Assembly: GCF_005780165.1 (NCBI RefSeq) | Contig: NZ_VAUV01000012.1 | Coordinates: forward strand, 62,001-126,000 | DNA from: Phragmitibacter flavus | GTDB taxonomy: Bacteria; Verrucomicrobiota; Verrucomicrobiia; Verrucomicrobiales; Verrucomicrobiaceae | Length of the DNA stretch: 64,000 nt | Reading direction: 5' to 3' | Shown: piece after piece, positions 1 to 64,000 of the stretch | How positions within the stretch are numbered: position 1 is the first letter of the stretch | Layout: each line of letters starts with the position of its first letter | Notes under the pieces: generated by a model | Told to the model about the DNA's origin: nothing | The model's input: only the letters and a program-made list of their open reading frames with translations | Database searches by the model: none | Program-made: the position numbers and the translations under genes

Positions 1-805
1 TGAGGACGGCGGTGAGGATGGTGCCAATGTCGCCGACTTGGGAGGCGAAACCTTGCATGGCGGCGGCTTCGGTTTGGGCTTTGGTTTCGTAGGCGGAGTT
101 GGCGAATTCCTTGTCGATGGCGGCGGCGATGTCCGGGGCGCGGTCGGGGTCTTTGACGCGGACACTGAACCAGCCGATTTCGCCTTTGCTGAGGGTTCGG
201 CCTTCGTCGAAGTAGTCGTAGTGAAAGAGGAACTGGGTGTTGTCGGCTCCTTTTTTGGTAACGTCGTAGACGCCGACGATTTCGAATTCCCAAGTTTCGT
301 TGTCGCCTTCGCGACGCCAGATGGGGGAGTTGACGGGGATGACGCTGCCGATCTTCCATCCGTCGGATTTGGCGTAGCGGTCGAAGAGGCCTTTCCCGAC
401 GATGACGCCGTTGCGTTTGGCTTTCCAGGCGGCCATTTGTTCGGGGGGAACGGTGAACTCCGGGAACATGGCGAAGTAGGTGTCGGGATTGACGGGAAAA
501 CTGGCGAGGAAGTTTTTTGGGTCTTTGTAATAGCCGCCGAACCAGGAGAGATGGGTGATGGCGGCGACGCCGGGGAGGTTGGCGATGCGGTCAGTGTAGC
601 TGATGGGGAGGGACTGAATGATGGACATCTTATGCATGACCATGAGGCGGTCGGCTCCGGCCATGGAGATGCCGCCGGTGAAGGCTTCCTTGATGATGCA
701 AAGGGTGCCGAAGAGCACGAAGGCAACGAAGATGGAGAGCACGGTGAGGACGGTGCGCAGCTTCTTGCGTTTGAGGTTGCTGAAGACTAATGAAAGGAAT
801 TTCAT
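1..805 (-). CDS. ABC transporter permease, FtsX/MacB type (partial, C-terminus outside window)
   Basis: The reading frame stays open to the left edge, so only the first 268 residues are visible. It starts MKFLSLVFSNLKRKK, followed by a hydrophobic helix at about residues 17-37, the usual N-terminal membrane anchor of FtsX/MacB permeases. A periplasmic domain follows with NPDTYFAMFPEF and IVGKGLFDRYAKSDGWK, which resemble MacB periplasmic core motifs. The remaining three C-terminal helices expected for the family lie outside. It is the third gene after a HlyD-type adaptor and an ATP-binding protein on the same strand, so it should be the membrane component of a MacAB-like exporter. Substrate unknown. 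Confidence 0.85.
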   Translation of the reverse strand, partial: MKFLSLVFSNLKRKKLRTVLTVLSIFVAFVLFGTLCIIKEAFTGGISMAGADRLMVMHKMSIIQSLPISYTDRIANLPGVAAITHLSWFGGYYKDPKNFLASFPVNPDTYFAMFPEFTVPPEQMAAWKAKRNGVIVGKGLFDRYAKSDGWKIGSVIPVNSPIWRREGDNETWEFEIVGVYDVTKKGADNTQFLFHYDYFDEGRTLSKGEIGWFSVRVKDPDRAPDIAAAIDKEFANSAYETKAQTEAAAMQGFASQVGDIGTILTAVL

Positions 806-874
806 TGGAGGAAGATAGGGTGCCCGTTCGCTTCGCGGCTTCGCAGCAGGGCTTTGCGGTTTCTTGTTAAACGA

Positions 875-918
875 CCTGGGGCGTTGCCCCAGGCTGTCGT
901 GGGTCGCACCGTTGGTGC
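875..918. repeat. Two adjacent triloop hairpins (REP-like)
   Basis: Two perfect inverted repeats stand in the gap between the ATPase and permease genes. The first has an 8-bp stem CCTGGGGC/GCCCCAGG (875-882/886-893) and the second a 5-bp stem GCACC/GGTGC (906-910/914-918). Both have the same loop, GTT. Similar short GC-rich hairpins with 3-nt loops recur elsewhere in the window near 26.9, 32.6 and 37.5 kb. They may modulate mRNA stability within the operon, but that is inference. Confidence 0.6.
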
Positions 919-930
919 TGGGAAGCGGGA

Positions 931-969
931 CGATGTCGAGGACGAGTAGGAGTAAGAGGAAGAGTAGGA
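931..969. repeat. Purine-rich GAGGACGAGTAGGAGTAAGAG-like tract
   Basis: A tract built of GAGGA/GAGTA-type units (GAGGACGAGTAGGAGTAAG and variants) ends at the stop codon of the ABC ATPase gene. Closely similar tracts appear at 61.7-62.0 kb, again in the space just after a gene end. Function unknown. Confidence 0.5.
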
Positions 970-970
970 T

Positions 971-1666
971 TTACTGAGCGGTGGAGGAAAGCTGGCCCTT
1001 GTCGAGGTGGACGGTGCGGGAGGCGCGCTCGGAGGCGTGGGGGTCGTGGGTGACCATGATGATGGTTTTGCCGTGCTCTTTGTTGAGGGTCTGAAGAAGA
1101 GTGAGGATGTCGTCGCCGGATTTGCGGTCGAGATCGCCGGTGGGTTCGTCGCAGAGGAGGAGGGTGGGATCGGTAACGATGGCGCGGGCAATGCCGACGC
1201 GTTGTTGTTCACCACCGGACATGGTGCGGGGGTGGTGTTTGAGACGGTGCGAAAGGCCGACAACGGTGAGGGCGGTTTCGGCGTGCTGGCGGCGCTGGGC
1301 TTTGTTGAGATGGGTGAGGAGAAGGGGGAGTTCGACATTTCGCTGGGCGCTGAGGACCGGGAGCAAGTTGTAGAACTGGAAGATGAAACCGATGTGGCGG
1401 GCGCGCCAGGCGGCGAGCTGTCGGTCAGAGAGGTGGTTGATGGGTTCGTTGCCGATCTCGACGGTGCCGGTGGTGGGTCGGTCGAGGCCGCCAATGAGAT
1501 TCAAGAGGGTCGATTTGCCAGAGCCGGAGGGACCCATCAACGCGAGGAATTCGCCTTGCTTGACTTCGAGGTTAAGGCTGGAGAGGACATGGATGTCTTC
1601 GGAGCCGCGCTTGAAGGTTTTGCTGACGCCCTGGATGTTGACGATGGCGGGATGGGTGGTGCTCAT
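971..1666 (-). CDS. ABC transporter ATP-binding protein, LolD/MacB-like
   Basis: This 231-residue protein has all marks of an ABC exporter ATPase: Walker A GPSGSGKST (residues 45-53), signature MSGGEQQR, Walker B LLLCDEPTGDLD and switch His in VTHD. FQFYNLLPVLSAQRNVELPL after the Q-loop is typical of the LolD/MacB/FtsE branch. Its start codon overlaps the stop of the upstream adaptor gene as ATGA, implying translational coupling. It should power export by the FtsX-type permease encoded next, in the cytoplasm at the inner membrane. Whether the cargo is a lipoprotein, a peptide or a drug cannot be told. Confidence 0.93.
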   Translation of the reverse strand: MSTTHPAIVNIQGVSKTFKRGSEDIHVLSSLNLEVKQGEFLALMGPSGSGKSTLLNLIGGLDRPTTGTVEIGNEPINHLSDRQLAAWRARHIGFIFQFYNLLPVLSAQRNVELPLLLTHLNKAQRRQHAETALTVVGLSHRLKHHPRTMSGGEQQRVGIARAIVTDPTLLLCDEPTGDLDRKSGDDILTLLQTLNKEHGKTIIMVTHDPHASERASRTVHLDKGQLSSTAQ

Positions 1667-2913
1667 GATTTTTTCTCGGTGACTTTGGTGCCTTCTTTGA
1701 GGTCGGAGGGGGCATCAATGATGATGGTTTCGCCGGGGGCGATGCCGGAGGAGAGGAGGGTTTGGTCGCCGTTGGTTTGGGCGACGGTGACTTCGCGTTT
1801 CTGGGCGCGGTCGTTGTCGATGATCCAGACGATGTCGAGGTTGTCGATGCTGCGGAGGGCAGCCTGGGGGATGAGGGTGAGGCGTGGTCCGGATGGTTTG
1901 GTGGCGGTTTCATCCTGCTTTTGAGGGGCGCTTTTGAAGGCGACTTTGACACCCATGTCGGGAAGGATGCGAGGGTCGCGAACTTCGATGGCGACCCGGA
2001 CTTTGACGGTGGCTTTCTGGCGGTCGGCGGTGGGGATGATGGCGATGACTTTGGAGGGGATTTTCCAGTCGGCGTAGGAGTCGAGGATGGCTTCGACGGG
2101 TTGGTTGGCCCGGACGCGGTTGATGTAGCTTTCGTTGACGTCGACGTCGATTTCGAGGGAGTCCATGTCGACAATCGTGCAGATGCCGGTGCGCGTGAAT
2201 CCGCCGGAGGACATGGGGGAGATCATCTCGCCGGGCTGGGCGTTTTTTACGGTGACGATGCCGGTGAAGGGGGCGCGGATGATGGTGTCCTCGACTTGTT
2301 GTTTCCAGGAGTCGACTTCGCGTTCGGCAACGGCGATGTCGGCGTTGAGTTTGTTGAGTCGGGCACGGAGGGAGCTGGTTTCGGCTTCGGCGCGGTTGAG
2401 GTCGGAGGTGCTGGCGGCTTTGGTGGCGACGAGTTCGGTGAAGCGGGTGAGTTCTTTTTCGGCAAAGGTGAGGTTGGGTTTGATTTCCTCGATGGCCTGT
2501 TGGGCGGAGTAGAGTTGGGCTTCGGCGAGGCGCAGGCTGGCGGTGACGTTGGTGGCGTCGATGTGGGCAAGGATCTGGTCTTTTTCGACCTTCATGCCTT
2601 CTTCGATGAGGACTTCGGTGACCTTGCCGGTGACTTTGGAGGAGACCGTGGAGGCGCGGCGGGCGGTGATGTATCCGGAGGCGTTGAGGAGCGTGGTCTG
2701 GGTGGGGGAGGCGTTGGGTCCAGTGGTGGTTTGTTCGAGAGCGATGGTGGTCTGGACTTCAGGGGGCTTGGGACCGAAGAGCATCCATGCGCCGCCAGCG
2801 ATGACGAGAAGAATGACGAGGGTGAGCGGTAGCGTCCAGGGGGATCGCCGACGTTGGGGAGGGGCGCTGCGATCAATGCGCAAGGCGTCCAGACTTGGTT
2901 TTGCGGAACTCAT
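1663..2913 (-). CDS. HlyD/MacA-type periplasmic adaptor subunit
   Basis: About 416 residues if translation begins at MSSAKPSLDALRIDRS; a longer frame from 2976 (MLNAVHRIH) is possible but adds an unlikely N-terminus. A single membrane helix at residues 27-46 is followed by a lipoyl-like half motif (SGYITARRASTVSSKVTGKV), a long helical hairpin, the second half (IRAPFTGIVTVKNAQPGEMI) and a beta-barrel region. This is the plan of membrane-fusion proteins, which bridge inner-membrane exporters to outer-membrane channels. It forms a tripartite system with the coupled ATPase and permease genes. No TolC-like gene is visible nearby. Confidence 0.9.
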   Translation of the reverse strand: MSSAKPSLDALRIDRSAPPQRRRSPWTLPLTLVILLVIAGGAWMLFGPKPPEVQTTIALEQTTTGPNASPTQTTLLNASGYITARRASTVSSKVTGKVTEVLIEEGMKVEKDQILAHIDATNVTASLRLAEAQLYSAQQAIEEIKPNLTFAEKELTRFTELVATKAASTSDLNRAEAETSSLRARLNKLNADIAVAEREVDSWKQQVEDTIIRAPFTGIVTVKNAQPGEMISPMSSGGFTRTGICTIVDMDSLEIDVDVNESYINRVRANQPVEAILDSYADWKIPSKVIAIIPTADRQKATVKVRVAIEVRDPRILPDMGVKVAFKSAPQKQDETATKPSGPRLTLIPQAALRSIDNLDIVWIIDNDRAQKREVTVAQTNGDQTLLSSGIAPGETIIIDAPSDLKEGTKVTEKKS

Positions 2914-3029
2914 GCGGAAAAAAGGGCGCCGTGTGGTGTGGTCGCGTGAATGAATACGATGCACGGCATTGAGCAACGTGCAGCTTTTTTCTTGTGGAAC
3001 GAAAGGTGAGGTAAGGTGAGGCGCGACGG

Positions 3030-5126
3030 CTACTGATATTCCTTGTCGAGGGCGTCGAGGTATTGGGAGATGGCGTCGCTGCGAGGGTGGAGTTCTTCGT
3101 CGATTTGATCGCGGAGTTTGAGGTAATCTTCGAAAGTGTTGCTGAAGCCGGAGTGGTTGGCGATGTAGGTGTCGACGTATCTTTCGACGTCCATGGCCTG
3201 GGTATGGATTTGTTCACGAACGCTGGAAAGCTGGGCGATTTTTTCGGACATGCCTTTGTCTTTACCGCGAAGGAGGGTCTGCACAACCAGCGCGTAGTCG
3301 GCAATGAGCGGTCGGTAAAGTGGATGGGCGCGAAGTTTTAGCGCGTTGAGTCGGTCGAGGTTGGTCTGAAGAATGGTGTCGCGGTCGCTGCGCTTCATGA
3401 TCTGGGCGAAATCGGCGAGCGGTGCGGTGAGGATTTCTGGGGTAACCGGGGCAGGAGCAGGTGCAGGTGTGGGTCTTGGTGTTTGCGGCTGCTGGCTCTG
3501 GGCGGTGTCGGATGGAGGGCCTTCTGGAGCGGGGGCGGATTCGGGATTCTCGGGGGCGGCGGGTTCGTTTTTGCGGAACCAGTTCAAGGGATTGAGGGCG
3601 CTGGGTTTTTTCTCGTCTGCGGTGGCTTCGGGTTCTGCCTCTTCAGGGGGAGCAGGGGATTCAGCGGGGACCATGGGAGGTTGATCGCTGATGTCGCGGG
3701 TGGCACCGGTTTTGGCGGGAAGGCTGGGAGGTGGTGACGGTTCAGCGGCGGGAATCGCGGGCTGGTCGCTGATGTCGCGTTTTGAGGCAGGTTTTTTCGG
3801 CAGCGAACCCACGGGTGCGGGAGCTGGTTCGGCTCCTGGTTTGGTTTCTGGCTTTGGCGTGGCTTCTGGTTTTGACTCTTCGGGTTTCTCCTCGGCCTCG
3901 CTGTCGGCGGGTTTGCGTTTGGTGAAGGGAAAGATGATCTCTTTGCTTTTTGGTTTGAAAAAGGGCAGGCCGAAACGGGATTTTTTTTCTTCCTTCTCGG
4001 GCTCGGCTTCGGGAGATTCTTCGGGGCTTGGGGTTGGAGCGGGCGTGGGAGCTGCTTCGGCGGTGGGTTTGGGTGTAGACTTTTTCTTCGATTTGGCAGC
4101 GACCTGCGGAGTGGGTTTGAATTCGAGGGTGAGGGCGGTGTCGAGTTGACGTTCGGTTTCGGCGACGCTCATGGTTTCCAGCGTGCTCGGTGTGGCCAGG
4201 GTTGCCATTTGTAACGACCACCATTTCTCAAGGCTGTTGTTGGAGACGCCGAGGGTGGGGAATTGTTGTTGGAGGAGTTCGCGATCAGGCTTGGAGTCGG
4301 TGGCGAGGGCGTTGAGAAATTTGCCGAAGCGAATGGTCCCTTCGGGTTGGTCCAGCAGGGTCAGCACAAGGGCGCAGGAAGAGGCTTCGTAGATGCCACG
4401 GGACAGGGCGTCGAGCTGGGCGGCGTCGGCTTGCAGGAGGGCGTCGATGCTGTAGACGCGTCCACTGCGGAAGACGGCGGCGAACAACGCGCTGGGTTTG
4501 GCACGGTTGCGGAAGTTCAGGGCTTCGCTGACGCCGGTCAGCAGCCAGTCGGGAAGGACGCGTTGGCGGGTGGTGTTGAGTTCCTTGTGCTGACGGAGGA
4601 TGCGCTCGGCAAGGAGGATGCGCACCAGTTCATCAGTGAAGTTCTCGGTGAGGAAACCCTGCCGGAGTTGCACGGTGACTTGAAGATGAAAACCGCCGTG
4701 GGCGAGCTGGCTGATGTTGGTGGTGACGGCGGGACCGGTGCGCACGGCTTCAGCGGCAGTTTTGAGGACGATGACGACGGGAAGTTTTTCGACCGTGGGA
4801 TCTTTGAGGAGTCGGTCGAGGGAACCGGCGGTGTCATCGGCGAGCAGGCAGAAGACGCTGCGGGTGCGGAGGTCGGCCCCATGCACAATGAATTGTTTGC
4901 TGGCGCTGGTGGAACTGGTGACGGGGGCCGATGCGTTGGTGGTGGGGGCGGCGGACAACTGGCCGTCGGAGGGCGCGGCAGGAGCCATGAGGCCGGGGGC
5001 GGCTTCGATGGTCGCGGGCAGTTCGTTTTTGGGTGGCGCTTGCTGGCCGAACAGGATCGAAGCGGTGACCATGGCCGCAGCGACGGCGGTCAGGATCAGA
5101 GAGGGGGCGGCAAGACGGCGGGGCAT
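3030..5126 (-). CDS. Large envelope protein with peptidase-MA-like region and Pro/Glu-rich linker
   Basis: Not recognised as a named gene. With the start at MPRRLAAPSL (16 bp after the previous stop) it has 698 residues; a start at 5174 would overlap that gene. There is a signal peptide or anchor (about 8-28). A globular part of roughly 250 residues includes RVLPDWLLTGVSEALNF, reminiscent of the helix after the zinc site in gluzincin 'peptidase MA' domains, but I see no HExxH. Then come about 250 residues of Pro/Ala/Glu/Lys-rich sequence in which KPASKRDISDQP and KTGATRDISDQP nearly repeat, and a helical C-terminus. Probably a periplasmic, possibly wall-spanning protein. Confidence 0.75.
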   Translation of the reverse strand: MPRRLAAPSLILTAVAAAMVTASILFGQQAPPKNELPATIEAAPGLMAPAAPSDGQLSAAPTTNASAPVTSSTSASKQFIVHGADLRTRSVFCLLADDTAGSLDRLLKDPTVEKLPVVIVLKTAAEAVRTGPAVTTNISQLAHGGFHLQVTVQLRQGFLTENFTDELVRILLAERILRQHKELNTTRQRVLPDWLLTGVSEALNFRNRAKPSALFAAVFRSGRVYSIDALLQADAAQLDALSRGIYEASSCALVLTLLDQPEGTIRFGKFLNALATDSKPDRELLQQQFPTLGVSNNSLEKWWSLQMATLATPSTLETMSVAETERQLDTALTLEFKPTPQVAAKSKKKSTPKPTAEAAPTPAPTPSPEESPEAEPEKEEKKSRFGLPFFKPKSKEIIFPFTKRKPADSEAEEKPEESKPEATPKPETKPGAEPAPAPVGSLPKKPASKRDISDQPAIPAAEPSPPPSLPAKTGATRDISDQPPMVPAESPAPPEEAEPEATADEKKPSALNPLNWFRKNEPAAPENPESAPAPEGPPSDTAQSQQPQTPRPTPAPAPAPVTPEILTAPLADFAQIMKRSDRDTILQTNLDRLNALKLRAHPLYRPLIADYALVVQTLLRGKDKGMSEKIAQLSSVREQIHTQAMDVERYVDTYIANHSGFSNTFEDYLKLRDQIDEELHPRSDAISQYLDALDKEYQ

Positions 5127-5142
5127 GGGCTGGAGTCGACTC

Positions 5143-5739
5143 CTATCTTGCGACAGTTTCGAGTCGGGGATCAAGCACGATTTTGCCGGGTTCGAACTTG
5201 AGCTGGTTCATCTGGAAGGCGAGGTCGAGTTCGCTTTTGAGCGAGGTTGCAAGGCTTTGCAGGGCGGGAAGGATGGGGGCCATGATGCCGCGTGGAACGT
5301 TCATGCGTCCGTAGCTGCCACCGACGGGTTCGATCAAAAACTGGTTCTCTTTGCGGGTGACCTGGAAGCGCATGGAGGCGGTGGCAGGATGGTTGTTGGT
5401 GGCACGCCAGAGCAGTCGAACCTCGAATCCCTCGCGCTGGCACTGCACATAGAAGCGGTCGATGGAGATGTTCTCTGCCAGTGGACCGGTGGACATGGCG
5501 CGCAGGTGGGCGTTGAGGTAACGGTTGAGTTCCGCTTCGGTGATGACGACGGGAGCGTTGCGTTTGTAGAGGCCTTGCTCGATGCGTTCAAACAGAGCCG
5601 GGGCGGGGGCGGGACCGGCGTTGTCTTTGGATGCGGCGAGGGATTCCGCCCAAGCGGGGGCGCGATGCGATTGAATGGCGCCAGCAGCAAGCAGGCTCAC
5701 CCATGCGAGTGCGATGAGATGAGAAAGGAGGCGGAACAC
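5143..5739 (-). CDS. Conserved hypothetical secreted/anchored protein
   Basis: A 198-residue protein with an N-terminal hydrophobic stretch (LIALAWVSLLAAGAI) that fits a signal peptide or anchor. The middle, VVITEAELNRYLNAHLRAM, and the C-terminal MNQLKFEPGKIVLDPR resemble the layout of small periplasmic ligand-binding or lipid-binding proteins that begin with an 'ltE.elN.yL' helix, but I cannot name the family. It lies directly upstream of the Pro-rich envelope protein on the same strand with a short gap, so the two are probably co-transcribed. Confidence 0.75.
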   Translation of the reverse strand: MFRLLSHLIALAWVSLLAAGAIQSHRAPAWAESLAASKDNAGPAPAPALFERIEQGLYKRNAPVVITEAELNRYLNAHLRAMSTGPLAENISIDRFYVQCQREGFEVRLLWRATNNHPATASMRFQVTRKENQFLIEPVGGSYGRMNVPRGIMAPILPALQSLATSLKSELDLAFQMNQLKFEPGKIVLDPRLETVAR

Positions 5740-5775
5740 TCGGCGTGAGATTGAGGTGGGTGAGGGAGAACAACG

Positions 5776-6081
5776 CTAGGCCGATTTGGCGGGAGCGGAA
5801 GGCGAGGGGGCTGAAGGAGCCGGTGCCGGGGCGGCGGAGGGTGCGGGAGCGGAGGCGGCCGAGCTGTCTTGTTTGGCGGCGGCTTTGTAGGACTCGCTGC
5901 GGTAGTCGGTCTGGTAGAAACCGCTGCCTTTGAAGATGATGCCGGCTCCGCGGCCGATTTTGCGATGCACAGGACCAGCGCAACCTTCCTGGGGGCAATC
6001 GGTGAGGCGCGCGTCTTTCATGGACTGGACGACCTCAAAAGCGTGGCCACAGGTGGTGCATTCGTATTCGTAGGTAGGCAT
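5776..6081 (-). CDS. FmdB-family zinc ribbon protein
   Basis: The 101-residue protein begins MPTYEYECTTCGHAFEVVQS, the classic FmdB N-terminus, with Cys8/Cys11 and a second Cys pair (C29, C34) forming a small zinc ribbon. GRGAGIIFKGSGFYQTDYR is also a family hallmark. The C-terminal third is an Ala/Pro/Ser-rich tail. FmdB-like proteins are putative regulatory proteins of uncertain function. It lies just upstream of the envelope genes and divergently from the L,D-transpeptidase. Confidence 0.92.
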   Translation of the reverse strand: MPTYEYECTTCGHAFEVVQSMKDARLTDCPQEGCAGPVHRKIGRGAGIIFKGSGFYQTDYRSESYKAAAKQDSSAASAPAPSAAPAPAPSAPSPSAPAKSA

Positions 6082-6260
6082 GGGTGAGATGAAGGAAGGG
6101 ACTGGCAGGATCCTGGTCTGGCGCCGAAGGAAAGAGCGCGCCGGATGGACCTGAACTTTGGATTGTCATCGAAGTTGGGCGAATTCTCAACTGGTTATTG
6201 CGGATGGACGAAGTTGGTGGGCAGAAGTTGAAAAAGCGCAAGATTGGACAAGGCCGGCCA

Positions 6261-6917
6261 ATGGTGCATAGTCGAAGCACGTTTCTCATGGCACTGTTTT
6301 CCCTTTCTCCAACCGTCCTGCGAACTTTGGGTTGTTTCATGATTGCCGTTGCCATGAGCAGTTGTGCAGGCAGGCAGAAAAAACACAAGCTGACGGGAGA
6401 GACGCAATACATCGACGGCACGAGAAGCGCGGCACCGCGTTATGCGTTGCAGCAGGTGGATGTGGAGTCGTGGTGGAAGGGCGATGGCGTGGCAGGGGCT
6501 CCCAAGGTGGTGATTTCGCTGGGCGAACAGAAGGCGTATTTTTACAAGGGCAGTGAAGTGGTGGGGGTTTCCAGCGTGTCGACCGGGGAGGAAAATCACC
6601 CGACGCCGACGGGATCTTACCGCATTCAGCAGAAGAGTCCGGCGCATCGTTCCAGTCAGTATGGAGACTACGTGGATGCTTCAGGCAATGTGGTGGCGGA
6701 GAACATTGAAAGCGGTGTGGACCCAAGACCGCCGGGTTCGAAGTATCGTGGAGCATCAATGCCGTATTTCATGAGGTTTAATCGGGGGATCGGCATGCAT
6801 GCGGGATTTCTGCCGGGGTATCCGGCTTCGCATGGTTGTGTGCGCATGCCGGATCACATGGCGCAGACGTTTTATCGCAACGTGTCGATTGGCACGCCGG
6901 TGGTGGTAAAGTATTGA
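6261..6917 (+). CDS. L,D-transpeptidase (YkuD/ErfK family), probable lipoprotein
   Basis: Translation from MVHSRSTFLM gives 218 residues; a longer in-frame start at 6198 exists but lacks a sensible N-terminus. A hydrophobic stretch ends in IAVAMSSC (Cys35), a plausible though imperfect lipobox. The catalytic domain covers about residues 80-218 and keeps the family core GMHAGF (His180) and SHGCVRMP (Cys193). L,D-transpeptidases cross-link peptidoglycan stems or attach proteins to them in the periplasm. A rhodanese gene follows 39 bp downstream on the same strand. Confidence 0.93.
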   Translation: MVHSRSTFLMALFSLSPTVLRTLGCFMIAVAMSSCAGRQKKHKLTGETQYIDGTRSAAPRYALQQVDVESWWKGDGVAGAPKVVISLGEQKAYFYKGSEVVGVSSVSTGEENHPTPTGSYRIQQKSPAHRSSQYGDYVDASGNVVAENIESGVDPRPPGSKYRGASMPYFMRFNRGIGMHAGFLPGYPASHGCVRMPDHMAQTFYRNVSIGTPVVVKY

Positions 6918-6956
6918 GTGGTCAACGATCCAATCCAATTCAATTCAATCAATTCT

Positions 6957-7298
6957 ATGAGCGAGATGAAGACGACAGAGGTCACGGCAGAAGAGTTGTC
7001 GCGGTGGATCGGTGAGGGCAATCCCAACTTCCGTTTGGTTGATGTGCGCGAGCAGGACGAATATGAGATCTGTCGATTGCCAGGTTCAGAGTTGATTCCG
7101 TTGTCCAATTTTGCGGACCTGGCTCCGGGAAAACTGGGGGAGAAGTCGGAGACGATCGTGGTGTATTGTCACCATGGCATGCGCAGTCAACGTGCGGCCA
7201 ACTGGCTGAGACAGCAGGGATATGAAGATGTGATCAACCTCACCGGTGGCATTGATGCGTGGTCGGAAACGGTGGATGCGTCGGTGCCGCGTTATTGA
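6957..7298 (+). CDS. Single-domain rhodanese-like sulfurtransferase
   Basis: A 113-residue protein starting MSEMKTTEVT. It has the rhodanese signature VDVREQDEYEICRLPGS near the N-terminus and the active-site loop CHHGMRS with Cys71 after VVYC, then the family end NLTGGIDAW. Such proteins carry persulfide sulfur in the cytoplasm. The C-terminal half is strikingly like the rhodanese domain fused to the MoeB protein at 27-28 kb (both end in NLTGGI-AW-SVP-Y), so the two are paralogues. An alternative start at 6918 would add 13 residues, and no evidence favours it. Confidence 0.92.
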   Translation: MSEMKTTEVTAEELSRWIGEGNPNFRLVDVREQDEYEICRLPGSELIPLSNFADLAPGKLGEKSETIVVYCHHGMRSQRAANWLRQQGYEDVINLTGGIDAWSETVDASVPRY

Positions 7299-7305
7299 GC
7301 TGAGA

Positions 7306-8652
7306 CTATGAGGTGGTGCGACGCTCGACGTTGAGTTCCATCTTGCGATAGAGGGTGGCGATGCTGACGCCGAGCATGCTGGCGGTTTTTTCGCGTGAGC
7401 CGTTGTTGTATTTGAGGGTCTCGTTGATGAAAAGCTTTTCCTGGACGCGCACGAAGCTGTCGAGCGTGCTGCCAATCGGCAGGCTTATCGGCTCATGATT
7501 CGATGATGCGGTGGCGGCTGAGGTGTCGCTTTTTTGAGTGACTTTGGCGGGCAGATCCGCAGGCTGGATGGTGTCGTTTTCGGACATCGCGCAGGCGCGT
7601 TCGACGGCGTTGCGGAGCTCACTGATGTTGCCGGGCCAGGGGTATTTTTGCAGGAACTCGGAGGCGTAAGGTTCAATGCGTTTCATCGGACTGCCGCTGC
7701 GAAGGGCTTGTTCGCGCAGAATGTTTTGGATCAGCAGGGCGATGTCTTCGCGGCGTTCGCGCAGGGGGGGAATGTGCACCGGCACGACGGAGATTTTGTA
7801 ATACAGATCCTCCCTGAACTGGCCGTTGCGAATGGCTTCATCAAGATGCTGCGAGGTGGAAGTGATGAGGCGAAATGAGGCACCGGACTCGGTGGCTTGA
7901 TCTAGATAGGCGTTGAGTTGCGCCTGGATGTGCATGGGCATGTGATGGATCTCGGCGAGGTGCACGGTGCCGCCACGGGTGCGGGTAAAAATACTATTGT
8001 GAGACTGGTCGTGGCCGAACAATTCCGCTTCAAGGAGATCGGCGGAGAGTGCGCTGCATTGAATGGCTTTGAACGGAGCGGCGTGGCGACGGCTGCTCTG
8101 GTGCAGCACGCGGGCGATCAGTTGTTTGCCAACGCCGAATTCGCCTTCCAACAGCACGGGGCTGTCGGTGTCGGCGACGCGCTGGATGAGGCTGGAGATT
8201 TTCTGGATGGCGGCACTTTCACCAACAAGCTGGGGTGGTCGTGAAGATGGTGGATTGCTGCTGCTGGAGGTGGATGGGAGCGGGGGAGCAGGCTGCTGGC
8301 CGAGCGCGTGCTCAATGGTGAGTTTGAGGTCGGTGAGCTCGAAGGGTTTGGCGATGTAGTCGAACGCGCCCAGGCGCATGGCTTCGACGGCGGTCTCGAC
8401 GCTGCTGTGACCGGTCACCATGATGATGGCGGTTTGTGGCGAGGTGCTGCGGCATTGCTGGATGATTTCCAGACCGTTGACGTCGCCGATGTGAAGGTCG
8501 ACGATCAACAATTCGGGCTTGAGCTGGCCGAGCGTTTGGAGTCCTTCAGCGCCAGTTTGCCGTGCATGCACTTCGTGTCCAAGGCTGCGACAAACCTGGC
8601 TCATCAGCTCCAGAATGGAAGCTTCGTCGTCAATGATTACCACTTTGGCCAT
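7306..8652 (-). CDS. NtrC-type response regulator with degenerate sigma-54 activator domain
   Basis: The 448 residues are arranged as a receiver domain (1-115, phospho-acceptor Asp52 in LLIVDLHIGD), a Ser/Pro linker, an AAA+ domain (143-375) and a Fis-type helix-turn-helix (about 400-440, NNGSREKTASMLGVSIATL). Walker A is the altered GEFGVGKQ (170-177). After ELFGH the usual loop carrying GAFTGA is missing and replaced by DQSHNSIFTRTR, about eight residues shorter. Walker B reads HLAEIH, with Ala233 instead of Asp. Without GAFTGA it should not remodel sigma-54 polymerase and may act as a plain DNA-binding regulator. No histidine kinase gene lies beside it. Confidence 0.92.
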   Translation of the reverse strand: MAKVVIIDDEASILELMSQVCRSLGHEVHARQTGAEGLQTLGQLKPELLIVDLHIGDVNGLEIIQQCRSTSPQTAIIMVTGHSSVETAVEAMRLGAFDYIAKPFELTDLKLTIEHALGQQPAPPLPSTSSSSNPPSSRPPQLVGESAAIQKISSLIQRVADTDSPVLLEGEFGVGKQLIARVLHQSSRRHAAPFKAIQCSALSADLLEAELFGHDQSHNSIFTRTRGGTVHLAEIHHMPMHIQAQLNAYLDQATESGASFRLITSTSQHLDEAIRNGQFREDLYYKISVVPVHIPPLRERREDIALLIQNILREQALRSGSPMKRIEPYASEFLQKYPWPGNISELRNAVERACAMSENDTIQPADLPAKVTQKSDTSAATASSNHEPISLPIGSTLDSFVRVQEKLFINETLKYNNGSREKTASMLGVSIATLYRKMELNVERRTTS

Positions 8653-8699
8653 GAAGAGGGTGGGGTGAACAGTTAGGGTTTGATTAAGGGATGTTAATC

Positions 8700-8907
8700 A
8701 AGTGGAGGGTGCGGGTCAATGGGGAATTCTCGAATTTGAGAATATTGTCGTCAGGGCTCGAGACATGTCCCCGTTGCCGGCGTTTTGGATTGATCGAAGC
8801 AACCGCTTCGGTGCAGCGCGCGTAATTCATCTTATTCGTGAACTTTTCCGGCACCGATTCGATCCATCAAAACAGCAACCCCTCGTTGTCAGGGGTTGCC
8901 GTTTTTT
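8700..8907 (+). ncRNA. Candidate small RNA ending at an intrinsic terminator
   Basis: No convincing protein gene lies here, yet a strong plus-strand terminator stands at the right end. The stretch also contains the palindrome ATTCTC/GAGAAT (8726-8743) and a hairpin CGAAGC-AACC-GCTTCG (8795-8810). A terminated RNA with no coding gene in front is the usual sign of a small RNA. I do not recognise a known family: tmRNA, SRP RNA and RNase P motifs are absent. The 5' end is a guess. The only competing frame, 8702-8983, runs through the terminator and lacks protein-like composition. Confidence 0.3.
8875..8906 (+). terminator. Rho-independent terminator
   Basis: Perfect 9-bp stem GCAACCCCT/AGGGGTTGC with a 7-nt loop, followed after two bases by six T. 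On the plus strand it ends an RNA that does not correspond to any visible protein gene. Confidence 0.75.
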
Positions 8908-8928
8908 GTGCCCTGTTTCTGCGTCTGC

Positions 8929-9107
8929 ACCGGTTGGCGGCCTTCCGGATTTAACCGGTCGGCGTGAGTTTGCGGATGAGTGATCATCCGCGGGCAGCAC
9001 CTTTCACGTCGACTGAGACCACAACGCAAAGCTGTAACCGGCCACCTGAAGTCAGAATGATGACTGGTCGGGTGCTGCCATGCCTGGAGCGTTAATGCTG
9101 CTCCGGG
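8929..9107 (+). promoter_or_regulatory. Structured intergenic region upstream of the Rnk-like gene (possible leader RNA)
   Basis: Four inverted repeats follow one another: ACCGGTT/AACCGGT (8929-8935/8953-8959), GCGGATGA/TCATCCGC (8972-8979/8984-8991), a long-range GGCAGCACC/GGTGCTGCC (8993-9001/9071-9079) and CCTGGAGC/GCTCCGGG (9083-9090/9100-9107, one G-T pair). Such a chain, ending about 95 bp before the start of the Rnk-like gene, suggests a folded leader or separate RNA. I match it to no riboswitch class. The direction is inferred from the downstream gene. Confidence 0.35.
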
Positions 9108-9202
9108 AACGAATGTGATTCGCCTATTCGGCAATCCATGATGCAGACGCTTGGGGAACCATGCCTGCTCATTCACCAACGACAAAAATTTAAAATTTAT
9201 CA

Positions 9203-9628
9203 ATGAGAACAAAGAAAAACTATCTCAAACAAAGCGATGTAACCGCATTGAAGTCATGTCTTCGCGGCGAAGTCTTCGCGACTGGGGTTGATCCGTTGAT
9301 CCTCGCCAGGCTAAAAGAAATGATCGACCAATCGGTCGTCGTTTTAGACCACCAACTCCTGCCGCAAACCGTGGCTTTGGGGGCTCAAGTGGACATTGAA
9401 TACTGTGATGATCACGAGCGTGCGATTTGCAGGCTGGTGCTTCCACATGAGGTGTCTGCGAACCCCGAGAACATCTCGGTTCTGACGCCACTGGGACTGG
9501 CATTGCTGGGTCGGGAGGCTCCGCAAACCATCCACTGGCCACTGGCGGTAGGGCGCGGTGCTCTACAGGTCAAAATCCTCAACGTCATCCATTCAAATAA
9601 ATCCGAACTTATTCCTTCTTATGCCTAA
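9203..9628 (+). CDS. GreA/GreB C-terminal-domain protein, Rnk-like
   Basis: The 141 residues match the layout of Rnk: a short N-terminal helical part (SDVTALKSCL, LARLKEMIDQSVVV) and a GreA/GreB C-terminal FKBP-like domain with LGAQVDIEY and ISVLTPLGLALLGREAPQT. Rnk-type proteins bind RNA polymerase near the secondary channel and lack the long coiled-coil of GreA, whose N-terminal domain is missing here too. The normal GreA motif 'G.eI.w' appears as QTIHWP. The last bases overlap the start of the next gene by 8 bp. The structured stretch upstream may belong to its leader. Confidence 0.8.
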   Translation: MRTKKNYLKQSDVTALKSCLRGEVFATGVDPLILARLKEMIDQSVVVLDHQLLPQTVALGAQVDIEYCDDHERAICRLVLPHEVSANPENISVLTPLGLALLGREAPQTIHWPLAVGRGALQVKILNVIHSNKSELIPSYA

Positions 9629-9974
9629 TCCAAATTCAAACTACAGCTACAACGATAACTCCAACTCTGACTCCAATGCCGTGGTTATTGCCGTTCATCA
9701 AGATGACCGCCGCATGATCGACTGGGCCCAACGAGTCAACCAACAATGGCAGGTGGATCATCCTCTGGCCGCCAAAGCGGATCGCTGGATGCGTCAGCTT
9801 TTGCAAAGTCGAAATGACCGACAAAGACTGTTTCAGGGCACCCGCAGGGCGTTTCGTTTGATGATGGAAGCTGGTCGCGGGGCCGACCTGAAAAGACCGT
9901 TCTATCGCGGACTTCTGGGCCAGGCGACGGATGAGGAGTTGAGGGAGTTCGAACTGCAACTCCCTTCGAACTAG
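9621..9974 (+). CDS. Small hypothetical protein
   Basis: Starting at MPNPNSNYSY the protein has 117 residues. The first 20 are rich in Asn and Ser; the rest is charged and helical (DRWMRQLLQSRNDRQRLFQGTR). No signal peptide, no known motif and no cysteine were seen. The start overlaps the stop of the Rnk-like gene, which suggests coupled translation, and a strong terminator follows about 80 bp after the stop. It may be a cytoplasmic partner of the Rnk-like protein, but nothing in the sequence proves this. Confidence 0.65.
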   Translation: MPNPNSNYSYNDNSNSDSNAVVIAVHQDDRRMIDWAQRVNQQWQVDHPLAAKADRWMRQLLQSRNDRQRLFQGTRRAFRLMMEAGRGADLKRPFYRGLLGQATDEELREFELQLPSN

Positions 9975-10050
9975 CCGTCTTGCCGGGCTACGGCAATATC
10001 AGGATGGATAAAGGCGGGGTGATTGATGAAATCGAATCCCCCGTCAGAGT

Positions 10051-10083
10051 GAATCCCGGCTGTGAGGCCGGGATTCTTTTTTT
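10051..10083 (+). terminator. Rho-independent terminator
   Basis: Perfect 10-bp stem GAATCCCGGC/GCCGGGATTC with a 6-nt loop, followed by seven T. It closes the two-gene Rnk-like unit. Confidence 0.85.
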
Positions 10084-10328
10084 GCACAGAGAATCTGAGA
10101 ATTGCTTGAACGGGAAGATGGGAATCTGCGCTAATTCTCAAGAAAAGGACGAGTCCATCAGGATTGACTGGTCGTATAACAGCAGGAAGTTCCGCCTGGG
10201 CGATTGAATCATTCACGACAACGTTCAAACTCAGTGAGTTGAATTCAGCGGCAGAGTGGAGGTCCAGAGGTTTGCGTCAGTTGATTTTGAGTGTTTTCTG
10301 TAGAAATCGGGAGGTGAAGCGAAAATTT
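10084..10328. other. Gene-free leader of the DevCAB-like operon
   Basis: Between the terminator and the permease start I see no convincing coding frame. A GGAGG stretch near 10310 lies 14 bp before the first ATG, so it is a rather distant ribosome binding site. No clear operator was seen. Confidence 0.4.
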
Positions 10329-11498
10329 ATGATGCGGCTTGCTTTGAAAATGTTGTTCGGGGACACGGCGAAGTATTTGATGCTGGTGGTAGGTATTTTT
10401 TTTGCGACGTTTTTGATTGCCCAGCAGACTTCGGTGTTTTTTGGTTTGATGAACTGGACGCGGGCGACGTTGATGAATGTGCCGGCTCCGCTGTGGGTGG
10501 TTGATGCCAAGGTGGAGCAGGTGAATGAGACGAATCCGCTGCGGGATACGGATGTGGCGAGGGTGAGATCGGTGGATGAGGTGGCGTGGGCGATGCCGTT
10601 GTATTCGGGGATTCAGCGGGTGAGGCTGGAGAATGGCAAGTTTAAGGTGATCCAGTTGATTGGGATTGATCCGACGACGCTGGCGGGGGCTCCGGTGCAG
10701 ATGATCGAGGGGAGGTTGGAGGATTTGAGGTTGCCGAACACGGTGGTGATTGATGATCTGGCGGTGAGAAGACTGGCAAAAAATCCCGGGGACAAAAGCA
10801 CTCACATCAAGGTGGGGGACATGTTTGAGATCAATGATATTGAAGCGCGGGTGGTGGGGATTTGTGAGGCGATGAACAGCTTTACGGGGGGGCCTTATGT
10901 GTGGACGACTTATGAGCGGGCATTGCAGTATTCGCCGGCTCAGAGGAAGATGTTGTCGGCGGTGATTGCGGCGCCGAAAGAAGGGGTGAGCCTGGAGGTG
11001 GCGGCGCAAAAGATTGAAGAGGCGACGGGGATGAAGGCGTTTGTGAACAGTGGATTTGGTTCTTCCGACCGGGATTTCGGAACGAGCACGATCTGGTGGT
11101 ATGTGAAAAACACGGGGATTCCGATTTCGTTCGGGACGACGGTGATCGTGGGGTTCATCGTGGGGGTGGCGATTTCGTGTCAGACGTTTTATGCGTTTGT
11201 GCTGGAGAACATTCGGCATCTGGGGGCGTTGAAGGCGATGGGGGCTTCAAACGGCAAGCTGTGCCTGATGCTGGTGTTGCAGTCGCTGACGGTGGGGCTG
11301 GTGGGGTATGGGATCGGAATGCTGGCGACTTCGGCGTTTGCGATGGGGGCGTTGAAGAATGAGCAGCCACCGTTTTTTATGACATGGCACATCCCGGTGG
11401 CGGCGCTGGGGGTAATTTTGTTTATCTGTGCGCTGGCGGCGTTGATGGGGATCTGGCGGGTGAGTCGATTTGAACCGGCCATGGTGTTTCGTGCTTAA
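10329..11498 (+). CDS. ABC exporter permease, DevC/FtsX type
   Basis: From the ATG-ATG pair (MMRLALKMLFG) the protein has 389 residues. Helix 1 (about 14-36) is followed by a periplasmic domain (DVARVRSVDEVAWAMPLYSG) and three C-terminal helices, the last being IPVAALGVILFICALAALMG, as in FtsX-fold permeases. The short N-terminus and FGDTAKYLMLVVGIFFATF resemble DevC of cyanobacterial DevBCA exporters. The ATPase and adaptor genes follow on the same strand, giving permease-ATPase-adaptor order. Upstream in-frame codons to 10164 look non-coding. Cargo unknown. Confidence 0.88.
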   Translation: MMRLALKMLFGDTAKYLMLVVGIFFATFLIAQQTSVFFGLMNWTRATLMNVPAPLWVVDAKVEQVNETNPLRDTDVARVRSVDEVAWAMPLYSGIQRVRLENGKFKVIQLIGIDPTTLAGAPVQMIEGRLEDLRLPNTVVIDDLAVRRLAKNPGDKSTHIKVGDMFEINDIEARVVGICEAMNSFTGGPYVWTTYERALQYSPAQRKMLSAVIAAPKEGVSLEVAAQKIEEATGMKAFVNSGFGSSDRDFGTSTIWWYVKNTGIPISFGTTVIVGFIVGVAISCQTFYAFVLENIRHLGALKAMGASNGKLCLMLVLQSLTVGLVGYGIGMLATSAFAMGALKNEQPPFFMTWHIPVAALGVILFICALAALMGIWRVSRFEPAMVFRA

Positions 11499-11509
11499 AC
11501 TTTGATTTG

Positions 11510-12244
11510 ATGAAGACGACCGAACACAAGATTGCGGTGCATGCGCAGGGGATCGTCAAAAGTTTTGGCGATGGAGGATCGCGTTTGACGGTCCTGAAGA
11601 ACGTGGACTTTGATGCTCGCGATGGGGAGATCATGATGCTGGTGGGTCCATCGGGTTGTGGGAAAACCACGTTGTTGAGCGTGCTGGCGGGAACGTTGAG
11701 ATCGGAAGAGGGTTCGATTGAGGTGTTTGGGGAGCGGCTCGACGGAATGCGCGCGGCCAAGGTGACCAAATTTCGGGCGCTGAACATTGGGTTCATCTTT
11801 CAGAGCTTTAACCTCATCCCCACGCTGAATTGTGCGGAGAATGTGAGTGTGCCGTTATTGATCCAAGGCGTGAAAAGCCGGGTGGCGGAGGACCGGGCGA
11901 GGGAGTTGCTCGACCGGGTTGGGCTGGGGGATCGCTGGAAAAATCGGCCGACGCAACTCTCAGGTGGGCAGCAGCAGCGGGTGGCGATTGCGCGTGCGCT
12001 GGTGCATGAGCCGCGGCTGGTGATTTGTGATGAGCCGACGGCATCACTGGATGCGAAGAATGGCGAGCTGGTGATGGAGCTTTTCGACAAGGTGGCGAGG
12101 GTGCCGGGGAGGTGCGTGATCATCGTCACGCATGACAATCGGATTTTTTCTTTTGCCGACCGAATCGCACAGATGGATGACGGTCGTATCGTGGAGGTGC
12201 ATGATGTCGAGAACGGCAGTGCACCGAGTTTTCAGCATCATTAA
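11510..12244 (+). CDS. ABC exporter ATP-binding protein, DevA-like
   Basis: A 244-residue ABC ATPase beginning MKTTEHKIAV, 11 bp after the permease stop; a TTG just before it is less likely the start. Walker A GPSGCGKTT (46-54), signature LSGGQQQR, Walker B LVICDEPTASLD and the switch VTHD are all intact. FIFQSFNLIPTLNCAENV is typical of the MacB/LolD/DevA class. It should hydrolyse ATP to drive the adjacent DevC-like permease. Confidence 0.92.
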   Translation: MKTTEHKIAVHAQGIVKSFGDGGSRLTVLKNVDFDARDGEIMMLVGPSGCGKTTLLSVLAGTLRSEEGSIEVFGERLDGMRAAKVTKFRALNIGFIFQSFNLIPTLNCAENVSVPLLIQGVKSRVAEDRARELLDRVGLGDRWKNRPTQLSGGQQQRVAIARALVHEPRLVICDEPTASLDAKNGELVMELFDKVARVPGRCVIIVTHDNRIFSFADRIAQMDDGRIVEVHDVENGSAPSFQHH

Positions 12245-12280
12245 CATGGAACTGCCGATTGGAATGATGGGATTTTATTT

Positions 12281-13237
12281 ATGAACTGGTTATCGAATGG
12301 GGTTCGCTATTTGACGTTGGGGCTCGCACTGGCGGGCTTTGTGGGAATCACCCTGGTGATTCGCGAGGTGCAGGCGCAAAACTCGGGGGAGATTCCGCCG
12401 CCGCCCGTGGCTCCGCCAGTGAAGTCGTTTGAGAGCACGGTGGCCGGGACGGGCATTGTCGAGGCATTGAGCGAGAATGTGTCGATTGGAGTTCCGGTGC
12501 AGGGTTTGGTGACGGAGGTTATGGTAAAGGTGAATGACAAGGTGGAAAAAGGGCAGCCGCTTTTCAAGATTGATGAGAGCGATCTGCAGGCACAGATGGT
12601 GGGTTTGCAGGCGGCAGTGGAGGTGGCCAAGGCTCGGGTGGAGGTCCAGGAGGCGGGGCTGGCACGGTCACAAGATTTGCTGGACCGGTTGCGGGCGGTT
12701 CCGGATCGCCGGGCGGTGAGTGTGGATGAGCTGAAGACGCGGGAGATGGATGTGATGGTGGCGAAAGCGCAGTTGAGCGCGAGCAAAGCCGAGGTGGTCT
12801 CAGCGGAGGCAGGGGTGAGGCAGACGGAGTTGTTGATGGAACGATTGACGGTGCGGGCTCCGCGCGATGGCAGCATTTTGCAGGTGAACATCCGGGCGGG
12901 AGAGTATGCGTCGTTTGCACCTCGGAACGCAGCGTTGATTTTGGGGGACTTGGAGAATCTTCAGGTTCGTGTGGATGTGGACGAGCAAAATGCGATGCGG
13001 GTCCAGCCGGGTCAGCGGGCGGTTGCTTACGTGAAGGGTGATAAAAAGCGGGCGTTGCCGCTGGAGTTTGTGCGGGTGGAGCCTTTTGTCATTCCCAAGA
13101 TGTCATTGACCGGGGCAAGCACCGAGCGGGTGGATACTAGGGTGTTGCAGGTAATTTACCAGCTGAAGCGGCCTGAGAACCCGACGATTTATGTGGGTCA
13201 GCAGGTGGATGTGTCGATTGAAGCGGATGTGCGTTGA
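12281..13237 (+). CDS. HlyD-type membrane-fusion protein, DevB-like
   Basis: The 318-residue protein has an N-terminal membrane helix (about 9-31), a Pro-rich spacer (PPPPVAPPVKSF), the first lipoyl half (GTGIVEALSENVSIGVPVQG), a coiled-coil hairpin (LQAAVEVAKARVEVQEAGLA), the second half (VRAPRDGSILQVNIRAGEYA) and a short barrel. It is shorter than MacA and matches the DevB group. It lies 36 bp after the ATPase, so the three genes should form one tripartite exporter spanning the periplasm. The outer-membrane channel is not encoded here. Confidence 0.9.
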   Translation: MNWLSNGVRYLTLGLALAGFVGITLVIREVQAQNSGEIPPPPVAPPVKSFESTVAGTGIVEALSENVSIGVPVQGLVTEVMVKVNDKVEKGQPLFKIDESDLQAQMVGLQAAVEVAKARVEVQEAGLARSQDLLDRLRAVPDRRAVSVDELKTREMDVMVAKAQLSASKAEVVSAEAGVRQTELLMERLTVRAPRDGSILQVNIRAGEYASFAPRNAALILGDLENLQVRVDVDEQNAMRVQPGQRAVAYVKGDKKRALPLEFVRVEPFVIPKMSLTGASTERVDTRVLQVIYQLKRPENPTIYVGQQVDVSIEADVR

Positions 13238-13410
13238 AGAGGGGGAGCGGAGTGGTGGAGTAGTAACGGAGCCGGGGAAGAAATGGTGGTTTGGGGGCCT
13301 TGGCGAAAAGCGGTGTCGACGAAGCCGTGGCCCGGATCCGTTGCCGCCGCAATCTCGATTGTTGCCCTGGCGGGTTGGGCGCTGAAGCCCAGGTTTTGGA
13401 CCGCGAGGAT

Positions 13411-13450
13411 GGAAACAAAAAAACTGCGTGATCCAGGTGGGATCACGCAG
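13411..13450 (-). terminator. Rho-independent terminator of the ExbBD-toroid operon
   Basis: Perfect 11-bp stem CTGCGTGATCC/GGATCACGCAG with a 5-nt loop. On the minus strand it lies 27 bp after the toroid gene and runs into a T-rich tract (complement of AAACAAAAAAA), so it ends that operon. Confidence 0.85.
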
Positions 13451-13477
13451 TGGATGAAGTTACTGATGGGTGAGCGA

Positions 13478-15313
13478 TTAGCGACGGTTGAAGATCGACT
13501 CGGCTTCCTTGTCGCCGACCTTGAGATAACGGTAGTAGACCTCAAGCATCAGTGTGCAAAGAACGGTGCGGTAAAGTTCGCGGTCGGCTCCAACGCCTGC
13601 GGTGCCGCCTGCGGACCAGTCGGGAGTTTCGGTTTTCCAGTTGCCTCCGGGGGCCTGATTGGCGAGGATTTCGGGGAGGGCGGTTTTGTTCCAGTGATCC
13701 CATTCTTCGCCGCCGTTTTGGAAGAATGCCTGGGCGTAATAATACCAGCAATAGAGATTGGCATTTTTGTTCCAGGCGGGTGGTTCCTTGGTAAAGAGAT
13801 CGTAGGCGAATCCGACACCCTTACGAATGGGGGCATTTTTGGCGCGGGCAAGGGTTTGAAGGCCGAGGATGCCAACGCCGGTGAGGCTCCACTGGTTGTA
13901 GTGGGCCTCCCGATTGGTATTGCCGAATCCACCATCTTTGGTTTGGACGGTTTCCAAGTATTTAACGGTTTTGTCGACGGCGGGTTTAAGTCCTGCGATT
14001 TTGAGATTGGTGTGTTGGGCGGCTTTGAGGGCCTGAAACTGCCAGCCGGCGACCGAAAGGTCAGAGTTGTTGACTTTCACGCCTTCCACCACGGCTTTGG
14101 CATAATACCCCCAGGAGCCCTTGTCGTTTTGCTGGTCAATGATGATTTCGACGCCGCGTTCGAAGGCTTCGCGCATGCCGGGAAGGGATTTGCTGCCCAT
14201 GCGTGCGAGGGTATACATTTCGCCGAGGGCGTAGGTGGCGATGCCGTGCTCGTAGGCGCCGCCGTGGCCGGAGGGGTTGGCGGTGAACAGGCCGTGTTCA
14301 TTTTTCTTAGAGAGCTCAATGAGGTAGAGAATGCCTTTCATGACGTTGTCGCCATAGAAAGGGGAGTCAGGGGTTTCGCAGCGACCGAGATAACAAAGGA
14401 GGGCCAGACCAGTCATGGCGGCCTTGTTGCCCCTGCCCCAGGATCCATCTTCGTTTTGCTGGGTTTTGAGCCACTCGAGGGCCTGGCTGACGGCGCGTTC
14501 GCATTCAGGATTGCCGCCGCTTTCAACGAGTTTTTGGAGTCGTTCCGCGCTGCTGCAACGGCTTTTCATGGTGGGGGGAAGGCTGATGAAGCCGGCCTGA
14601 CCACCGATCCCCTGACCGGTGCCAAATCCGCCACCGCTGCCGAGTCCGCCGGAACCGAAACCACCGCCGCCCATGCTGCCACCAAGGAGGCTGCTGGTTT
14701 CGGGCATCGGGACATCGTCAATGGGAATGTCGGGGAGGTTGATGACTGCGTTGGCACCTTCGACGGTGACGCGTCGCATCGGGGTGCTTTTGCTGAGGTT
14801 GCTGCGTTTTTTCTGTTGAACAGTCTGGGTGAGTTGCTGGCTGGCTTCCTGGCCCTGCTTGCTGCCGCCCCCGGGCAGGAAGTCGACTTGTTTTTCGTGA
14901 ACGATGGTCTCGACGACGAAGTAGGCGGCGATGAGACCGGCGGCGTGGATGCCGACGCTGACCATGAAGGAGCCACCACCGGCTTTGCGCCAGTATTCAA
15001 TGAAGGCGTTCTTTTTGGGCGGGGCAACGTATTCGATGGCGGGCGGCTGATTCGGATCGTATTCGATCTCCACTTCGGTCGGTTGCGCTTGGGCGGCGAC
15101 GGACGGGGGAGGGGTGATAAAGGACGGGGCAGCGGGAATGAAGATGGGTCCGGAGTTGCTGCCACTGGTCTCGCGATTGGTGGCGCTGAGGGACTGGATT
15201 TGAACGGGGGCAATGGGAACGGAGCTGGTCTCGGGCCGGACGGGTGTTGAGGCTTCAGATGGCTGAATGGGGACAGGTTGGCTGTCGTCCGGAGCGTTGG
15301 ATGGAGGGCTCAT
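13478..15313 (-). CDS. TonB-type transmembrane anchor fused to a terpenoid-cyclase/prenyltransferase-like toroid
   Basis: The 611 residues divide into a cytoplasmic Pro-rich region (1-110); one membrane helix (about 115-137) containing SVGIH, the Ser-x3-His pattern conserved in the TonB helix (Ser119, His123); a Gln/Ser spacer; a Gly-rich linker (211-241); and an alpha-alpha toroid domain (250-600). The toroid has repeated QW-like motifs, for example DGSWGRGN, KGSWGYYA, DGGFGNTN and GGNWKTE, as in squalene/prenyltransferase repeats, but the cyclase DxDD motif is not seen, so it is probably not a cyclase. It ends an operon with ExbB and two ExbD genes. I infer that ExbBD drives this protein in the periplasm. 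Confidence 0.9.
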   Translation of the reverse strand: MSPPSNAPDDSQPVPIQPSEASTPVRPETSSVPIAPVQIQSLSATNRETSGSNSGPIFIPAAPSFITPPPSVAAQAQPTEVEIEYDPNQPPAIEYVAPPKKNAFIEYWRKAGGGSFMVSVGIHAAGLIAAYFVVETIVHEKQVDFLPGGGSKQGQEASQQLTQTVQQKKRSNLSKSTPMRRVTVEGANAVINLPDIPIDDVPMPETSSLLGGSMGGGGFGSGGLGSGGGFGTGQGIGGQAGFISLPPTMKSRCSSAERLQKLVESGGNPECERAVSQALEWLKTQQNEDGSWGRGNKAAMTGLALLCYLGRCETPDSPFYGDNVMKGILYLIELSKKNEHGLFTANPSGHGGAYEHGIATYALGEMYTLARMGSKSLPGMREAFERGVEIIIDQQNDKGSWGYYAKAVVEGVKVNNSDLSVAGWQFQALKAAQHTNLKIAGLKPAVDKTVKYLETVQTKDGGFGNTNREAHYNQWSLTGVGILGLQTLARAKNAPIRKGVGFAYDLFTKEPPAWNKNANLYCWYYYAQAFFQNGGEEWDHWNKTALPEILANQAPGGNWKTETPDWSAGGTAGVGADRELYRTVLCTLMLEVYYRYLKVGDKEAESIFNRR

Positions 15314-15425
15314 GTGGTTTTTTGGGGGAAGGTGGTGGTGAGTGAAGGCGAGGTTGATTGGCGTGTTTCGCTTTCGCCAGGCTGGTCTTTTGCTGTTTGC
15401 TAAAACGATCGAGGTGAACGGGTTA

Positions 15426-15893
15426 TTAGAATTCTTCGGTGCCCACGGTAAAGGTCACGTTGGCGATTTTGGCGGCGGCGAGGGCGTTCATGACGTCAAT
15501 GATGCGCTCGTATTTGGCCTGTTCGGCGGTCTGGATGGTGACGAGGACTTTGCTGCCACGGGAGTCGGCGTCTTCCTTGAGCCGGGCGATGGAGTTGGTG
15601 AGGGTGGGGAGGCTTTTGTCCTGGGGGGTGTCAAATTCCTCGTCGTTCATGAGAACGATGCCGTCTTCGTCGATCTCGATGATGACTTCGTCGGGATCGT
15701 CTTCAATGCGGTCGCTGGAAGTCGAGACACCAGGGAGGTTGGTTTTGAGTTCGTGCTCCACTTTCACGGCGGCGGCCATGACCATGAAGTAGAGCATGAT
15801 GACGAAGATGACGTCCACCATGGGGGCGATTTGGAATCCCAGGTTGATGGATTCGACTTCCAGGTTGCGTCGGCCTTTGCGGTGGTTGGACAT
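15426..15893 (-). CDS. ExbD/TolR-family biopolymer transport protein (second copy)
   Basis: A 155-residue single-pass protein. After a basic N-terminus comes the helix FQIAPMVDVIFVIMLYFM, keeping the Asp that carries protons in ExbD/TolR (D25 of E. coli ExbD). The periplasmic part (about 50-155) has an acidic insertion (SSDRIEDDPDEVIIEIDEDG) and the family fold ending NVTFTVGTEEF. It lies 9 bp after the other ExbD gene. Both keep the Asp, so a heterodimeric ExbD pair in one ExbB ring is plausible. Confidence 0.93.
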   Translation of the reverse strand: MSNHRKGRRNLEVESINLGFQIAPMVDVIFVIMLYFMVMAAAVKVEHELKTNLPGVSTSSDRIEDDPDEVIIEIDEDGIVLMNDEEFDTPQDKSLPTLTNSIARLKEDADSRGSKVLVTIQTAEQAKYERIIDVMNALAAAKIANVTFTVGTEEF

Positions 15894-15902
15894 GGGACGA
15901 GA

Positions 15903-16337
15903 TTACTTGTTGAGGGCGGAGAAGGAGATGTTGTCGATGCCTGCGGCTCCGATGACGCTCATGGTGCGTTGGATTTCGATGGCGGGGAGGTTTTTGTCGC
16001 CCCGGATGATGACGTGGTATAGCGGCTGGGCGGCTTTGCGTTCCCTGAGGACCTGGGTGAGGTCTTCAATGTTTTCGTAGTCGGGTCCTTCAAAGCTGAA
16101 GACACTTTTTTGGGTCCGACCGTCCCAACGAACGTTGAGAGCGCCTTCCTGCGTCGCGACCTTTTCCTTCTTCTTGGAATCGGGTGCGACAGGCAGGGCA
16201 ATGCGGTCGTCGATTTGCAAGACTTCGGCGCTGGTGATGCTCATGAAGAACACGAGCAGCACCAAGAGACAGTCGATGATCGGAGCGATTTGAAACTCCG
16301 GCTCACCATTTTCCATACTTCCGCCGCCGCTAGCCAT
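15903..16337 (-). CDS. ExbD/TolR-family biopolymer transport protein (first copy)
   Basis: The 144 residues include the membrane helix FQIAPIIDCLLVLLVFFM with the proton-carrying Asp, a periplasmic ExbD-type domain and an end (IGAAGIDNISFSALNK) typical of the family. A Lys-rich stretch (SKKKEKVATQEG) lies after the first periplasmic strand. Its helix differs clearly from the second ExbD, so this is not a recent duplication. It follows the ExbB gene and should plug the ExbB pore. Confidence 0.93.
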   Translation of the reverse strand: MASGGGSMENGEPEFQIAPIIDCLLVLLVFFMSITSAEVLQIDDRIALPVAPDSKKKEKVATQEGALNVRWDGRTQKSVFSFEGPDYENIEDLTQVLRERKAAQPLYHVIIRGDKNLPAIEIQRTMSVIGAAGIDNISFSALNK

Positions 16338-16411
16338 ATTTTTTTAAGAGGTAAAAGGTTTTGGGATGGGTTTAATTTTGTGACTGGAAACCAGAGATTG
16401 GGGATGGGGAA

Positions 16412-17242
16412 TTAGACGGGGACGGCGGTGGTGGCTTCGTCTTCTTCGCCAATCCAGTTGGGGCGGGCGGCAAAAAACTCTTCTTCACCGACATGGCAAT
16501 CTTTGAGGTCCTCGTAGGGCATTTTGCGGAACAAGGAGAAGGTGATGTCCTGAAGTTGATGCATGGAGCCTTGAAGCTTGTTGCGCAGGACGTAGAACAT
16601 CATGAAGGCAGGAATGGCGACGGCGAGACCGGCGGCGGTGGCCATGAGCACCTCGCCGATGTGGCCTGCGAGGGCGCCGGGATTGGTGATGCCAGCAGTG
16701 CCCATTTCGGAGAATGCTCCCATCATCCCGCCGACGGTTCCGACAAGACCGACCATCGGGGCGCAGACGCCGATAACGGAGAGGTAGTTGATGCGCGTGG
16801 TCATGGAGGCGTTGAGTTTGTTGATTTCATCAAACATGGCGTTCTCGGTGGCCTCTTGGCCGTCGCCGATGAAGCTGAGTCCGACCCGGACGTTATTGCA
16901 GAAGGGGGAGGGGTTGATTTTGCAGTGCTGGTAGGCTCCGACGTAGTCCCCGAGGCGGAAGAAGTCCTTGGCTCCGTCGACGTGGGCCGGGGGGCTGAGT
17001 TTGTTCGTGGCGGTGCGCATCCAGAGGTCGGTGGACAGCCAGACGATCACCATGGAGAAGACGGTGAGGGGATACATGACCCAGCCACCTTCTTTGAATT
17101 TGTCGAGCAGCGACTTGTGTTCGACGGTGCGGGTGACTTCGGCTCCCTCGGCGGGCGGGGCTTCTTCCTGGGCGTATAGGGTGGCCGCAGAAACGGTGAA
17201 GACGAGGGCGCAGGCGAGGAGGATGTTGCGGAGGTGACGCAT
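16412..17242 (-). CDS. ExbB/TolQ/MotA-family proton channel protein
   Basis: With the start at MRHLRNILLACALVF the protein has 276 residues. An N-terminal signal-like stretch ends near LYAQ, as is common for ExbB in this phylum but absent in E. coli ExbB. Helix 1 is WVMYPLTVFSMVIVWLS; helices 2 and 3 carry the conserved core LVGTVGGMMGAFSEMG and LMATAAGLAVAIPAFM with the family Thr residues. It forms the inner-membrane pentamer around ExbD and uses the proton gradient. An upstream start (17278) would add MQLLTQNTHSPI and seems less likely. Confidence 0.93.
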   Translation of the reverse strand: MRHLRNILLACALVFTVSAATLYAQEEAPPAEGAEVTRTVEHKSLLDKFKEGGWVMYPLTVFSMVIVWLSTDLWMRTATNKLSPPAHVDGAKDFFRLGDYVGAYQHCKINPSPFCNNVRVGLSFIGDGQEATENAMFDEINKLNASMTTRINYLSVIGVCAPMVGLVGTVGGMMGAFSEMGTAGITNPGALAGHIGEVLMATAAGLAVAIPAFMMFYVLRNKLQGSMHQLQDITFSLFRKMPYEDLKDCHVGEEEFFAARPNWIGEEDEATTAVPV

Positions 17243-17327
17243 GATTGGGGAGTGTGTGTTTTGAGTGAGGAGTTGCATGTGGTCGGTTGTTGGATTGGTT
17301 GAAATAAAGAGAAGGGAGGTGGACTGC

Positions 17328-18284
17328 TTAGTTGGAGGTGGTCGTGGGAGTGGGAGTGGGGGTGGAGGTCTTGGCAGGAGTGACGGAATCAGGCTTGTTT
17401 TGCAGACCGCCGATGGGGAGCATTTCTTGTTTGGCGATATTGCCTGCCTCGGAGTCGGGATAGCTTTCAACGATGCGTTGGTAGAAACCGCGGGCATCTT
17501 CAAAGCGTTCCATTTTGGCGAGGCAGCGGGCGGCGAAAAGTTCGGCTTGGGGGACCAACGCAGACTGGCTGCCATAGAAGACGGGGACGTTAAGCGCGGC
17601 CATGAGAGCATCTTCGAACGCTTCTTTGCGAAGGTGGATGTCGGCAATGGTCATCCAGATGCGTCCAGAGATGGCGGAGTCGTCGGTGCTTGCGAGGATG
17701 GTTTTTGCCTGGGTGAGGAGCTCGTCGTGATTGGAGGAGGTGCGCCGCTGCATGTTGAGTTTGATGATGCGCAGTTTGAGGGTGTCCTGTTCGCCCCATT
17801 TCATTTTTTCGACCTCTGGAAGGGCACGCAGCAGGGCATCAAAATCACCGGCCTGATCGAGGGCTTCCACGTGGGCCAGCGAAATCTGCTGGTAGGGGTT
17901 GCCTTTGACGTCTTTGAACGGCGTGAAGTATTCTTTGGCTTTTTGGAGGGTCTCTGAGGCTTCCTTGAGCTTGCCTTCGCTCAACTGATTTTGGGCTTGG
18001 AGGAGTTCGGGCACATCCGGCCAGTCGAGGCTCTCGATGTCGCTGGTGTTGATGTTGACGAGCGCCTTCTGGCCGTTGCCGAGGGTGACGGTGCGGGCAA
18101 TTTGATTGTCCTTGATCTCAAAATTGCCTTTTTCGATCCGCACCCCGTCCTTGAGAATGATGGCCTGGGCGTGGGCTTCGGAAATGCTGATGACGTTCAG
18201 AGCAAGAAGCAAAAAAATGGGCAGCCAGGAAACGTAGAGGCCGTTTCGCAGGGGGGTTGAGATCGGGAAGCGTGGGGCTGACAT
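17328..18284 (-). CDS. Secreted TPR-like helical-repeat protein of the ExbBD operon
   Basis: Starting at MSAPRFPISTPLRNG the protein has 318 residues; the frame extends far upstream but overlaps the next gene. A signal peptide (LYVSWLPIFLLLALNVISIS) leads to a small beta segment (ILKDGVRIEKGNFEIKDNQI) and then helical pairs resembling TPRs (ALVPQAELFAARCLAKMERF, FYQRIVESYPDSEAGNIAKQ). The C-terminal tail is a run of Thr/Pro. I do not recognise a named family. It sits between the large TPR gene and exbB, so it may scaffold the complex in the periplasm. Confidence 0.8.
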   Translation of the reverse strand: MSAPRFPISTPLRNGLYVSWLPIFLLLALNVISISEAHAQAIILKDGVRIEKGNFEIKDNQIARTVTLGNGQKALVNINTSDIESLDWPDVPELLQAQNQLSEGKLKEASETLQKAKEYFTPFKDVKGNPYQQISLAHVEALDQAGDFDALLRALPEVEKMKWGEQDTLKLRIIKLNMQRRTSSNHDELLTQAKTILASTDDSAISGRIWMTIADIHLRKEAFEDALMAALNVPVFYGSQSALVPQAELFAARCLAKMERFEDARGFYQRIVESYPDSEAGNIAKQEMLPIGGLQNKPDSVTPAKTSTPTPTPTTTSN

Positions 18285-18336
18285 GGCGGAAGAGAAGAGA
18301 AAATGGTCGATGGAGAATTCGGATGGGGCGGGCGGA

Positions 18337-21246
18337 TTAACTGCCGAGGGTGGGGAGCAATTGCTGAGCTTCGTTGAATTCGGGTTGATCCTGAATGTCG
18401 GTGCGGGCGAGCATCTCTCGGAGAAGTTTGACGGCGTCTTCCCTGCGGTTGAGTTTGACGCAGGCTTTCGCGGCATGGAGATAGGACTTGGCAAACCAGT
18501 CCTTGTAGCGGCGCTGGGTGAGGAAGCAACGTTGATACCAGCCGAGGGCTTCCTCGTGTTTGGCCTGGGCGTCGGCAATCTGGCCGAGCATGAAGAGAGA
18601 AATCGCCGTGGCTTCGCCGCGCCATTCCCTGTTGTTGCGGATGGTGTCGTAGAGTTCGGTCGCTTCATCGAACTTGGCGAGGGCCATGAGGGTTTTGGCC
18701 TTGCCGAGGTAGGCGTCAAGGATGCCGGAGGTGGCAACGTATTTCTCAATGGCCTCATTGTAGAGCTCGAGTGCTTTGTCGTAATCCTTTTGTTCGTAGG
18801 CGATGGCGGCGAGGCCGATGGGGGCTTTGTCGCCGAATTCGCTGTCGGGGTATTTGGTGCGAAGGATGTTGAAGTATTCGGTGGCTTTTGTGAAGTCACC
18901 GCGTTTGAGGAGCATTTCGCCCAGCGTGGAAAGGAGCAGGGGGCTGAGTTCCTCGGCTTTGGCGGCGTCGGGGATGATGCTGACGATGTTGTCGTATTTG
19001 GGAATGTCGCGCAGGCTTCGGGCGATGAGAGCGCGGGCGAAGAGGACGCGGGCGGCAGCGGTGCCGTTGACAAGGGAGGCATCACCTTCCGGGAGGAGGA
19101 TGTCGCGGAATTTTTTCTCGTAGGTTTCAATGTCGGCGGTGGCGGCTTCGGCGCTGATGTTGCGGGAGCGTTTTTTGGGCAGGATCATGGAGATCAACTG
19201 CTGGAGAAGCATTTCCACCTGTTCATTGGCGGGGTTGCCGAGGAACGGGAAGGCTTCTTTGGCAACAAGCTTGCGGGCCTCGTCGCTTTTGGCTTCGGCT
19301 TCAGTGGTTTTGCCTTCTTTGAGGAGCTGGCTGGCCTCGCGTTCCTTGGCGCGGCTGATCCAGTGAATGGCCTTAAGAGCCTCGGGAGTGCCCTGTTTGG
19401 AGTTGTATTGGGTGCTCCACATATCGGAGATCTCATTCCACATGCCGCGGTCGACCATCATGTTGTTGGCGGCTTCGAGGGCGAAGCTGAGGACGTCGTT
19501 GGTTTTGGCCTTTTCAACGGCGCTGCGGTAGGCGTTGAGGGCGAGCAGGGTGTAGTCGGTGGCGTCTTCCTCTCTGGGCGGGGGCATCTGGCTGTAGATG
19601 TCGCCGAGTAGGTAGAAGACCTGGCCGATGTTGGGGTCGTTCGGAGATTCTTTGACGAGGGCTTCGAGTTCTTTGCGGGCACCTTCTTTGTCGCCGCCCT
19701 GGAAGTCGATGAAGGCGAGGCGGTATCTTGCGTCGACAACGAACTGGCCCCGGGCGTTTTGGGCGATGTAATCGCGAAGGGCGCGGCGGGTGCCGACGGA
19801 GTCGTTTTGGAAGAAGTAGGTGAGGGCGATGCGGTATTGGGCTTCGTCTTTGTAGGCGCTTTCTTTGTTGACCTCGAGCAGGGATTGGAACGCGGCGCGG
19901 GAATCGTCGAACTGTTGGGATTCAAACAGAACAATGCCGAGAAGGTAGTTGAGACGTTCCTTGTCGGCACCGGGGCTGGCGATGGCTTTTTGGAAAGCGC
20001 GGACGGCGGCGTTGATGTTGCCGCTTTCGTAGGCGAGTCCGCCGAACATTTCAGTGACCTGAGGGGCATTGGGGCCTTCAGGGAAGAGGTTCATGTATTG
20101 CTCGCACAAAGTGTAAGCGCGGGCGGAGCGCTTGAGGGCGGCGTTGCAGACGATCATGCCGAACAGGCAGCGGTGGCGGTCGGGGAATTCGGTGAATTCG
20201 TCGAAGATTTTGGTGAAGGCGAGCAGCGATTCGTAATAGCGGCCCATTTCGTAAAAACTCTGGCCGAGCTTGTAGTAAATGGCGGCATCGTAGTCGGTGG
20301 CCTTGGTGATTTCGTCGAGGATGGTTTTGTTGGCGGTGAGCAGCGATTGGGCCTCGTCCTTGCTGAGGGTGCGGCCCATGAAGTAGACGCGGCGACCGGC
20401 GTCGATTTGTTTGATCCAGCCTTCGATGGCTTCCACACGGCCTTTTTGAATGCGCAGAATTTCGCTGTGGCGGCGCACGCTTTGATAAGCGAGGAGGGCT
20501 TCGCGGTAGCGTTTTTGCTCAAGCATGGCGTCGCCAACTTTGACGCCGAGGTTGTTGAGCTGGACGATGCTTTCATCAGCGCTGGCTCCGCTGCGGAGTT
20601 TTTCGATCATGGCGGAAGCCTGATCAGAGTCGCCTTTGCCGATGTAGATTTCGGCAGCCATGAGGATGCCCTGTTGCTGTTCCTGGCTGGGTGGTCCGGC
20701 GAGGTCCTTGAGGATGGTTTCAAGAATTTCAAGCGCCTGATCGGGCTTGTTGTTGCTCTTGAAATAGAAGGCGATTTCAAGCCCGGCCTGATCCCGCAGG
20801 GTGGGGATGGTGGCGACTTCTTTGAGAACTTTGACGCCCTCGTCTTCCTTCTTCAATTTGAGGTAGGCCCGGCCAAGGCTCATCTTGGCTTCGTGAAGGA
20901 CTTCGCTGTTGGGGTAGGTGGTGACGAACTTTTGGAGGAATTCGATGGCCTTGTCGTAGGCTTCGAGATTGTAGTGGCAGGCACCTTCAAGGAACATGAC
21001 ACGCTCGAAGTCGCGGTCGCTGGTCTTGGTGTGGATGGCGGCAATTTTTTGCAGGGCGACATCGAATGTCCCACGGTTGAAGGCGGTGGTGGCTTCGCCG
21101 TAGAGCTGCTCGACTTCCTGCTCAAGGTTCAGGGCGGCGGGGGCTGCTGGGGCTGCTGCCGGTGCGGGAGCAGGGGCAGGGGCCTGGGCAAGAAGCGATG
21201 CCAGGGGACAGATCAGAGCTAGGGTGATGGAAGGAAGCGTTCTCAT
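18337..21246 (-). CDS. Large secreted TPR-repeat protein
   Basis: With the start at MRTLPSITLALICPL the protein has 969 residues. A signal peptide is followed by an Ala-Pro repeat (QAPAPAPAPAAAPAAP) and then TPR-like units through the whole length: ACHYNLEAYDKAIEFLQKFV, SLGRAYLKLKKEDEGVKVL, KLGQSFYEMGRYYESLLAF, YRIALTYFFQNDSVGTRRAL and others. Such long TPR proteins are periplasmic or outer-membrane scaffolds, comparable in layout to those in BamD/TolB-type systems. It is the first gene of the operon whose later members are ExbB, two ExbD and the TonB-toroid protein. No enzymatic motif was seen. Confidence 0.9.
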   Translation of the reverse strand: MRTLPSITLALICPLASLLAQAPAPAPAPAAAPAAPAALNLEQEVEQLYGEATTAFNRGTFDVALQKIAAIHTKTSDRDFERVMFLEGACHYNLEAYDKAIEFLQKFVTTYPNSEVLHEAKMSLGRAYLKLKKEDEGVKVLKEVATIPTLRDQAGLEIAFYFKSNNKPDQALEILETILKDLAGPPSQEQQQGILMAAEIYIGKGDSDQASAMIEKLRSGASADESIVQLNNLGVKVGDAMLEQKRYREALLAYQSVRRHSEILRIQKGRVEAIEGWIKQIDAGRRVYFMGRTLSKDEAQSLLTANKTILDEITKATDYDAAIYYKLGQSFYEMGRYYESLLAFTKIFDEFTEFPDRHRCLFGMIVCNAALKRSARAYTLCEQYMNLFPEGPNAPQVTEMFGGLAYESGNINAAVRAFQKAIASPGADKERLNYLLGIVLFESQQFDDSRAAFQSLLEVNKESAYKDEAQYRIALTYFFQNDSVGTRRALRDYIAQNARGQFVVDARYRLAFIDFQGGDKEGARKELEALVKESPNDPNIGQVFYLLGDIYSQMPPPREEDATDYTLLALNAYRSAVEKAKTNDVLSFALEAANNMMVDRGMWNEISDMWSTQYNSKQGTPEALKAIHWISRAKEREASQLLKEGKTTEAEAKSDEARKLVAKEAFPFLGNPANEQVEMLLQQLISMILPKKRSRNISAEAATADIETYEKKFRDILLPEGDASLVNGTAAARVLFARALIARSLRDIPKYDNIVSIIPDAAKAEELSPLLLSTLGEMLLKRGDFTKATEYFNILRTKYPDSEFGDKAPIGLAAIAYEQKDYDKALELYNEAIEKYVATSGILDAYLGKAKTLMALAKFDEATELYDTIRNNREWRGEATAISLFMLGQIADAQAKHEEALGWYQRCFLTQRRYKDWFAKSYLHAAKACVKLNRREDAVKLLREMLARTDIQDQPEFNEAQQLLPTLGS

Positions 21247-21457
21247 GGTCGGCCGAAGCGGCGTGACTGGATGAAGGGTGGTGGGAATATCAAGCGTTCG
21301 AGAAATCGATTTATTAGGTCGAACACCATTTTTATGACAACCGAGTGGGCAGAAGCGAGCAAAAAATTTTGTCTGAATGTTCGATAGAGCCGTCAGGACG
21401 AACGGTTTGGGCGTGGCGGGCTTGACTTTCTGCGGCGCGACTCTCAATTGGCGGGCC

Positions 21458-21751
21458 ATGGCACAGCAATCGATCGACATCCAACACGCCGCCAAACTGG
21501 CGCGTTTGCAGCTTTCCTCGTCTGAAGTTGCTGAGTATCAAGGGCAGTTGGGCAAGGTCATCGATTACATGGCAACATTGGAGGCCTATGATTTGGGTGA
21601 AGTGGAGCCGATGGCCCATGCGATGCCGGTTTTTGATGTGTGGCGTGAGGACGTGGCGCGGTCGGGATTCACTGCTGAGGAGGCCTTATTAAATGCGCCG
21701 CGGAAAGCAGCGGGACAGTTTTTGGTGAACCGTTCGGTGGAGGATGCGTGA
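21458..21751 (+). CDS. gatC: Aspartyl/glutamyl-tRNA amidotransferase subunit C
   Basis: A 97-residue protein starting MAQQSIDIQHAAKLARLQLS, the family N-terminus with its first helix, then YQGQLGKVIDYMATLEAYDL and VEPMAHAMPVFDVWREDVA, all typical of GatC. It stabilises GatA and belts the GatCAB complex, which amidates misacylated Glu-tRNA(Gln) or Asp-tRNA(Asn). gatA follows after about 50 bp. gatB is not in the window. Confidence 0.93.
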   Translation: MAQQSIDIQHAAKLARLQLSSSEVAEYQGQLGKVIDYMATLEAYDLGEVEPMAHAMPVFDVWREDVARSGFTAEEALLNAPRKAAGQFLVNRSVEDA

Positions 21752-21803
21752 TTTATTGAAGGTTGTTTTCGGACTTTTTGTTTAACCCTGTTTTTTGTTT
21801 CTT

Positions 21804-23255
21804 GTGTCTATTGTTGATCAATCTGTAGCCGGTTTGCGTCGTTTGTTGGTGAGCCGGGAAATTTCTCCTGGCGAAGTGGTTCGTGAGCTGGCGGCTGAAG
21901 TGCGTTCGAGAGGTGAAGAGGTGGGGGCCTACCTGGCTTTTGATGAAGAAGCCGCGGTGAAGCTGGCGGAGAAGGCGGATTTGAGTTTGCCGCTTGGCGG
22001 TGTGCCGGTGGCGGTAAAGGACAACATCAATGTGAAAGGTGATCCGTGTTCTTGTGGATCGAAGATGCTGGCCGGGGGCTATGTGGCTCCGTATGACGCA
22101 GGATGCATGGAGCAGTTGCGGGCGGCCGGGGTGATCCCGCTGGGTCGCACCAACATGGATGAGTTTGCGATGGGTTCATCGACGGAGAACTCGGCTTTGG
22201 GGGTGACGCGCAATCCGTGGGATCTGAGCCGGGTTCCGGGTGGATCAAGTGGCGGATCGGCGGCAGCGGTTGGCGCGCATCTGGCGATTGCGGCGTTGGG
22301 TTCGGATACGGGAGGATCGATTCGTCAACCGGCGGCGTTTTGTGGATGCGTGGGGCTCAAGCCAACTTATGGACGGGTTTCGCGTTATGGTTTGGTGGCA
22401 TTTGCGTCATCGTTGGATCAGATCGGACCCATGACCAAAACGGTGGAGGATTCGGCGCTGTTGTTGAATCACTTGTGCGGCAAGGATGGGCGCGACAGCA
22501 CGTCTTTGGACGAGCCGGTGCCAGATTTTACGGCGGTGCTGGGGAAGAGTTTGAAGGGGTTGCGCGCAGGTTTGCCGAAAGAATACTTTATTGATGGGAT
22601 CGATCCGGCAGTGAGGGCTTCGGTGGATGCAGCGGTGAAAGTGCTGGAGGAGCTTGGGGTGGAGATTGAGGAGATTTCCCTGCCTCATACCGAGCTGGCG
22701 ATTGCGACTTATTACATCGTCGCACCGGCGGAGGCTTCGACCAATCTTTCGCGTTTTGACGGGGTGCGGTATGGGTATCGGGCCGAAGGTTCGGGAGATT
22801 TGCTGGAGCACTACATGGCATCGCGTGCCGAGGGATTTGGTCCTGAGGTGAAGCGGCGGATTTTGCTTGGCACCTATGTGCTGAGCTCGGGTTATTACGA
22901 TGCCTATTATGTGAAAGCGCAACGTGCGCGGGCACTGATTCGCGAAGATTTCACCCAGGCGTTCAAGAAGGTGGATTTTATCGTTTCACCGACAACGCCG
23001 GAGTTGCCCTTCAAGCTTGGGGCGTTGAAGGATGATCCGTTGTCGATGTATCTGGCAGATTTGTTTACCATTCCTCCCAACCTCGCCGGATTGCCGGCGT
23101 TGAGCCTGCCGTGTGGATTGGTGGAAGAGGGCGGTGCACGCCTGTCCGTGGGCTTGCAGTTGATTGGGCGGGCTCTGGATGAGTCGACGCTGATTCAGGT
23201 GGCGCATGCCTATGAGCAGTCGACGCCGTGGCATTTGGAGAAGCCGACGAGATGA
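21804..23255 (+). CDS. gatA: Glutamyl/aspartyl-tRNA amidotransferase subunit A
   Basis: Started at GTG (MSIVDQSVAGLRRLL), giving 483 residues; a TTG at 21795 is the alternative, and no good ribosome binding site decides. The amidase-signature catalytic set is intact: Lys72 in VAVKDNINVKG, Ser148 in PGGSSGGS and nucleophile Ser172 in GSDTGGSIRQPA. The subunit releases ammonia from glutamine for GatB. Because the genome also has glnS (44 kb), this complex may mainly make Asn-tRNA(Asn); that is inference. Confidence 0.95.
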   Translation: MSIVDQSVAGLRRLLVSREISPGEVVRELAAEVRSRGEEVGAYLAFDEEAAVKLAEKADLSLPLGGVPVAVKDNINVKGDPCSCGSKMLAGGYVAPYDAGCMEQLRAAGVIPLGRTNMDEFAMGSSTENSALGVTRNPWDLSRVPGGSSGGSAAAVGAHLAIAALGSDTGGSIRQPAAFCGCVGLKPTYGRVSRYGLVAFASSLDQIGPMTKTVEDSALLLNHLCGKDGRDSTSLDEPVPDFTAVLGKSLKGLRAGLPKEYFIDGIDPAVRASVDAAVKVLEELGVEIEEISLPHTELAIATYYIVAPAEASTNLSRFDGVRYGYRAEGSGDLLEHYMASRAEGFGPEVKRRILLGTYVLSSGYYDAYYVKAQRARALIREDFTQAFKKVDFIVSPTTPELPFKLGALKDDPLSMYLADLFTIPPNLAGLPALSLPCGLVEEGGARLSVGLQLIGRALDESTLIQVAHAYEQSTPWHLEKPTR

Positions 23256-23550
23256 ATTAGGATGTCGGATTGATCAGCCAAAGTCAGGGCAAGAGGGATG
23301 TAGAGGCAAGGTGTCAGGTTGTAGGGTATGATGTGGGCTTCCAGAAGGGATTTGGATGGGGACGATCGCGATTGGATTGGTCGGAGCCTGAGTTGGAATG
23401 CGCATTCATGGGGTCGAATTGATCGCGAAGATGGAAAAACTCAGTTGATGCGGGGCCAAGCGGTCTGCTACAGTGATCCTTACCAAGCGACTGGACTGTG
23501 TTTGAGCAGTGGGTTGCGGAAAAATAGCTGATTGGAACTCCGCGAACGAT

Positions 23551-23940
23551 ATGGAGAAAGTAACAGGGATAGGGGGATTTTTCTTCCGCAGCAAAAGTTC
23601 AGATATTCTGGATGATTGGTATGAGCAGCACTTGGGTATCAGGAAGGTGGGTAGGGAATATGAAGATGGTTCATGGTGGCAGGATGCGGGGCCGACGGTG
23701 TTTGCGTCTGAGCCACAAAATGCGCAGGGCATGGGTGGACCAGAGTATTCTTGGAGGATCAATTTCAGGGTCCGTAATCTCGATGCGATGGTGGCACAGT
23801 TGAGAGCGGCAGGAATTGCGGTAGAGGTGGAAACGACGATTTATCCGAACGGACGTTTTGCCCATCTATGTGATCCCGATGGCAATCACATCGAATTGTG
23901 GGAGCCGGGAGGCACTGATTTGGTGAGGCCAGCCATGTAA
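23551..23940 (+). CDS. VOC/glyoxalase-family protein
   Basis: The 129 residues from MEKVTGIGGF hold one vicinal-oxygen-chelate unit. FFFRSKSSDILDDWYEQHLG opens like glyoxalase/bleomycin-resistance proteins, and CDPDGNHIELWEP near the C-terminus is the standard end with the metal-binding Glu. The substrate cannot be inferred; many such single-unit proteins are uncharacterised dioxygenase- or lyase-like enzymes. It follows gatA after a stretch of nearly 300 bp without a supported gene. Confidence 0.88.
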   Translation: MEKVTGIGGFFFRSKSSDILDDWYEQHLGIRKVGREYEDGSWWQDAGPTVFASEPQNAQGMGGPEYSWRINFRVRNLDAMVAQLRAAGIAVEVETTIYPNGRFAHLCDPDGNHIELWEPGGTDLVRPAM

Positions 23941-23973
23941 GAAATCATTCACCCGTTAGAACCTAAAAGTGGT

Positions 23974-24354
23974 ATGAAAAAACGATATTTAGCCCTGCTT
24001 ATTCCATTGCTGATTCCTTCGGGTGGCTCGTCGCAAGACATTGTTGACGAGGCGTTGAAGGTAACCCCGCCGGGATTTACGGATCTGGTGCCACGGCGAA
24101 CGAGAGGTGAGCCCAAGATAATTGATAAGGAGGTGGACTCAAAAGCCGTTTTGAAGTTTCACCCGACGCTTTGGAATTCCAATTCCAACTCGAATCCGAA
24201 TCCCGGCGATATTTTGTTTTATCCGAATCCCGGCGATATTTTGTTTTTCAATGATGCAAGCATGGAAGAGCTGAAGATTGAATTGAAGGTGCTGAGGAGG
24301 GAGAACGAGGAACTGAAGCGCAAGCTTGAAGAAATTCAGAGGATCGCGAAATGA
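23974..24354 (+). CDS. Small secreted hypothetical protein with a duplicated 9-residue unit
   Basis: The 126-residue product has a signal peptide (LALLIPLLIPSGGSSQ) and an Asn/Ser-rich patch. It contains two adjacent copies of PNPGDILF at a 9-residue spacing, encoded by an exact 26-bp DNA repeat at 24195-24220 and 24222-24247. The C-terminus is a short coiled coil (MEELKIELKVLRRENEELKR). No family was recognised. The DNA identity of the repeat points to recent slippage. Confidence 0.65.
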   Translation: MKKRYLALLIPLLIPSGGSSQDIVDEALKVTPPGFTDLVPRRTRGEPKIIDKEVDSKAVLKFHPTLWNSNSNSNPNPGDILFYPNPGDILFFNDASMEELKIELKVLRRENEELKRKLEEIQRIAK

Positions 24355-24382
24355 GGGACGGAGTTTAGGTTAGGGGGGTGCC

Positions 24383-24808
24383 ATGTCATCTTTGTCACGA
24401 AAATCACGCTTTATCAGCGTCGAGGTTACGCTGAAAACGAATCACGGGTGTGATGCCTTCGTGGCATGGTTTGAAGCGCAAGGGCATTTTGTCCATCGAT
24501 TGGCCAGTAAGACGCACCGGTGGCATGTCTACTTTGATCCAACTCCATGCAGTGATGCCAACCTTACGATACTAAGGCTCTGTGAGACGATTAGCCACGC
24601 TCCGCCTCACGTGATGAAAGAGTGGGCTGAGGCTGAAGTGCGTGAATTTTTCGCAGGTTACGAGGTGGGTGATGCTCGACCATTCTATGTGGAGCACTTT
24701 GCTTTGGAAGCGTTGACTGCGGTCGCTGATCTGAAGGCGGGGATTGGAATTGCCTTTTATCCCGCTGAATTAACGGACGAACGCGGCATCAGTGCCAGAA
24801 TTTTGTAG
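24383..24808 (+). CDS. Hypothetical protein
   Basis: A 141-residue soluble protein without signal peptide or membrane helix. It begins MSSLSRKSRFISVEVTLKTN and has mixed composition with several His and Trp (HRWHVYFDP, MKEWAEAEVREFF). It keeps a codon pattern like its neighbours and starts 28 bp after the preceding gene. I recognise no motif and give no function. Confidence 0.6.
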   Translation: MSSLSRKSRFISVEVTLKTNHGCDAFVAWFEAQGHFVHRLASKTHRWHVYFDPTPCSDANLTILRLCETISHAPPHVMKEWAEAEVREFFAGYEVGDARPFYVEHFALEALTAVADLKAGIGIAFYPAELTDERGISARIL

Positions 24809-24966
24809 GCTTACCTGTCCTGTGATACGAGGGATGTGGTCGATGGCAGCACATGAATCGTGTGGAGCCGCAGGCTCTAGGTAAATCGTGGAACATGAGC
24901 TGATATTGGTTGGCTGGACCGCTTTCTGTTGACGGGGAGCAGGGCGTTTGCATGCTGGACGGCTGC

Positions 24967-25860
24967 ATGTCTGTTTCTATTTCCCATTGGTTGATTGCGT
25001 CACGTCCCAAGACTTTGGGGGCGGCGGTGGCACCGGTGATGGCGGGGTCGGTGCTGGGATGGAAGTTGGGCGGGGAGTTTTGTGAATGGTTGCTGTTGGC
25101 GACGTTGGGCAGTTGCATGTGCCTGCAGGTGGCGACGAATTTTTTTAATGATGCGGTGGATGGGCTTAAGGGGAGCGATACGGACGAGAGGTTGGGGCCG
25201 AAACGGATCACGGCGTCGGGGTTGGTGCCGGCACGGACGGTGCTTTGGGGAGCGGGGTTGATGCTGGGGTTGGCGGTATTGCTGGCGCTGCCGCTGGTGT
25301 GGTATCGGGGATGGCCGATTTTAGCGATTGGGATTCCGTCTTTATGGTTTTGTTACGGATATACGGGAGGACCGTGGCCGCTGGCGTATCGGGGTTTGGG
25401 GGAGCTGTTTGTGGTGCTGTTTTTCGGGCTGGTGGCGGTGACGGGATCAGCGTTTGTGCAGAGCGGGGAGTGGCATGTGGAGGCGGTGGTGCTGGGGTTG
25501 CAGATCGGGTTGCTTTCGACGGTGCTGATTGCGATCAACAATTTGCGGGATGTCGTCGAGGATGCGCAGTCGGGAAAAAGGACGCTGGCGGTGCGGTTGG
25601 GGAAGAGTTTTGCGAAGTGGGAGATTTGGGGGCTGCATGTGGTGGCGCTGCTGCTGGGGATTTACTGGTGGTGGGCGTTGGACTGGCGCTGGTTGATGAC
25701 GTTGCCGGCGATTCCGGTTTTGATATTGGGGGAGCGGATCAATCGTGGGGTGGCGGCAAATGAGCCGTCGGCAGTGTATAATCGGTTTTTGGCAATGGCG
25801 GGGGCGAGTCTGTTGTTGTTTTCGGCGGTTTGGTGCTGGGTGGCGATTTATAAGGTGTAA
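24967..25860 (+). CDS. menA: 1,4-dihydroxy-2-naphthoate polyprenyltransferase (UbiA family)
   Basis: From MSVSISHWLIASRPKTL the protein has 297 residues; a start 15 bp earlier (MLDGC) is possible. IASRPKTLGAAVAPVMAG, ATNFFNDAVDGLKGSDT with the NDxxD prenyl-diphosphate motif and ERLGPKRITASG are hallmark MenA segments; NNLRDVVEDAQSGKRTLAVR is the second Asp-rich motif. Several membrane helices follow. MenA joins a polyprenyl chain to DHNA in menaquinone synthesis at the inner membrane. An o-succinylbenzoate synthase-like gene follows directly, which supports menaquinone rather than another UbiA role. Confidence 0.93.
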   Translation: MSVSISHWLIASRPKTLGAAVAPVMAGSVLGWKLGGEFCEWLLLATLGSCMCLQVATNFFNDAVDGLKGSDTDERLGPKRITASGLVPARTVLWGAGLMLGLAVLLALPLVWYRGWPILAIGIPSLWFCYGYTGGPWPLAYRGLGELFVVLFFGLVAVTGSAFVQSGEWHVEAVVLGLQIGLLSTVLIAINNLRDVVEDAQSGKRTLAVRLGKSFAKWEIWGLHVVALLLGIYWWWALDWRWLMTLPAIPVLILGERINRGVAANEPSAVYNRFLAMAGASLLLFSAVWCWVAIYKV

Positions 25861-25871
25861 TTGGAGATTGG

Positions 25872-26822
25872 ATGAGGGTTTTTCGATATGCTTTGAGGTC
25901 GCGAGGGTCACTGAATGCGGTGTCGGTGAGGAGGACGTTTGACGGGGCGCTGGTGGAGGTAGACGGCGGGGTGGGATGTTTGCATCCGTGGCCGGAGTTT
26001 GGGGATGAGGAAGTGGAGGCACAGTTGCGGATTTTGAAGGCGGGCGGGACGACGAAGGTGATTGAGCGGGCGCTGCGCATGGCGTCGGTGGATGGGGAGG
26101 CGAGGAGAAGAGGGGTGAGTTTGTTTGAGGGGTTGGTGGTGCCGGTGTCACATTACTCGTGGGATGGAAATGGGGATTTTGATGGGCAGGTGGAGAAGGT
26201 GGTGAGCGAAGGGTGGCGGGCGGTGAAGACGAAAGGGACGCGGGATCTGAAGGAGTTGGTGGATTGGTTGGAGAAGTTTGTGACGGTCGCGCCGGGGGTG
26301 AGGGCAAGGGTGGATTTTAATTCTTGTTTGAGTGAGGGGGAGTTTTTGACTTGGTGGGGGATGATGGGGAATGAGGTGAAGGGAGCGGTGGATTTTGTGG
26401 AGGATCCTTTTGGGTATGAAGCGGAGAGGTGGGAGCTGGTGCGGAAAGAGTTGGGGGTGAGGCTGGCGCTGGACAAAGGGTTGCGCGGGGCGGTGGAGGG
26501 GTTTGATGTGGCCGTGTTGAAGCCGGGCAGGCGCGACTGGCGGTTGATGGTGGCGGACTTGCCGGAGGGGATGCCGGTGGTGCTGACTTCGGCGATGGAT
26601 CATGCCATCGGTCAGAGTTTTGCGGCCTGGGAGGCGGCGTGTGCGCTCAAGGAGTTGGGAGCGCGGGTGGATTGGTGCGGGTTATGCACGGAGCATCTGT
26701 TTGAGAGGGATGCGTTTTTTGAGAGGTTGGGGTCGCTTGGCGGGGAGTTGAAGGTGGATCGCGAGGGGACGGGGCTGGGATTTGATGAGGTGCTGCGGGG
26801 GTTGGATTGGGTGGAGTTGTGA
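25872..26822 (+). CDS. menC: o-Succinylbenzoate synthase-like enolase-superfamily enzyme
   Basis: A 316-residue enolase-superfamily protein with the expected catalytic set: Lys119 and Lys121 in VKTKG, metal ligands Asp148 (RVDFN), Glu177 (FVEDPF) and Asp201 (LALDKG), and Lys217 (VLKPG). TSAMDHAIGQ and CGLCTEHLF fit MenC enzymes. MenC dehydrates SHCHC to o-succinylbenzoate in the menaquinone pathway. It starts 11 bp after menA. A related racemase function cannot be excluded from sequence alone, but the context favours MenC. Confidence 0.87.
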   Translation: MRVFRYALRSRGSLNAVSVRRTFDGALVEVDGGVGCLHPWPEFGDEEVEAQLRILKAGGTTKVIERALRMASVDGEARRRGVSLFEGLVVPVSHYSWDGNGDFDGQVEKVVSEGWRAVKTKGTRDLKELVDWLEKFVTVAPGVRARVDFNSCLSEGEFLTWWGMMGNEVKGAVDFVEDPFGYEAERWELVRKELGVRLALDKGLRGAVEGFDVAVLKPGRRDWRLMVADLPEGMPVVLTSAMDHAIGQSFAAWEAACALKELGARVDWCGLCTEHLFERDAFFERLGSLGGELKVDREGTGLGFDEVLRGLDWVEL

Positions 26823-26851
26823 GGGGATGTTAGGTTTTTGAGTATACCAAG

Positions 26852-26967
26852 GCCGACGAAACGTCGGCAGTCCGACTGGGTTTCGACCGACGACACGTCG
26901 GTAGTCCAATTGGGAGGGTCTGGCCGACGTGACGTCGGCTTTCCATTAAGTTCCGGCGTGTCGTCGG
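26852..26967. repeat. Four tandem triloop hairpins (CCGACG/CGTCGG family)
   Basis: Four inverted repeats stand 30-36 bp apart between two converging genes: GCCGACG-AAA-CGTCGGC, CCGACG-ACA-CGTCGG, GCCGACG-TGA-CGTCGGC and CCGGCG-TGT-CGTCGG (one G-T pair). The stem sequence is shared while the three loop bases vary. They may act as a bidirectional transcription or mRNA-stability element for menC and the MoeB gene. Confidence 0.75.
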
Positions 26968-26990
26968 ACTTCAGATTGGCTGAATGCGGA

Positions 26991-28124
26991 TCAGTAGGTC
27001 GGCACGCTGGGATCGATTTCTTTGGACCAGGCTTGGATGCCGCCGGTGAGGTTTTCGACGTTTTGAAAACCGCCTTGTTGCAGTTCGTCGACGGCGCGGG
27101 CGCTGCGCATGCCGCTTTTGCAGTGGACGATGATGGGAAGGTCGCGGGGAAGTTCGTCGAGGCGGTCGGGGAGTTGTTTTAGGGGAATGAGGGTGGAGTG
27201 GGGGATTCGGGCGGTGGCGAATTCGTCGGGTTCGCGAACGTCGAGGAGGAAATGGGGGGCGTGGGTTTGCTGTTTTTGATGGAGGTCGTGGACGGTGATG
27301 GAAGGGACGCTTTTAGGGAGTCCGCAGAATTGTTCGTAGTCGATGGGGGCGGTGATGCTGGGATGTTCGCTGCAAACGGGGCATTCGGGGTCGCGCCGGA
27401 GCTGGAAGGTGCGAAACTTCATGCTGAGGGCGTCGACGTGGAGGAGTTTGCCGATAAGGGGCTGGCCGATGCCGGTGAGGAGTTTGATGGCTTCGGTGGC
27501 CTGGATGGTGCCGATGAGGCCGGGCATCACTCCGAGGACACCACCTTCGGCACAGGTGGGGACCAGTCCGGGTTTGGGCGGATGGGGGGCCATGCAGCGG
27601 TAGCAGGGTCCGCCAAGATGAGGGGCGAAGACGGTGCACTGGCCTTCGAAGCGCAGGATGCTGCCGTAGATGTTGGGTTTTTTGAGGAAGACGGCGATGT
27701 CGTTGCTGAGGTAGCGGGTCGGGAAGTTGTCGGTGCCGTCGATGATGAGGTCGTAGTCGCGGGCGAGTTCGATGGCGTTCGATGCGGTGAAGGTGGTGGA
27801 GTGGGTGATGACTTCGACGTGGGGATTGAGGTCGTGGAGTAGGTCGCGGGCGGAGTCGAGTTTGGGGCGGCCTAGGTCCTTGGTGCCATGGAGAAGCTGG
27901 CGCTGGAGGTTGGATTCCTCGACGACGTCGGGATCAACGAGGCCGAGGGTGCCGATGCCAGCGGCGGCGAGGTGCATGGCGATGGGGGAGCCGAGACCAC
28001 CGGCTCCGATGCAGAGGATTTTGGAGGATTTCAGTTTTTGTTGGGCCTCCAAGCCGAATTCGGGCATGTTGAGGTGCCGAGCGTAGCGGCGCAGTTCGGC
28101 GGGATTGAGGTCGGGTGAATCCAT
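26991..28124 (-). CDS. MoeB/ThiF-type adenylyltransferase fused to a rhodanese domain
   Basis: The 377 residues comprise an E1-like domain (1-260) and a rhodanese domain (about 275-377). The former has the ATP site CIGAGGLGSP (39-47), zinc cysteines C174, C177, C248 and C251 and the conserved Cys191 in PTCAEGGVLG; the latter has the persulfide Cys335 in VHCKSGMRS. This MoeZ/MoeBR layout adenylates and thiocarboxylates ubiquitin-like sulfur carriers for molybdopterin, thiamine or other pathways. No carrier gene is adjacent. Its rhodanese part is closely like the separate rhodanese at 7 kb. Confidence 0.94.
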   Translation of the reverse strand: MDSPDLNPAELRRYARHLNMPEFGLEAQQKLKSSKILCIGAGGLGSPIAMHLAAAGIGTLGLVDPDVVEESNLQRQLLHGTKDLGRPKLDSARDLLHDLNPHVEVITHSTTFTASNAIELARDYDLIIDGTDNFPTRYLSNDIAVFLKKPNIYGSILRFEGQCTVFAPHLGGPCYRCMAPHPPKPGLVPTCAEGGVLGVMPGLIGTIQATEAIKLLTGIGQPLIGKLLHVDALSMKFRTFQLRRDPECPVCSEHPSITAPIDYEQFCGLPKSVPSITVHDLHQKQQTHAPHFLLDVREPDEFATARIPHSTLIPLKQLPDRLDELPRDLPIIVHCKSGMRSARAVDELQQGGFQNVENLTGGIQAWSKEIDPSVPTY

Positions 28125-28142
28125 GGTGGGAGGCTAAATAAG

Positions 28143-28167
28143 CGATACGATGGAGGATGTCGTATCG
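28143..28167. promoter_or_regulatory. Inverted repeat upstream of the MoeB-like gene
   Basis: Perfect 8-bp arms CGATACGA/TCGTATCG with a 9-nt spacer, 18 bp before the MoeB start codon. On the plus strand TTTTATTT follows, so it could be a terminator in that direction, but no plus-strand gene leads into it. An operator or leader hairpin of the MoeB gene is equally possible. Confidence 0.4.
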
Positions 28168-28245
28168 TTTTATTTCTAAGGAAGAAAGGGCTTGCCGGGC
28201 GAGGATGGCAAGTGCATGCAGTTGAAGTTTTTTTAAATACGTTTG

Positions 28246-28527
28246 ATGTCTGAATGGATTCCACCTCGAGAAGTGAACCTGGTTGACCTTGGTTTTATGG
28301 ACGCGCGCAGCAAGCTGATTGATGTCGCGGCGTTTCTGGATCGGGTGCAGCGGGCGGGTCAGGAGGAGGATTTTCGGGTGGTGGCGTTGAAGGAGGCGAT
28401 TGGGGTATTGTCGCAAGCGGAAGCGACGCGGGCGAAGGAGGTGTTGTTGTCATTCAGTGATGCGTCGGCGGAGCCGATTGCGAAGGCAACGACGCAGGGG
28501 GCTTGTGGGGCGGTTCCGCCGAAATGA
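28246..28527 (+). CDS. Small hypothetical protein
   Basis: The ATG start gives 93 residues (MSEWIPPREVNLVDLGFMDA). The middle is helical and charged (KLIDVAAFLDRVQRAGQEED, LKEAIGVLSQAEATRAKEVL); the tail is Ala/Pro-rich. There is no signal peptide and no known motif. It is divergent from the MoeB-like gene and precedes the toxin-antitoxin pair. Codon use resembles neighbours, so I accept it as a probable gene. Confidence 0.65.
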   Translation: MSEWIPPREVNLVDLGFMDARSKLIDVAAFLDRVQRAGQEEDFRVVALKEAIGVLSQAEATRAKEVLLSFSDASAEPIAKATTQGACGAVPPK

Positions 28528-28594
28528 GAGAGGGTCTCTGTGATTCGGGTTGGAAATTCCTTGCTAGACGTGGAAATTTGGAAAATTATACGTC

Positions 28595-28840
28595 ATGTCA
28601 AAGCTGACTTTGCATGTGCCTGAAGAATTAATCGTGGCGGCCAAGAATGAAGCGGCCATGAGGCGCGTTTCAGTTTCCAAGCTGGTGTCGGATTTTTTTG
28701 CTTTTCTTGCTGCAAACAAAGGTGCTGCCGGGAACGATGATGGCGAGGATCTTGCGCCGAGGACTCGCCGCCTGGCCAGATGCATTCCAGATGCTGACGT
28801 GGAGGACTACATTGACCACTTGGAGCGCAAACATTCGTGA
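28595..28840 (+). CDS. Type II antitoxin, DUF6364/VapB-like
   Basis: The 81-residue protein begins MSKLTLHVPEELIVAAKNEA, the strand-helix start of ribbon-helix-helix antitoxins of the DUF6364 group, continues RRVSVSKLVSDFFAFL, and has a charged C-terminal tail that would wrap the toxin. Its stop overlaps the toxin start as GTGA, implying coupled translation. Such antitoxins bind their own promoter and neutralise the PIN toxin. Confidence 0.85.
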   Translation: MSKLTLHVPEELIVAAKNEAAMRRVSVSKLVSDFFAFLAANKGAAGNDDGEDLAPRTRRLARCIPDADVEDYIDHLERKHS

Positions 28841-29289
28841 ATGCTCTGATTGACACCAATGTCATTGTGGATGTGCTGACGGGACGTGCGCCGTTCTTTG
28901 GGGATTCATCCCGTGTGCTTGACCATGCGGAACGAGGGGATTATGTGGCTTGGGTGTGTGCCACCACGGTGACGACGGTTTTTTATCTGACACGGCGGCA
29001 CCTTGGGGCAGAAGCAACCGTGGAGCGGATTAAAGATCTGACGTCGATTTGCACGGTAGCTCCTGTGAACAAGGCGGTGATTGATTCGGCGCTGGAAAGT
29101 TCTTTCGCGGATTTTGAGGATGCGGTGTTGCATTATTCGGCGCTCATCGCAGGGGCAGATTGTATTGTCACACGGAACGAAGGTGATTTTCGAGAGTCGT
29201 CGTTGTTGATTTATTCGCCTGCGCAGTTTCTTGCCGCACTTTCGCAAAAGATGTCAGAAAGCGGTGTGGGAAAACGGTTGTTGGACTAG
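28837..29289 (+). CDS. PIN-domain ribonuclease toxin (VapC-like)
   Basis: A 150-residue PIN-domain protein starting at GTG inside the antitoxin stop. MNALIDTNVIVDVLTGR holds the first acidic residue (Asp6); SSFADFEDAVLHYSALIAGA and CIVTRNEGDF hold the remaining acidic cluster. VapC-type toxins cleave tRNA or rRNA with a magnesium-dependent PIN active site. With the preceding antitoxin it makes a complete module. The RNA target cannot be inferred. Confidence 0.9.
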   Translation: MNALIDTNVIVDVLTGRAPFFGDSSRVLDHAERGDYVAWVCATTVTTVFYLTRRHLGAEATVERIKDLTSICTVAPVNKAVIDSALESSFADFEDAVLHYSALIAGADCIVTRNEGDFRESSLLIYSPAQFLAALSQKMSESGVGKRLLD

Positions 29290-29315
29290 ATGGTAGATTT
29301 AAACTGAATTGATTC

Positions 29316-30116
29316 ATGGCATATATTGAACCTCATGGGCACATGGTCAGCCGCACGACGGATGACTACGAAAAACTGGCGTTGGCGGGGTGTGTGGCGA
29401 TTTGCGAACCGGCGTTTTGGGCGGGGTTTGATCGCAAAAGCGCGGAGGGTTTTTACGATTATTTCCGGCAGATCACGGAGTATGAACCGAAGCGGGCGGC
29501 GAGGTTTGGGTTGAAGCATTTTTCATGGTTGTGCATCAATCCGAAGGAGGCGGAGGATGTGGGGCTGGCAGATGAGGTGATGGGGTTGATCCCGGAGTTT
29601 TTACAGAAGGAAAATGTGCTGGGGATTGGAGAGATTGGGCTGAACAAGAACAGCAGGAATGAGTTGCTGGTGCTGGAGAAACATCTGCAGATCGCGGCGG
29701 ATCATGGGCAGCTGGTGCTGGTGCATACGCCGCATCTGGAAGACAAGCTGAAGGGGACCAAATTGATCCTGGACGCGATCAAAAATTTCCCGGGGATTCA
29801 GCCGGGCAGGGTGATCATTGATCATGTGGAGGAGCACACGATTGATCTGGTGTTGGACGAGGGGTTTTGGGCGGGGATCACGTTGTATCCGGAAAGCAAA
29901 TGCACCTCGCCGCGGGCGGTGGACATGCTGGAAGCCCGTCAGGGGGAGCAGATCTGGATGAACTCGGCATGCGACTGGGGGGTGAGCGATCCTCTGGCGG
30001 CGCGCAAGGCGATGCTGGAGATGGGAAAACGGGGGTGGTCGCCGGAGATGGTGCAGAAGGTGGCGTATGACAATCCGGTGGCGTTCATGAGCCAGTGTCC
30101 GAAATTCAAGATCTGA
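29316..30116 (+). CDS. TatD-like metal-dependent hydrolase
   Basis: A 266-residue TIM-barrel hydrolase. MAYIEPHGHMVSRTTDDYEK carries the N-terminal HxH metal site; LGIGEIGLNKNSRNEL has the bridging Glu, and LVLVHTPH and IIDHVEEHT the later His ligands. It is close in layout to the TatD-like protein named EboB in ebo clusters, but no other ebo gene accompanies it, so I do not use that name. The substrate is unknown. lpxI follows 19 bp later. Confidence 0.85.
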   Translation: MAYIEPHGHMVSRTTDDYEKLALAGCVAICEPAFWAGFDRKSAEGFYDYFRQITEYEPKRAARFGLKHFSWLCINPKEAEDVGLADEVMGLIPEFLQKENVLGIGEIGLNKNSRNELLVLEKHLQIAADHGQLVLVHTPHLEDKLKGTKLILDAIKNFPGIQPGRVIIDHVEEHTIDLVLDEGFWAGITLYPESKCTSPRAVDMLEARQGEQIWMNSACDWGVSDPLAARKAMLEMGKRGWSPEMVQKVAYDNPVAFMSQCPKFKI

Positions 30117-30135
30117 GACTTTATTTAGGGGAGAT

Positions 30136-30939
30136 ATGGAGACGATTGCATTGATCGCGGGAAGCGGGATTTATCCGGAGATGTTTGTGGAGGCGGCACG
30201 CAAGGCGGGTGTGCGCAAACTGGTGGTGGCGGGGTTTGAGGATGAGACGAAGGCGGAACTGATGAGCACGGTGGATGCGCATGCGTGGTTTCGGGTGGGG
30301 CAGCTTTCGAAGATGATTTCCTTTTTTAAGAAGGAAGGCGTGGGGCATGCGGTGATGGTGGGTCAGATCGCGCCGAAGAATCTTTTTGATTTGAGGCCGG
30401 ATTTACGCACGCTGATGATGATTGCGAAGTTGAAGCGTCGCAATGCGGAGACGTTGTTTGGAGGGATTGCGGATGAGCTGAAGAAGGACGGGATTGAGTT
30501 GTTACCAGCGACGACGTTTTTGGAGGATTCGATGCCGAAGGCGGGGCATGTGGCGGGGCCGAAGGTGAAGGGTCGGCGGATAGAAGACGCGGCTTATGGG
30601 TTTGAGATCGCGAAGGCGTCAAGCAAGCTGGACATCGGTCAGACCGTGGTGGTGAAGAACGGCACGGTGCTGGCTGTGGAGGCTTTTGAGGGGACCAATG
30701 AGGCGATCAAGCGCGGGGGAAAGCTCGGCAAGGGCGGGGCGACGATGGTGAAGGTGAGCAAGCCGAATCAGGACATGCGTTTTGATGTGCCGGTGATCGG
30801 GCCGGATACGATCAGCAATGCGGCGGATGCGGGGGTGGATGTGATCGCGGTGGAGGCAGGGATGACGCTGCTGCTTGGGCAGGAGGAGATTTTCCGGTTG
30901 TGTGAGGAGAAGCGGGTGACGTTGCTGGGGGTGGAGTGA
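30136..30939 (+). CDS. lpxI: UDP-2,3-diacylglucosamine pyrophosphatase LpxI
   Basis: The 267-residue product matches LpxI throughout: IALIAGSGIYPEMFVEAARK at the N-terminus, GQIAPKNLFDLRPDL, FEGTNEAIKRGG and the C-terminal core KPNQDMRFDVPVIGPDTI with the conserved Asp residues (D213, D217). LpxI converts UDP-2,3-diacylglucosamine to lipid X in the cytoplasm during lipid A synthesis, replacing LpxH. Its presence implies a lipid A-containing outer membrane. Neighbouring lpx genes are absent, which differs from the usual lpxA-lpxI-lpxB order. Confidence 0.95.
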   Translation: METIALIAGSGIYPEMFVEAARKAGVRKLVVAGFEDETKAELMSTVDAHAWFRVGQLSKMISFFKKEGVGHAVMVGQIAPKNLFDLRPDLRTLMMIAKLKRRNAETLFGGIADELKKDGIELLPATTFLEDSMPKAGHVAGPKVKGRRIEDAAYGFEIAKASSKLDIGQTVVVKNGTVLAVEAFEGTNEAIKRGGKLGKGGATMVKVSKPNQDMRFDVPVIGPDTISNAADAGVDVIAVEAGMTLLLGQEEIFRLCEEKRVTLLGVE

Positions 30940-30966
30940 GGAGTTGGCGCGCTCAGTTCGGGTCTT

Positions 30967-31545
30967 TCACTTGGTGAGTTCGTGATGAACTTCATCGGTC
31001 AGATCGGGCAAATCATGCCCACTAAAAACGACTGGGACATTGATCGGACTCTCGCCCGAAGTATCAAAGACAAGCTCTATATCTTTCGAAGCAGCCAGAG
31101 CGGAAGTAACTTGCAGAATATTCTGAATGATTTGTGCGCGAGTATCGAGCGATGCGTTTGAGGGCAGCAGTTTTTCAAGCAGACGTTTGCTATCGATAAC
31201 TGCGATGGATGTTGAATCGGACTGGCTAGGGGAGGTATTTTTGTGGGGCAGTCGTGTGTTGGTTGGAAGAATGGTCGGGTGCGCATTTGTGTCATCCATT
31301 TTTGAGACTGAAGATTCTAAAGAGGAATCGAATGAACTTAAGTTGTCCTCCTTTGTGGAATGGTTCTCTTTGGTGATGGAGCATTTGGGAGGTTTTTCTT
31401 CATTATTGTCCGGAATCGGAATGATTGGGACCGAACCTGTGGTGCTCGAAGAGCGCAAGATGAATTCGATGACGAATAGCACAATGCAGGCGAGAACAAT
31501 CACGAGAAGCCATAATGCGTAGCGATCTCGGGATGGATTTTTCAA
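30967..31545 (-). CDS. Membrane-anchored protein with Skp/OmpH-like C-terminus
   Basis: Read from a TTG start, since no upstream ATG exists, it has 192 residues. A membrane helix (about 11-30) is followed by a long Ser/Asn/Thr-rich linker. The last 80 residues (SIAVIDSKRLLEKLLPSNAS, ALAASKDIELVFDTSG, HDLPDLTDEVHHELTK) resemble the ends of OmpH/Skp chaperones with the central tentacle helices shortened. It follows the pseudopilin-like gene by 16 bp. Composition is richer in A/T than its neighbours. Function inferred only weakly. Confidence 0.6.
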   Translation of the reverse strand: MKNPSRDRYALWLLVIVLACIVLFVIEFILRSSSTTGSVPIIPIPDNNEEKPPKCSITKENHSTKEDNLSSFDSSLESSVSKMDDTNAHPTILPTNTRLPHKNTSPSQSDSTSIAVIDSKRLLEKLLPSNASLDTRAQIIQNILQVTSALAASKDIELVFDTSGESPINVPVVFSGHDLPDLTDEVHHELTK

Positions 31546-31561
31546 GGGAGCGGTGGGGTGA

Positions 31562-32014
31562 TCAATCGTTTTGCCAGCTTACGATGTCATCGGAATCGAG
31601 TGATCCGGATTGGTCGATGCCGTCAGGGCCGAAGGAGTAGAAGCGGGGAAGGTCGTCGACGATGCCGACAAATTGGTAGGGGCTACCCCAAAAATCGGTA
31701 ATTCTAGGAACGGTGTTCAAAAAAGAAAAGTCATTGATTGGTTCTGCATTTCCGGGTTGCAACCCAGTATTAACTTTTAGGTTTGGCCACGCATGATATT
31801 CAGCCCGATGTTCCAGCGAAAACATCACGAGAACGGCAAGATAATTTTCAGCGTTACTATTACGCCATTGCTCATCCTCAAGGTGCGATGAGTAAATGTA
31901 ACAGGGAATATAAATGAAGAGCAGGCTAGATATAACTACTACAGTCAGCTTTTTAAGCCAGATGAGTCCTAGCATGCCCCATTCAGCGATCAAGACTTTC
32001 GCTTCCAAATGCAT
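31562..32014 (-). CDS. Membrane-anchored protein with pseudopilin-like C-terminus
   Basis: The 150-residue protein has one membrane helix (about 15-43) and ends with ITDFWGSPYQFVG and FYSFGPDGIDQSGSLDSDDI, a pattern typical of type II secretion pseudopilins (GspG-like, with calcium-loop-like acidic residues). The N-terminus lacks the prepilin GFTLxE motif, so processing by a prepilin peptidase is doubtful. Like the next gene it is A/T-richer than its surroundings. A start at Met14 is also possible. Confidence 0.65.
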   Translation of the reverse strand: MHLEAKVLIAEWGMLGLIWLKKLTVVVISSLLFIYIPCYIYSSHLEDEQWRNSNAENYLAVLVMFSLEHRAEYHAWPNLKVNTGLQPGNAEPINDFSFLNTVPRITDFWGSPYQFVGIVDDLPRFYSFGPDGIDQSGSLDSDDIVSWQND

Positions 32015-32038
32015 GCTATTGTGGGCAGTGGGTGGGTT

Positions 32039-32305
32039 TTACACCAACCGGTCCGTGTCAGAACCGCTTTTTAGTTCGGGGGGGATTTGGCCGACGAAGC
32101 GGGGTTGGAGGCCGATGTTTTCGAAGAGGTCGTTGAATTGACGGAGGTTGGCTTTTTCGGGTTCGTCGATCTCGAAATAAACCATGTCATGCGGGGCGTC
32201 GACTTTGTAGCGGGCGGATAGCATGTCCATTTGGTGACTGAGCTGCATCAGCTTGTCATCGTCGCGAAGTCCGGGAGCGTATACGAGGAGTTCAGTCATG
32301 GGCAT
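32039..32305 (-). CDS. Small hypothetical protein
   Basis: With the start at MPMTELLVYAPGLRDDDKL (88 residues; the second Met would give 86) it is a compact, soluble, acidic protein with a beta-alpha pattern: LLVYAPG, DDKLMQLSHQMDMLSARY, DMVYFEIDEPEKANLRQFND. The upstream part of the frame looks non-coding. I recognise no family. The fold pattern hints at a small ferredoxin-like domain, but that is a guess. Confidence 0.6.
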   Translation of the reverse strand: MPMTELLVYAPGLRDDDKLMQLSHQMDMLSARYKVDAPHDMVYFEIDEPEKANLRQFNDLFENIGLQPRFVGQIPPELKSGSDTDRLV

Positions 32306-32537
32306 GGTGTTTGTTTTCCCGATTCTAGGAGAAATTGGGGGAGGTTGTCGAGAGGGTTGTTGGGGATTTTGGAGTGCGGCGATCATCGCCGCTTTGGATT
32401 GGAGATGGGGTTGGGAGGATTTATGGGGCGGGGTGTGAGTGGTGGACGTGGCGAAAGCGGTGTCGCGTCCTAGCACTTGCCACCGCAGTCCAAGTTTTGG
32501 TGAGTGGGTTTGGGATTTGGAGGCGCGCGACCGGGAA

Positions 32538-32642
32538 GACAGACAGGATGTCTGTCATACGCACCGACTGGAAGTCCGTGTTACTACGGCACCCGACGGG
32601 ACAGGCAGAATGCCTGTCCCACCCACAGGCTGAAAGCCTGTG
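32538..32642. repeat. Four tandem triloop hairpins (GGA/GAA loops) downstream of secA
   Basis: GACAGACA-GGA-TGTCTGTC, GACT-GGA-AGTC, GGGACAGGCA-GAA-TGCCTGTCCC and CACAGGCT-GAA-AGCCTGTG follow one another at 24-32 bp spacing just after the secA stop codon. Stems differ in sequence, but each has a purine GGA or GAA loop. They probably protect or end the secA mRNA. Confidence 0.75.
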
Positions 32643-32651
32643 TCACGTTTT

Positions 32652-35600
32652 TTAGGCGTTGCGGCCGCAGCAGGATTTGTATTTTTTGCCGCTGCCACAG
32701 GGGCAGAGGTCGTTGCGGCCAACCTTTTGAACTTCGCGCTTCAAAGGAATGGTGATGCGTGGGCCTTCGTCGGCGGGTTTGGGCTCTTCGCGGTTTTCGG
32801 CGACGGCGGCGGGACGCGTGGTCGGGGGCTGACCGGGGTTTTCGGCGCTGGTCTGGCGGGCGTTTAGCATGCTCTGACGGATGTGCTCCATGAACATGTG
32901 CAGACGCTGGTGGCTGCTGAACAGGTTGGTGAGGACTTTGCCGTGGATGTTGGCCATCAGCTCTTCGAACATGGCGAAGGCTTCTTTTTTGTATTCCACC
33001 AAGGGGTTTTTCTCGGCGTAGGAACGCAGACGAATGCCTTCACGCAGACCGTCGATGGCATACAAATGTTGCTGCCAGAGGTCGTCGATGGCTTCGAGGA
33101 GAATGATGCGCTCGCTTTCCTGGAGAAGTTGGGGAAGAACGCCGGTGGTTTTGAGGTCGTAGGCGCGTTTGATGCGTTCGAGGATGAACGCGACGTTGGC
33201 GTCGAAGTCGCGGGTTTCGAAGGCGGCTTCCTGGGCGGTGAGGCCAAGGGGGAAGGTGGTGTTGAGCCAGTTGAGAAGCGCTTGATGGTTGGCTTCGACG
33301 TCATCGCCGCCTTGACGGGGCATGAACTCTTCGACGCGGTCGGGGAGCGTTTTTTCGACGACTTCGTCAAGGATGAGGCGTGGGTCGGGGCTGTCGAGGA
33401 CTTCGTTGCGGAAGGTGTAGACGACCTCGCGTTGCTGGTTCATGACGTCGTCGTATTCGAGGACGTGTTTGCGGCTGAGGTAGTTGCGTTGTTCGACGCG
33501 TTTCTGGGCGGTTTCGACGGAGCGGTTGAGCCAGGGATGTTCGAGTTCCTGGCCCTCTTCCATGCCGAAACGTTCCATGATTTTGGTCATGCGTTCGGCA
33601 GCGCCGAAGTTGCGCATGAGGTCGTCTTCGAAGCTGATGAAGAATTTACTTTCGCCGGGGTCGCCTTGACGGGCGCAACGTCCGCGCAGCTGGCGGTCGA
33701 CGCGACGGGATTCGTGGCGTTCGGTGCCGAGAACGAAGAGACCACCGAGGTCGGCAACGCCTGCGCCGAGTTTGATGTCGGTGCCGCGGCCTGCCATGTT
33801 GGTGGAGACGGTGACGGCACCCTTTTGGCCCGCGCGGGCGACGATTTCGGCTTCTTGACGATGGTATTTGGCGTTGAGGACGGCGTGGGGGATTTTCTGG
33901 AGTTTGAGGAGTCGGGAAACGGTCTCCGAAGTGTCGACGCTGGCGGTGCCGATGAGCATCGGCTGGCCGAGGGCGTGACGCTCGGTGATGAGTTTCAAGA
34001 CGGCCTGGTATTTCTCACGGCGGGTTTTGAAGATGTTGTCGTTTTGGTCGATGCGCTTGACCGGACGGTTGGTGGGGATGCTGAGGACGTCGAGGCCGTA
34101 GATGTCGTGGAACTCGGCGGCGTCGGTTTCGGCGGTGCCGGTCATGCCGCCCAATTTTTGATAAAGGCGGAAGTAGTTTTGGATGGTGATGGTGGCGAGA
34201 GTTTGGGTCTCTTGATCGATATGCACGCCTTCCTTGGCTTCGACGGCCTGGTGGAGTCCGTCGGACCAACGGCGACCGGGCATTTCACGACCGGTGTTTT
34301 CATCGACGATGACCACCTTGTTTTCGCGGACGACGTATTCGACGTCTTTTTCGTAAAGGCAGTAGGCGCGGAGGAGCTGGTTGATGCTGTGAATGCGCTG
34401 GCCCTGGGTGTCGAGTTTGGCCTGAAGCTCGTCTTTCTTGGCCTGTTTTTGGGCGTCGTTGAGGGACGTGTCGGTGTCGATGGTGGCGTAGTGGCTGGCA
34501 AGGTCGGGGAGGACGAAGGCGTCTGGATCGTCAGGGTTCAGATACTGGCGGCCAAGTTCACTGAGATCGGCGTCGTGGGTTTTTTCGTCGATGACGTAGT
34601 AAAGATCTTCCTTGAGGGCGAAGAGGGCGGTTTTCTGAGTGTCCTGATAGAAAGACAGCTCGGTTTTCTGCATGGCCTTGCGTTTTTCGTGGTCTTCCAT
34701 GGCGCGCATGAAACCGCGGTTCTTGGGATGACCGAGTCGGACCTGGAGGAGCTTGGTGCCTGCAAGGTCTAGTTCACCGGCTTCGAAGTGCTTGTTGGCT
34801 TCGGTGATGAGGTTGTTGCAGAGGGCGTTTTGACGGCGCACGAGCTGTTCGACGAGCGGTTTGTAGCGGTCGAACTGGTGGGTGCTGGAGGCGACGGGTC
34901 CGCTGATGATCAACGGCGTGCGGGCTTCGTCGATGAGGACGGAGTCGACTTCATCGATGATGGCGAAGTAGTGGCCGCGCTGAACTTGGTGTTCCTTGCT
35001 GCGGGCCATGCCGTTGTCGCGGAGGTAGTCGAAGCCGAACTCGCTGTTGGTGCCGTAGGTGATGTCGCAGGCATATTGGCCGCGGCGGATTTCAGGGGGC
35101 TGATCGTTTTGCAGGCAGCCGACGGTGAGGCCGAGGAATTTGTAGAGGGTGCCCATCCATTCAGAGTCGCGTCGTGCGAGGTAGTCGTTGACGGTGACGA
35201 CGTGAACGCCGCGACCAGTGAGGGCGTTGAGGAAGACGGGGAGGGTGCCGACGAGAGTTTTTCCTTCACCAGTGGCCATTTCGGCGATCATGCCGCGATG
35301 CAGGGCGGTGCCGCCGATGAGCTGGACATCGAAGTGGACCATTTCCCATTTGAGGGGCTGGTCGCAGACGAGGACTTCGCGACCGCAGAGGCGGCGGGCG
35401 GCGTTTTTGACGACGGCGAAAACTTCGGGGAGGATGTCGGCGAGGATGTCCTGTTCGATTTTGGTAAATTTGGGGGCGATGGCCTCGTAGGCGGCCTGGG
35501 CGCGGGTGATGCGGTCTTTCTTTTGGTCGAGGGGTTCGCTGGTCCAGGAGGATTCGGCGACGAGGGTTTGGTCGAGGGCGGGGAAAAATTCCTTCAGGCG

Positions 35601-35864
35601 GGTGAACTTGTCATCGAGAACACGGAGGCATTCATCGACTTGCTTGTCTTCGGCGAGTCGGAGCCAGACACCGCCGAGAAACTGGGGTTCATGGAAAGCG
35701 CTGAAGCGATCCTGCCAGGCTTTGGTGCGTTCGCGGAGGGCTTCTTCGGAGAGTTCCTGAAGTTTGGCTTCGTGTCCGTTGATGATGCTGACGATGGGCC
35801 AGAGTTTTTTGACGGCGCGCTGGTTTTTTGAGCCAATGATTTTGCGGATGATCCAATCGAACAT
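32652..35864 (-). CDS. secA: Preprotein translocase ATPase SecA
   Basis: A 1070-residue SecA, longer than the E. coli protein (901). Walker A is MATGEGKT (198-203), about 95 residues later than in E. coli because of an insertion after residue 50. DYLARRDSEWMG, IIDEVDSVLIDEARTPLIIS, NMAGRGTDIKLG and VDRQLRGRCARQGDPG are canonical motor motifs. A second large insertion of about 100 residues follows LIISGPV, as in SecA of Planctomycetes, Chlamydiae and Bacteroidetes. The C-terminus is the zinc SEC-C motif CPCGSGKKYKSCCG. It drives Sec-dependent export at the inner membrane. Confidence 0.97.
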   Translation of the reverse strand: MFDWIIRKIIGSKNQRAVKKLWPIVSIINGHEAKLQELSEEALRERTKAWQDRFSAFHEPQFLGGVWLRLAEDKQVDECLRVLDDKFTRLKEFFPALDQTLVAESSWTSEPLDQKKDRITRAQAAYEAIAPKFTKIEQDILADILPEVFAVVKNAARRLCGREVLVCDQPLKWEMVHFDVQLIGGTALHRGMIAEMATGEGKTLVGTLPVFLNALTGRGVHVVTVNDYLARRDSEWMGTLYKFLGLTVGCLQNDQPPEIRRGQYACDITYGTNSEFGFDYLRDNGMARSKEHQVQRGHYFAIIDEVDSVLIDEARTPLIISGPVASSTHQFDRYKPLVEQLVRRQNALCNNLITEANKHFEAGELDLAGTKLLQVRLGHPKNRGFMRAMEDHEKRKAMQKTELSFYQDTQKTALFALKEDLYYVIDEKTHDADLSELGRQYLNPDDPDAFVLPDLASHYATIDTDTSLNDAQKQAKKDELQAKLDTQGQRIHSINQLLRAYCLYEKDVEYVVRENKVVIVDENTGREMPGRRWSDGLHQAVEAKEGVHIDQETQTLATITIQNYFRLYQKLGGMTGTAETDAAEFHDIYGLDVLSIPTNRPVKRIDQNDNIFKTRREKYQAVLKLITERHALGQPMLIGTASVDTSETVSRLLKLQKIPHAVLNAKYHRQEAEIVARAGQKGAVTVSTNMAGRGTDIKLGAGVADLGGLFVLGTERHESRRVDRQLRGRCARQGDPGESKFFISFEDDLMRNFGAAERMTKIMERFGMEEGQELEHPWLNRSVETAQKRVEQRNYLSRKHVLEYDDVMNQQREVVYTFRNEVLDSPDPRLILDEVVEKTLPDRVEEFMPRQGGDDVEANHQALLNWLNTTFPLGLTAQEAAFETRDFDANVAFILERIKRAYDLKTTGVLPQLLQESERIILLEAIDDLWQQHLYAIDGLREGIRLRSYAEKNPLVEYKKEAFAMFEELMANIHGKVLTNLFSSHQRLHMFMEHIRQSMLNARQTSAENPGQPPTTRPAAVAENREEPKPADEGPRITIPLKREVQKVGRNDLCPCGSGKKYKSCCGRNA

Positions 35865-36058
35865 AAGACGTGAGTTGCGGGGAAAAGGGTGGGTGAAACG
35901 AAGAGGTGAAGAACGGAACGGGCAGGGCGGATGGCCACTGGAGTGGAGGGCTGTGCGTGTTCGCTGAGTGAATGGGACAAGCGGGCGGCTTCAATGTGAA
36001 GCGACGACGATCTTTTTTGCTTGGCCGGGTGCGCAACGAGGCAGGGAGCCAGTTTGGC

Positions 36059-36550
36059 TCAGGCGATTCGCAGGCGATGCTGGAAGCGCAAGGCGCTGGA
36101 GGCGGTGAGGAGAAATGACGGCAGGTCGGTGGTCGACTGCGCTGGGAGGGGGCGTGCGCTCGGGGCGTTTGGCCGGCGTTCAAGGTCGTGGAAGCCGGGT
36201 TGGCCCCAGAGCACTTGAAGATGGGAGGCGCCTTGAGGGAGGCTGATCGTGCCAGTCTGGGAGGGAGTCGGGGGGGCGAAGAGGTTTTGTTGGAAAAGGG
36301 AGCGCAGCGACTGGGCGATGGAATAGGCTGCGTTGCGGGCAAAACCACGCCGGGAGGTGGAAGACGCGTGGGTGGTCGCGTGATCGGAGATGGAGATGCT
36401 GCCGGGTTCCTCGCGATGGCGATCATCGACGCTGGCATGGAAGTCCGCCCGCAAACCGCTGAGCGAGAGGGCGGTTGCAGCCTGTGCATCCCAAGCGGCA
36501 AAAAAGATGCCGTAGGAGAGCAGTAGGATGAGTGTTGGCGGTTTGACCAT
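36059..36550 (-). CDS. Small secreted hypothetical protein
   Basis: The 163 residues begin with a good signal peptide (MVKPPTLILLLSYGIFFAAW ... AQA). The mature part is low in hydrophobic residues, rich in Ser, Arg and Pro, and contains QVLWGQPGFHDLE. No family was recognised. It lies upstream of secA on the same strand, separated by nearly 200 bp. Support comes from the signal peptide and lack of a better frame on either strand. Confidence 0.5.
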   Translation of the reverse strand: MVKPPTLILLLSYGIFFAAWDAQAATALSLSGLRADFHASVDDRHREEPGSISISDHATTHASSTSRRGFARNAAYSIAQSLRSLFQQNLFAPPTPSQTGTISLPQGASHLQVLWGQPGFHDLERRPNAPSARPLPAQSTTDLPSFLLTASSALRFQHRLRIA

Positions 36551-36652
36551 GAGTGGCGTGCGTGAGACGGAAAGGGGCTTTTCTGAAACGGGCGGTGACT
36601 ATGGTATGGAATTACGTTTTGCGCAACGGTTCAGTTTATGGGCTGAATCGGC

Positions 36653-37048
36653 TTATGGAATCACATACGCACCGGGTATGTTTTTATCGAGCGTGGCCAG
36701 TTGTATGGATTTAGCCTTCGCTAGCTCTAAAAGGTGTCCATCGGTGATTTGCTTGGGACCCAATACATAAGAGGGTAACTTTTTGGCACCGATGCCATCC
36801 GTAACCAGCTCGAAAGGAACTCGGCTAGTTTTTTTCAGTCCCTCAAGCGTTTCCACCGCTCCAGGCACGTCGTTCTCGAAGCCTGCCTGAACACTGACGC
36901 GGACGAATCCCAGTTCACTGATCGCACAAGTGGCTATTTTTGAATCAGAGCCGACTTCAACGGCAAACCAGCGGATGACACGCTGGTGCTCGGCGTGTCC
37001 TTGATGGGCGAGTGCAACGAGAACATTGACGTCGAGGAGCCAATTCAC
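36653..37048 (-). CDS. PIN-domain toxin (VapC family)
   Basis: A 131-residue PIN protein from a GTG start that overlaps the antitoxin stop as GTGA. MNWLLDVNVLVALAHQGHAE holds the first Asp, CAISELGFVRVSVQAG the next acidic site, and KQITDGHLLELAKAKSIQL with TLDKNI the last ones. VapC-type endoribonuclease expected. Its partner is AbrB-like, unlike the ribbon-helix-helix partner of the module at 28.8 kb, so the two toxins should not be cross-neutralised. Confidence 0.9.
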   Translation of the reverse strand: MNWLLDVNVLVALAHQGHAEHQRVIRWFAVEVGSDSKIATCAISELGFVRVSVQAGFENDVPGAVETLEGLKKTSRVPFELVTDGIGAKKLPSYVLGPKQITDGHLLELAKAKSIQLATLDKNIPGAYVIP

Positions 37049-37308
37049 GGGTAATCCTCCAGCAGTGCTTTGATCATCTCACTGGTGACAGGTTCAGTTT
37101 GCTCGCGTGCTTTGGTCACCCGCAGGCCAGTGAGCGGGTCAATAACGTATTCACGGTTCGAGCGGCGCGGGTGTTCGGGGGTCAGGACGACTGAGTCACC
37201 TTGCACTTCGCAGAGTAATTTGGTTCCCGGAGCCAGATGCAACTGACTGCGCACCATCCGGGGCAGGACGACTTGGCCTTTGCTGGAAAGGGTCGTGATG
37301 GTTGTCAT
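37045..37308 (-). CDS. AbrB/MazE-type antitoxin
   Basis: The 87-residue protein starts MTTITTLSSKGQVVLPRMVR and continues LHLAPGTKLLCEVQGDSVVL, the swapped-hairpin SpoVT-AbrB fold used by VapB/MazE antitoxins. The C-terminal tail (PVTSEMIKALLEDY) should bind the PIN toxin encoded next. It is the first gene of the pair and presumably represses their shared promoter. Confidence 0.9.
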   Translation of the reverse strand: MTTITTLSSKGQVVLPRMVRSQLHLAPGTKLLCEVQGDSVVLTPEHPRRSNREYVIDPLTGLRVTKAREQTEPVTSEMIKALLEDYP

Positions 37309-37393
37309 GCCAACAGCCTACCAGAGCTTGAGTGACTAAACAAGTAAGGCGTTCTTACTTTTTGAGATGTTTTGAAGGAACATTTCATCTCGC

Positions 37394-37597
37394 CCGGCAC
37401 CAAGTGCCAGGTTTGGGTGGGTGCCGAGGTGCGTCCTGGATGGACGCATCGTATGTGAAGAGGGATCAATACCGTAACGGACGAACAGCGGGGTTGTATG
37501 TTGGTCGTGCATGAGGCGTCCCTTCAGGACACGAATAGTCCCCGACACAAAACCCGGCACCTTGTGCCGGGCTGTTATGAAACGTCCCGATGGGACG
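37394..37597. repeat. Hairpin cluster upstream of the AbrB/PIN module
   Basis: This gene-free stretch holds several inverted repeats: GGCAC-CAA-GTGCC (37396-37408), GCGTCC/GGACGC (37431-37447), CCCGGCAC-CTT-GTGCCGGG (37553-37571) and CGTCCC-GAT-GGGACG (37583-37597). Stems of the first and third share the core GGCAC/GTGCC, so they belong to one repeat family. No convincing open frame was found between 37309 and 37643. Confidence 0.65.
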
Positions 37598-37643
37598 AGG
37601 AACGAGGTGCGGTGGCCGACGGGCGCGTTGGGTCCTCCAGTGA

Positions 37644-40202
37644 TTACGGTTTCACCCGCACAACGAAGGGCTTGGTGCTGAAGAATATTGCGGCGGCGGC
37701 TTTGACTTGTTCGGGGGTGATGCTGGAGATGATCTCGGGCTGGATGAGCTGGTGCTGGTAGCCGCGTCCGTTGAGTTGCTGCCAGCCAAAGGCGTCGGCG
37801 AGGGCGCCATTGCCTTGTTGACCACGCAGATAGGAGGACTTCCAGGTGGTTTTGGCGCGTTCCATTTCGTCGGGTTGCAGTCCGTTGGCGGCGAGGTCGG
37901 CGACTTCTTTAAGGAGTTCGGTTTCGACGAGGTCGAGCTTGGCGGGATCGGTGCCGACGTAGAAATAAAAGGCTCCGGCTCCTAGTGCGTGGAAGGCTTG
38001 GGTGCCGACGTAGTAGGCAAGGCCCATTTCTTCGCGGATGCGGTTGAAGAGGCGTGAGCCCATGTCGCTGCAGGCTTCATCAATGAGGTGCAGGACAGGG
38101 GCGAGGTCGTGTTCGAGTCCGACGGTGGGGAAACCGACGACGAGGACGCCTTGTTCCTTGTCGAGGGTGAGTTCGTGGCGACTGGGTTCGGCGGTGGGAG
38201 TGAGGGGCGCGTATTGGTCGCGGTGGCTGGTGCCGGGGGGGATGGGGCTGAAGAGGCGGGCGACCTGTTCGCGCACTTCTTCAGCTTTGACGTCGCCAAA
38301 CACGGAAATGACGCCGTTTTTGCCCTGGACGGTTTGTTGGAAGTGGGTTTTGCAGGCATCGACGTCGAGAGCTTGCACGCTTTCGATGGTGCCCATGGCG
38401 GTGCGTTCGTAGCTCAGTCCGGCGAAGATTTCCTTGCGGGCGCGGCGCAGGGCGACGGTGAGCGGGTCTTCCATTTCCTCGCGGATGGAAGCGATCTGGC
38501 GCTTTTTGAGGGTGGCGAGGGATTTGACGGGGAAGGTGGGGACGGTAAGGAGGTCAGCGATGAGGCCCATGGCGAGTTCTTCGTCGCCTTTCATGACGTC
38601 AGAACCGACAAAAAGACGATGGACATCGGCGCTGGATTGCAGGGAGCCGCCGCGGTCTTCGAGCAGGGCACCGATTTGTTCGGCGCTGCGTTTGCCGGCC
38701 CCTTTGGCGAGCAATTGGGCGGTGATTTGGGTGACGCCACCGGTTTCGCTGGTTTCGGAAGGGACGCCGGAGAGGAACTGGGTGCGCACGGAGACGAGCG
38801 GAAGGCGCGGATTTTCGCCAACGAGCAAAGTGAGGCCGTTGCTGAGGGTGAAGGATTGGATTTCTTCGCGGGTGTGGGTGGTGGCGATGCCGGTGGTTTT
38901 TTCGAGGGTGCCGGTGGGGTGGATGGAGACGCGGCTGAGGGTTTCAGGCACGAGATATTTGCGGGCAACCTGGACGATGTCGGCCACGGTGAGGGTGCTG
39001 ATGCGTTCGAGGTAAGCGCGATCGTGATTGAGATTGCCGACGCTCATCCAGCTGTGCGCCAGGGAGGAGGCCATGCCGCGGGTGGTGCTGCGGGTGCGGA
39101 GTTGATGGCTCAAGGTGGTGCGCACGGCTTTGTCGAGCTCGTCCGGTTTGCAGCCTTCTTCGCGGGCGGTTTGGATGATCTTGGAGATGGCTTCTTCGAC
39201 CTGCGCGAGGTCTTCGGGGTCGCATTCGGCTTCGACGGCGAAGAGTCCGCGATCGAGGGCGGACCAGGCACCGGCGCCGACCCAGTGGGCGATGCCGAGT
39301 TCTTCGCGAAGGAGGAGATTGAGTCGGGAACTGCGGCCGCTGCCGAGGATGAATCCGAGCACGTCGAGCGCGGGTTTGTCGGGATGGGAATCGCCGGGGA
39401 CCTGCCAGCCGAGGCTGAGTCGGGCGATGTCGGTGGCGAACTCGCGTTTGGCCTGACGGGTGGCGACCTGATCGGGTTCGTCGGGCATCATGACGGGCTC
39501 GTAAGGGCGACGCTGCCAGGTGCCGTAATGTTTTTCGACGCTTTCCATGATGGTGGCGCTGTCGATGGCGCCGGTGATGACGAGGAAGCAGTTGTTGGGG
39601 ACGTAGTGGCGGTTGACGAAGTGAACGACATCTTCGCGTCCGACCTGATTGAAGACCTCAAGGTGGCCGATGATGGGGTGGCGCAGGGGGTGTTCGCGAA
39701 AGGCGGTTTGCTGGAGGAGGTGTTGCAGGGCGGACTGGGGATCGTCGTTGTCCATGGCGAACTCGCGACGGATGACTTCCTGTTCCTTGACGAGTTCACC
39801 CGCGTCGAAGTTGGAGTTGCGCGCCATGTCGGAGAGGATGCCGAGGTAGCCGTCGACTTGTTCGGCGACGCCTTCGATCCAGTAGACGGTGCGTTCGAAG
39901 GTGGTGTAGGCATTGACGTAACCGCCGCGGGCCTGGATTTCTTGGGAGATTTGGGAGGCGGTGCGGGTGGTGGTGCCTTTGAAGAACATGTGTTCGACGA
40001 GGTGGGCGAGGCCTGCACCGGTCCATTTTTCTTCATGAAGGCTGCCGGCTTTGACCCAGAATTGCACGCTGGCGAGCGGATGGGCATGGTCCTCGAGCAG
40101 GATGACTTCGAGTCCGTTGTTCAAGGTATGGAACTGGGCGGCGTTCGGTGGGAGGGAGAGCTGATCGGGGGCGGCAGGGGAGGTGCTGTGGAGTTGATTC
40201 AT
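37644..40202 (-). CDS. Two-domain M16 (pitrilysin-type) zinc metallopeptidase
   Basis: From MNQLHSTSPAAPDQLSL the protein has 852 residues and contains two M16 units. The first has the inverted zinc motif HLVEH (His67, Glu70, His71) and the third ligand Glu147 in VIRREFAMDNDDP. The second (about 430-850) lacks HxxEH and should be the non-catalytic partner half, as in fused processing-peptidase-like enzymes. A signal peptide is not evident. The start overlaps the stop of the Minf_1886-family gene as ATGA, so the two are translated together. Substrate unknown. Confidence 0.93.
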   Translation of the reverse strand: MNQLHSTSPAAPDQLSLPPNAAQFHTLNNGLEVILLEDHAHPLASVQFWVKAGSLHEEKWTGAGLAHLVEHMFFKGTTTRTASQISQEIQARGGYVNAYTTFERTVYWIEGVAEQVDGYLGILSDMARNSNFDAGELVKEQEVIRREFAMDNDDPQSALQHLLQQTAFREHPLRHPIIGHLEVFNQVGREDVVHFVNRHYVPNNCFLVITGAIDSATIMESVEKHYGTWQRRPYEPVMMPDEPDQVATRQAKREFATDIARLSLGWQVPGDSHPDKPALDVLGFILGSGRSSRLNLLLREELGIAHWVGAGAWSALDRGLFAVEAECDPEDLAQVEEAISKIIQTAREEGCKPDELDKAVRTTLSHQLRTRSTTRGMASSLAHSWMSVGNLNHDRAYLERISTLTVADIVQVARKYLVPETLSRVSIHPTGTLEKTTGIATTHTREEIQSFTLSNGLTLLVGENPRLPLVSVRTQFLSGVPSETSETGGVTQITAQLLAKGAGKRSAEQIGALLEDRGGSLQSSADVHRLFVGSDVMKGDEELAMGLIADLLTVPTFPVKSLATLKKRQIASIREEMEDPLTVALRRARKEIFAGLSYERTAMGTIESVQALDVDACKTHFQQTVQGKNGVISVFGDVKAEEVREQVARLFSPIPPGTSHRDQYAPLTPTAEPSRHELTLDKEQGVLVVGFPTVGLEHDLAPVLHLIDEACSDMGSRLFNRIREEMGLAYYVGTQAFHALGAGAFYFYVGTDPAKLDLVETELLKEVADLAANGLQPDEMERAKTTWKSSYLRGQQGNGALADAFGWQQLNGRGYQHQLIQPEIISSITPEQVKAAAAIFFSTKPFVVRVKP

Positions 40203-40594
40203 TGGCGGGAAGATTTTTTTTGGTAAGGTTTCGACAGGAATTCCTCGAGCGGGATGCCGTCGGCAAAGTCTTCGAGTTTGTCGCTTTCGTTTTTGCCGAA
40301 GTATTCGGCTTCGATGAGGTTGTAGACCATGTTGCCGACGTCTTCGCTGGAGCGGATGCCCCATTCGCGCATGACGATGACGGCCATGGGGCCAAATTGT
40401 TGGAGGGCGAGGTCGCGGAAGCCGCGCAGCATTTCCGGTCCGGTGACGTGATGGCTGTCGGCCTTGTCGCGATTCAGGAGCTGGACGGTGTGGGCGAGGC
40501 TGTCGCAGACGAAGGCATAGGCTTGGGGTGCATAACGCGAGTCGCGTTGTTGCACGGCATGCATGGCCAGTTGGAAAGCAAAATTTTCCTTCAT
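40199..40594 (-). CDS. Minf_1886-family protein (Verrucomicrobia/Planctomycetes-type)
   Basis: A 131-residue protein starting MKENFAFQLAMHAVQQRDSR. YAPQAYAFVCDSLAHTVQLL, HHVTGPEMLRGFRDLALQQF and GPMAVIVMREWGIRSSEDVG follow the pattern I know for the Minf_1886 family, which is found largely in Verrucomicrobia and Planctomycetes and has no assigned function. It lacks signal peptide and membrane helix. The ATGA overlap with the M16 peptidase gene suggests a functional link, which is inference. Confidence 0.85.
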   Translation of the reverse strand: MKENFAFQLAMHAVQQRDSRYAPQAYAFVCDSLAHTVQLLNRDKADSHHVTGPEMLRGFRDLALQQFGPMAVIVMREWGIRSSEDVGNMVYNLIEAEYFGKNESDKLEDFADGIPLEEFLSKPYQKKSSRQ

Positions 40595-40730
40595 CACTCG
40601 TCGTGGACGAACGGGTAACATGGCGCAAAGGGGCGATGGGTCAAGGTTGCCATGGAGGAAGGGTGCTGACTGGTGCTTTTTCCAAGTGGTGCATGAAAGG
40701 CGATGGATGTGGCGTAGGTTGCTGTTGAGT

Positions 40731-42074
40731 ATGAATTTTTCGATCAATCGTCGCTTCGTTTTGATGGCTCTGGCTGGTGCATCGCTGGCTGGTTTTTGTG
40801 TTCCTATGTTTGCGAAGGCAGAGGCGGCTTTTGTAGTGGCTGGGGACTGGAAGGTCGAAGTGCGGACGATGACGGTGAATGGTTTGATCGAAGTCGAGCC
40901 GGTGACCGAGGTGTCAGTCGTCGATGAGATGCACGCTGGCATTCCGGTCTTTGCTCCCGATTCGGCGGGTTGGGCGAAAGGTTTGCGGCTGTTACAAGTG
41001 AGGGCTCAGGAGACCACCACGCCGGGCATTTTTGCTCCGGGAAGTGTGGTGGTGAAGTCGGCGAAGTTGGGGGATCAGCCGTCAAAAACGTTTCAGCGGG
41101 GCACGGACTTTGAGATTGATGAAGTTTGGGGGACGATTGGCCGACTCGAAGGCGGGGCCATTGAGGCGAAGCAACCCTTGTTGATCAGTTATCGGTATCA
41201 TCCGCTGAGGCTGGATGCGGTGGTGGCAGACGCGACGGGCAAGCTGAAGGTCTTGAAAGGAACGCCCCTGGCGGCGGCCCCTCTGGCTCCAGAACCGGGA
41301 GAAGGGGAGACTTTGCTGGGGCGCATCTGGCTGCCTGGCAAGGTTGAAAAATTGACGCAGGCGAATCTGTTTCCGCTTCTTGAGAAGGCTTATCCTGAAC
41401 CGGTGGGTTTGTCGGCGAATACCGAGAAGAATTTACCCAAGACGCTGGCGAAACTGCGTTCGGGCGAGTTGGTGAAGATTCTTGCGTGGGGCGACAGCGT
41501 GACGGCGTCCAATTATCTGCCGAATCGTGAACAGGACGCGTGGCAGCACCAGTTTGTGAAGCGGTTGAAGGAAAAGTATCCAAAGGCCAACATTGAACTG
41601 GTCACGGAGGCTTGGGGTGGCAAAAACACGGCGGCTTATTTGGCGGAACCTCCCGGGGCGGAGCACAATTATGCGGAGAAGGTGCTCGCACTGAAGCCGG
41701 ATTTGGTGGTGTCGGAGTTTGTGAATGATGCCCGATTGCTGAGGAAGCATGTGAACGAGCGTTATGGGCGTTTGTTGGCGGATTTTCAGGGAATCGGGGC
41801 GGAATGGATCATTTTGACACCGCACTACACTTACACGGAATGGATGGGATTCAGCAGCGAGCGTGAAGTCGATGAAGACCCACGCGAATACGTGACGGCG
41901 TTGCGTGAGTTTGGCGAAGTGAATCGGGTGGTGATTGCGGATGGCGCGGCGCGGTATGGCCGGCTGTGGCGGCAGGGGATGCCGTATAGTGCGTTGATGC
42001 TCAATTCGTTAAATCATCCGGATGCACGCGGCATGAAAATTTTCGCGGATGCGTTGATGGCGGTGTTTCCGTGA
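40731..42074 (+). CDS. SGNH/GDSL-type hydrolase with N-terminal beta domain
   Basis: The 447-residue protein begins MNFSINRRFVLMALAGAS, a signal peptide. The first 200 residues form a beta-rich domain. The SGNH hydrolase part starts at ILAWGDSVTAS (Ser256 in GDS), with LVTEAWGGKNT, VSEFVNDAR (Asn) and LNHPDARGMKIFADAL (His and Asp) near the C-terminus, giving the full catalytic set. Such enzymes deacetylate polysaccharides or cleave esters outside the cytoplasm. The upstream frame to 40563 looks non-coding. Confidence 0.88.
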   Translation: MNFSINRRFVLMALAGASLAGFCVPMFAKAEAAFVVAGDWKVEVRTMTVNGLIEVEPVTEVSVVDEMHAGIPVFAPDSAGWAKGLRLLQVRAQETTTPGIFAPGSVVVKSAKLGDQPSKTFQRGTDFEIDEVWGTIGRLEGGAIEAKQPLLISYRYHPLRLDAVVADATGKLKVLKGTPLAAAPLAPEPGEGETLLGRIWLPGKVEKLTQANLFPLLEKAYPEPVGLSANTEKNLPKTLAKLRSGELVKILAWGDSVTASNYLPNREQDAWQHQFVKRLKEKYPKANIELVTEAWGGKNTAAYLAEPPGAEHNYAEKVLALKPDLVVSEFVNDARLLRKHVNERYGRLLADFQGIGAEWIILTPHYTYTEWMGFSSEREVDEDPREYVTALREFGEVNRVVIADGAARYGRLWRQGMPYSALMLNSLNHPDARGMKIFADALMAVFP

Positions 42075-42075
42075 T

Positions 42076-43269
42076 TCAGGGTTCGAGATCGAGGCAGACG
42101 AGGTCACCGGTGGCGTTGCGGGCGTAGATGCGACCGTGGGCAACGACGGGGGCGGTCCAGCATTTGCCTTGCAGAACGGTTTCGCGGATGAGGGGTTCGA
42201 ATCCGTCTGGAGTGGCGGTGGCGATGATGATTTCGCCTTTGTCGCAGATGACAAGGTGATTGCCCACGGCGACGAGACCGCCACTGCCAAAGCCGGGTTC
42301 GGCCCAGATTTCCTTGCCGGTGGCCCATTCGAAACACACAAGGCGGGTGGGGCGGTGGGTGGTGCCATCAATGCCGTAGACGTGATCGCCGATTTTGACG
42401 GGTGGATTGAAGTAGCTGCGGTATTTGCCTTTCCAGATTTCGGTTGGTGATGGGCTGAGTTGCAGGAGGGCGGTGCCGGAGCTCGAACTGACGAGGAGTT
42501 GACCGTCGTGATGGAGTGGGTCGGCTGCGTTAACGCCGCGCGAACTTTCCCATGGGATTTCCCAGAGTTTTTGGCCGGTGAGCGGGTTGACGGCGGAGAT
42601 GAACTTGGCGCGGAAAACGGCGAGGGCGTTGGGCGCGATGGGAACCGGGGTGGCGTAGCCGGAAGGAGTGGAAGGGCTTGTCCATTCGGTGACGCCGGTG
42701 TCGAGTCGGAGGGCGAGGCCGTGGTCGCCGACGTTGAGAATGAGGAGGTTCTTGTGAATGAACGGGGAGGCGGCGAAGCTCCATTCGGGGAGTTCGAGTT
42801 GGTGATCGGCAAGCAAATCGCGTTTCCAGAGGACCTGGCCGGTTTGCTGATTGAGGGCATGGACATGGCCTTTTTTGCTGAGCGTGTAGACAACGTCGTC
42901 GTGGACGGTGGGAGTGGCACCGGGTCCGCCTTCGTAATAAAGCGGGTCGAGCGGGCAGGAATAGGTGTGTTGCCAGAGGATCTTGCCGGAGTCGGCATCA
43001 AAACACCAGACGGTGTCCTGGTCGTTTTGGTTGCCCATGGTGTAGAGTTTGCCGTCGTGAACGGAGAACGATGAAAAGCCGGTGCCGATGCTGGCTTTCC
43101 AGCGTTGTTTGAGACTCGGATGGGTGGCGTTGTCGGGCAGCAAGGTGGCTGGGGAGATGCCGTCGTAGTTGGTGCCGCGCCATTGAGGCCAGTCGGATGC
43201 AGGGCTTGTGGTGGCAGAGGTGGCGATGACAAGGCCGATGAGCGTGATGCCGAAGGAGTGCGTGTGCAT
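42076..43269 (-). CDS. Secreted PQQ-like beta-propeller protein
   Basis: Starting at MHTHSFGITLIGLVI, with a signal peptide, it has 397 residues. SDWPQWRGTNYDGISP is the family opening, and blades repeat as VWCFDADSGKILWQHTY, VHALNQQTGQVLWKRDL, ISAVNPLTGQKLWEIPW and LVCFEWATGKEIWAEPG. Such PQQ-type propellers in this phylum are mostly binding proteins without the PQQ cofactor site. It is convergent with the SGNH hydrolase gene, with one base between the stops. Function unknown. Confidence 0.9.
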   Translation of the reverse strand: MHTHSFGITLIGLVIATSATTSPASDWPQWRGTNYDGISPATLLPDNATHPSLKQRWKASIGTGFSSFSVHDGKLYTMGNQNDQDTVWCFDADSGKILWQHTYSCPLDPLYYEGGPGATPTVHDDVVYTLSKKGHVHALNQQTGQVLWKRDLLADHQLELPEWSFAASPFIHKNLLILNVGDHGLALRLDTGVTEWTSPSTPSGYATPVPIAPNALAVFRAKFISAVNPLTGQKLWEIPWESSRGVNAADPLHHDGQLLVSSSSGTALLQLSPSPTEIWKGKYRSYFNPPVKIGDHVYGIDGTTHRPTRLVCFEWATGKEIWAEPGFGSGGLVAVGNHLVICDKGEIIIATATPDGFEPLIRETVLQGKCWTAPVVAHGRIYARNATGDLVCLDLEP

Positions 43270-43435
43270 GGCTTGGAAAGGGAAGGGAGAACGGCGGGTG
43301 GCTCGGGAGGCCGTGTGCTGCAATGTCGTTGAATTCATTGAACCATTGAAACGTAAACGAAAGGGCGATTTTTTCGAACGCGGTGATTCCGTGAGATCGG
43401 TTTGGATGTGTTGAATGGCATGCTAGTGTCCGTGC

Positions 43436-43900
43436 ATGAGGGGAGGCCGACAGCTCATTCTGAAGCATCGTTTCAAGATTCTATTGGGAATCGTTGCAAT
43501 GGCGTTGGCGCTCGGATATGCATGGATGAAAGGATTTCCTGCTATTCCCAGCTCACCTCATCCACGCATTGCGAAGGCGATTGGTGGCACAGATGCTCGG
43601 ACTTATGTGTATTCTCGTGGCGGGTTTATCGACTGGGAATACCTTTGGCGCATCGACGCTGAGCCAACTGTTATTGAAGAGGTGATACAGGCGCTGGAAT
43701 TGCGAAAATCAGTCACCATACCGGCTCAATTTTGGAAGATGCCGCCTTACTACTGGCCTCGATCTCTGTCGCCGGAGATGAAAGCGTTTCGCAGCTTGAA
43801 CTTTTCGGACGATACACGCGGAGCGGACGGTGCGCATTTCTTCCTGCTCCATGATCCAGAAAAGAAGCGTGCATACGTGTGGTTCCGGGATAATTTCTGA
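43436..43900 (+). CDS. Hypothetical membrane-anchored protein
   Basis: A 154-residue protein with a basic N-terminus and one membrane helix (ILLGIVAMALALGYAW); the rest would be periplasmic. It contains YVYSRGGFIDWEYLWRIDAE and HFFLLHDPEKKRAYVWFRDN, which look like a compact mixed domain of unknown family. It lies 92 bp before glnS on the same strand. Codon use is like its neighbours. Confidence 0.65.
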   Translation: MRGGRQLILKHRFKILLGIVAMALALGYAWMKGFPAIPSSPHPRIAKAIGGTDARTYVYSRGGFIDWEYLWRIDAEPTVIEEVIQALELRKSVTIPAQFWKMPPYYWPRSLSPEMKAFRSLNFSDDTRGADGAHFFLLHDPEKKRAYVWFRDNF

Positions 43901-43991
43901 TCACCGAGCCGAATAGGGCATCGGTTGATCTTCGCATTTCCCGCTTTCACGTTGGCGAGACCGCGCTAGGTTTTCCTCCGCTTCTCTCATC

Positions 43992-45665
43992 ATGACCACC
44001 GACGCTGCTGCTGAACCTATCCGACTTGATTTTATCCGTGAATGGATTGCCACCGATGTGGCGAATGGGAAGCATGGGGGTGAGGTGGTGACGCGTTTTC
44101 CGCCTGAGCCGAATGGGTATTTGCACATTGGGCATGCAAAGTCGATTTGCCTGAATTTTGGGATCGCGCAGGAGTTTGGGCCAAAGGCGCGCTGTCATTT
44201 GCGGTTTGATGACACCAATCCGACCAAGGAGGAAACGGAATACGTGGACTCCATCATGGAGGATGTGAAGTGGCTGGGATTTGAGTGGGGTTCCCATTTG
44301 CATTTTGCGAGCGATCATTTCCCGAAGCTGTATGCGTTTGCGGAGCAGTTGATCGAAAAAGGCCTGGCTTTTGTGTGTGATTTGACGCCTGAGGAGATGC
44401 GCACTTTTCGTGGGACGTTGACGGATCCGGGCAAACCCAGCCCGGGCCGGGATCGGTCGGCAGAGGAGAATCTTGATTTGTTCCGTCGCATGAAGGCGGG
44501 CGAGTTTGCGGATGGAACACGCACGTTGCGGGCGAAGATCGACATGGGGCATGCGAACCTGAACATGCGTGATCCGGTTTTTTATCGAATTTTGCGCGCT
44601 CATCATCACCGCACGGGGGACGCCTGGTGCGTTTATCCGATGTATGACTTCGCGCATCCATTGAGCGATGCGATCGAAGGGGTGACGCATTCGATTTGCA
44701 CGCTGGAGTTTGAGGATCACCGGCCGCTTTACGAGTGGTTGATCGAGAACGTGGACGGCTTGCCGAGCCATCCGGTGCAGCGCGAATTTGCGCGGTTGAA
44801 CCTGACTTCAACGGTCATGAGCAAACGCAAGCTGTTGCGGCTGGTGAAGGAGGGCTATGTGAGCGGATGGGACGATCCCCGCATGCCGACCTTGTCCGGC
44901 ATCCGGCGTCGGGGATACCCTGCGGCATCGATGCGGCAGTTCAGCAAAAGCATCGGGGTGACCAAGTTCAATGCGATGACGGACTTCCATGTGTTGGAAA
45001 ACGCCGTTCGCGAGGAGTTGAACAAAACTTCCCTGCGTCGCATTGCGGTGCTGCGTCCGCTGAAGCTGGTGCTGACGAACTATCCTGAAGATCAGGTGGA
45101 GTTTGTTGAGGTGCCCAACAATCCCGAGGCTCCTGAAACGGGCACGCGGCAGGTTCCGTTGAGCCGGGAGTTGTTCATCGAGCGCGATGATTTCGCTGAA
45201 GAACCGCCGAAAGGCTGGCGTCGATTTACCGCGGGTGCGGAGGTGCGTTTGACGAATGCGTTCTGTGTCAGCCTGACCGAGATCATCAAAAACGAAGCCG
45301 GTGAAGTGGTGGAATTGCGCGCCACCTATGACGATGCCACCCGCCATGGGGCGCAGCCAGTTGGCCGGCCAAAAGTGAAGGCGGCCGTGCATTGGGTTTC
45401 GGCGGCGCATGCGGTGAGTGCTCCGGTGAGGCTTTATGATCACTTGTTTGCCCTTGAGCATCCGGATGCAGCGGAGGGGGAGTTCACGGATCATTTGAAC
45501 CCCACCTCGCTCGAAATGTTGACGGAAACGAAGCTCGAACCGGCCCTGGCGGATGCCCTTCCGGGACAGCAATTTCAGTTCATCCGGCTTGGATATTTTA
45601 TTGCGGATTCGCGAGAATCCATCAAGGGTTTGCCCGTTTTCAATCGCACCGTTAATCTCCGTTAG
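43992..45665 (+). CDS. glnS: Glutaminyl-tRNA synthetase
   Basis: The 557-residue protein is a class I synthetase with [16 protein letters not shown] (HIGH at 45-48) and the MSKRK form of the KMSKS loop (276-280) in [35 protein letters not shown] and the beta-barrel anticodon domain mark GlnRS rather than GluRS. It charges tRNA(Gln) directly. GlnRS is patchily distributed in bacteria and probably arrived by transfer from eukaryotes; gatCA is also present in this window. Confidence 0.96.
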
Positions 45666-45746
45666 TGGATCGCACTGCCCGTGCTTATTAATGCAGCTAA
45701 TTATTGATTTCGGATTTTCCATTTCTCATTACTTTATTCTTTAGTC

Positions 45747-47057
45747 ATGCCAGCCATTCCCATTCTCATGCCCCAGCTCGGGGAATCCATCGCGGAAGCC
45801 ATGATCATTCGTGTCATCATCGAGCCGGGTTCCAGCATCAAGGAAGGTGACGAGATTTTCGAAGTGGAGACCAACAAGGCGGTGATGACGGTGACGGCTC
45901 CTTGCGACGGCGAAGTGGGCGACATCACGGCGCAGGTCAACACCAGCTATGCGGTGGGAGCACGTCTCGGGTCGCTCAATGTCAGCGATGCCAATGCGAA
46001 ATCGTTTGGATCACAGGCACCGCGAGATCAGGAACCGGTTCATTCGGAGTCGACCGCGAGTGTGAGTGAGGCAGGGCAATCCAACTCCAACGGAAGTGGC
46101 AGTGGCAACGGCAACGGCAGCGCTGGCAGTTCCGCTTCTGGGGAGCCTGCCAATCTGCATTTCAAGATCAGCGATGAGGAGACCATTCGCGAGCGTCAGC
46201 CGACGGTTGAGCCGGTGGTGGGCGGTCTGCCAGTGCCGGCGGGTGCCACGGGGGCTCATTACATTTCCTCCCGGATGCGGGCGCGAATGCATGAGCTGGG
46301 CTTGAATTCGTCGGATCTTTCGGCTGTTGCGGGGAGCGGTGCTGGCGGTCGTGTAACGGTTGAAGATTTGGAGCTGTTCCTTCGCAAGCTGGATCAGCAT
46401 CGCATGACGAATGCTTCTCCGATGCGCATCGCGGTGGCGGATTCCATGCGTCGCAGCTGGAGCCGGCCTTTGGCAACGGTGGGCATGCCGATCATCATTG
46501 ACGCCATGCTGGCGCATCGCAAAAAGGCGAATCCCAAGCCCGGACCGGCTCTTTATGCCATTCGCGCTCTGGCGCTGGCGTTGAGCGAAGATACCGCCGT
46601 TGCGGGACGTCTGGTGGGGAGTCGCATTGTCCATCCAAACTCCATCGATATCGGCTTTGCGGTGGAGGTCGCCGACGGGGTTTTGGTGCCAACCATTCGT
46701 GAGGTCGACAAAAAGCCGCTTTCGGTTTTGGTCGAAGCTTACAACAAGCTGGTTGATCAGGCCCGTGCGCGACGTCTTCCGAACGACGCCAACCGGCCTG
46801 GCATTGCCACCGTGACGAACTTTGGTTCCTTCGGCATCGTCTGGGCCACGCCGATTCCATTGCCCGAGCAGAACTTGGTGCTGGGACTGGGCGCCGGTCG
46901 CAAAGCTCCTGTCTGGAGCGATCAGGTCGGCACCTTCATTCCGGTGACGGAGGCCAACATGACGCTGAGTTTCGATCACCGCATTCTCGATGGTGGTGCG
47001 GCCGGCCGTTTGTTGCAGCGCGTTGCCCAGTTGCTTCAGCAGCCCGAGAAATTGTGA
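45747..47057 (+). CDS. Dihydrolipoamide acyltransferase (E2) of a 2-oxoacid dehydrogenase complex
   Basis: The 436 residues hold one lipoyl domain (1-80, lipoyl Lys44 in EVETNKAVMTVTAP); a flexible Ser/Gly/Asn linker (SNSNGSGSGNGNGSAGSS); a peripheral-subunit-binding domain (about 170-205, SSRMRARMHELGL and GRVTVEDLELFL); and the catalytic domain with DHRILDGG near residue 411. It transfers acyl groups from E1 to CoA. No E1 or E3 gene is nearby, so whether it serves pyruvate, 2-oxoglutarate or branched-chain substrates stays open. Confidence 0.9.
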   Translation: MPAIPILMPQLGESIAEAMIIRVIIEPGSSIKEGDEIFEVETNKAVMTVTAPCDGEVGDITAQVNTSYAVGARLGSLNVSDANAKSFGSQAPRDQEPVHSESTASVSEAGQSNSNGSGSGNGNGSAGSSASGEPANLHFKISDEETIRERQPTVEPVVGGLPVPAGATGAHYISSRMRARMHELGLNSSDLSAVAGSGAGGRVTVEDLELFLRKLDQHRMTNASPMRIAVADSMRRSWSRPLATVGMPIIIDAMLAHRKKANPKPGPALYAIRALALALSEDTAVAGRLVGSRIVHPNSIDIGFAVEVADGVLVPTIREVDKKPLSVLVEAYNKLVDQARARRLPNDANRPGIATVTNFGSFGIVWATPIPLPEQNLVLGLGAGRKAPVWSDQVGTFIPVTEANMTLSFDHRILDGGAAGRLLQRVAQLLQQPEKL

Positions 47058-47131
47058 GGTTTTCACAAGACTAAAAATCGCTCGCACCCCCCTGGTTTTC
47101 AGCGTAGGCTGTGGATTCCCCTACCAACGAC

Positions 47132-47659
47132 ATGCATTCTGAGTTCGACTTTCAATACGCGATCGAAAACACCACGGTGTTGCACGAGCCTGATCGTCGC
47201 ATTGACACTTTTGGCAGCACGACTTTTGAATTTCAGATGATCAGCGAACTGATGGATGCGGCGAACAAGACGCGCATTCGCAATGGTCGCATTCAGGCCG
47301 ACAAACCGCTCATCGTGAAACCCAGCCACCCGGACGAGTGGAATTTCGAGGGTTTTGGCGAAGAAGGCGCCGCTTTCGGCCAGTGGGTGAAGCAGCACAT
47401 CAAGGACCTCGCCATTCTGCGCTACGGATTCAACTTCAAACGTGGGGAAATCAGCGAGGAGGTGGTGCATGAGCCACTTGCCGCGGTCGCCGACCGGTTG
47501 AAGGAAGACCAGCGGGTTTCCGGAAATCCAATGCGGGCCATCATTCAGGGTGTCGACGACACCTGGGAAATTTCGCTGCTGCGTTTCACTTTTGAAATGA
47601 TCGAAAAATCCCACAACATCAACCTCTTCGACTTCAAACGCCGCGGCCTGCTCGGCTGA
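47132..47659 (+). CDS. Conserved hypothetical protein
   Basis: From MHSEFDFQYAIENTTVL the protein has 175 residues; a GTG at 47111 is possible. It is soluble and mixed alpha/beta, with FGSTTFEFQMISELMDAANK, GQWVKQHIKDLAILRYGF and WEISLLRFTFEMIEKSHN. I recognise no family. It follows the E2 gene and precedes the LysM protein by 23 bp, so it is probably co-transcribed with the latter. Confidence 0.75.
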   Translation: MHSEFDFQYAIENTTVLHEPDRRIDTFGSTTFEFQMISELMDAANKTRIRNGRIQADKPLIVKPSHPDEWNFEGFGEEGAAFGQWVKQHIKDLAILRYGFNFKRGEISEEVVHEPLAAVADRLKEDQRVSGNPMRAIIQGVDDTWEISLLRFTFEMIEKSHNINLFDFKRRGLLG

Positions 47660-47682
47660 GCCCCGACCTCCCTCGAAGACCC

Positions 47683-48597
47683 ATGTCCAGATTCAAGATT
47701 CTCGTCTTTCTCCTTACTTTGGGCATTGCTGGCAGCATCATTGCCACCGCCTACTGGTATTACATGAACGTTCTCGGTCATGATGATGCACTGGCCTCCG
47801 AGATCAAGGCGATCCAGGGCAACAAGGCTTCGTTGCCGGATCCGGGCATTCGCCGTTTTAATGATGCCGTGGAATTGATTGCGGAGGGCAAGCTGATTGA
47901 AGGCCGCAATGCGCTGTATGCCTTGGTGGCGACTTTTCCCGATTCGAATCGCGCCACCGAAGCCAAGCGCATCATTGGGGAGATCAACATGGACATGATG
48001 TTCTCCGTGGAGACCAATCCGCAGAAGAAAAAATACATTGTTCAAACGGGTGATTCGGTGGGCCTCATTGCCCGGAAGCAGGAAACCACCATCGAGTGTT
48101 TGATGCGCGCCAACGGCCTGTTCAACCACCGGCTGCATCCCGGCGATCACCTGTATGTTTTCCCGCTGGATTTCGAGGTCGTGGTCGATGTCTCGGAAAA
48201 GACGGTGACGCTGCTGCGCAACTACGGCGAAAAGAAGACCCTGTTTAAAGAATATCTGGCCATCGACGTGCGGCTTCCTACCTATGTGCGGGCACCGGTT
48301 GAGCTGGTGATCAGCAGTCGCGCCGCTTGGAGTGCCGGCAAGCAGGTGGATTCGGCGAATCCGCTTTTTGTCAGTGCTGATAAATGGCTGATGGGGAATC
48401 GTCGAGGCGCCAATGGACCGGGGCTCAACATTCGTGCGGTGCCCCAGGCGAAGCCGGTCGTGCCAACAGCTGATCCAAAAACTGCGGATGCCGCAGTGGC
48501 CGACGCGATCGAGCCCGGTGTCTTTTTGCAGCGGGAAGATGTTGAAGAGCTGTATACCATCATCCGACCCGGCACTGCGTTTAAAATTACCCGCTGA
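47683..48597 (+). CDS. LysM protein with inactive L,D-transpeptidase-like domain
   Basis: The 304-residue protein has an N-terminal membrane helix (4-26), a short helical region, a LysM domain (about 116-161, KKKYIVQTGDSVGLIARKQE) and a C-terminal region (163-303) whose start (EVVVDVSEKTVTLLRN) and end (REDVEELYTIIRPGTAFKI) follow the YkuD pattern. The catalytic HG and SxGC motifs are absent; between them only a disordered Ala/Pro/Lys stretch is left. It should bind peptidoglycan without transpeptidase activity. accA follows 18 bp later. Confidence 0.85.
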   Translation: MSRFKILVFLLTLGIAGSIIATAYWYYMNVLGHDDALASEIKAIQGNKASLPDPGIRRFNDAVELIAEGKLIEGRNALYALVATFPDSNRATEAKRIIGEINMDMMFSVETNPQKKKYIVQTGDSVGLIARKQETTIECLMRANGLFNHRLHPGDHLYVFPLDFEVVVDVSEKTVTLLRNYGEKKTLFKEYLAIDVRLPTYVRAPVELVISSRAAWSAGKQVDSANPLFVSADKWLMGNRRGANGPGLNIRAVPQAKPVVPTADPKTADAAVADAIEPGVFLQREDVEELYTIIRPGTAFKITR

Positions 48598-48615
48598 TAT
48601 AATTTTTTTGCTTCC

Positions 48616-49581
48616 ATGAAACAGATCCTCGATTTCGAAAAACCTCTCGTGAAGGCCCGTGAAGAACTTGAAGAGTTACGCCGCAAGCAGGCCCTTAAAA
48701 ATACCGGCCGGGTGACTGCCAGTATCACCGAGTTGGAACAAAGAATCATGAAACTTCAGAGCACGACCTATGCTGGACTAACCCCCTGGCAGCGGGTGCA
48801 GATCGCACGTCACACCAGCCGGCCTTACATGCTCGACTACGCCAAACTGGCATTTGATGAGTTTGTGGAAATTCATGGCGACCGCCACATTGGCGACGAT
48901 AACGCCATGCCTGGCGGATTCGCTACCATTGGTGGTCGTAAGGTGGTGTTGATTGGTCATCAAAAAGGCCGCGACACCAAGGAAAACCTGCTGCGCAACT
49001 TCGGTAGTGCCCATCCTGAAGGTTATCGCAAGGCACTGCGCCTGATGCGCATGGCGGAGAAATTTAAACTTCCGGTTATTGCCCTTATCGACACGCCGGG
49101 AGCTTATCCAGGCATTGGAGCCGAAGAGCGCAACATTGCTGAAGCGATTGCCTTCAACCTTCGCGAAATGATGACCCTGCGCACCCGGATGATTTCCGTG
49201 GTGATCGGCGAAGGCGGTTCCGGTGGGGCCCTTGGCATCGGCGTGACTGACCGCATTCTGATGATGGAAAACGCCTACTATTCGGTCATCAGTCCAGAGG
49301 GATGTGCCGCCATTTTGTGGAAACATCGTCAACACGCTCCGGAAGCGGCCCAAGCCCTCAAACTTAGCGCGCAGGATCTCAGCGAACTTGGCATCATTGA
49401 TGGCGTGATTCCAGAACCGACCGGGGGCGCTCACCACGATCATCATCAGGCGGCCGAATCGTTGAAAAACGGTTTGTTGAAGGTTTTGGAAGATCTGGAT
49501 GCGGTGGCCGACGATCAATTGCTCGAGCAGCGGTATCAAAAATTCCGCGCTTACGGGCAGTTTACCGAAGGCGCAGTTTAA
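48616..49581 (+). CDS. accA: Acetyl-CoA carboxylase carboxyltransferase subunit alpha
   Basis: A 321-residue AccA: LDFEKPLVKAREELEELRR is the N-terminal helix pair, then LTPWQRVQIARHTSRPYMLD, GGRKVVLIGHQKGRDTKENL, ALIDTPGAYPGIGAEERN and VIGEGGSGGALGIGVTDRIL. These form the crotonase-like carboxyltransferase site shared with AccD. It makes malonyl-CoA for fatty acid synthesis in the cytoplasm. A run VIPEPTGGAHHDHHQAAE near the C-terminus is standard for the family. Confidence 0.97.
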   Translation: MKQILDFEKPLVKAREELEELRRKQALKNTGRVTASITELEQRIMKLQSTTYAGLTPWQRVQIARHTSRPYMLDYAKLAFDEFVEIHGDRHIGDDNAMPGGFATIGGRKVVLIGHQKGRDTKENLLRNFGSAHPEGYRKALRLMRMAEKFKLPVIALIDTPGAYPGIGAEERNIAEAIAFNLREMMTLRTRMISVVIGEGGSGGALGIGVTDRILMMENAYYSVISPEGCAAILWKHRQHAPEAAQALKLSAQDLSELGIIDGVIPEPTGGAHHDHHQAAESLKNGLLKVLEDLDAVADDQLLEQRYQKFRAYGQFTEGAV

Positions 49582-49653
49582 GAGGCCGCCGGAGACAATA
49601 TCAGTCGAAAGGGATGGCATGAAGCTCCGTGCCCTTTCTGGACATGCGGAAAC

Positions 49654-50100
49654 CTATCGTTTTCTGCCGATGATGGGTCCGCCGGAAATTTTGAGATGGC
49701 CGTGGGGGGTGCCTCGACCGTTGGGGGTTTCATGAAGCTCTCCCTTGATGGTGCCGTTGTCTGATTTGGTGAAGCTGCCTTTGTGGGCACCCCAATCTTT
49801 TCCCTCGTAAAAAACACGTCCTTCGAAGTTGCCGTCTTTGTCAATTTTGCCTTTGACGTGAAAGTTGATGTCGGTGCCTTTGGTGAGATAACTGGCGCTA
49901 ACTTCACCGTCGGGTTTGACGGTCATCACGAGCAGGCCGGTGTTGCGCTGGTTCTTTTTTGCATGGGTGGGTTTAAAGACAAAGGTGGCGGCGTAGTCTC
50001 CCTGGAAATAACTGTTGGCGGCGTAGGCGACGTTGGGCAGGGTTCCAGCGATAAGGCAGAAGAGCAATATGGGATAGAATGAACGTAAGGATAGCTGCAT
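49654..50100 (-). CDS. Small secreted hypothetical protein
   Basis: From MQLSLRSFYPILLFCLIAG the protein has 148 residues and a signal peptide ending near AYA. The mature part repeats beta-strand units (VKPDGEVSASYLTKG, KIDKDGNFEGRVFYEG, SFTKSDNGTIKGELHE), as in small beta-sandwich or MORN-like secreted proteins. No named family. It is convergent with accA. Confidence 0.7.
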   Translation of the reverse strand: MQLSLRSFYPILLFCLIAGTLPNVAYAANSYFQGDYAATFVFKPTHAKKNQRNTGLLVMTVKPDGEVSASYLTKGTDINFHVKGKIDKDGNFEGRVFYEGKDWGAHKGSFTKSDNGTIKGELHETPNGRGTPHGHLKISGGPIIGRKR

Positions 50101-50158
50101 CGGAATGTATCGGGATGGCTTTGAATACGGTAGGCGGAGATCTCGATGTATGTGGGGT

Positions 50159-50647
50159 TCAGTCGATTGGTTTTGAGGAGGATAAAAGGTGCATATGATA
50201 AGGTCCGGTGGTCTCAAATGTTTTCTCTTTGGGAGAATAAACGATTTTTGATTTGGCGGTTCTGGTCTGAATCAGTCTGCTGCTTATTTGCATGGACGGT
50301 TGGCCGTTGAAGGTAATTTTTCCTGTTGAGACTTTCCAAATGGCTTGTTCGGCAATGATGATAGGAACAGAGGGTTCGACGTTTTGAAAATACACATGAC
50401 CTTGAACGATGACGGTATCAGCATCGGGTCGGGTGATTTTGTCTCCCAAGATAGGTGCGCCGTTGGGAAGGATAAACGATTCGCGATTGGCGAGATGGCG
50501 ATTCGGGTGCTGACTAAGTGGAGCGGGCTCTTTTTTGGTGGCTTCGGATTGGTTTCGCTCGTTCTCTGAACCTGAAACGAGTGAGACAAGGGCGATGCCA
50601 AGGAGGGCCGCGACTTTGAGCTGTTGATTAACGAGAGAACGTTTCAT
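50159..50647 (-). CDS. Secreted hypothetical protein
   Basis: From MKRSLVNQQLKVAALLGIA the protein has 162 residues with a signal peptide or anchor. A polar linker follows, then a beta-rich part (ADTVIVQGHVYFQN, AIWKVSTGKITFNGQPSMQI). The alternation and the phrase 'G.i.f.g.p.' resemble LptA/OstA-type strands only loosely. The lower GC content sets it apart a little from its neighbours. A start nine codons upstream (50674) is possible. Confidence 0.65.
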   Translation of the reverse strand: MKRSLVNQQLKVAALLGIALVSLVSGSENERNQSEATKKEPAPLSQHPNRHLANRESFILPNGAPILGDKITRPDADTVIVQGHVYFQNVEPSVPIIIAEQAIWKVSTGKITFNGQPSMQISSRLIQTRTAKSKIVYSPKEKTFETTGPYHMHLLSSSKPID

Positions 50648-50742
50648 AAGCTGTTTATTTGGTGCCGAATTCAACTGAACAAGAATTGAGTGTAGTATTT
50701 AAAGATTATCAGTTTTTCCTTGGATTGTCACGATGATTGAAG

Positions 50743-53655
50743 TTACTCGGGGAGGGCGGTGACCATGGCGCGGTAGAAAAGGCGGGTGGTGGTGGCTGGG
50801 GAAAGGGTGGTGCGGAAGGTGCGATAGCTCCAGCCGTCGTCGAGAGGAGAAAAGTTGTTGGTGGGGGTTGGGGTGATTTCGACGACCTGAATCGTGGTCC
50901 AGTTTTGGAGATCGATGCTGCTTTGGATGGTGTAGGTGATGCCGTCGATGGAGTTGGAAACGAGATTACCGGAACCTTCGTCAAACGTGGCTCCGTTGCG
51001 GACGGGCAGGGTGAAGGAATGATGGATGACTCCTTCGATCTCAATTGGATGGATGGTGGTTCGAGGGTCGCTTTGTGAATTGAGCGGGTGGCTGTTGAGG
51101 GCGAACTCGATGACGTTGGGGCGATGGTCCTGGTCGGGATCAGCAGTGCTTCCGGCAAGGTCGGGTTTTTCAAAATTCTGGCCAAAATGGGTGTGCCTCC
51201 ATTGGGCGAGAGGGGTGAGATAGAGGGGGCCGATGCGACGCTGGAGCTGGTCTTCGTAAAGGGAAAACGGTTCGAGGTGGTCGCCTTGTCCGGCGGCTTC
51301 GACCCAGTCGGCGGGCGCCATCCGGGAGCCGCCGCCGGTGGGGCGGGAAATGGTGTTGCGAGTGCCGCGGGTGCCGATGGCGTAACCCATGCGGGATTGT
51401 TCGGTGCGGACGACGGCGCCGCCGCTGCTGCCGGTGCCCTCGGTGTTCCAGAAGACAGAATGGGAGGCGGTGACTTCGTGCAGTGGCGGGCTGCCGAAGG
51501 GTCGGTAGGCGGCGGTGAAGAAGCTGGAGTCGGCGATGCAGGTGTCGATGAGGTTGGAGTGGCTGAAATGCATGTGGTGGTCGGAGCCCGTGCCACTGGT
51601 GGTCTGGCGTGCGGCGTTCCCGTCGGCGACCTGGCGGCCCGTGGTGGAGTCGATGCAGCGGTGGAAGACGTTTCCAGAGCAGCGCATTTGGGAAAAGACA
51701 AAGGCGTGACGGCTGAAGGTGCCGCGGCAGCGGATGAGAAGGTTGTCGGAGGCGTTGCTGATGCGGTAGAGGTAGCCATTGCCGCCGCCGCCGCCGTATT
51801 GGGCGTTTTGGAAATGGCAGTCGGCGAGGGTGATGCGACAGGAATCGGTGAGGTGAACGCCGTTGCTGAGGATGTGGGTTTGGGTGGTGTTTTGCTCGGG
51901 ACGGTAGCTGTGAACGTTGGTCATCCAACTGTCGCGAGTGCGCTGAAAGGTGATGGCGAAAGAGGAGTGGGTATGCCAGGAGGCGTTGGTCTCGCTGTTA
52001 TAGTCTTCTTCCGCCCAGCCGGTGCCGGTGCGTTCGAGCATGCCGATGGAGAAGTTTTCGAGTCCGATTTCGTTGAGGCCAGAGTGGGCGGCGAGGAGGA
52101 GGCGGGCGTTGTCGCGGGTGGTGAGGGAGTAGCGGGTGGGGATGTCGATGGTGACGATGTGGTTGACGGGATCGACGGCGACGACTTTGCGGCGGTAGGC
52201 GAAGCCGCCGAGGCTGGAGCCGTAGCCGAGCCAGTTGTTGATGCCGTGTTCGGTGATCCATGCATCGGTGGTGTCAGCGCGCACCGTGATCCAGTCGCCG
52301 GGACTGAAGAGGGCGGCGTTGGCAACGGGAAGTTGGGTGGTGGGACCGGGGAGGTCGGTGGTGATGAGGGTGGTCGCGGTGGTGGTGTTTGAGGTGAAGG
52401 CGGCCTGGCTGGCGCCTTGGATGAGAATGACCTGTTTGTTGCGCATTTCAGTGAGGTCATTGAGGAGGCGGGTGGTAGCGGGGCCATCGCCGCGGAGGAC
52501 AATGTTCGGTGCATCGATGCGCAGGGCATAGTTGTTGGTGCCTTGGGGGCGGATGCGGTAGGTTCCGGCGGGGAGTTTGACGATGCCACCTCCGGCGGCT
52601 TCGGCGGTATTGATGGCGCTTTGGATGGCGAGGGTGGAGTCGGTGACGCCGGTGGGATCGGCGTTGAATGGGGGATTGGTGACGATCCATTCTGGACCGG
52701 TGATGGTGGGGGGATCTTCGTTGCCGGCGCGGTAGCCGGCGTGGGAGAAGTCCTGGAGGAAAGCACCGGTCTGGAAGTTGTGGGTGGGGTTTTGAGGAGG
52801 TGTCCAGTTTTGGGGGTAGAGACTGCTGAGGAGGGGCGCTGGGGCGGCGATGGTGTCGCGGATGGAGAGATTGTCGAAGTCGACGATGTTGCCAGGCGGG
52901 GCGGAAAAGGTGCGGAGGACAAACTGGTTGACCTCGGCGGTGTTGGCGGTCGAGGTGTAGGTGCCGATTTTGGTGGGGATGGCGGTGGAGCCGGTCTGGC
53001 TGATCCAGACGTCAGCCTGGTTGCTGGCGAGGGTTTGAAGGCCCTGGAATTCGTAGTTGATGGAGGAGGCGTTGCGATTGAAGACGACGGTGATTTTTCT
53101 AGGGACGTCGAGCGGATAAGTGCTGCTGGGGCCGGTGGTGTTGCTTCCGGTGGCGAAGACGCCGTTGTTCAGGGTGAAGGCGAGTCCGGCGTGGACGCTG
53201 TTGATTTCATTGCTTTTGCCGAGGCCAAAGATCAGCGCTTGTCCGCTGGGCGCGGTGGGTTCACGAAAAGTGAAGGAGATGACGGTGAGGCCGGTGGTGG
53301 GGATGGAGGCGACGGTGCTGATGCGGGCATTGGCTCCTTCGATGCGGCCGAAGAGGGATGAGGTGCCGAAAGCCCGATGAGGGGGAGAATCCTGAACGGT
53401 GAAGCTGCTTCCGACGTTGTTCCATTTTGCCGATGGCACGGTGTCGCCGGCGTAGAGACCGGAGAAGGTTTCCCTTACAAATTCGGTGGCGAGGAGAGGC
53501 CATGGCTTCCAACACAACAAGGCGAAGAGCAGGACGATGAATCGCAGGGTGATACGCTGACGTTGGGGGCGGGAGCGAGGAAGGATGCGTTGAAGCGGGC
53601 CCTCGGGATCTTGCTCGGCTTCTGCGATGATGTGATCAAGAGCAGGCGAAGACAT
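50743..53655 (-). CDS. Large secreted right-handed beta-helix protein (pectate-lyase-like)
   Basis: The 970 residues begin with a 35-residue basic extension before a hydrophobic signal (RFIVLLFALLCWKPWPLLA). A concanavalin-like domain (about 60-270) is followed by a pectate-lyase superfamily beta-helix: STLAIQSAINTAEAAGGGIV, KLPAGTYRI, NIVLRGDG, then rungs such as SNGVHLTDSCRITLADCHF and RISNASDNLLIRCRG. The C-terminus has DPDQDHRPNVIEFALNSHP, a pattern common at the ends of verrucomicrobial exported proteins. It likely binds or degrades a polysaccharide; catalytic residues are not assigned. Confidence 0.88.
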   Translation of the reverse strand: MSSPALDHIIAEAEQDPEGPLQRILPRSRPQRQRITLRFIVLLFALLCWKPWPLLATEFVRETFSGLYAGDTVPSAKWNNVGSSFTVQDSPPHRAFGTSSLFGRIEGANARISTVASIPTTGLTVISFTFREPTAPSGQALIFGLGKSNEINSVHAGLAFTLNNGVFATGSNTTGPSSTYPLDVPRKITVVFNRNASSINYEFQGLQTLASNQADVWISQTGSTAIPTKIGTYTSTANTAEVNQFVLRTFSAPPGNIVDFDNLSIRDTIAAPAPLLSSLYPQNWTPPQNPTHNFQTGAFLQDFSHAGYRAGNEDPPTITGPEWIVTNPPFNADPTGVTDSTLAIQSAINTAEAAGGGIVKLPAGTYRIRPQGTNNYALRIDAPNIVLRGDGPATTRLLNDLTEMRNKQVILIQGASQAAFTSNTTTATTLITTDLPGPTTQLPVANAALFSPGDWITVRADTTDAWITEHGINNWLGYGSSLGGFAYRRKVVAVDPVNHIVTIDIPTRYSLTTRDNARLLLAAHSGLNEIGLENFSIGMLERTGTGWAEEDYNSETNASWHTHSSFAITFQRTRDSWMTNVHSYRPEQNTTQTHILSNGVHLTDSCRITLADCHFQNAQYGGGGGNGYLYRISNASDNLLIRCRGTFSRHAFVFSQMRCSGNVFHRCIDSTTGRQVADGNAARQTTSGTGSDHHMHFSHSNLIDTCIADSSFFTAAYRPFGSPPLHEVTASHSVFWNTEGTGSSGGAVVRTEQSRMGYAIGTRGTRNTISRPTGGGSRMAPADWVEAAGQGDHLEPFSLYEDQLQRRIGPLYLTPLAQWRHTHFGQNFEKPDLAGSTADPDQDHRPNVIEFALNSHPLNSQSDPRTTIHPIEIEGVIHHSFTLPVRNGATFDEGSGNLVSNSIDGITYTIQSSIDLQNWTTIQVVEITPTPTNNFSPLDDGWSYRTFRTTLSPATTTRLFYRAMVTALPE

Positions 53656-53757
53656 GGATATTTTTTACATCAATGGGGGGCAGGTGACAATCTTAACCGG
53701 GCTTAATCGCGAATGAGGGCGAAGTTGCTGTTTGGAGCTGGAGAAAAGCTCTTGGAT

Positions 53758-54129
53758 TCAGGTTATCGGGTTTTGATGAAGAGACTGGAGCAAAGCGGCG
53801 GAACTATGGCGCTGTCCCAAATCGGTGATGGGGCTTCGCATGCCCTTTAGCCATAGCACGCTGCCAATCATCATGATGATCCCAACAAGAATGTAGAGCA
53901 ACCGCAGGTTGGTGCGGTCGAGATTACCTACGTAGTGATCGATCACGGACACTGCGACTGCACCGGCCAGGAAGAGCAGAATCGCCTGGCCCCATGCTCT
54001 GGCCACTTTTGAAGGGTCACGATAGTCGTCTTCAGGAAGGTTGGGAACTGAGAAGCCGCCCCAGAGCCAGAATGAAATGACAATAGCGGCGAGTAGCAAA
54101 AGACGGAAGGGTGAAAAACTGAATTCCAT
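53758..54129 (-). CDS. Small membrane protein
   Basis: The 123-residue protein has three predicted membrane helices (LLLLAAIVISFWLWGGF, WGQAILLFLAGAVAVSVI, LLYILVGIIMMIGSVLW). The C-terminal tail is short and polar. No family recognised. It begins 3 bp after the stop of the upstream membrane protein gene, so they form a pair. The partner also has no known function. Confidence 0.75.
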   Translation of the reverse strand: MEFSFSPFRLLLLAAIVISFWLWGGFSVPNLPEDDYRDPSKVARAWGQAILLFLAGAVAVSVIDHYVGNLDRTNLRLLYILVGIIMMIGSVLWLKGMRSPITDLGQRHSSAALLQSLHQNPIT

Positions 54130-54132
54130 CTT

Positions 54133-54714
54133 TCAGCGTGTTTTGATTCGGGGCTGGCCTTTGTGAGCACTGAAGTCGATCAGGTCCATTTGTGCCAGAA
54201 AAAGGATCTCCGTCTGACGGTCAGGGTATTCATCGAGAGACTGCCATTTTTTGGCTGCTTTCAAGGCTTTCAAGGCGGCGGCAAGACGGTCTTCCAGGTC
54301 AGTGCTGAAAGGGAGCATGCTGCTGAACAGGGTTCCGGCTTTCAAGAGCAGCAATGGGCCCGCAAGAAAGATCTGACTCAGGACATGGGCTGGAGCGGTG
54401 ACCCGGTGGGCGTAATAGTCCAGCATGAATGCGCTGCCGTTGGACTCGCCGAGATCATGATAAAATGCGGATTCGTGATAGCTCTGGAGTCCACCACGGT
54501 TCTTCCAATTTCTGTAGCCACTAATGCCTGCGACGGCGAGGCCAAGGATACCAATGGCAATGGCGACGGTGGGAGAGAGTGGAGAACCAAAGTTGCTGGC
54601 GATGTAAGCGGGAATGTAACGGAAGAAAAGATACGTGATGAAGCAATAGAGAATGCCCCCTCCAAGGGCAAGAATGGCCTTGATGAGCTGATTGCGATTG
54701 TAGCGACGAATCAT
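54133..54714 (-). CDS. Hypothetical membrane protein
   Basis: Start chosen at MIRRYNRNQLIKAILAL (193 residues), which avoids overlap with the sulfatase gene; a start at 54792 would add 26 residues. Two helices in the first half (ILYCFITYLFFRYIPAYIAS, VAIAIGILGLAVAGISGY) and one in the middle (ILSQIFLAGPLLLLKAG-like) are followed by a charged helical tail (LEDRLAAALKALKAAKKWQS). Function unknown; probably an operon with the next small membrane protein. Confidence 0.75.
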   Translation of the reverse strand: MIRRYNRNQLIKAILALGGGILYCFITYLFFRYIPAYIASNFGSPLSPTVAIAIGILGLAVAGISGYRNWKNRGGLQSYHESAFYHDLGESNGSAFMLDYYAHRVTAPAHVLSQIFLAGPLLLLKAGTLFSSMLPFSTDLEDRLAAALKALKAAKKWQSLDEYPDRQTEILFLAQMDLIDFSAHKGQPRIKTR

Positions 54715-54776
54715 GTCGGGAACGAATAGTCGATCGGACGCATGGTTCAACGCGATTGATGAAGAGAGATGGTCGC

Positions 54777-56291
54777 TTACTGATACTCCCACTTGAGCAC
54801 CCAGGGATCGCGGTGGGTTTGTTGGAAGGTTTTGAGTTTTTGTTTGAGGGCGTTGAGGGTTTCGAGATGATCGGGATCGGAGGCGAGATTGAGGGATTCG
54901 TGGGGGTCGTATTCGAGGTCGTAGAGTTCGAACTCGGGGCGTTGGAGATATTGGCCGACGGTGATGTGGCCGAAGGGAGCGTCGTTGCCTTTTTTAAGTT
55001 GCGCCTGCCAGGTGGCGGAGGACCAGAGATCGGTGGAGAAGGGGAAGGGAAGCTGCCAGGCGATGTTCCAGATGAGTTTGTATTTCTGATCGCGAATGAC
55101 GCGCATGGGGTAATACATCTGGACTTCGTGAAAAGTATGGGAGGCGAAGAGGAGATCGCGGGTGGGATCGGTTTCTTTGTCGAGGATGTTGAGCCAGCTG
55201 CGACCGTGATAGGCAGGGTATTTGGGGCCGCGGTTGTCGGATTTGGAGAGGTTTTGGGCGTTCCAGTGTTCAACAGGGTCGATGGGGTTTTTGGGAGCGT
55301 TTTTTTCGTGGTCGAGTCCACCGGCAAAGTCGAGCAGCGATGGGGTGATGTCGGTGTGGCTGACGAGGGCGGTGTTGCGGACGCCGCGTTTCGCATTGTA
55401 GGGGTTGCGGACGATGAACGGGACGCGCAGGCCGGGTTCGCTGACGGTGGTTTTGGCCCCAGGGAAGGCCATGCCGTGGTCGGAGGTGACGATGATGAGG
55501 GTTTTGTCGTAGAGATTCGCCTCTTTGAGGATTTGGATGAGGTGGCCGAGGCCGGCGTCGAAACGGGAGACGCTCTGGTAATATTGGGCGAGTTCGGCGC
55601 GGGTTTCGGGAGTATCGGGGAGGAAGGGTGGGACGATGACGTCTTTAGGATCGTAGAAAGTTTCCTTGATGTCGGGGAAGCTTTTTTGATTGGGGAGGTT
55701 GCCGAAGGCGTTGGGTTTGTTGGGGATTTCCAGGTCGTCGTTGCTGCGATGGGGATCGATCTGGCCGACGTAGAGAAGGAAGGGTTTTTGCTTGTCGGCT
55801 TCGGCTTCGTCTTTGGCGAGAATGAATTCGCGGGCTTGTTCGACGGTGGCGACGGAGTTGCGGCCCTTGGCACCGAGCTGCAGGTCGTATTGAAAAATAT
55901 TGTTCGGGGAGACGTGGTGTTTGCCGATGAGGGCGGTGCGGTAGCCGGCGCGTTTGATGACTTGGGGGAGGGCAAGGCTGATGGTGTTGGGGTAGCAGGA
56001 GAAGTGGCCGGTGTCGTGGGCGTGACCGTAGTGGCCGTTGGCGTGATTGTGCAGTCCGGTCATGATGACGGAACGGCTGGCGCTGCAACTGGCGGTGGTG
56101 GCATAGGCGTTGGTGAAGACGGTGCCGTCGGCAGCGAGGGCGTCGATGTGCGGGGTTTGGATGACTTTATTGCCGTAACATCCGAGCTCGGTGCCGAGGT
56201 CATCGGCGATGTAGAAGACGATGTTCTTTTCGGCGGCGTGGAGGGGGGAGATGAGGAGGATGAAGAAGAGGAAAGGGAGGAGGCGGAGCAT
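54777..56291 (-). CDS. Secreted sulfatase, heparan N-sulfatase (SGSH)-like
   Basis: From MLRLLPFLFFILLISPLHA, with a signal peptide, it has 504 residues. The formylglycine site is CSASR (Cys69-Arg73) in a CxAxR-type motif. Metal-site segments are NIVFYIADDLG, FLLYVGQIDPHR and VTSDHGMAFPG. FTNAYATTASCSASRSVIMTG, GHYGHAHDTGHFS and TALIGKHHV follow the SGSH (S1_8) subgroup, so an N-sulfated or related sulfated glycan is the probable substrate. It requires a formylglycine-generating enzyme from elsewhere. A second sulfatase gene is divergent. Confidence 0.92.
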   Translation of the reverse strand: MLRLLPFLFFILLISPLHAAEKNIVFYIADDLGTELGCYGNKVIQTPHIDALAADGTVFTNAYATTASCSASRSVIMTGLHNHANGHYGHAHDTGHFSCYPNTISLALPQVIKRAGYRTALIGKHHVSPNNIFQYDLQLGAKGRNSVATVEQAREFILAKDEAEADKQKPFLLYVGQIDPHRSNDDLEIPNKPNAFGNLPNQKSFPDIKETFYDPKDVIVPPFLPDTPETRAELAQYYQSVSRFDAGLGHLIQILKEANLYDKTLIIVTSDHGMAFPGAKTTVSEPGLRVPFIVRNPYNAKRGVRNTALVSHTDITPSLLDFAGGLDHEKNAPKNPIDPVEHWNAQNLSKSDNRGPKYPAYHGRSWLNILDKETDPTRDLLFASHTFHEVQMYYPMRVIRDQKYKLIWNIAWQLPFPFSTDLWSSATWQAQLKKGNDAPFGHITVGQYLQRPEFELYDLEYDPHESLNLASDPDHLETLNALKQKLKTFQQTHRDPWVLKWEYQ

Positions 56292-56353
56292 GGCGGAGGG
56301 ATAACGTTGGAGAAGTGGAGGGTGTTGCGGGTTTTTTGGGGAGGGGAAATAGG

Positions 56354-56540
56354 AACCACGAATGGACACAAATTCACACGAATGAGATTAAATTTTTAAC
56401 CACAACCGATTGAAACGAGATAGCCAGCCGAAGGCTGTCCCGCAGGGATGAACGAAGTGAAGCAGATAGACACCGATTTTTCCTGATCTGATATGAACAA
56501 TTTATCTCTGTTTATCTGTGGTTTTTTGATATGAGAGGAA
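56354..56540 (+). repeat. Dispersed repeat tract between the two sulfatase genes
   Basis: AACCACGAATGGACACAAAT at 56354 is followed by a longer element from about 56398 (CACAACCGATTGAAACGAGA, TAGCCAGCCGAAGGCTGTCC) and a TTTATCTCTGTTTATCTGTG tail. An inverted, diverged copy of the same composite lies at about 58508-58605. The motifs resemble repeats I know from verrucomicrobial and planctomycete genomes. No coding frame uses this stretch. Confidence 0.7.
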
Positions 56541-56565
56541 GTGGGTTGCGTTGTGATACTCACGC

Positions 56566-57936
56566 ATGAAGATTTTTTTGCTTGGATTGATGATGTTGAC
56601 GGGGTCGCTGCTGCATGGGGCGGAACGGCCGAATGTGGTGTTTTTGCTGGTGGATGACTGGCGATGGAATGCGGCGGGGTTCATGGGCGACAAGATCGTC
56701 AAGACGCCGCATATGGATGCGCTGGCAAAGGAGGGGGTGGTGTTCGAGAATGCGTTTGTGACGACGTCGATTTGTTCAGTGAGTCGGGCTTCGATTCTGA
56801 CGGGTCAATGGGAGAGGCGGCACGGGATCGTTGATTTCAAGACGGGGCTGACGGATGCGCAGTGGGCGGAGACGTATCCGGGGTTGATGCGCAAAGCGGG
56901 CTATCGGACGGGATTTGTGGGGAAGTATGGCGTGGGGGATGTGAAGGCGACGGAAGAGAGGGGCGCGAGTTTTGATTTCTGGCGAGGCCAGGCGGGGCAG
57001 GGGACGAAGTTTTTTATTGAGCCGGGTGACTCCACGAGGAAGCATGCGACGGCGAGGTATGGGGATGAGGCGCTGGAGTTTTTGCAGGGGGTGGAGAAGG
57101 GGCAGCCGTTCTGTTTGTCGGTGAGTTTCAGTGCGGTGCATGCGCGGGACGGGCAAGCAACGGAGTTCGAACCTGATCCCCGGGATGAGGATTTGTATTC
57201 GGATGTGGAGATTCCGTTGCCGGTGCTGGCGACGGAGGAGGCTTTTGCGAAGGTGCCGGAGTTTGTGAAGACGTCGGAAGGTCGCAGGCGTTGGGAGTGG
57301 CGCTTTGATGAGGCGAAAAAAGCGCAGGGGATTTTGAAAGATTATTATCGGTTGGTGACCGGGGTGGATCGGGAAGTGGGGAGGTTGCGTGAGGTTTTGA
57401 GGGAGCGGGGTTTGGCCGAAAATACGGTGGTGGTGGTGACGTCGGACAATGGGTATGCGTTGGGGGATCGGGGGTTGGCGGACAAGTGGTTTATGTGGGA
57501 GGAGGATATCCGGGTGCCTTTGGTGGTGTATGATCCGCGTCTGGAAGAAGGGCAACGAGGCAGGCGATTGAAGGAGATGGTGTTGAACGTGGATCTGGCA
57601 CCGACGATGTTGGAACGGGTGGGCATTGAGGTGCCAAAGGGGATGCAGGGGCGGAGTTTGGTGCCGCTGGTTTCTGGGGAGTCAGTGGCAGATTGGAGAG
57701 GGGAGTTTTTTTATGAGCACCATGTTTTACCTGGAAGAATTCCGCCGGTGGAAGGGGTGCGGACGGATCGATGGAAATATATCAGGTGGATGGGGAGTGA
57801 TCCGTTGGTGGAGGAGTTGTATGATTTGGAGAGCGATCCGCTTGAGCAGAGGAATTTGGTTGGGGTGAGCGAGCACGCAGAAATGTTGGAGGAGCTGCGT
57901 GGCAAGTGGCGGGAGTATGGAGAGAGATTGAGGTGA
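56566..57936 (+). CDS. Secreted sulfatase
   Basis: A 456-residue sulfatase with a signal peptide (MKIFLLGLMMLTGSLLHG). The core motif is CSVSR (Cys70-Arg74) in TTSICSVSRASILTG, with Val where Pro or Ala is usual. Other motifs: VVFLLVDDWRWNAAGFMG, RTGFVGKYGVG and VVTSDNGYALGDRG; the usual HG after the DN pair is altered. It is shorter than many family members. Substrate cannot be assigned. It is divergent from the SGSH-like sulfatase across the repeat tract. Confidence 0.9.
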   Translation: MKIFLLGLMMLTGSLLHGAERPNVVFLLVDDWRWNAAGFMGDKIVKTPHMDALAKEGVVFENAFVTTSICSVSRASILTGQWERRHGIVDFKTGLTDAQWAETYPGLMRKAGYRTGFVGKYGVGDVKATEERGASFDFWRGQAGQGTKFFIEPGDSTRKHATARYGDEALEFLQGVEKGQPFCLSVSFSAVHARDGQATEFEPDPRDEDLYSDVEIPLPVLATEEAFAKVPEFVKTSEGRRRWEWRFDEAKKAQGILKDYYRLVTGVDREVGRLREVLRERGLAENTVVVVTSDNGYALGDRGLADKWFMWEEDIRVPLVVYDPRLEEGQRGRRLKEMVLNVDLAPTMLERVGIEVPKGMQGRSLVPLVSGESVADWRGEFFYEHHVLPGRIPPVEGVRTDRWKYIRWMGSDPLVEELYDLESDPLEQRNLVGVSEHAEMLEELRGKWREYGERLR

Positions 57937-58013
57937 GGTGGTGTTTGGGAAGTTTTTTTGTCACACCCCTTTGGAGATGGACAAACTATTGCGAAGGTAA
58001 CAAATTATAAATT

Positions 58014-58361
58014 ATGGACTGGTATATAAGCGTTCTGAAAAAGTTTGCGGTGTTCGACGGGCGGGCTCGTCGGAAGGAATATTGGATGTTCACTTTGTTC
58101 AACATCATCGCCATTGTGCTGCTGATGATTGTCGAGGGGATCATTGGAACCGGTGGGATACTCGGCTTTGTTTACATGCTGGCGGTCATCTTGCCGTCCA
58201 TAGGCGTGTCGATCCGGAGATTGCACGACACGAACCGCAGCGGGTGGTTTTTGCTGTTTGTGCTGATCCCGTTCATTGGCGGTTTCATCGTGCTGTATTT
58301 TATGATTCTGGATGGAACGCCGGGGGCCAACAAGTTTGGTGAGAATCCCAAGGGAGTTTGA
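58014..58361 (+). CDS. DUF805 membrane protein
   Basis: The 115 residues match DUF805: WYISVLKKFAVFDGRARRKE at the N-terminus, EYWMFTLFNIIAIVLLMIVE, RRLHDTNRSGWFLLFVLIPF and the C-terminal ending GTPGANKFGENPKG. Four membrane helices are likely. The function of DUF805 proteins is not known. A terminator follows. Confidence 0.92.
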   Translation: MDWYISVLKKFAVFDGRARRKEYWMFTLFNIIAIVLLMIVEGIIGTGGILGFVYMLAVILPSIGVSIRRLHDTNRSGWFLLFVLIPFIGGFIVLYFMILDGTPGANKFGENPKGV

Positions 58362-58383
58362 TCGGGGCTGAGCTGGTTTGATG

Positions 58384-58423
58384 AACCCGTCCTGCTGATT
58401 GGATCAGAGGGATGGGTTTTTTG
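58384..58423 (+). terminator. Rho-independent terminator
   Basis: Stem AACCCGTCC/GGATGGGTT (one G-T pair) with a 17-nt loop, followed by TTTTTTG. It closes the DUF805 gene. Confidence 0.65.
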
Positions 58424-58424
58424 T

Positions 58425-58605
58425 AACCACGAATGGACACGAATTAACACGAATAGGGAGGGACTGAAAAACCACAGATAAACACAGATTTCTCTCATCC
58501 GAATTTCAAGAAGCCATCTGTGTTTATCTGCGTCCAGTTGCTTCGCTTCGCTCACCCCATCAGGGCAGCCTCCGTCTGGCTATCTCGCTTCGCTCGGTTG
58601 TGGTT
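58425..58605 (-). repeat. Dispersed repeat tract, inverted relative to the copy at 56.4 kb
   Basis: AACCACGAATGGACACGAAT (58425) and AACCACAGATAAACACAGAT (58470) stand next to an element that, read on the minus strand, gives AACCACAACCGAGCGAAGCG and AGATAGCCAGACGGAGGCTG. This aligns with the element at 56398. The two copies flank the second sulfatase and DUF805 genes in opposite orientation. Confidence 0.7.
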
Positions 58606-58616
58606 GAGAGATTCAT

Positions 58617-61037
58617 TTATTGTGGACTGCTGAGGCTGCGGGCTTTGTCGATGAGTTGCAGGAACTCGCCGCGGTAGCCGAGGGGGTCTGGGCCTTTGCC
58701 TTGGATAGCGAGGACGCGGACCTGGTCCCAGGTGATTTCGGGGGCGTATTGGGAGTTGCGCAGGAGGAGACCGAAACCGGCGACGGCGGTGGCGAATTGG
58801 AAGTCGGGTGGCGAGTTTTTGAGGTTGGTGTTTTTGTCGATGACGGGGATTTCGATGAGCTTGCTGACGTCGCCTTCGGGTTGTTTGTAGCGGAGTTTGA
58901 CGGTCATGGTTTCGGGGCTGGCAGGGGCGGCGGCGGTTGCAGCGGCGGCGGGTTCTGCGGGTTTTGGGGTGGTGGTGTATTTGAGGTTGTCGACAAGAGG
59001 TTGGCCGTTGGGATGTTGGAGGTTGGCGGGGACGATTTCGTAGAGGGCGGTGACGGTGTGGCCTGCGCCGATTTCTCCGGCATCTTTTTTGTCGTTGTTG
59101 AAATCCTCTTTGGCGAGGGTGCGATTTTCGTAGCCGATGAGGCGGTAGGAGGCGACCTGAGCGGGGTTGAACTCGACCTGGATTTTGACGTCTTTGGCGA
59201 TGGTCATGAGGGTGCCGTCGATTTGATCAACGAGGACTTTGCGGGCTTCGCTGAGGCTGTCGATATAAGCGTGGTTGCCGTTGCCTTTGGTGGCGAGGGT
59301 TTCCATGGTGCGGTCGTTGAGATTGCCGGTGCCGAAGCCGAGAACGCTGAGGAATATTTTGGATTTTGCCTGGTCGGTGATGAGGGTTTGCAGTTCGCCG
59401 GGCGAACTGATGCCGACGTTGAAGTCGCCATCGGAGCAGAGGATGACGCGGTTGATGCCGTCTTTGACGAAGTGGGTGCGGGCCTGGTCGTAGGCGGCGC
59501 GGATGCCGCCGGCGCCGTTGGTGGAACCTCCGGCACCGAGGGCATTGACGGCGTCAATGATTTTGGGTTTGTCGTTGTTGGTGGCGGGGGTGCTTTCGAG
59601 GGCCACCTGGCTGCTGCCGGAGTAGGTGACGATGGCAACGCGGTCGGTGTCGCGTAGTTGTTCGGTGAGCAGTTGGAGGGATTGTTTGACGAGGGGGAGT
59701 TTGCGGGGGTTGTTCATGCTGCCGCTGACGTCGATGAGGAAGACGAGGTTGGCGGCTTTGCGGTCGTTTTGGACTTCGTAACCTTTGATGGCGATGCGGG
59801 CGAGACGATGGAGGGGTTGCCAGGGGGCTTCGGCGATGTCGGTGCTGACGGCGAAGGGGTGTTCACCCGCGGGGGGTTCGTAGGCATAGGGGAAGTAGTT
59901 GATGAGTTCTTCGATGCGGATGGCGTTGGCGGGAGGGCGTTGGCCGTCGTTGAGGAAGCGGCGGATGTTCGCGTAGCTGGCGCCGTCGGTGTGGACGGAG
60001 AAGGTGCTGAGGGGATGTTGAGTGGTGGGTTGGAAGGGGTTTTCGGCGATGGGTTGGTAGTTTTCGGTGTTGGGTGTGATGGCGCGGTAGGATGCCATGG
60101 CAGCTTCGTCGTTTCCATTGAAAGGGGGCGATTGGATGGCGGTGGCTGGGCCGGGTGGCTTGGTGGTAGAAGGCAGGGTGGTGCTTGAAATGGTGGTGCT
60201 GCCGCCGAGGCTGGACGCTTCGTTGGCATAGAGCGTAGGGACATTGATAGGGGCAGCAGCTGGGGGAGGCGGGTTGATGGTGTCGCCATAACGGCTGCTG
60301 CTGTGGTCGGTCGGAGGTTGTGATGGGTCAATCGACATGGTGCGGCGACGTGAATCATCGTCCTTACCGTCTGCCGGCATGGTGGTGACTAGAGTTGCTT
60401 TTTGTTTGGCGAATTCTTGATTGAGATTGTCTTTGAGCGCGTCCATTCGTTGTTTTGCGGCGTCGAGTTCTTTCTCGAGCACAGCAAGTGGTTGTGGTTC
60501 CGGGGCGGGAACAATGGCGATGCTGTTTGACTGGCTAGCATGGATTTCTTTCTTGGGGACCGGAAAAGATTTTTTACTGTCAAAGATGGAGGGTTGCTGA
60601 GTGTCCTGATCTGGGGTTGCAGAGGCTCCTCGCATTTGCACTTTTTCTGAGCTGACGTGATTGGCTGATGTGGTGAATGCCGAATCAAAGCTACCATAAC
60701 GGATGAGGAGGATGGCGAGGCAGGCGGCGAGGGCGGTGCTGCTGAGGAGGATGGGGTGACGCCAGAAATTTGGTTTCGATCGGATGATTTTTTCCTCAGC
60801 TTCAGCATTTGCTTCGGGGGCGGTGAAGGATTCGACGAGGTGGTCGCGCTGTTCGGGGGTGAAGGTGGCGGTGGGGGCGTCGGCTTTGGTGATGTGGGTG
60901 TCGACGAGGGTGCAGAAGTTTTGCATTTCCTGCACCTGGGCGCGCAGGGTGGGATCGGTTTGAAGCTGGGCTTCAAAGGCGCGGCGTTCGTCTTCAGGAA
61001 GTTCGTTGAGGACGTAGGCGGTGATTTGTTCGTTCAT
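58617..61037 (-). CDS. YfbK-like vWA protein with anti-sigma-like N-terminus
   Basis: From MNEQITAYVLNELPEDERRA the protein has 806 residues. The N-terminus (1-50) resembles RskA-type anti-sigma domains but lacks zinc-binding Cys. A membrane helix at about 120-138 (LLSSTALAACLAILLIRYG) and a long Ser/Thr/Pro spacer with a coiled coil lead to the vWA region: TFSVHTDGASYANIRRFLND, ELINYFPYAYEPP, MIDAS LIDVSGSMNN, and a DUF3520-like end (VAGFGLLLRNSQY). Its gene follows an ECF sigma gene by 47 bp, so it may sense the envelope and sequester that sigma factor; this is inference. Confidence 0.9.
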   Translation of the reverse strand: MNEQITAYVLNELPEDERRAFEAQLQTDPTLRAQVQEMQNFCTLVDTHITKADAPTATFTPEQRDHLVESFTAPEANAEAEEKIIRSKPNFWRHPILLSSTALAACLAILLIRYGSFDSAFTTSANHVSSEKVQMRGASATPDQDTQQPSIFDSKKSFPVPKKEIHASQSNSIAIVPAPEPQPLAVLEKELDAAKQRMDALKDNLNQEFAKQKATLVTTMPADGKDDDSRRRTMSIDPSQPPTDHSSSRYGDTINPPPPAAAPINVPTLYANEASSLGGSTTISSTTLPSTTKPPGPATAIQSPPFNGNDEAAMASYRAITPNTENYQPIAENPFQPTTQHPLSTFSVHTDGASYANIRRFLNDGQRPPANAIRIEELINYFPYAYEPPAGEHPFAVSTDIAEAPWQPLHRLARIAIKGYEVQNDRKAANLVFLIDVSGSMNNPRKLPLVKQSLQLLTEQLRDTDRVAIVTYSGSSQVALESTPATNNDKPKIIDAVNALGAGGSTNGAGGIRAAYDQARTHFVKDGINRVILCSDGDFNVGISSPGELQTLITDQAKSKIFLSVLGFGTGNLNDRTMETLATKGNGNHAYIDSLSEARKVLVDQIDGTLMTIAKDVKIQVEFNPAQVASYRLIGYENRTLAKEDFNNDKKDAGEIGAGHTVTALYEIVPANLQHPNGQPLVDNLKYTTTPKPAEPAAAATAAAPASPETMTVKLRYKQPEGDVSKLIEIPVIDKNTNLKNSPPDFQFATAVAGFGLLLRNSQYAPEITWDQVRVLAIQGKGPDPLGYRGEFLQLIDKARSLSSPQ

Positions 61038-61084
61038 GGGAAAAAGGGATAAGGGGTAAGAGAAAAGGGAAAAGGGTGAGGGGG

Positions 61085-61624
61085 TCAGGCGTTGAGGGTT
61101 AGCCAGCGTTCGCGGAGGTTGGTGACGCCTAGATGGATGAGGGTGCCGACGTTGCCGATGCTGGTGTGCAGGACTTCGGAAATTTCTTTGTAGCTGAGGC
61201 CGGATTCGAATTTGAGGCGGACGGCTTCGCGTTGTTTTTCGGGGAGTTCGGACATCCAACGGGTGAGTTGTTGGCTGAGCTCCTGTTCCTCAATGGCTTC
61301 GGACGGGCCGGGTGAGGAGGAAGTTTGTTGGTCGATGGTGGCGGTTTCCATGGGGACAAGGCGTTGATGTTTTCGGAGGTGGTCGAGAGCGCGGTTTTTG
61401 CAGACGGTGAAGAGCCAGGGGGCGATGCGAGTGCGGTCGAGTGTGGTCAGGTTCCGGGAGAGTTTGATGAAGACGTCTTGGGCGATGTCGCGGGCCTGAT
61501 CGAGGTCATGCACGACGCTGAGGGCGTAGCGGATGACGGGTCTCTCGTAGCGCTCGAGCGTGGCGAGGAGGAATTGTTGATGGGGATCGGGTTCACGTTC
61601 GCGCATGGCTGGTTCGGTGGGCAT
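61085..61624 (-). CDS. ECF RNA polymerase sigma factor
   Basis: A 179-residue sigma-70 family protein from MPTEPAMREREPDPHQQ (a start at the second Met is also possible). Region 2 includes VVHDLDQARDIAQDVFIKL and APWLFTVCKNRALDHLRK; region 4 includes LPEKQREAVRLKFESGLSYK and EISEVLHTSIGNVGTLIHLG. It should direct RNA polymerase to a small regulon and be controlled by the fused anti-sigma-like/vWA membrane protein encoded next. No promoter for it could be assigned. Confidence 0.94.
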   Translation of the reverse strand: MPTEPAMREREPDPHQQFLLATLERYERPVIRYALSVVHDLDQARDIAQDVFIKLSRNLTTLDRTRIAPWLFTVCKNRALDHLRKHQRLVPMETATIDQQTSSSPGPSEAIEEQELSQQLTRWMSELPEKQREAVRLKFESGLSYKEISEVLHTSIGNVGTLIHLGVTNLRERWLTLNA

Positions 61625-61744
61625 GACGGGCGAGTTGGGGAGTTCTTGGAAAGTTTTTGAGATTTTTTTCGGTGGGGGGTGTGGTGTGACCCATCCTACT
61701 CCCCACACAAAGCGCCCGCTATTAGTTGTGGGTTCGAGTGGAGG

Positions 61745-62006
61745 TCTCGTCCTCGTCCTCGTTCTCCTACTCGTCCTCGATACTCAGCGGTGATTTGCCT
61801 GTTGAGTGATCGAGCTATGATGATCTCGCAGAAACGATCGTCCTGGATTGGTTGATCTCCGTTCCAGCGATGCGCCTTGATCGAGGACGAGTTCGAGTAG
61901 GAGGACGAGGACGATTTTCTGGGAAGGCGCGGGTGGGGAGTTTGCAACCGCGGGTGATTGAGGGGTTTTTTGTGGGGAGTAGGAGTAAGAGTAGGAGGAG
62001 GATTTT
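61745..62006. repeat. Inverted GAGGACGAG-type tracts
   Basis: A pyrimidine-rich tract (CTCGTCCTCGTCCTCGTTCT, from 61746) and a purine-rich tract (ATCGAGGACGAGTTCGAGTA, from 61880) are inverted near-copies about 100 bp apart. A third piece (TAGGAGTAAGAGTAGGAGGA) ends next to the PH-domain gene and resembles the tract at 931-969. The stretch 61625-62009 has no supported gene. Confidence 0.6.
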
Positions 62007-62009
62007 CTC

Positions 62010-62999
62010 TTAACGGCGAAGCTGGAGACTGCGGACGAGTTCCTTGATCTGATGGGGGTGTCGGACGTTGGTGAAGATGACTTCAGGGCCGCTGCTGGCG
62101 GAGGAGTCGAATTCGACGGTGCCGAGTCCAACGAGGGCTTTGTAGCCGCGTTGATGAACATCAATGGCACGGATGTCGCGGATGCGGACTTCTTTGGTGT
62201 TGCGTCCGATGATGCCGAACTCGATCTCGATGCGATAAGACGTGACGAAATAGGTGGTGGTGGTGCGTTCGAGGGTGATGAAGACGAGGAAGAGACCGGC
62301 GATGGAGCCGAGCAGCATGGCCCACTCCAAGCCGATCTGGGCGGCCAGGACATAAACGGTGGCGGCGGCGAAGAGGGTGAATCCGATCAGGGATTTGGGA
62401 AACGACAGCCAGCTGGGATGACCGATGTAGAGGATCTCTTCTTCGGCGCTGGAGGGAGGGTAGGATGACGAGGGATAGGCGAGTTCGTCTGCATTGATGT
62501 CTTCTTCGAACTGAGGAATGTCGGACTGGCCAAAAGGATTGAAGGGACGGAGGTCTTGGTTTTCGTCGTCTTCGTTGGGATCGGGATCGGGATCAGAATC
62601 GAGGTTGTCGTCCTCGTCGTCCAGGGGGTCGTCGACATCACCTTCAGTTTCGTGGTTGTCATCGAAGGAGGAAGTTTCGCGCGAGCGTGTTGGCGGAGGT
62701 GAGGGATGATGATGATGGGCGGCGGTGAGGGGGGTGTCGGCGCGGAATTCGTGGGAGTTGGAGTTGGGGGCGGTGAGTTCAGAGACGCTTGAGCGGGTGG
62801 TGCGGCTGGGGGCAAGGGTGGCGTCGCGATAGGGCAGGGAAAGCAGGTCGCCGAGGAGGTGGGCGAGGCCGGTTTCGTCGTCGCAGATCATGTCGCTGCG
62901 GCTGAGTTCGCCGCGTTGGAGAAAGTGGCGCAGTTCGTCCCGACTGTAGACATCCGAGAGGGTCGGATGGTCGGGGACGAAGTAGCGGGTGGCTTCCAT
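62010..62999 (-). CDS. Bacterial PH-domain (bPH2) membrane protein with acidic linker
   Basis: The 329 residues start with a small N-terminal domain (1-65, MEATRYFVPDHPTLSDVYSR). A disordered His/Ser/Pro region and a strongly acidic run (DDEDDNLDSDPDPDPNEDDE) follow. Then come two membrane helices (about 205-250) and a bacterial PH domain (TTYFVTSYRIEIEFGIIGRN, EVRIRDIRAIDVHQRGYKAL, GTVEFDSSASSGPEVIF). Known relatives have the same two-helix plus PH_2 layout; function unknown. Confidence 0.87.
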   Translation of the reverse strand: MEATRYFVPDHPTLSDVYSRDELRHFLQRGELSRSDMICDDETGLAHLLGDLLSLPYRDATLAPSRTTRSSVSELTAPNSNSHEFRADTPLTAAHHHHPSPPPTRSRETSSFDDNHETEGDVDDPLDDEDDNLDSDPDPDPNEDDENQDLRPFNPFGQSDIPQFEEDINADELAYPSSSYPPSSAEEEILYIGHPSWLSFPKSLIGFTLFAAATVYVLAAQIGLEWAMLLGSIAGLFLVFITLERTTTTYFVTSYRIEIEFGIIGRNTKEVRIRDIRAIDVHQRGYKALVGLGTVEFDSSASSGPEVIFTNVRHPHQIKELVRSLQLRR

Positions 63000-63029
63000 G
63001 TGGGTGGTCGCGGAGTTTGTTTTTTCTAA

Positions 63030-63527
63030 CTACTCGGTCTCGACGGGAACGGGGGGAAGGAGATCTTCGCGCAGGAGGAGGTCGGGAATGCTGAGCATGG
63101 GGAGCAGACTGGGCACGGTTTTGCAGAGGATGCCGATGTAGGGGGTGATGCGATCGACTTCGGCGAGGGCGTTGTGAACGAGACTGATGATGATGGAGGG
63201 CTCGAACTGATGATTGGCGAAGACCTGGGACTGGCGGAACATGACGGCACCGCGATCCCAGTCGATTTCGAAGCTGCCGAGGTTAAGTTCTCGGTTGACG
63301 CGCATGAGCAGTTCAGCGGTGCGGGATTTGTGGGTGTGGGGGACGGTGAGGGAAACGTTGGCGACGATGGAAAGGATTTGGGGTTCGTCGTAGCTTTGCA
63401 GGTGGAGGGCGATTTTGCTGTGGTAGGCTTCGAATTGGGATTCAACGACGGTCATGCCGGGGACTTCGGTGCAGGCCCAGCCTTGTTGTTTGAAGGCGTT
63501 GAGAACGGCGGCGTGGAGGCTGGGCAT
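63030..63527 (-). CDS. YbjN domain-containing protein
   Basis: From MPSLHAAVLNAFKQQGW the protein has 165 residues; a GTG start nine codons earlier is possible. VVESQFEAYHSKIALHLQSY, LLMRVNRELNLGSFEIDWDR and GAVMFRQSQVFANH fit the YbjN fold, related to type III secretion chaperones. The family lacks a settled biochemical role. No signal peptide. It is followed on the same strand by the PH-domain protein gene. Confidence 0.87.
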   Translation of the reverse strand: MPSLHAAVLNAFKQQGWACTEVPGMTVVESQFEAYHSKIALHLQSYDEPQILSIVANVSLTVPHTHKSRTAELLMRVNRELNLGSFEIDWDRGAVMFRQSQVFANHQFEPSIIISLVHNALAEVDRITPYIGILCKTVPSLLPMLSIPDLLLREDLLPPVPVETE

Positions 63528-63644
63528 GGGAGGAGAAGGACTTGAAGTGGCCACAAGTGAGTGGTGGTGGATTTTTTGGTGATGTTAACCAAAAGTTCCT
63601 GAAAGTCTTCTGACTTTTTGTGCTGAAGTGTGGTGGCTTCAGGG

Positions 63645-63721
63645 TGGTCGGGGCGGCCAGATTCGAACTGACGACTTCCTGCTCCCAAAGCAGGCGCTCT
63701 ACCAGGCTGAGCTACGCCCCG
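63645..63721 (-). tRNA. tRNA-Pro (anticodon UGG)
   Basis: On the minus strand the sequence folds as a full cloverleaf: acceptor CGGGGCG/CGCCCCG, D-arm with AGCTCAGCCTGGTAGAGC, anticodon arm CCTGC-TTTGGGA-GCAGG giving anticodon TGG, and T-arm with GTTCGAATC. The discriminator A is followed by an encoded CCA. It lies between the YbjN gene and a membrane protein gene. Confidence 0.95.
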
Positions 63722-63762
63722 AAAATCGGTGGGACGGGAGTATGCGGCAGATTAAGAGTTCG

Positions 63763-64000
63763 TCAATGTTTATGAAGGGTTTTTTGTGAATTCGAATCTT
63801 TGATAGAGACGGCGAGGAGGAAGATCCAGGCTGCGAGGACGAGGTGAAACCAGATAGGGATGGTGCCGCCGAACCAGCGTTGATCGGATTGCAGGATCAT
63901 GCGGAGGGTGTAACGAAGGATCATGCTGCTGGCGTAAAGAACGGCGAAGAGGCGCAGCCAATAGCGGGTGCGGGGGGAGGTGACAAAGAGGGCGCCTTGT
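63763..64000 (-). CDS. Hypothetical membrane protein (partial, N-terminus outside window)
   Basis: The frame enters from the right edge and ends at TGA 63763-63765, leaving about 78 residues. It has two hydrophobic helices, YWLRLFAVLYASSMILRYTL and IPIWFHLVLAAWIFLLAVSI, separated by a short polar loop (QSDQRWFGGT), and a polar tail. An overlapping frame rich in Arg, His and Pro is its shadow. No family can be named from the fragment. Confidence 0.65.
   Translation of the reverse strand, partial: QGALFVTSPRTRYWLRLFAVLYASSMILRYTLRMILQSDQRWFGGTIPIWFHLVLAAWIFLLAVSIKDSNSQKTLHKH

Follow-up and report, generated by a model that had tools for sequence, protein, structure and literature searches.

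To our knowledge, TonB and TolA were long regarded as the sole effector ends of ExbBD/TolQR motors. The vWA-headed class described in 2025 was an early exception to this view: Williams-Jones et al. reported PVC operons encoding a TPR protein, TolQ, two unlike TolR proteins and a vWA-headed transducer resembling TonB, and their AF3 models show the transducer helix docked through its His (PMC12204202). For comparison, E. coli cryo-EM structures have TonB Ser16 and His20 in contact with ExbB Ser34 and Trp38 (PMC12215075). A further related system is MUL1 of Akkermansia, in which the genes are ordered ExbB-ExbD-ExbD-TPR-Mul1B. Uptake of mucin products is reported to depend on the MUL genes (PMC12418764, PMC13174399), and MUL1 synteny is reported to be absent from aquatic Akkermansiaceae (PMC13174399). 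When we searched the literature for a toroid-headed or PA14-headed ExbBD transducer, we found none. The only related paper was PMC12204202, which describes neither and whose main text does not mention toroid, cyclase or PA14 heads, and an Akkermansia outer-membrane proteome paper contained nothing on the proteins of the operon described here.

The window, by which we mean the whole stretch of 64,000 nucleotides that was analyzed, contains a toroid-headed transducer at the end of a minus-strand operon (positions 13478-21246). According to the list of open reading frames, six collinear genes encode in order a TPR protein, a TPR-like protein, ExbB, two ExbDs and the toroid protein:

18337-21246, minus strand: tprA, operon gene 1, a periplasmic TPR protein of 969 aa with an N-terminal signal peptide
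17328-18284, minus strand: tprB, a secreted protein of ~318 aa in which a few weak TPRs are combined with an N-terminal region
16412-17242, minus strand: exbB, a MotA/TolQ/ExbB proton-channel protein with a signal-like N-terminal extension
15903-16337, minus strand: exbD1, an ExbD/TolR protein with the transmembrane Asp (PF02472, 63.2 bits)
15426-15893, minus strand: exbD2, a divergent second ExbD/TolR protein with the transmembrane Asp (PF02472, 70.1 bits)
13478-15313, minus strand: the toroid-headed TonB-like transducer, 611 aa
14894-14977, minus strand: single transmembrane helix of the transducer (aa 113-140), with SVGIH (aa 119-123) at 14959-14945
14573-14893, minus strand: periplasmic linker of the transducer (aa 141-247), a helix (152-175) followed by a disordered Gly-rich stretch
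13517-14572, minus strand: toroid head, an alpha/alpha6 barrel (aa 248-599), assigned by profile and fold
13423-13451, minus strand: intrinsic terminator with a 12-pair stem and T7

The genes are separated by 9 to ~112 bases. Among the terminator-like sites found in our scan (20 observed vs 14.7 in shuffles), the one 3' of the toroid gene is the strongest. These coordinates match the sequence-only reading of the locus, which had described six collinear minus-strand genes ending at one strong terminator, and the last protein has all the parts it had listed: a Pro-rich N-terminus, SVGIH within a membrane helix, a linker rich in Gly and a toroid with QW motifs. The gene layout needed correction only at tprB, which starts at the ATG at 18284 and has a weak likeness to TPR proteins and a separate N-terminal region. 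The flanking genes, a GatC/GatA-like pair upstream and an HlyD-like protein downstream (both from the translations of the reading frames), are on the plus strand and thus lie outside the operon. We also considered a defense system and dropped this reading because PADLOC returned no relevant match for the operon and PHROG no match for the toroid protein.

The ExbB protein (89.7 bits, PF01618) and both ExbDs score above their Pfam cut-offs. The two ExbDs are 25% identical to one another, and alignment places an Asp of each on the transmembrane Asp of TolR/ExbD (PIIDCLLVLLVFFM; PMVDVIFVIMLYFM), so the earlier claim that both copies keep the proton-carrying residue holds. To read individual columns of ExbB we used a reference sequence for E. 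coli ExbB, of which the C-terminal part alone was confirmed against the PDB. At these columns the window ExbB retains the TM1 Ser, the TM3 Pro and a Thr at both pore positions. The pore Thr residues and the ExbD transmembrane Asp are features shared with the 5:2 motors ExbBD and TolQR.

Of 57 relatives, 55 have a homologue of the toroid protein, as do 147 of the 289 genomes sampled from the phylum, some of these matches covering the shared N-terminal module only. Named carriers include Verrucomicrobiaceae, Prosthecobacter, Brevifollis, Luteolibacter and other Akkermansiaceae. The sequence-only reading had proposed a survey of the six-gene order, and in neighborhoods that spanned at most 20 kb we find TPR-TPR-ExbB-ExbD-ExbD-toroid in this order at ~35 loci across many families of Verrucomicrobiota; at some of them the toroid is doubled or there are three ExbDs. 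Such repetition in many families excludes a chance arrangement and indicates that the module is conserved.

Some toroid loci have additional features. In five cases (L074, L187, L207, L209 and L217) a second motor, ExbB-ExbD-TPR, directly follows the toroid operon on the same strand. Elsewhere the toroid proteins carry long N-terminal extensions before the membrane helix (L096, L100, L101, L194 and L195), and at L096, L100, L194 and L195 a vWA-headed sibling directly follows the toroid protein, the sibling at L096 having TPR-like repeats. Eight metagenome-assembled genomes titled Akkermansia muciniphila (L165, L174, L177, L192, L200, L207, L209 and L225) contain toroid proteins and operons that resemble those of Verrucomicrobiaceae or other Akkermansiaceae, and their titles look wrong.

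The transducer helix and linker form an N-terminal module (N-module) that is common to toroid, vWA and PA14 lectin-like heads. Within the source genome, a PA14-headed protein (L062) has an N-module 41% identical (E 3e-37) to that of the window protein, and a protein with a vWA-like head (L063) has one that is 47% identical (E 5e-34). The head at L062 is PA14-like: in a structural comparison its AF2 model is closest to the PA14 domain with which an RTX adhesin binds sugar (Z 12.0), and lectin adhesins of yeast come next. Of 33 proteins that have the N-module but no toroid, 14 end in a PA14-like domain and 19 in a vWA or vWA-like one, 10 of the latter being recognized by profile and 9 judged from a DxSxS motif, for which Pfam support is marginal at best. 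Operons that mix toroid and PA14 heads occur, as do toroid-vWA pairs. PA14 lectin-like heads on TonB-like transducers are present at L062 (10105-11463) and, in the same genome, at L064 (1261-2715), and also at L075, L131, L185, L190 and L230.

The source genome also contains a second operon with the layout TPR-TPR-ExbB-ExbD-ExbD (L069). Its transducer has a vWA head (VWA_3 match with E 4.4e-4, below the Pfam cut-off), and its ExbB is 35% identical to that of the window. Because alternative heads occur on one N-module and the same layout is found at L069, the TPR proteins belong to a shared core whose head is variable, the toroid probably being one of the exchangeable heads that a proton-driven transducer can carry. 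The resemblance to the published PVC vWA operons is close, as these also have a TPR gene, TolQ/ExbB, two unlike TolR/ExbD proteins and an SxxxH transducer with a disordered linker; they differ in the head, which in the window protein is an alpha/alpha6 toroid and not a vWA fold. The sequence-only reading had proposed a new type of envelope machine, and this claim does not stand, given that the layout with two unlike ExbDs was already published with a vWA head (PMC12204202). The machine class, the double ExbD and the TPR neighbor are thus known, and what is new is the use of one N-module on toroid, vWA and PA14 heads.

Compared with the classical TonB-ExbBD and TolA-TolQR systems, the window operon shares the ExbB/ExbD proton motor, a helix with Ser/Ala-x3-His, and Pro-rich or disordered regions. 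In contrast to them, it has two ExbDs and two TPR-type partners, and Pfam detects no C-terminal domain of the TonB_C or TolA type in the transducer. A role as a replacement TonB was discarded because the genome separately encodes an ordinary TonB and 10 TonB-dependent receptors.

If the transducer is driven by the motor, its single transmembrane helix would be the point of contact. We classified a toroid as motor-adjacent when ExbB and ExbD lie within 7 kb of its gene on the same strand, and 100 toroids could be classified (44 adjacent, 56 away). The [Ser/Ala]-x3-His pattern is kept in 43 of the 44 motor-adjacent toroids (27 with Ser, 16 with Ala) versus 38 of the 56 located away from a motor (18 lack it). 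The difference in His retention has a Fisher p value of 8e-5, which is inflated by related sequences, and the independent losses are few. By parsimony, the toroid tree has ~10 changes overall, including about six to eight losses of the His, almost all of them away from the motor. In the 43 motor-adjacent helices aligned on the His, this residue is the only invariant column while the remaining columns vary, and it is retained across toroid sequences that are <35% identical.

Because kinship inflates the p value, we give more weight to the independent losses and to a paired loss at L113. This locus has the only motor-adjacent toroid without the His, and the neighboring ExbB is the only one of 37 motor-adjacent ExbBs without the TM1 Ser; at the column that aligns with Ser34 of the E. 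coli reference it has Leu, where the other motor-linked ExbBs have Ser. The Trp of E. coli ExbB that is contacted by the TonB His is not conserved at its column here. We also looked in the motor-adjacent helices for the complete SHLS motif, which has a Leu 7 and a Ser 11 residues after the His, and found that it is not conserved: position +7 is mostly Gly or Ala and +11 mostly Val or Ile (A130 and V134 in the window protein). The toroid transducers thus differ from TonB and TolA in the Leu and the second Ser.

Retention of the His beside the motor, its loss mostly elsewhere, and the paired loss at L113 favor docking on ExbB. On these sequence patterns, the best reading is that the toroid protein would be coupled to ExbBD through docking of its helix, as the sequence-only reading had proposed. 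That reading had asked whether both the Ser and the His are invariant: the His is, in 43 of 44 motor-adjacent copies, and the Ser is not, being Ala in 16 of 44. It had also named the routine occurrence of toroids away from ExbBD as evidence against coupling. This is what we see for 56 of the 100 toroids, yet 38 of those 56 keep the His.

The largest group of His losses is formed by Akkermansia toroids, which keep the helix and the toroid. At the loci that we read as Akkermansia from kinship (L071-L073 and L048-L058), two to four toroids occur in tandem with no ExbBD nearby, and all lack the His; several genomes of the same genus have no toroids at all. At L112 (7262-10693), a toroid protein of 1144 aa without the His adjoins large TPR genes, and there is no ExbBD.

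The C-terminus of the last protein is matched in Pfam by cyclase/prenyltransferase toroid models only. The AF2 model (single chain, 35 homologues) is an alpha/alpha6 barrel with pLDDT >90 over most of residues 250-597. Its top fold match is squalene-hopene cyclase (VIA Z 25.8, rmsd 3.0, 286 aligned, 20% identity), and further matches are alpha/alpha6 barrels including sugar epimerases (cellobiose 2-epimerase), mannanases and GH76. The putative inner helices, which were assigned by their order and not from coordinates, are more conserved than their partners in 6 of 6 pairs, and their invariant residues are Tyr354, Tyr361, Glu365, Ser420, Gln427, Tyr521, Tyr524, Tyr525 and Gln528. A cavity conserved to this degree in sequence would most naturally bind some ligand or partner.

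The same fold and the same invariant Tyr, Glu, Ser and Gln residues could also belong to an enzyme active in the periplasm, either resembling terpene cyclases or acting on sugars, which is anchored near ExbBD and not driven by it. We regard such an enzyme as unlikely. The cyclase acid motif DxDDT is absent from all 130 toroids (DxDD occurs in one), which led us to drop a functional cyclase, and a complement-type thioester domain was dropped because neither GCGEQ nor CxEQ occurs among them. The toroid shares with squalene-hopene and other type II terpene cyclases the barrel fold and QW-type motifs, but it is a single barrel on a TonB-like membrane anchor. An enzyme that is merely anchored would also not account for the tie between the His and motor adjacency, or for the binding domains (vWA and PA14) that take the place of the toroid on the N-module.

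The TPR proteins bear on a different alternative. tprA has TPRs of the YbgF/BamD/PorW kind (TPR_6, 114.5 bits) and a signal-like N-terminus (MRTLPSITLALICPLASLLAQA). tprB scores 27.7 bits against the Mul1B family NF052542, for which the cut-off is 75 and true Mul1B proteins reach 217-292; judged from this score, it is a distant relative of the Akkermansia Mul1B family and not a member. The sequence-only reading had cast the two TPR proteins as a relay for the toroid. We abandoned this idea because such proteins also accompany vWA-headed operons and the headless MUL1 system of Akkermansia, which makes them part of a common core.

The operon could instead be this lineage's MUL1-type glycan-uptake complex, with the toroid as a dispensable addition. 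The weak relationship of tprB to Mul1B and the reported role of the MUL genes in mucin-product uptake fit this idea, and both systems have a single ExbB, a pair of ExbDs, a large TPR protein and a small partner resembling Mul1B. However, tprB falls far below the Mul1B cut-off, and in two Akkermansiaceae genomes a true Mul1B locus and a toroid operon are found at separate places; for these reasons we dropped an identity with MUL1. The gene order of MUL1 is also different, the docking Ser is missing from its ExbBs and it has no recognized transducer gene, so that we consider this explanation improbable. MUL1 loci were identified here by the Mul1B family model. At L130, L134, L135 and L141 the MUL1-type motors have no recognized transducer gene and an ExbB without the TonB-docking Ser. 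Mul1B proteins above the NCBIfam cut-off also occur in other genera of the same family (L137, L138 and L141), and at L137 and L138 Mul1B adjoins a large TPR protein with no adjacent ExbB.

It is very improbable that the toroid protein serves the TPR proteins as a passive scaffold anchored in the inner membrane, with SxxxH as an inherited relic, for although many toroids stand alone and Akkermansia toroids without the His keep helix and toroid, the His is the sole invariant helix column in motor-adjacent copies and persists at <35% identity.

We therefore return to the driven transducer, and consider it likely that the operon encodes a motor of ExbB and two ExbDs powered by the proton motive force, a TPR core and a TonB-like transducer with an exchangeable binding head that passes on force. 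The motor would be a putative envelope motor of the 5:2 type in which ExbB is combined with two different ExbDs. We infer that the transducer helix docks on TM1 of ExbB through the His and the Ser or Ala four residues before it. Proton flow through ExbB/ExbD would then move or tension the helix and the Pro/Gly-rich periplasmic linker. The barrel would act as an exchangeable binding head and not as a cyclase-type enzyme, and it may transmit force to a partner in the periplasm or outer membrane, or to a ligand held in the conserved central cavity. With alternative heads (vWA, PA14 lectin-like) on the same N-module, one kind of motor could serve several targets.

The toroid-headed transducer is real and widespread, and represents a hitherto unnamed variant of a class that was described only recently. 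More broadly, we lean slightly towards a modular transducer family of Verrucomicrobiota in which one TonB-like membrane and linker module has been recombined with at least three unrelated heads, one kind of motor core powering mechanically distinct tasks in the envelope and the toroid cavity gripping a ligand or partner. If this is true, the presence of toroid and PA14 lectin ends on the same anchor in one genome would make force transduction in the envelope modular, and the different heads could be compared directly on one anchor, so that a direct test is possible. The system occurs widely in a phylum whose members are major degraders of polysaccharides and whose envelope machinery is almost unknown, and a related complex is reported to be necessary for the uptake of mucin products by Akkermansia.
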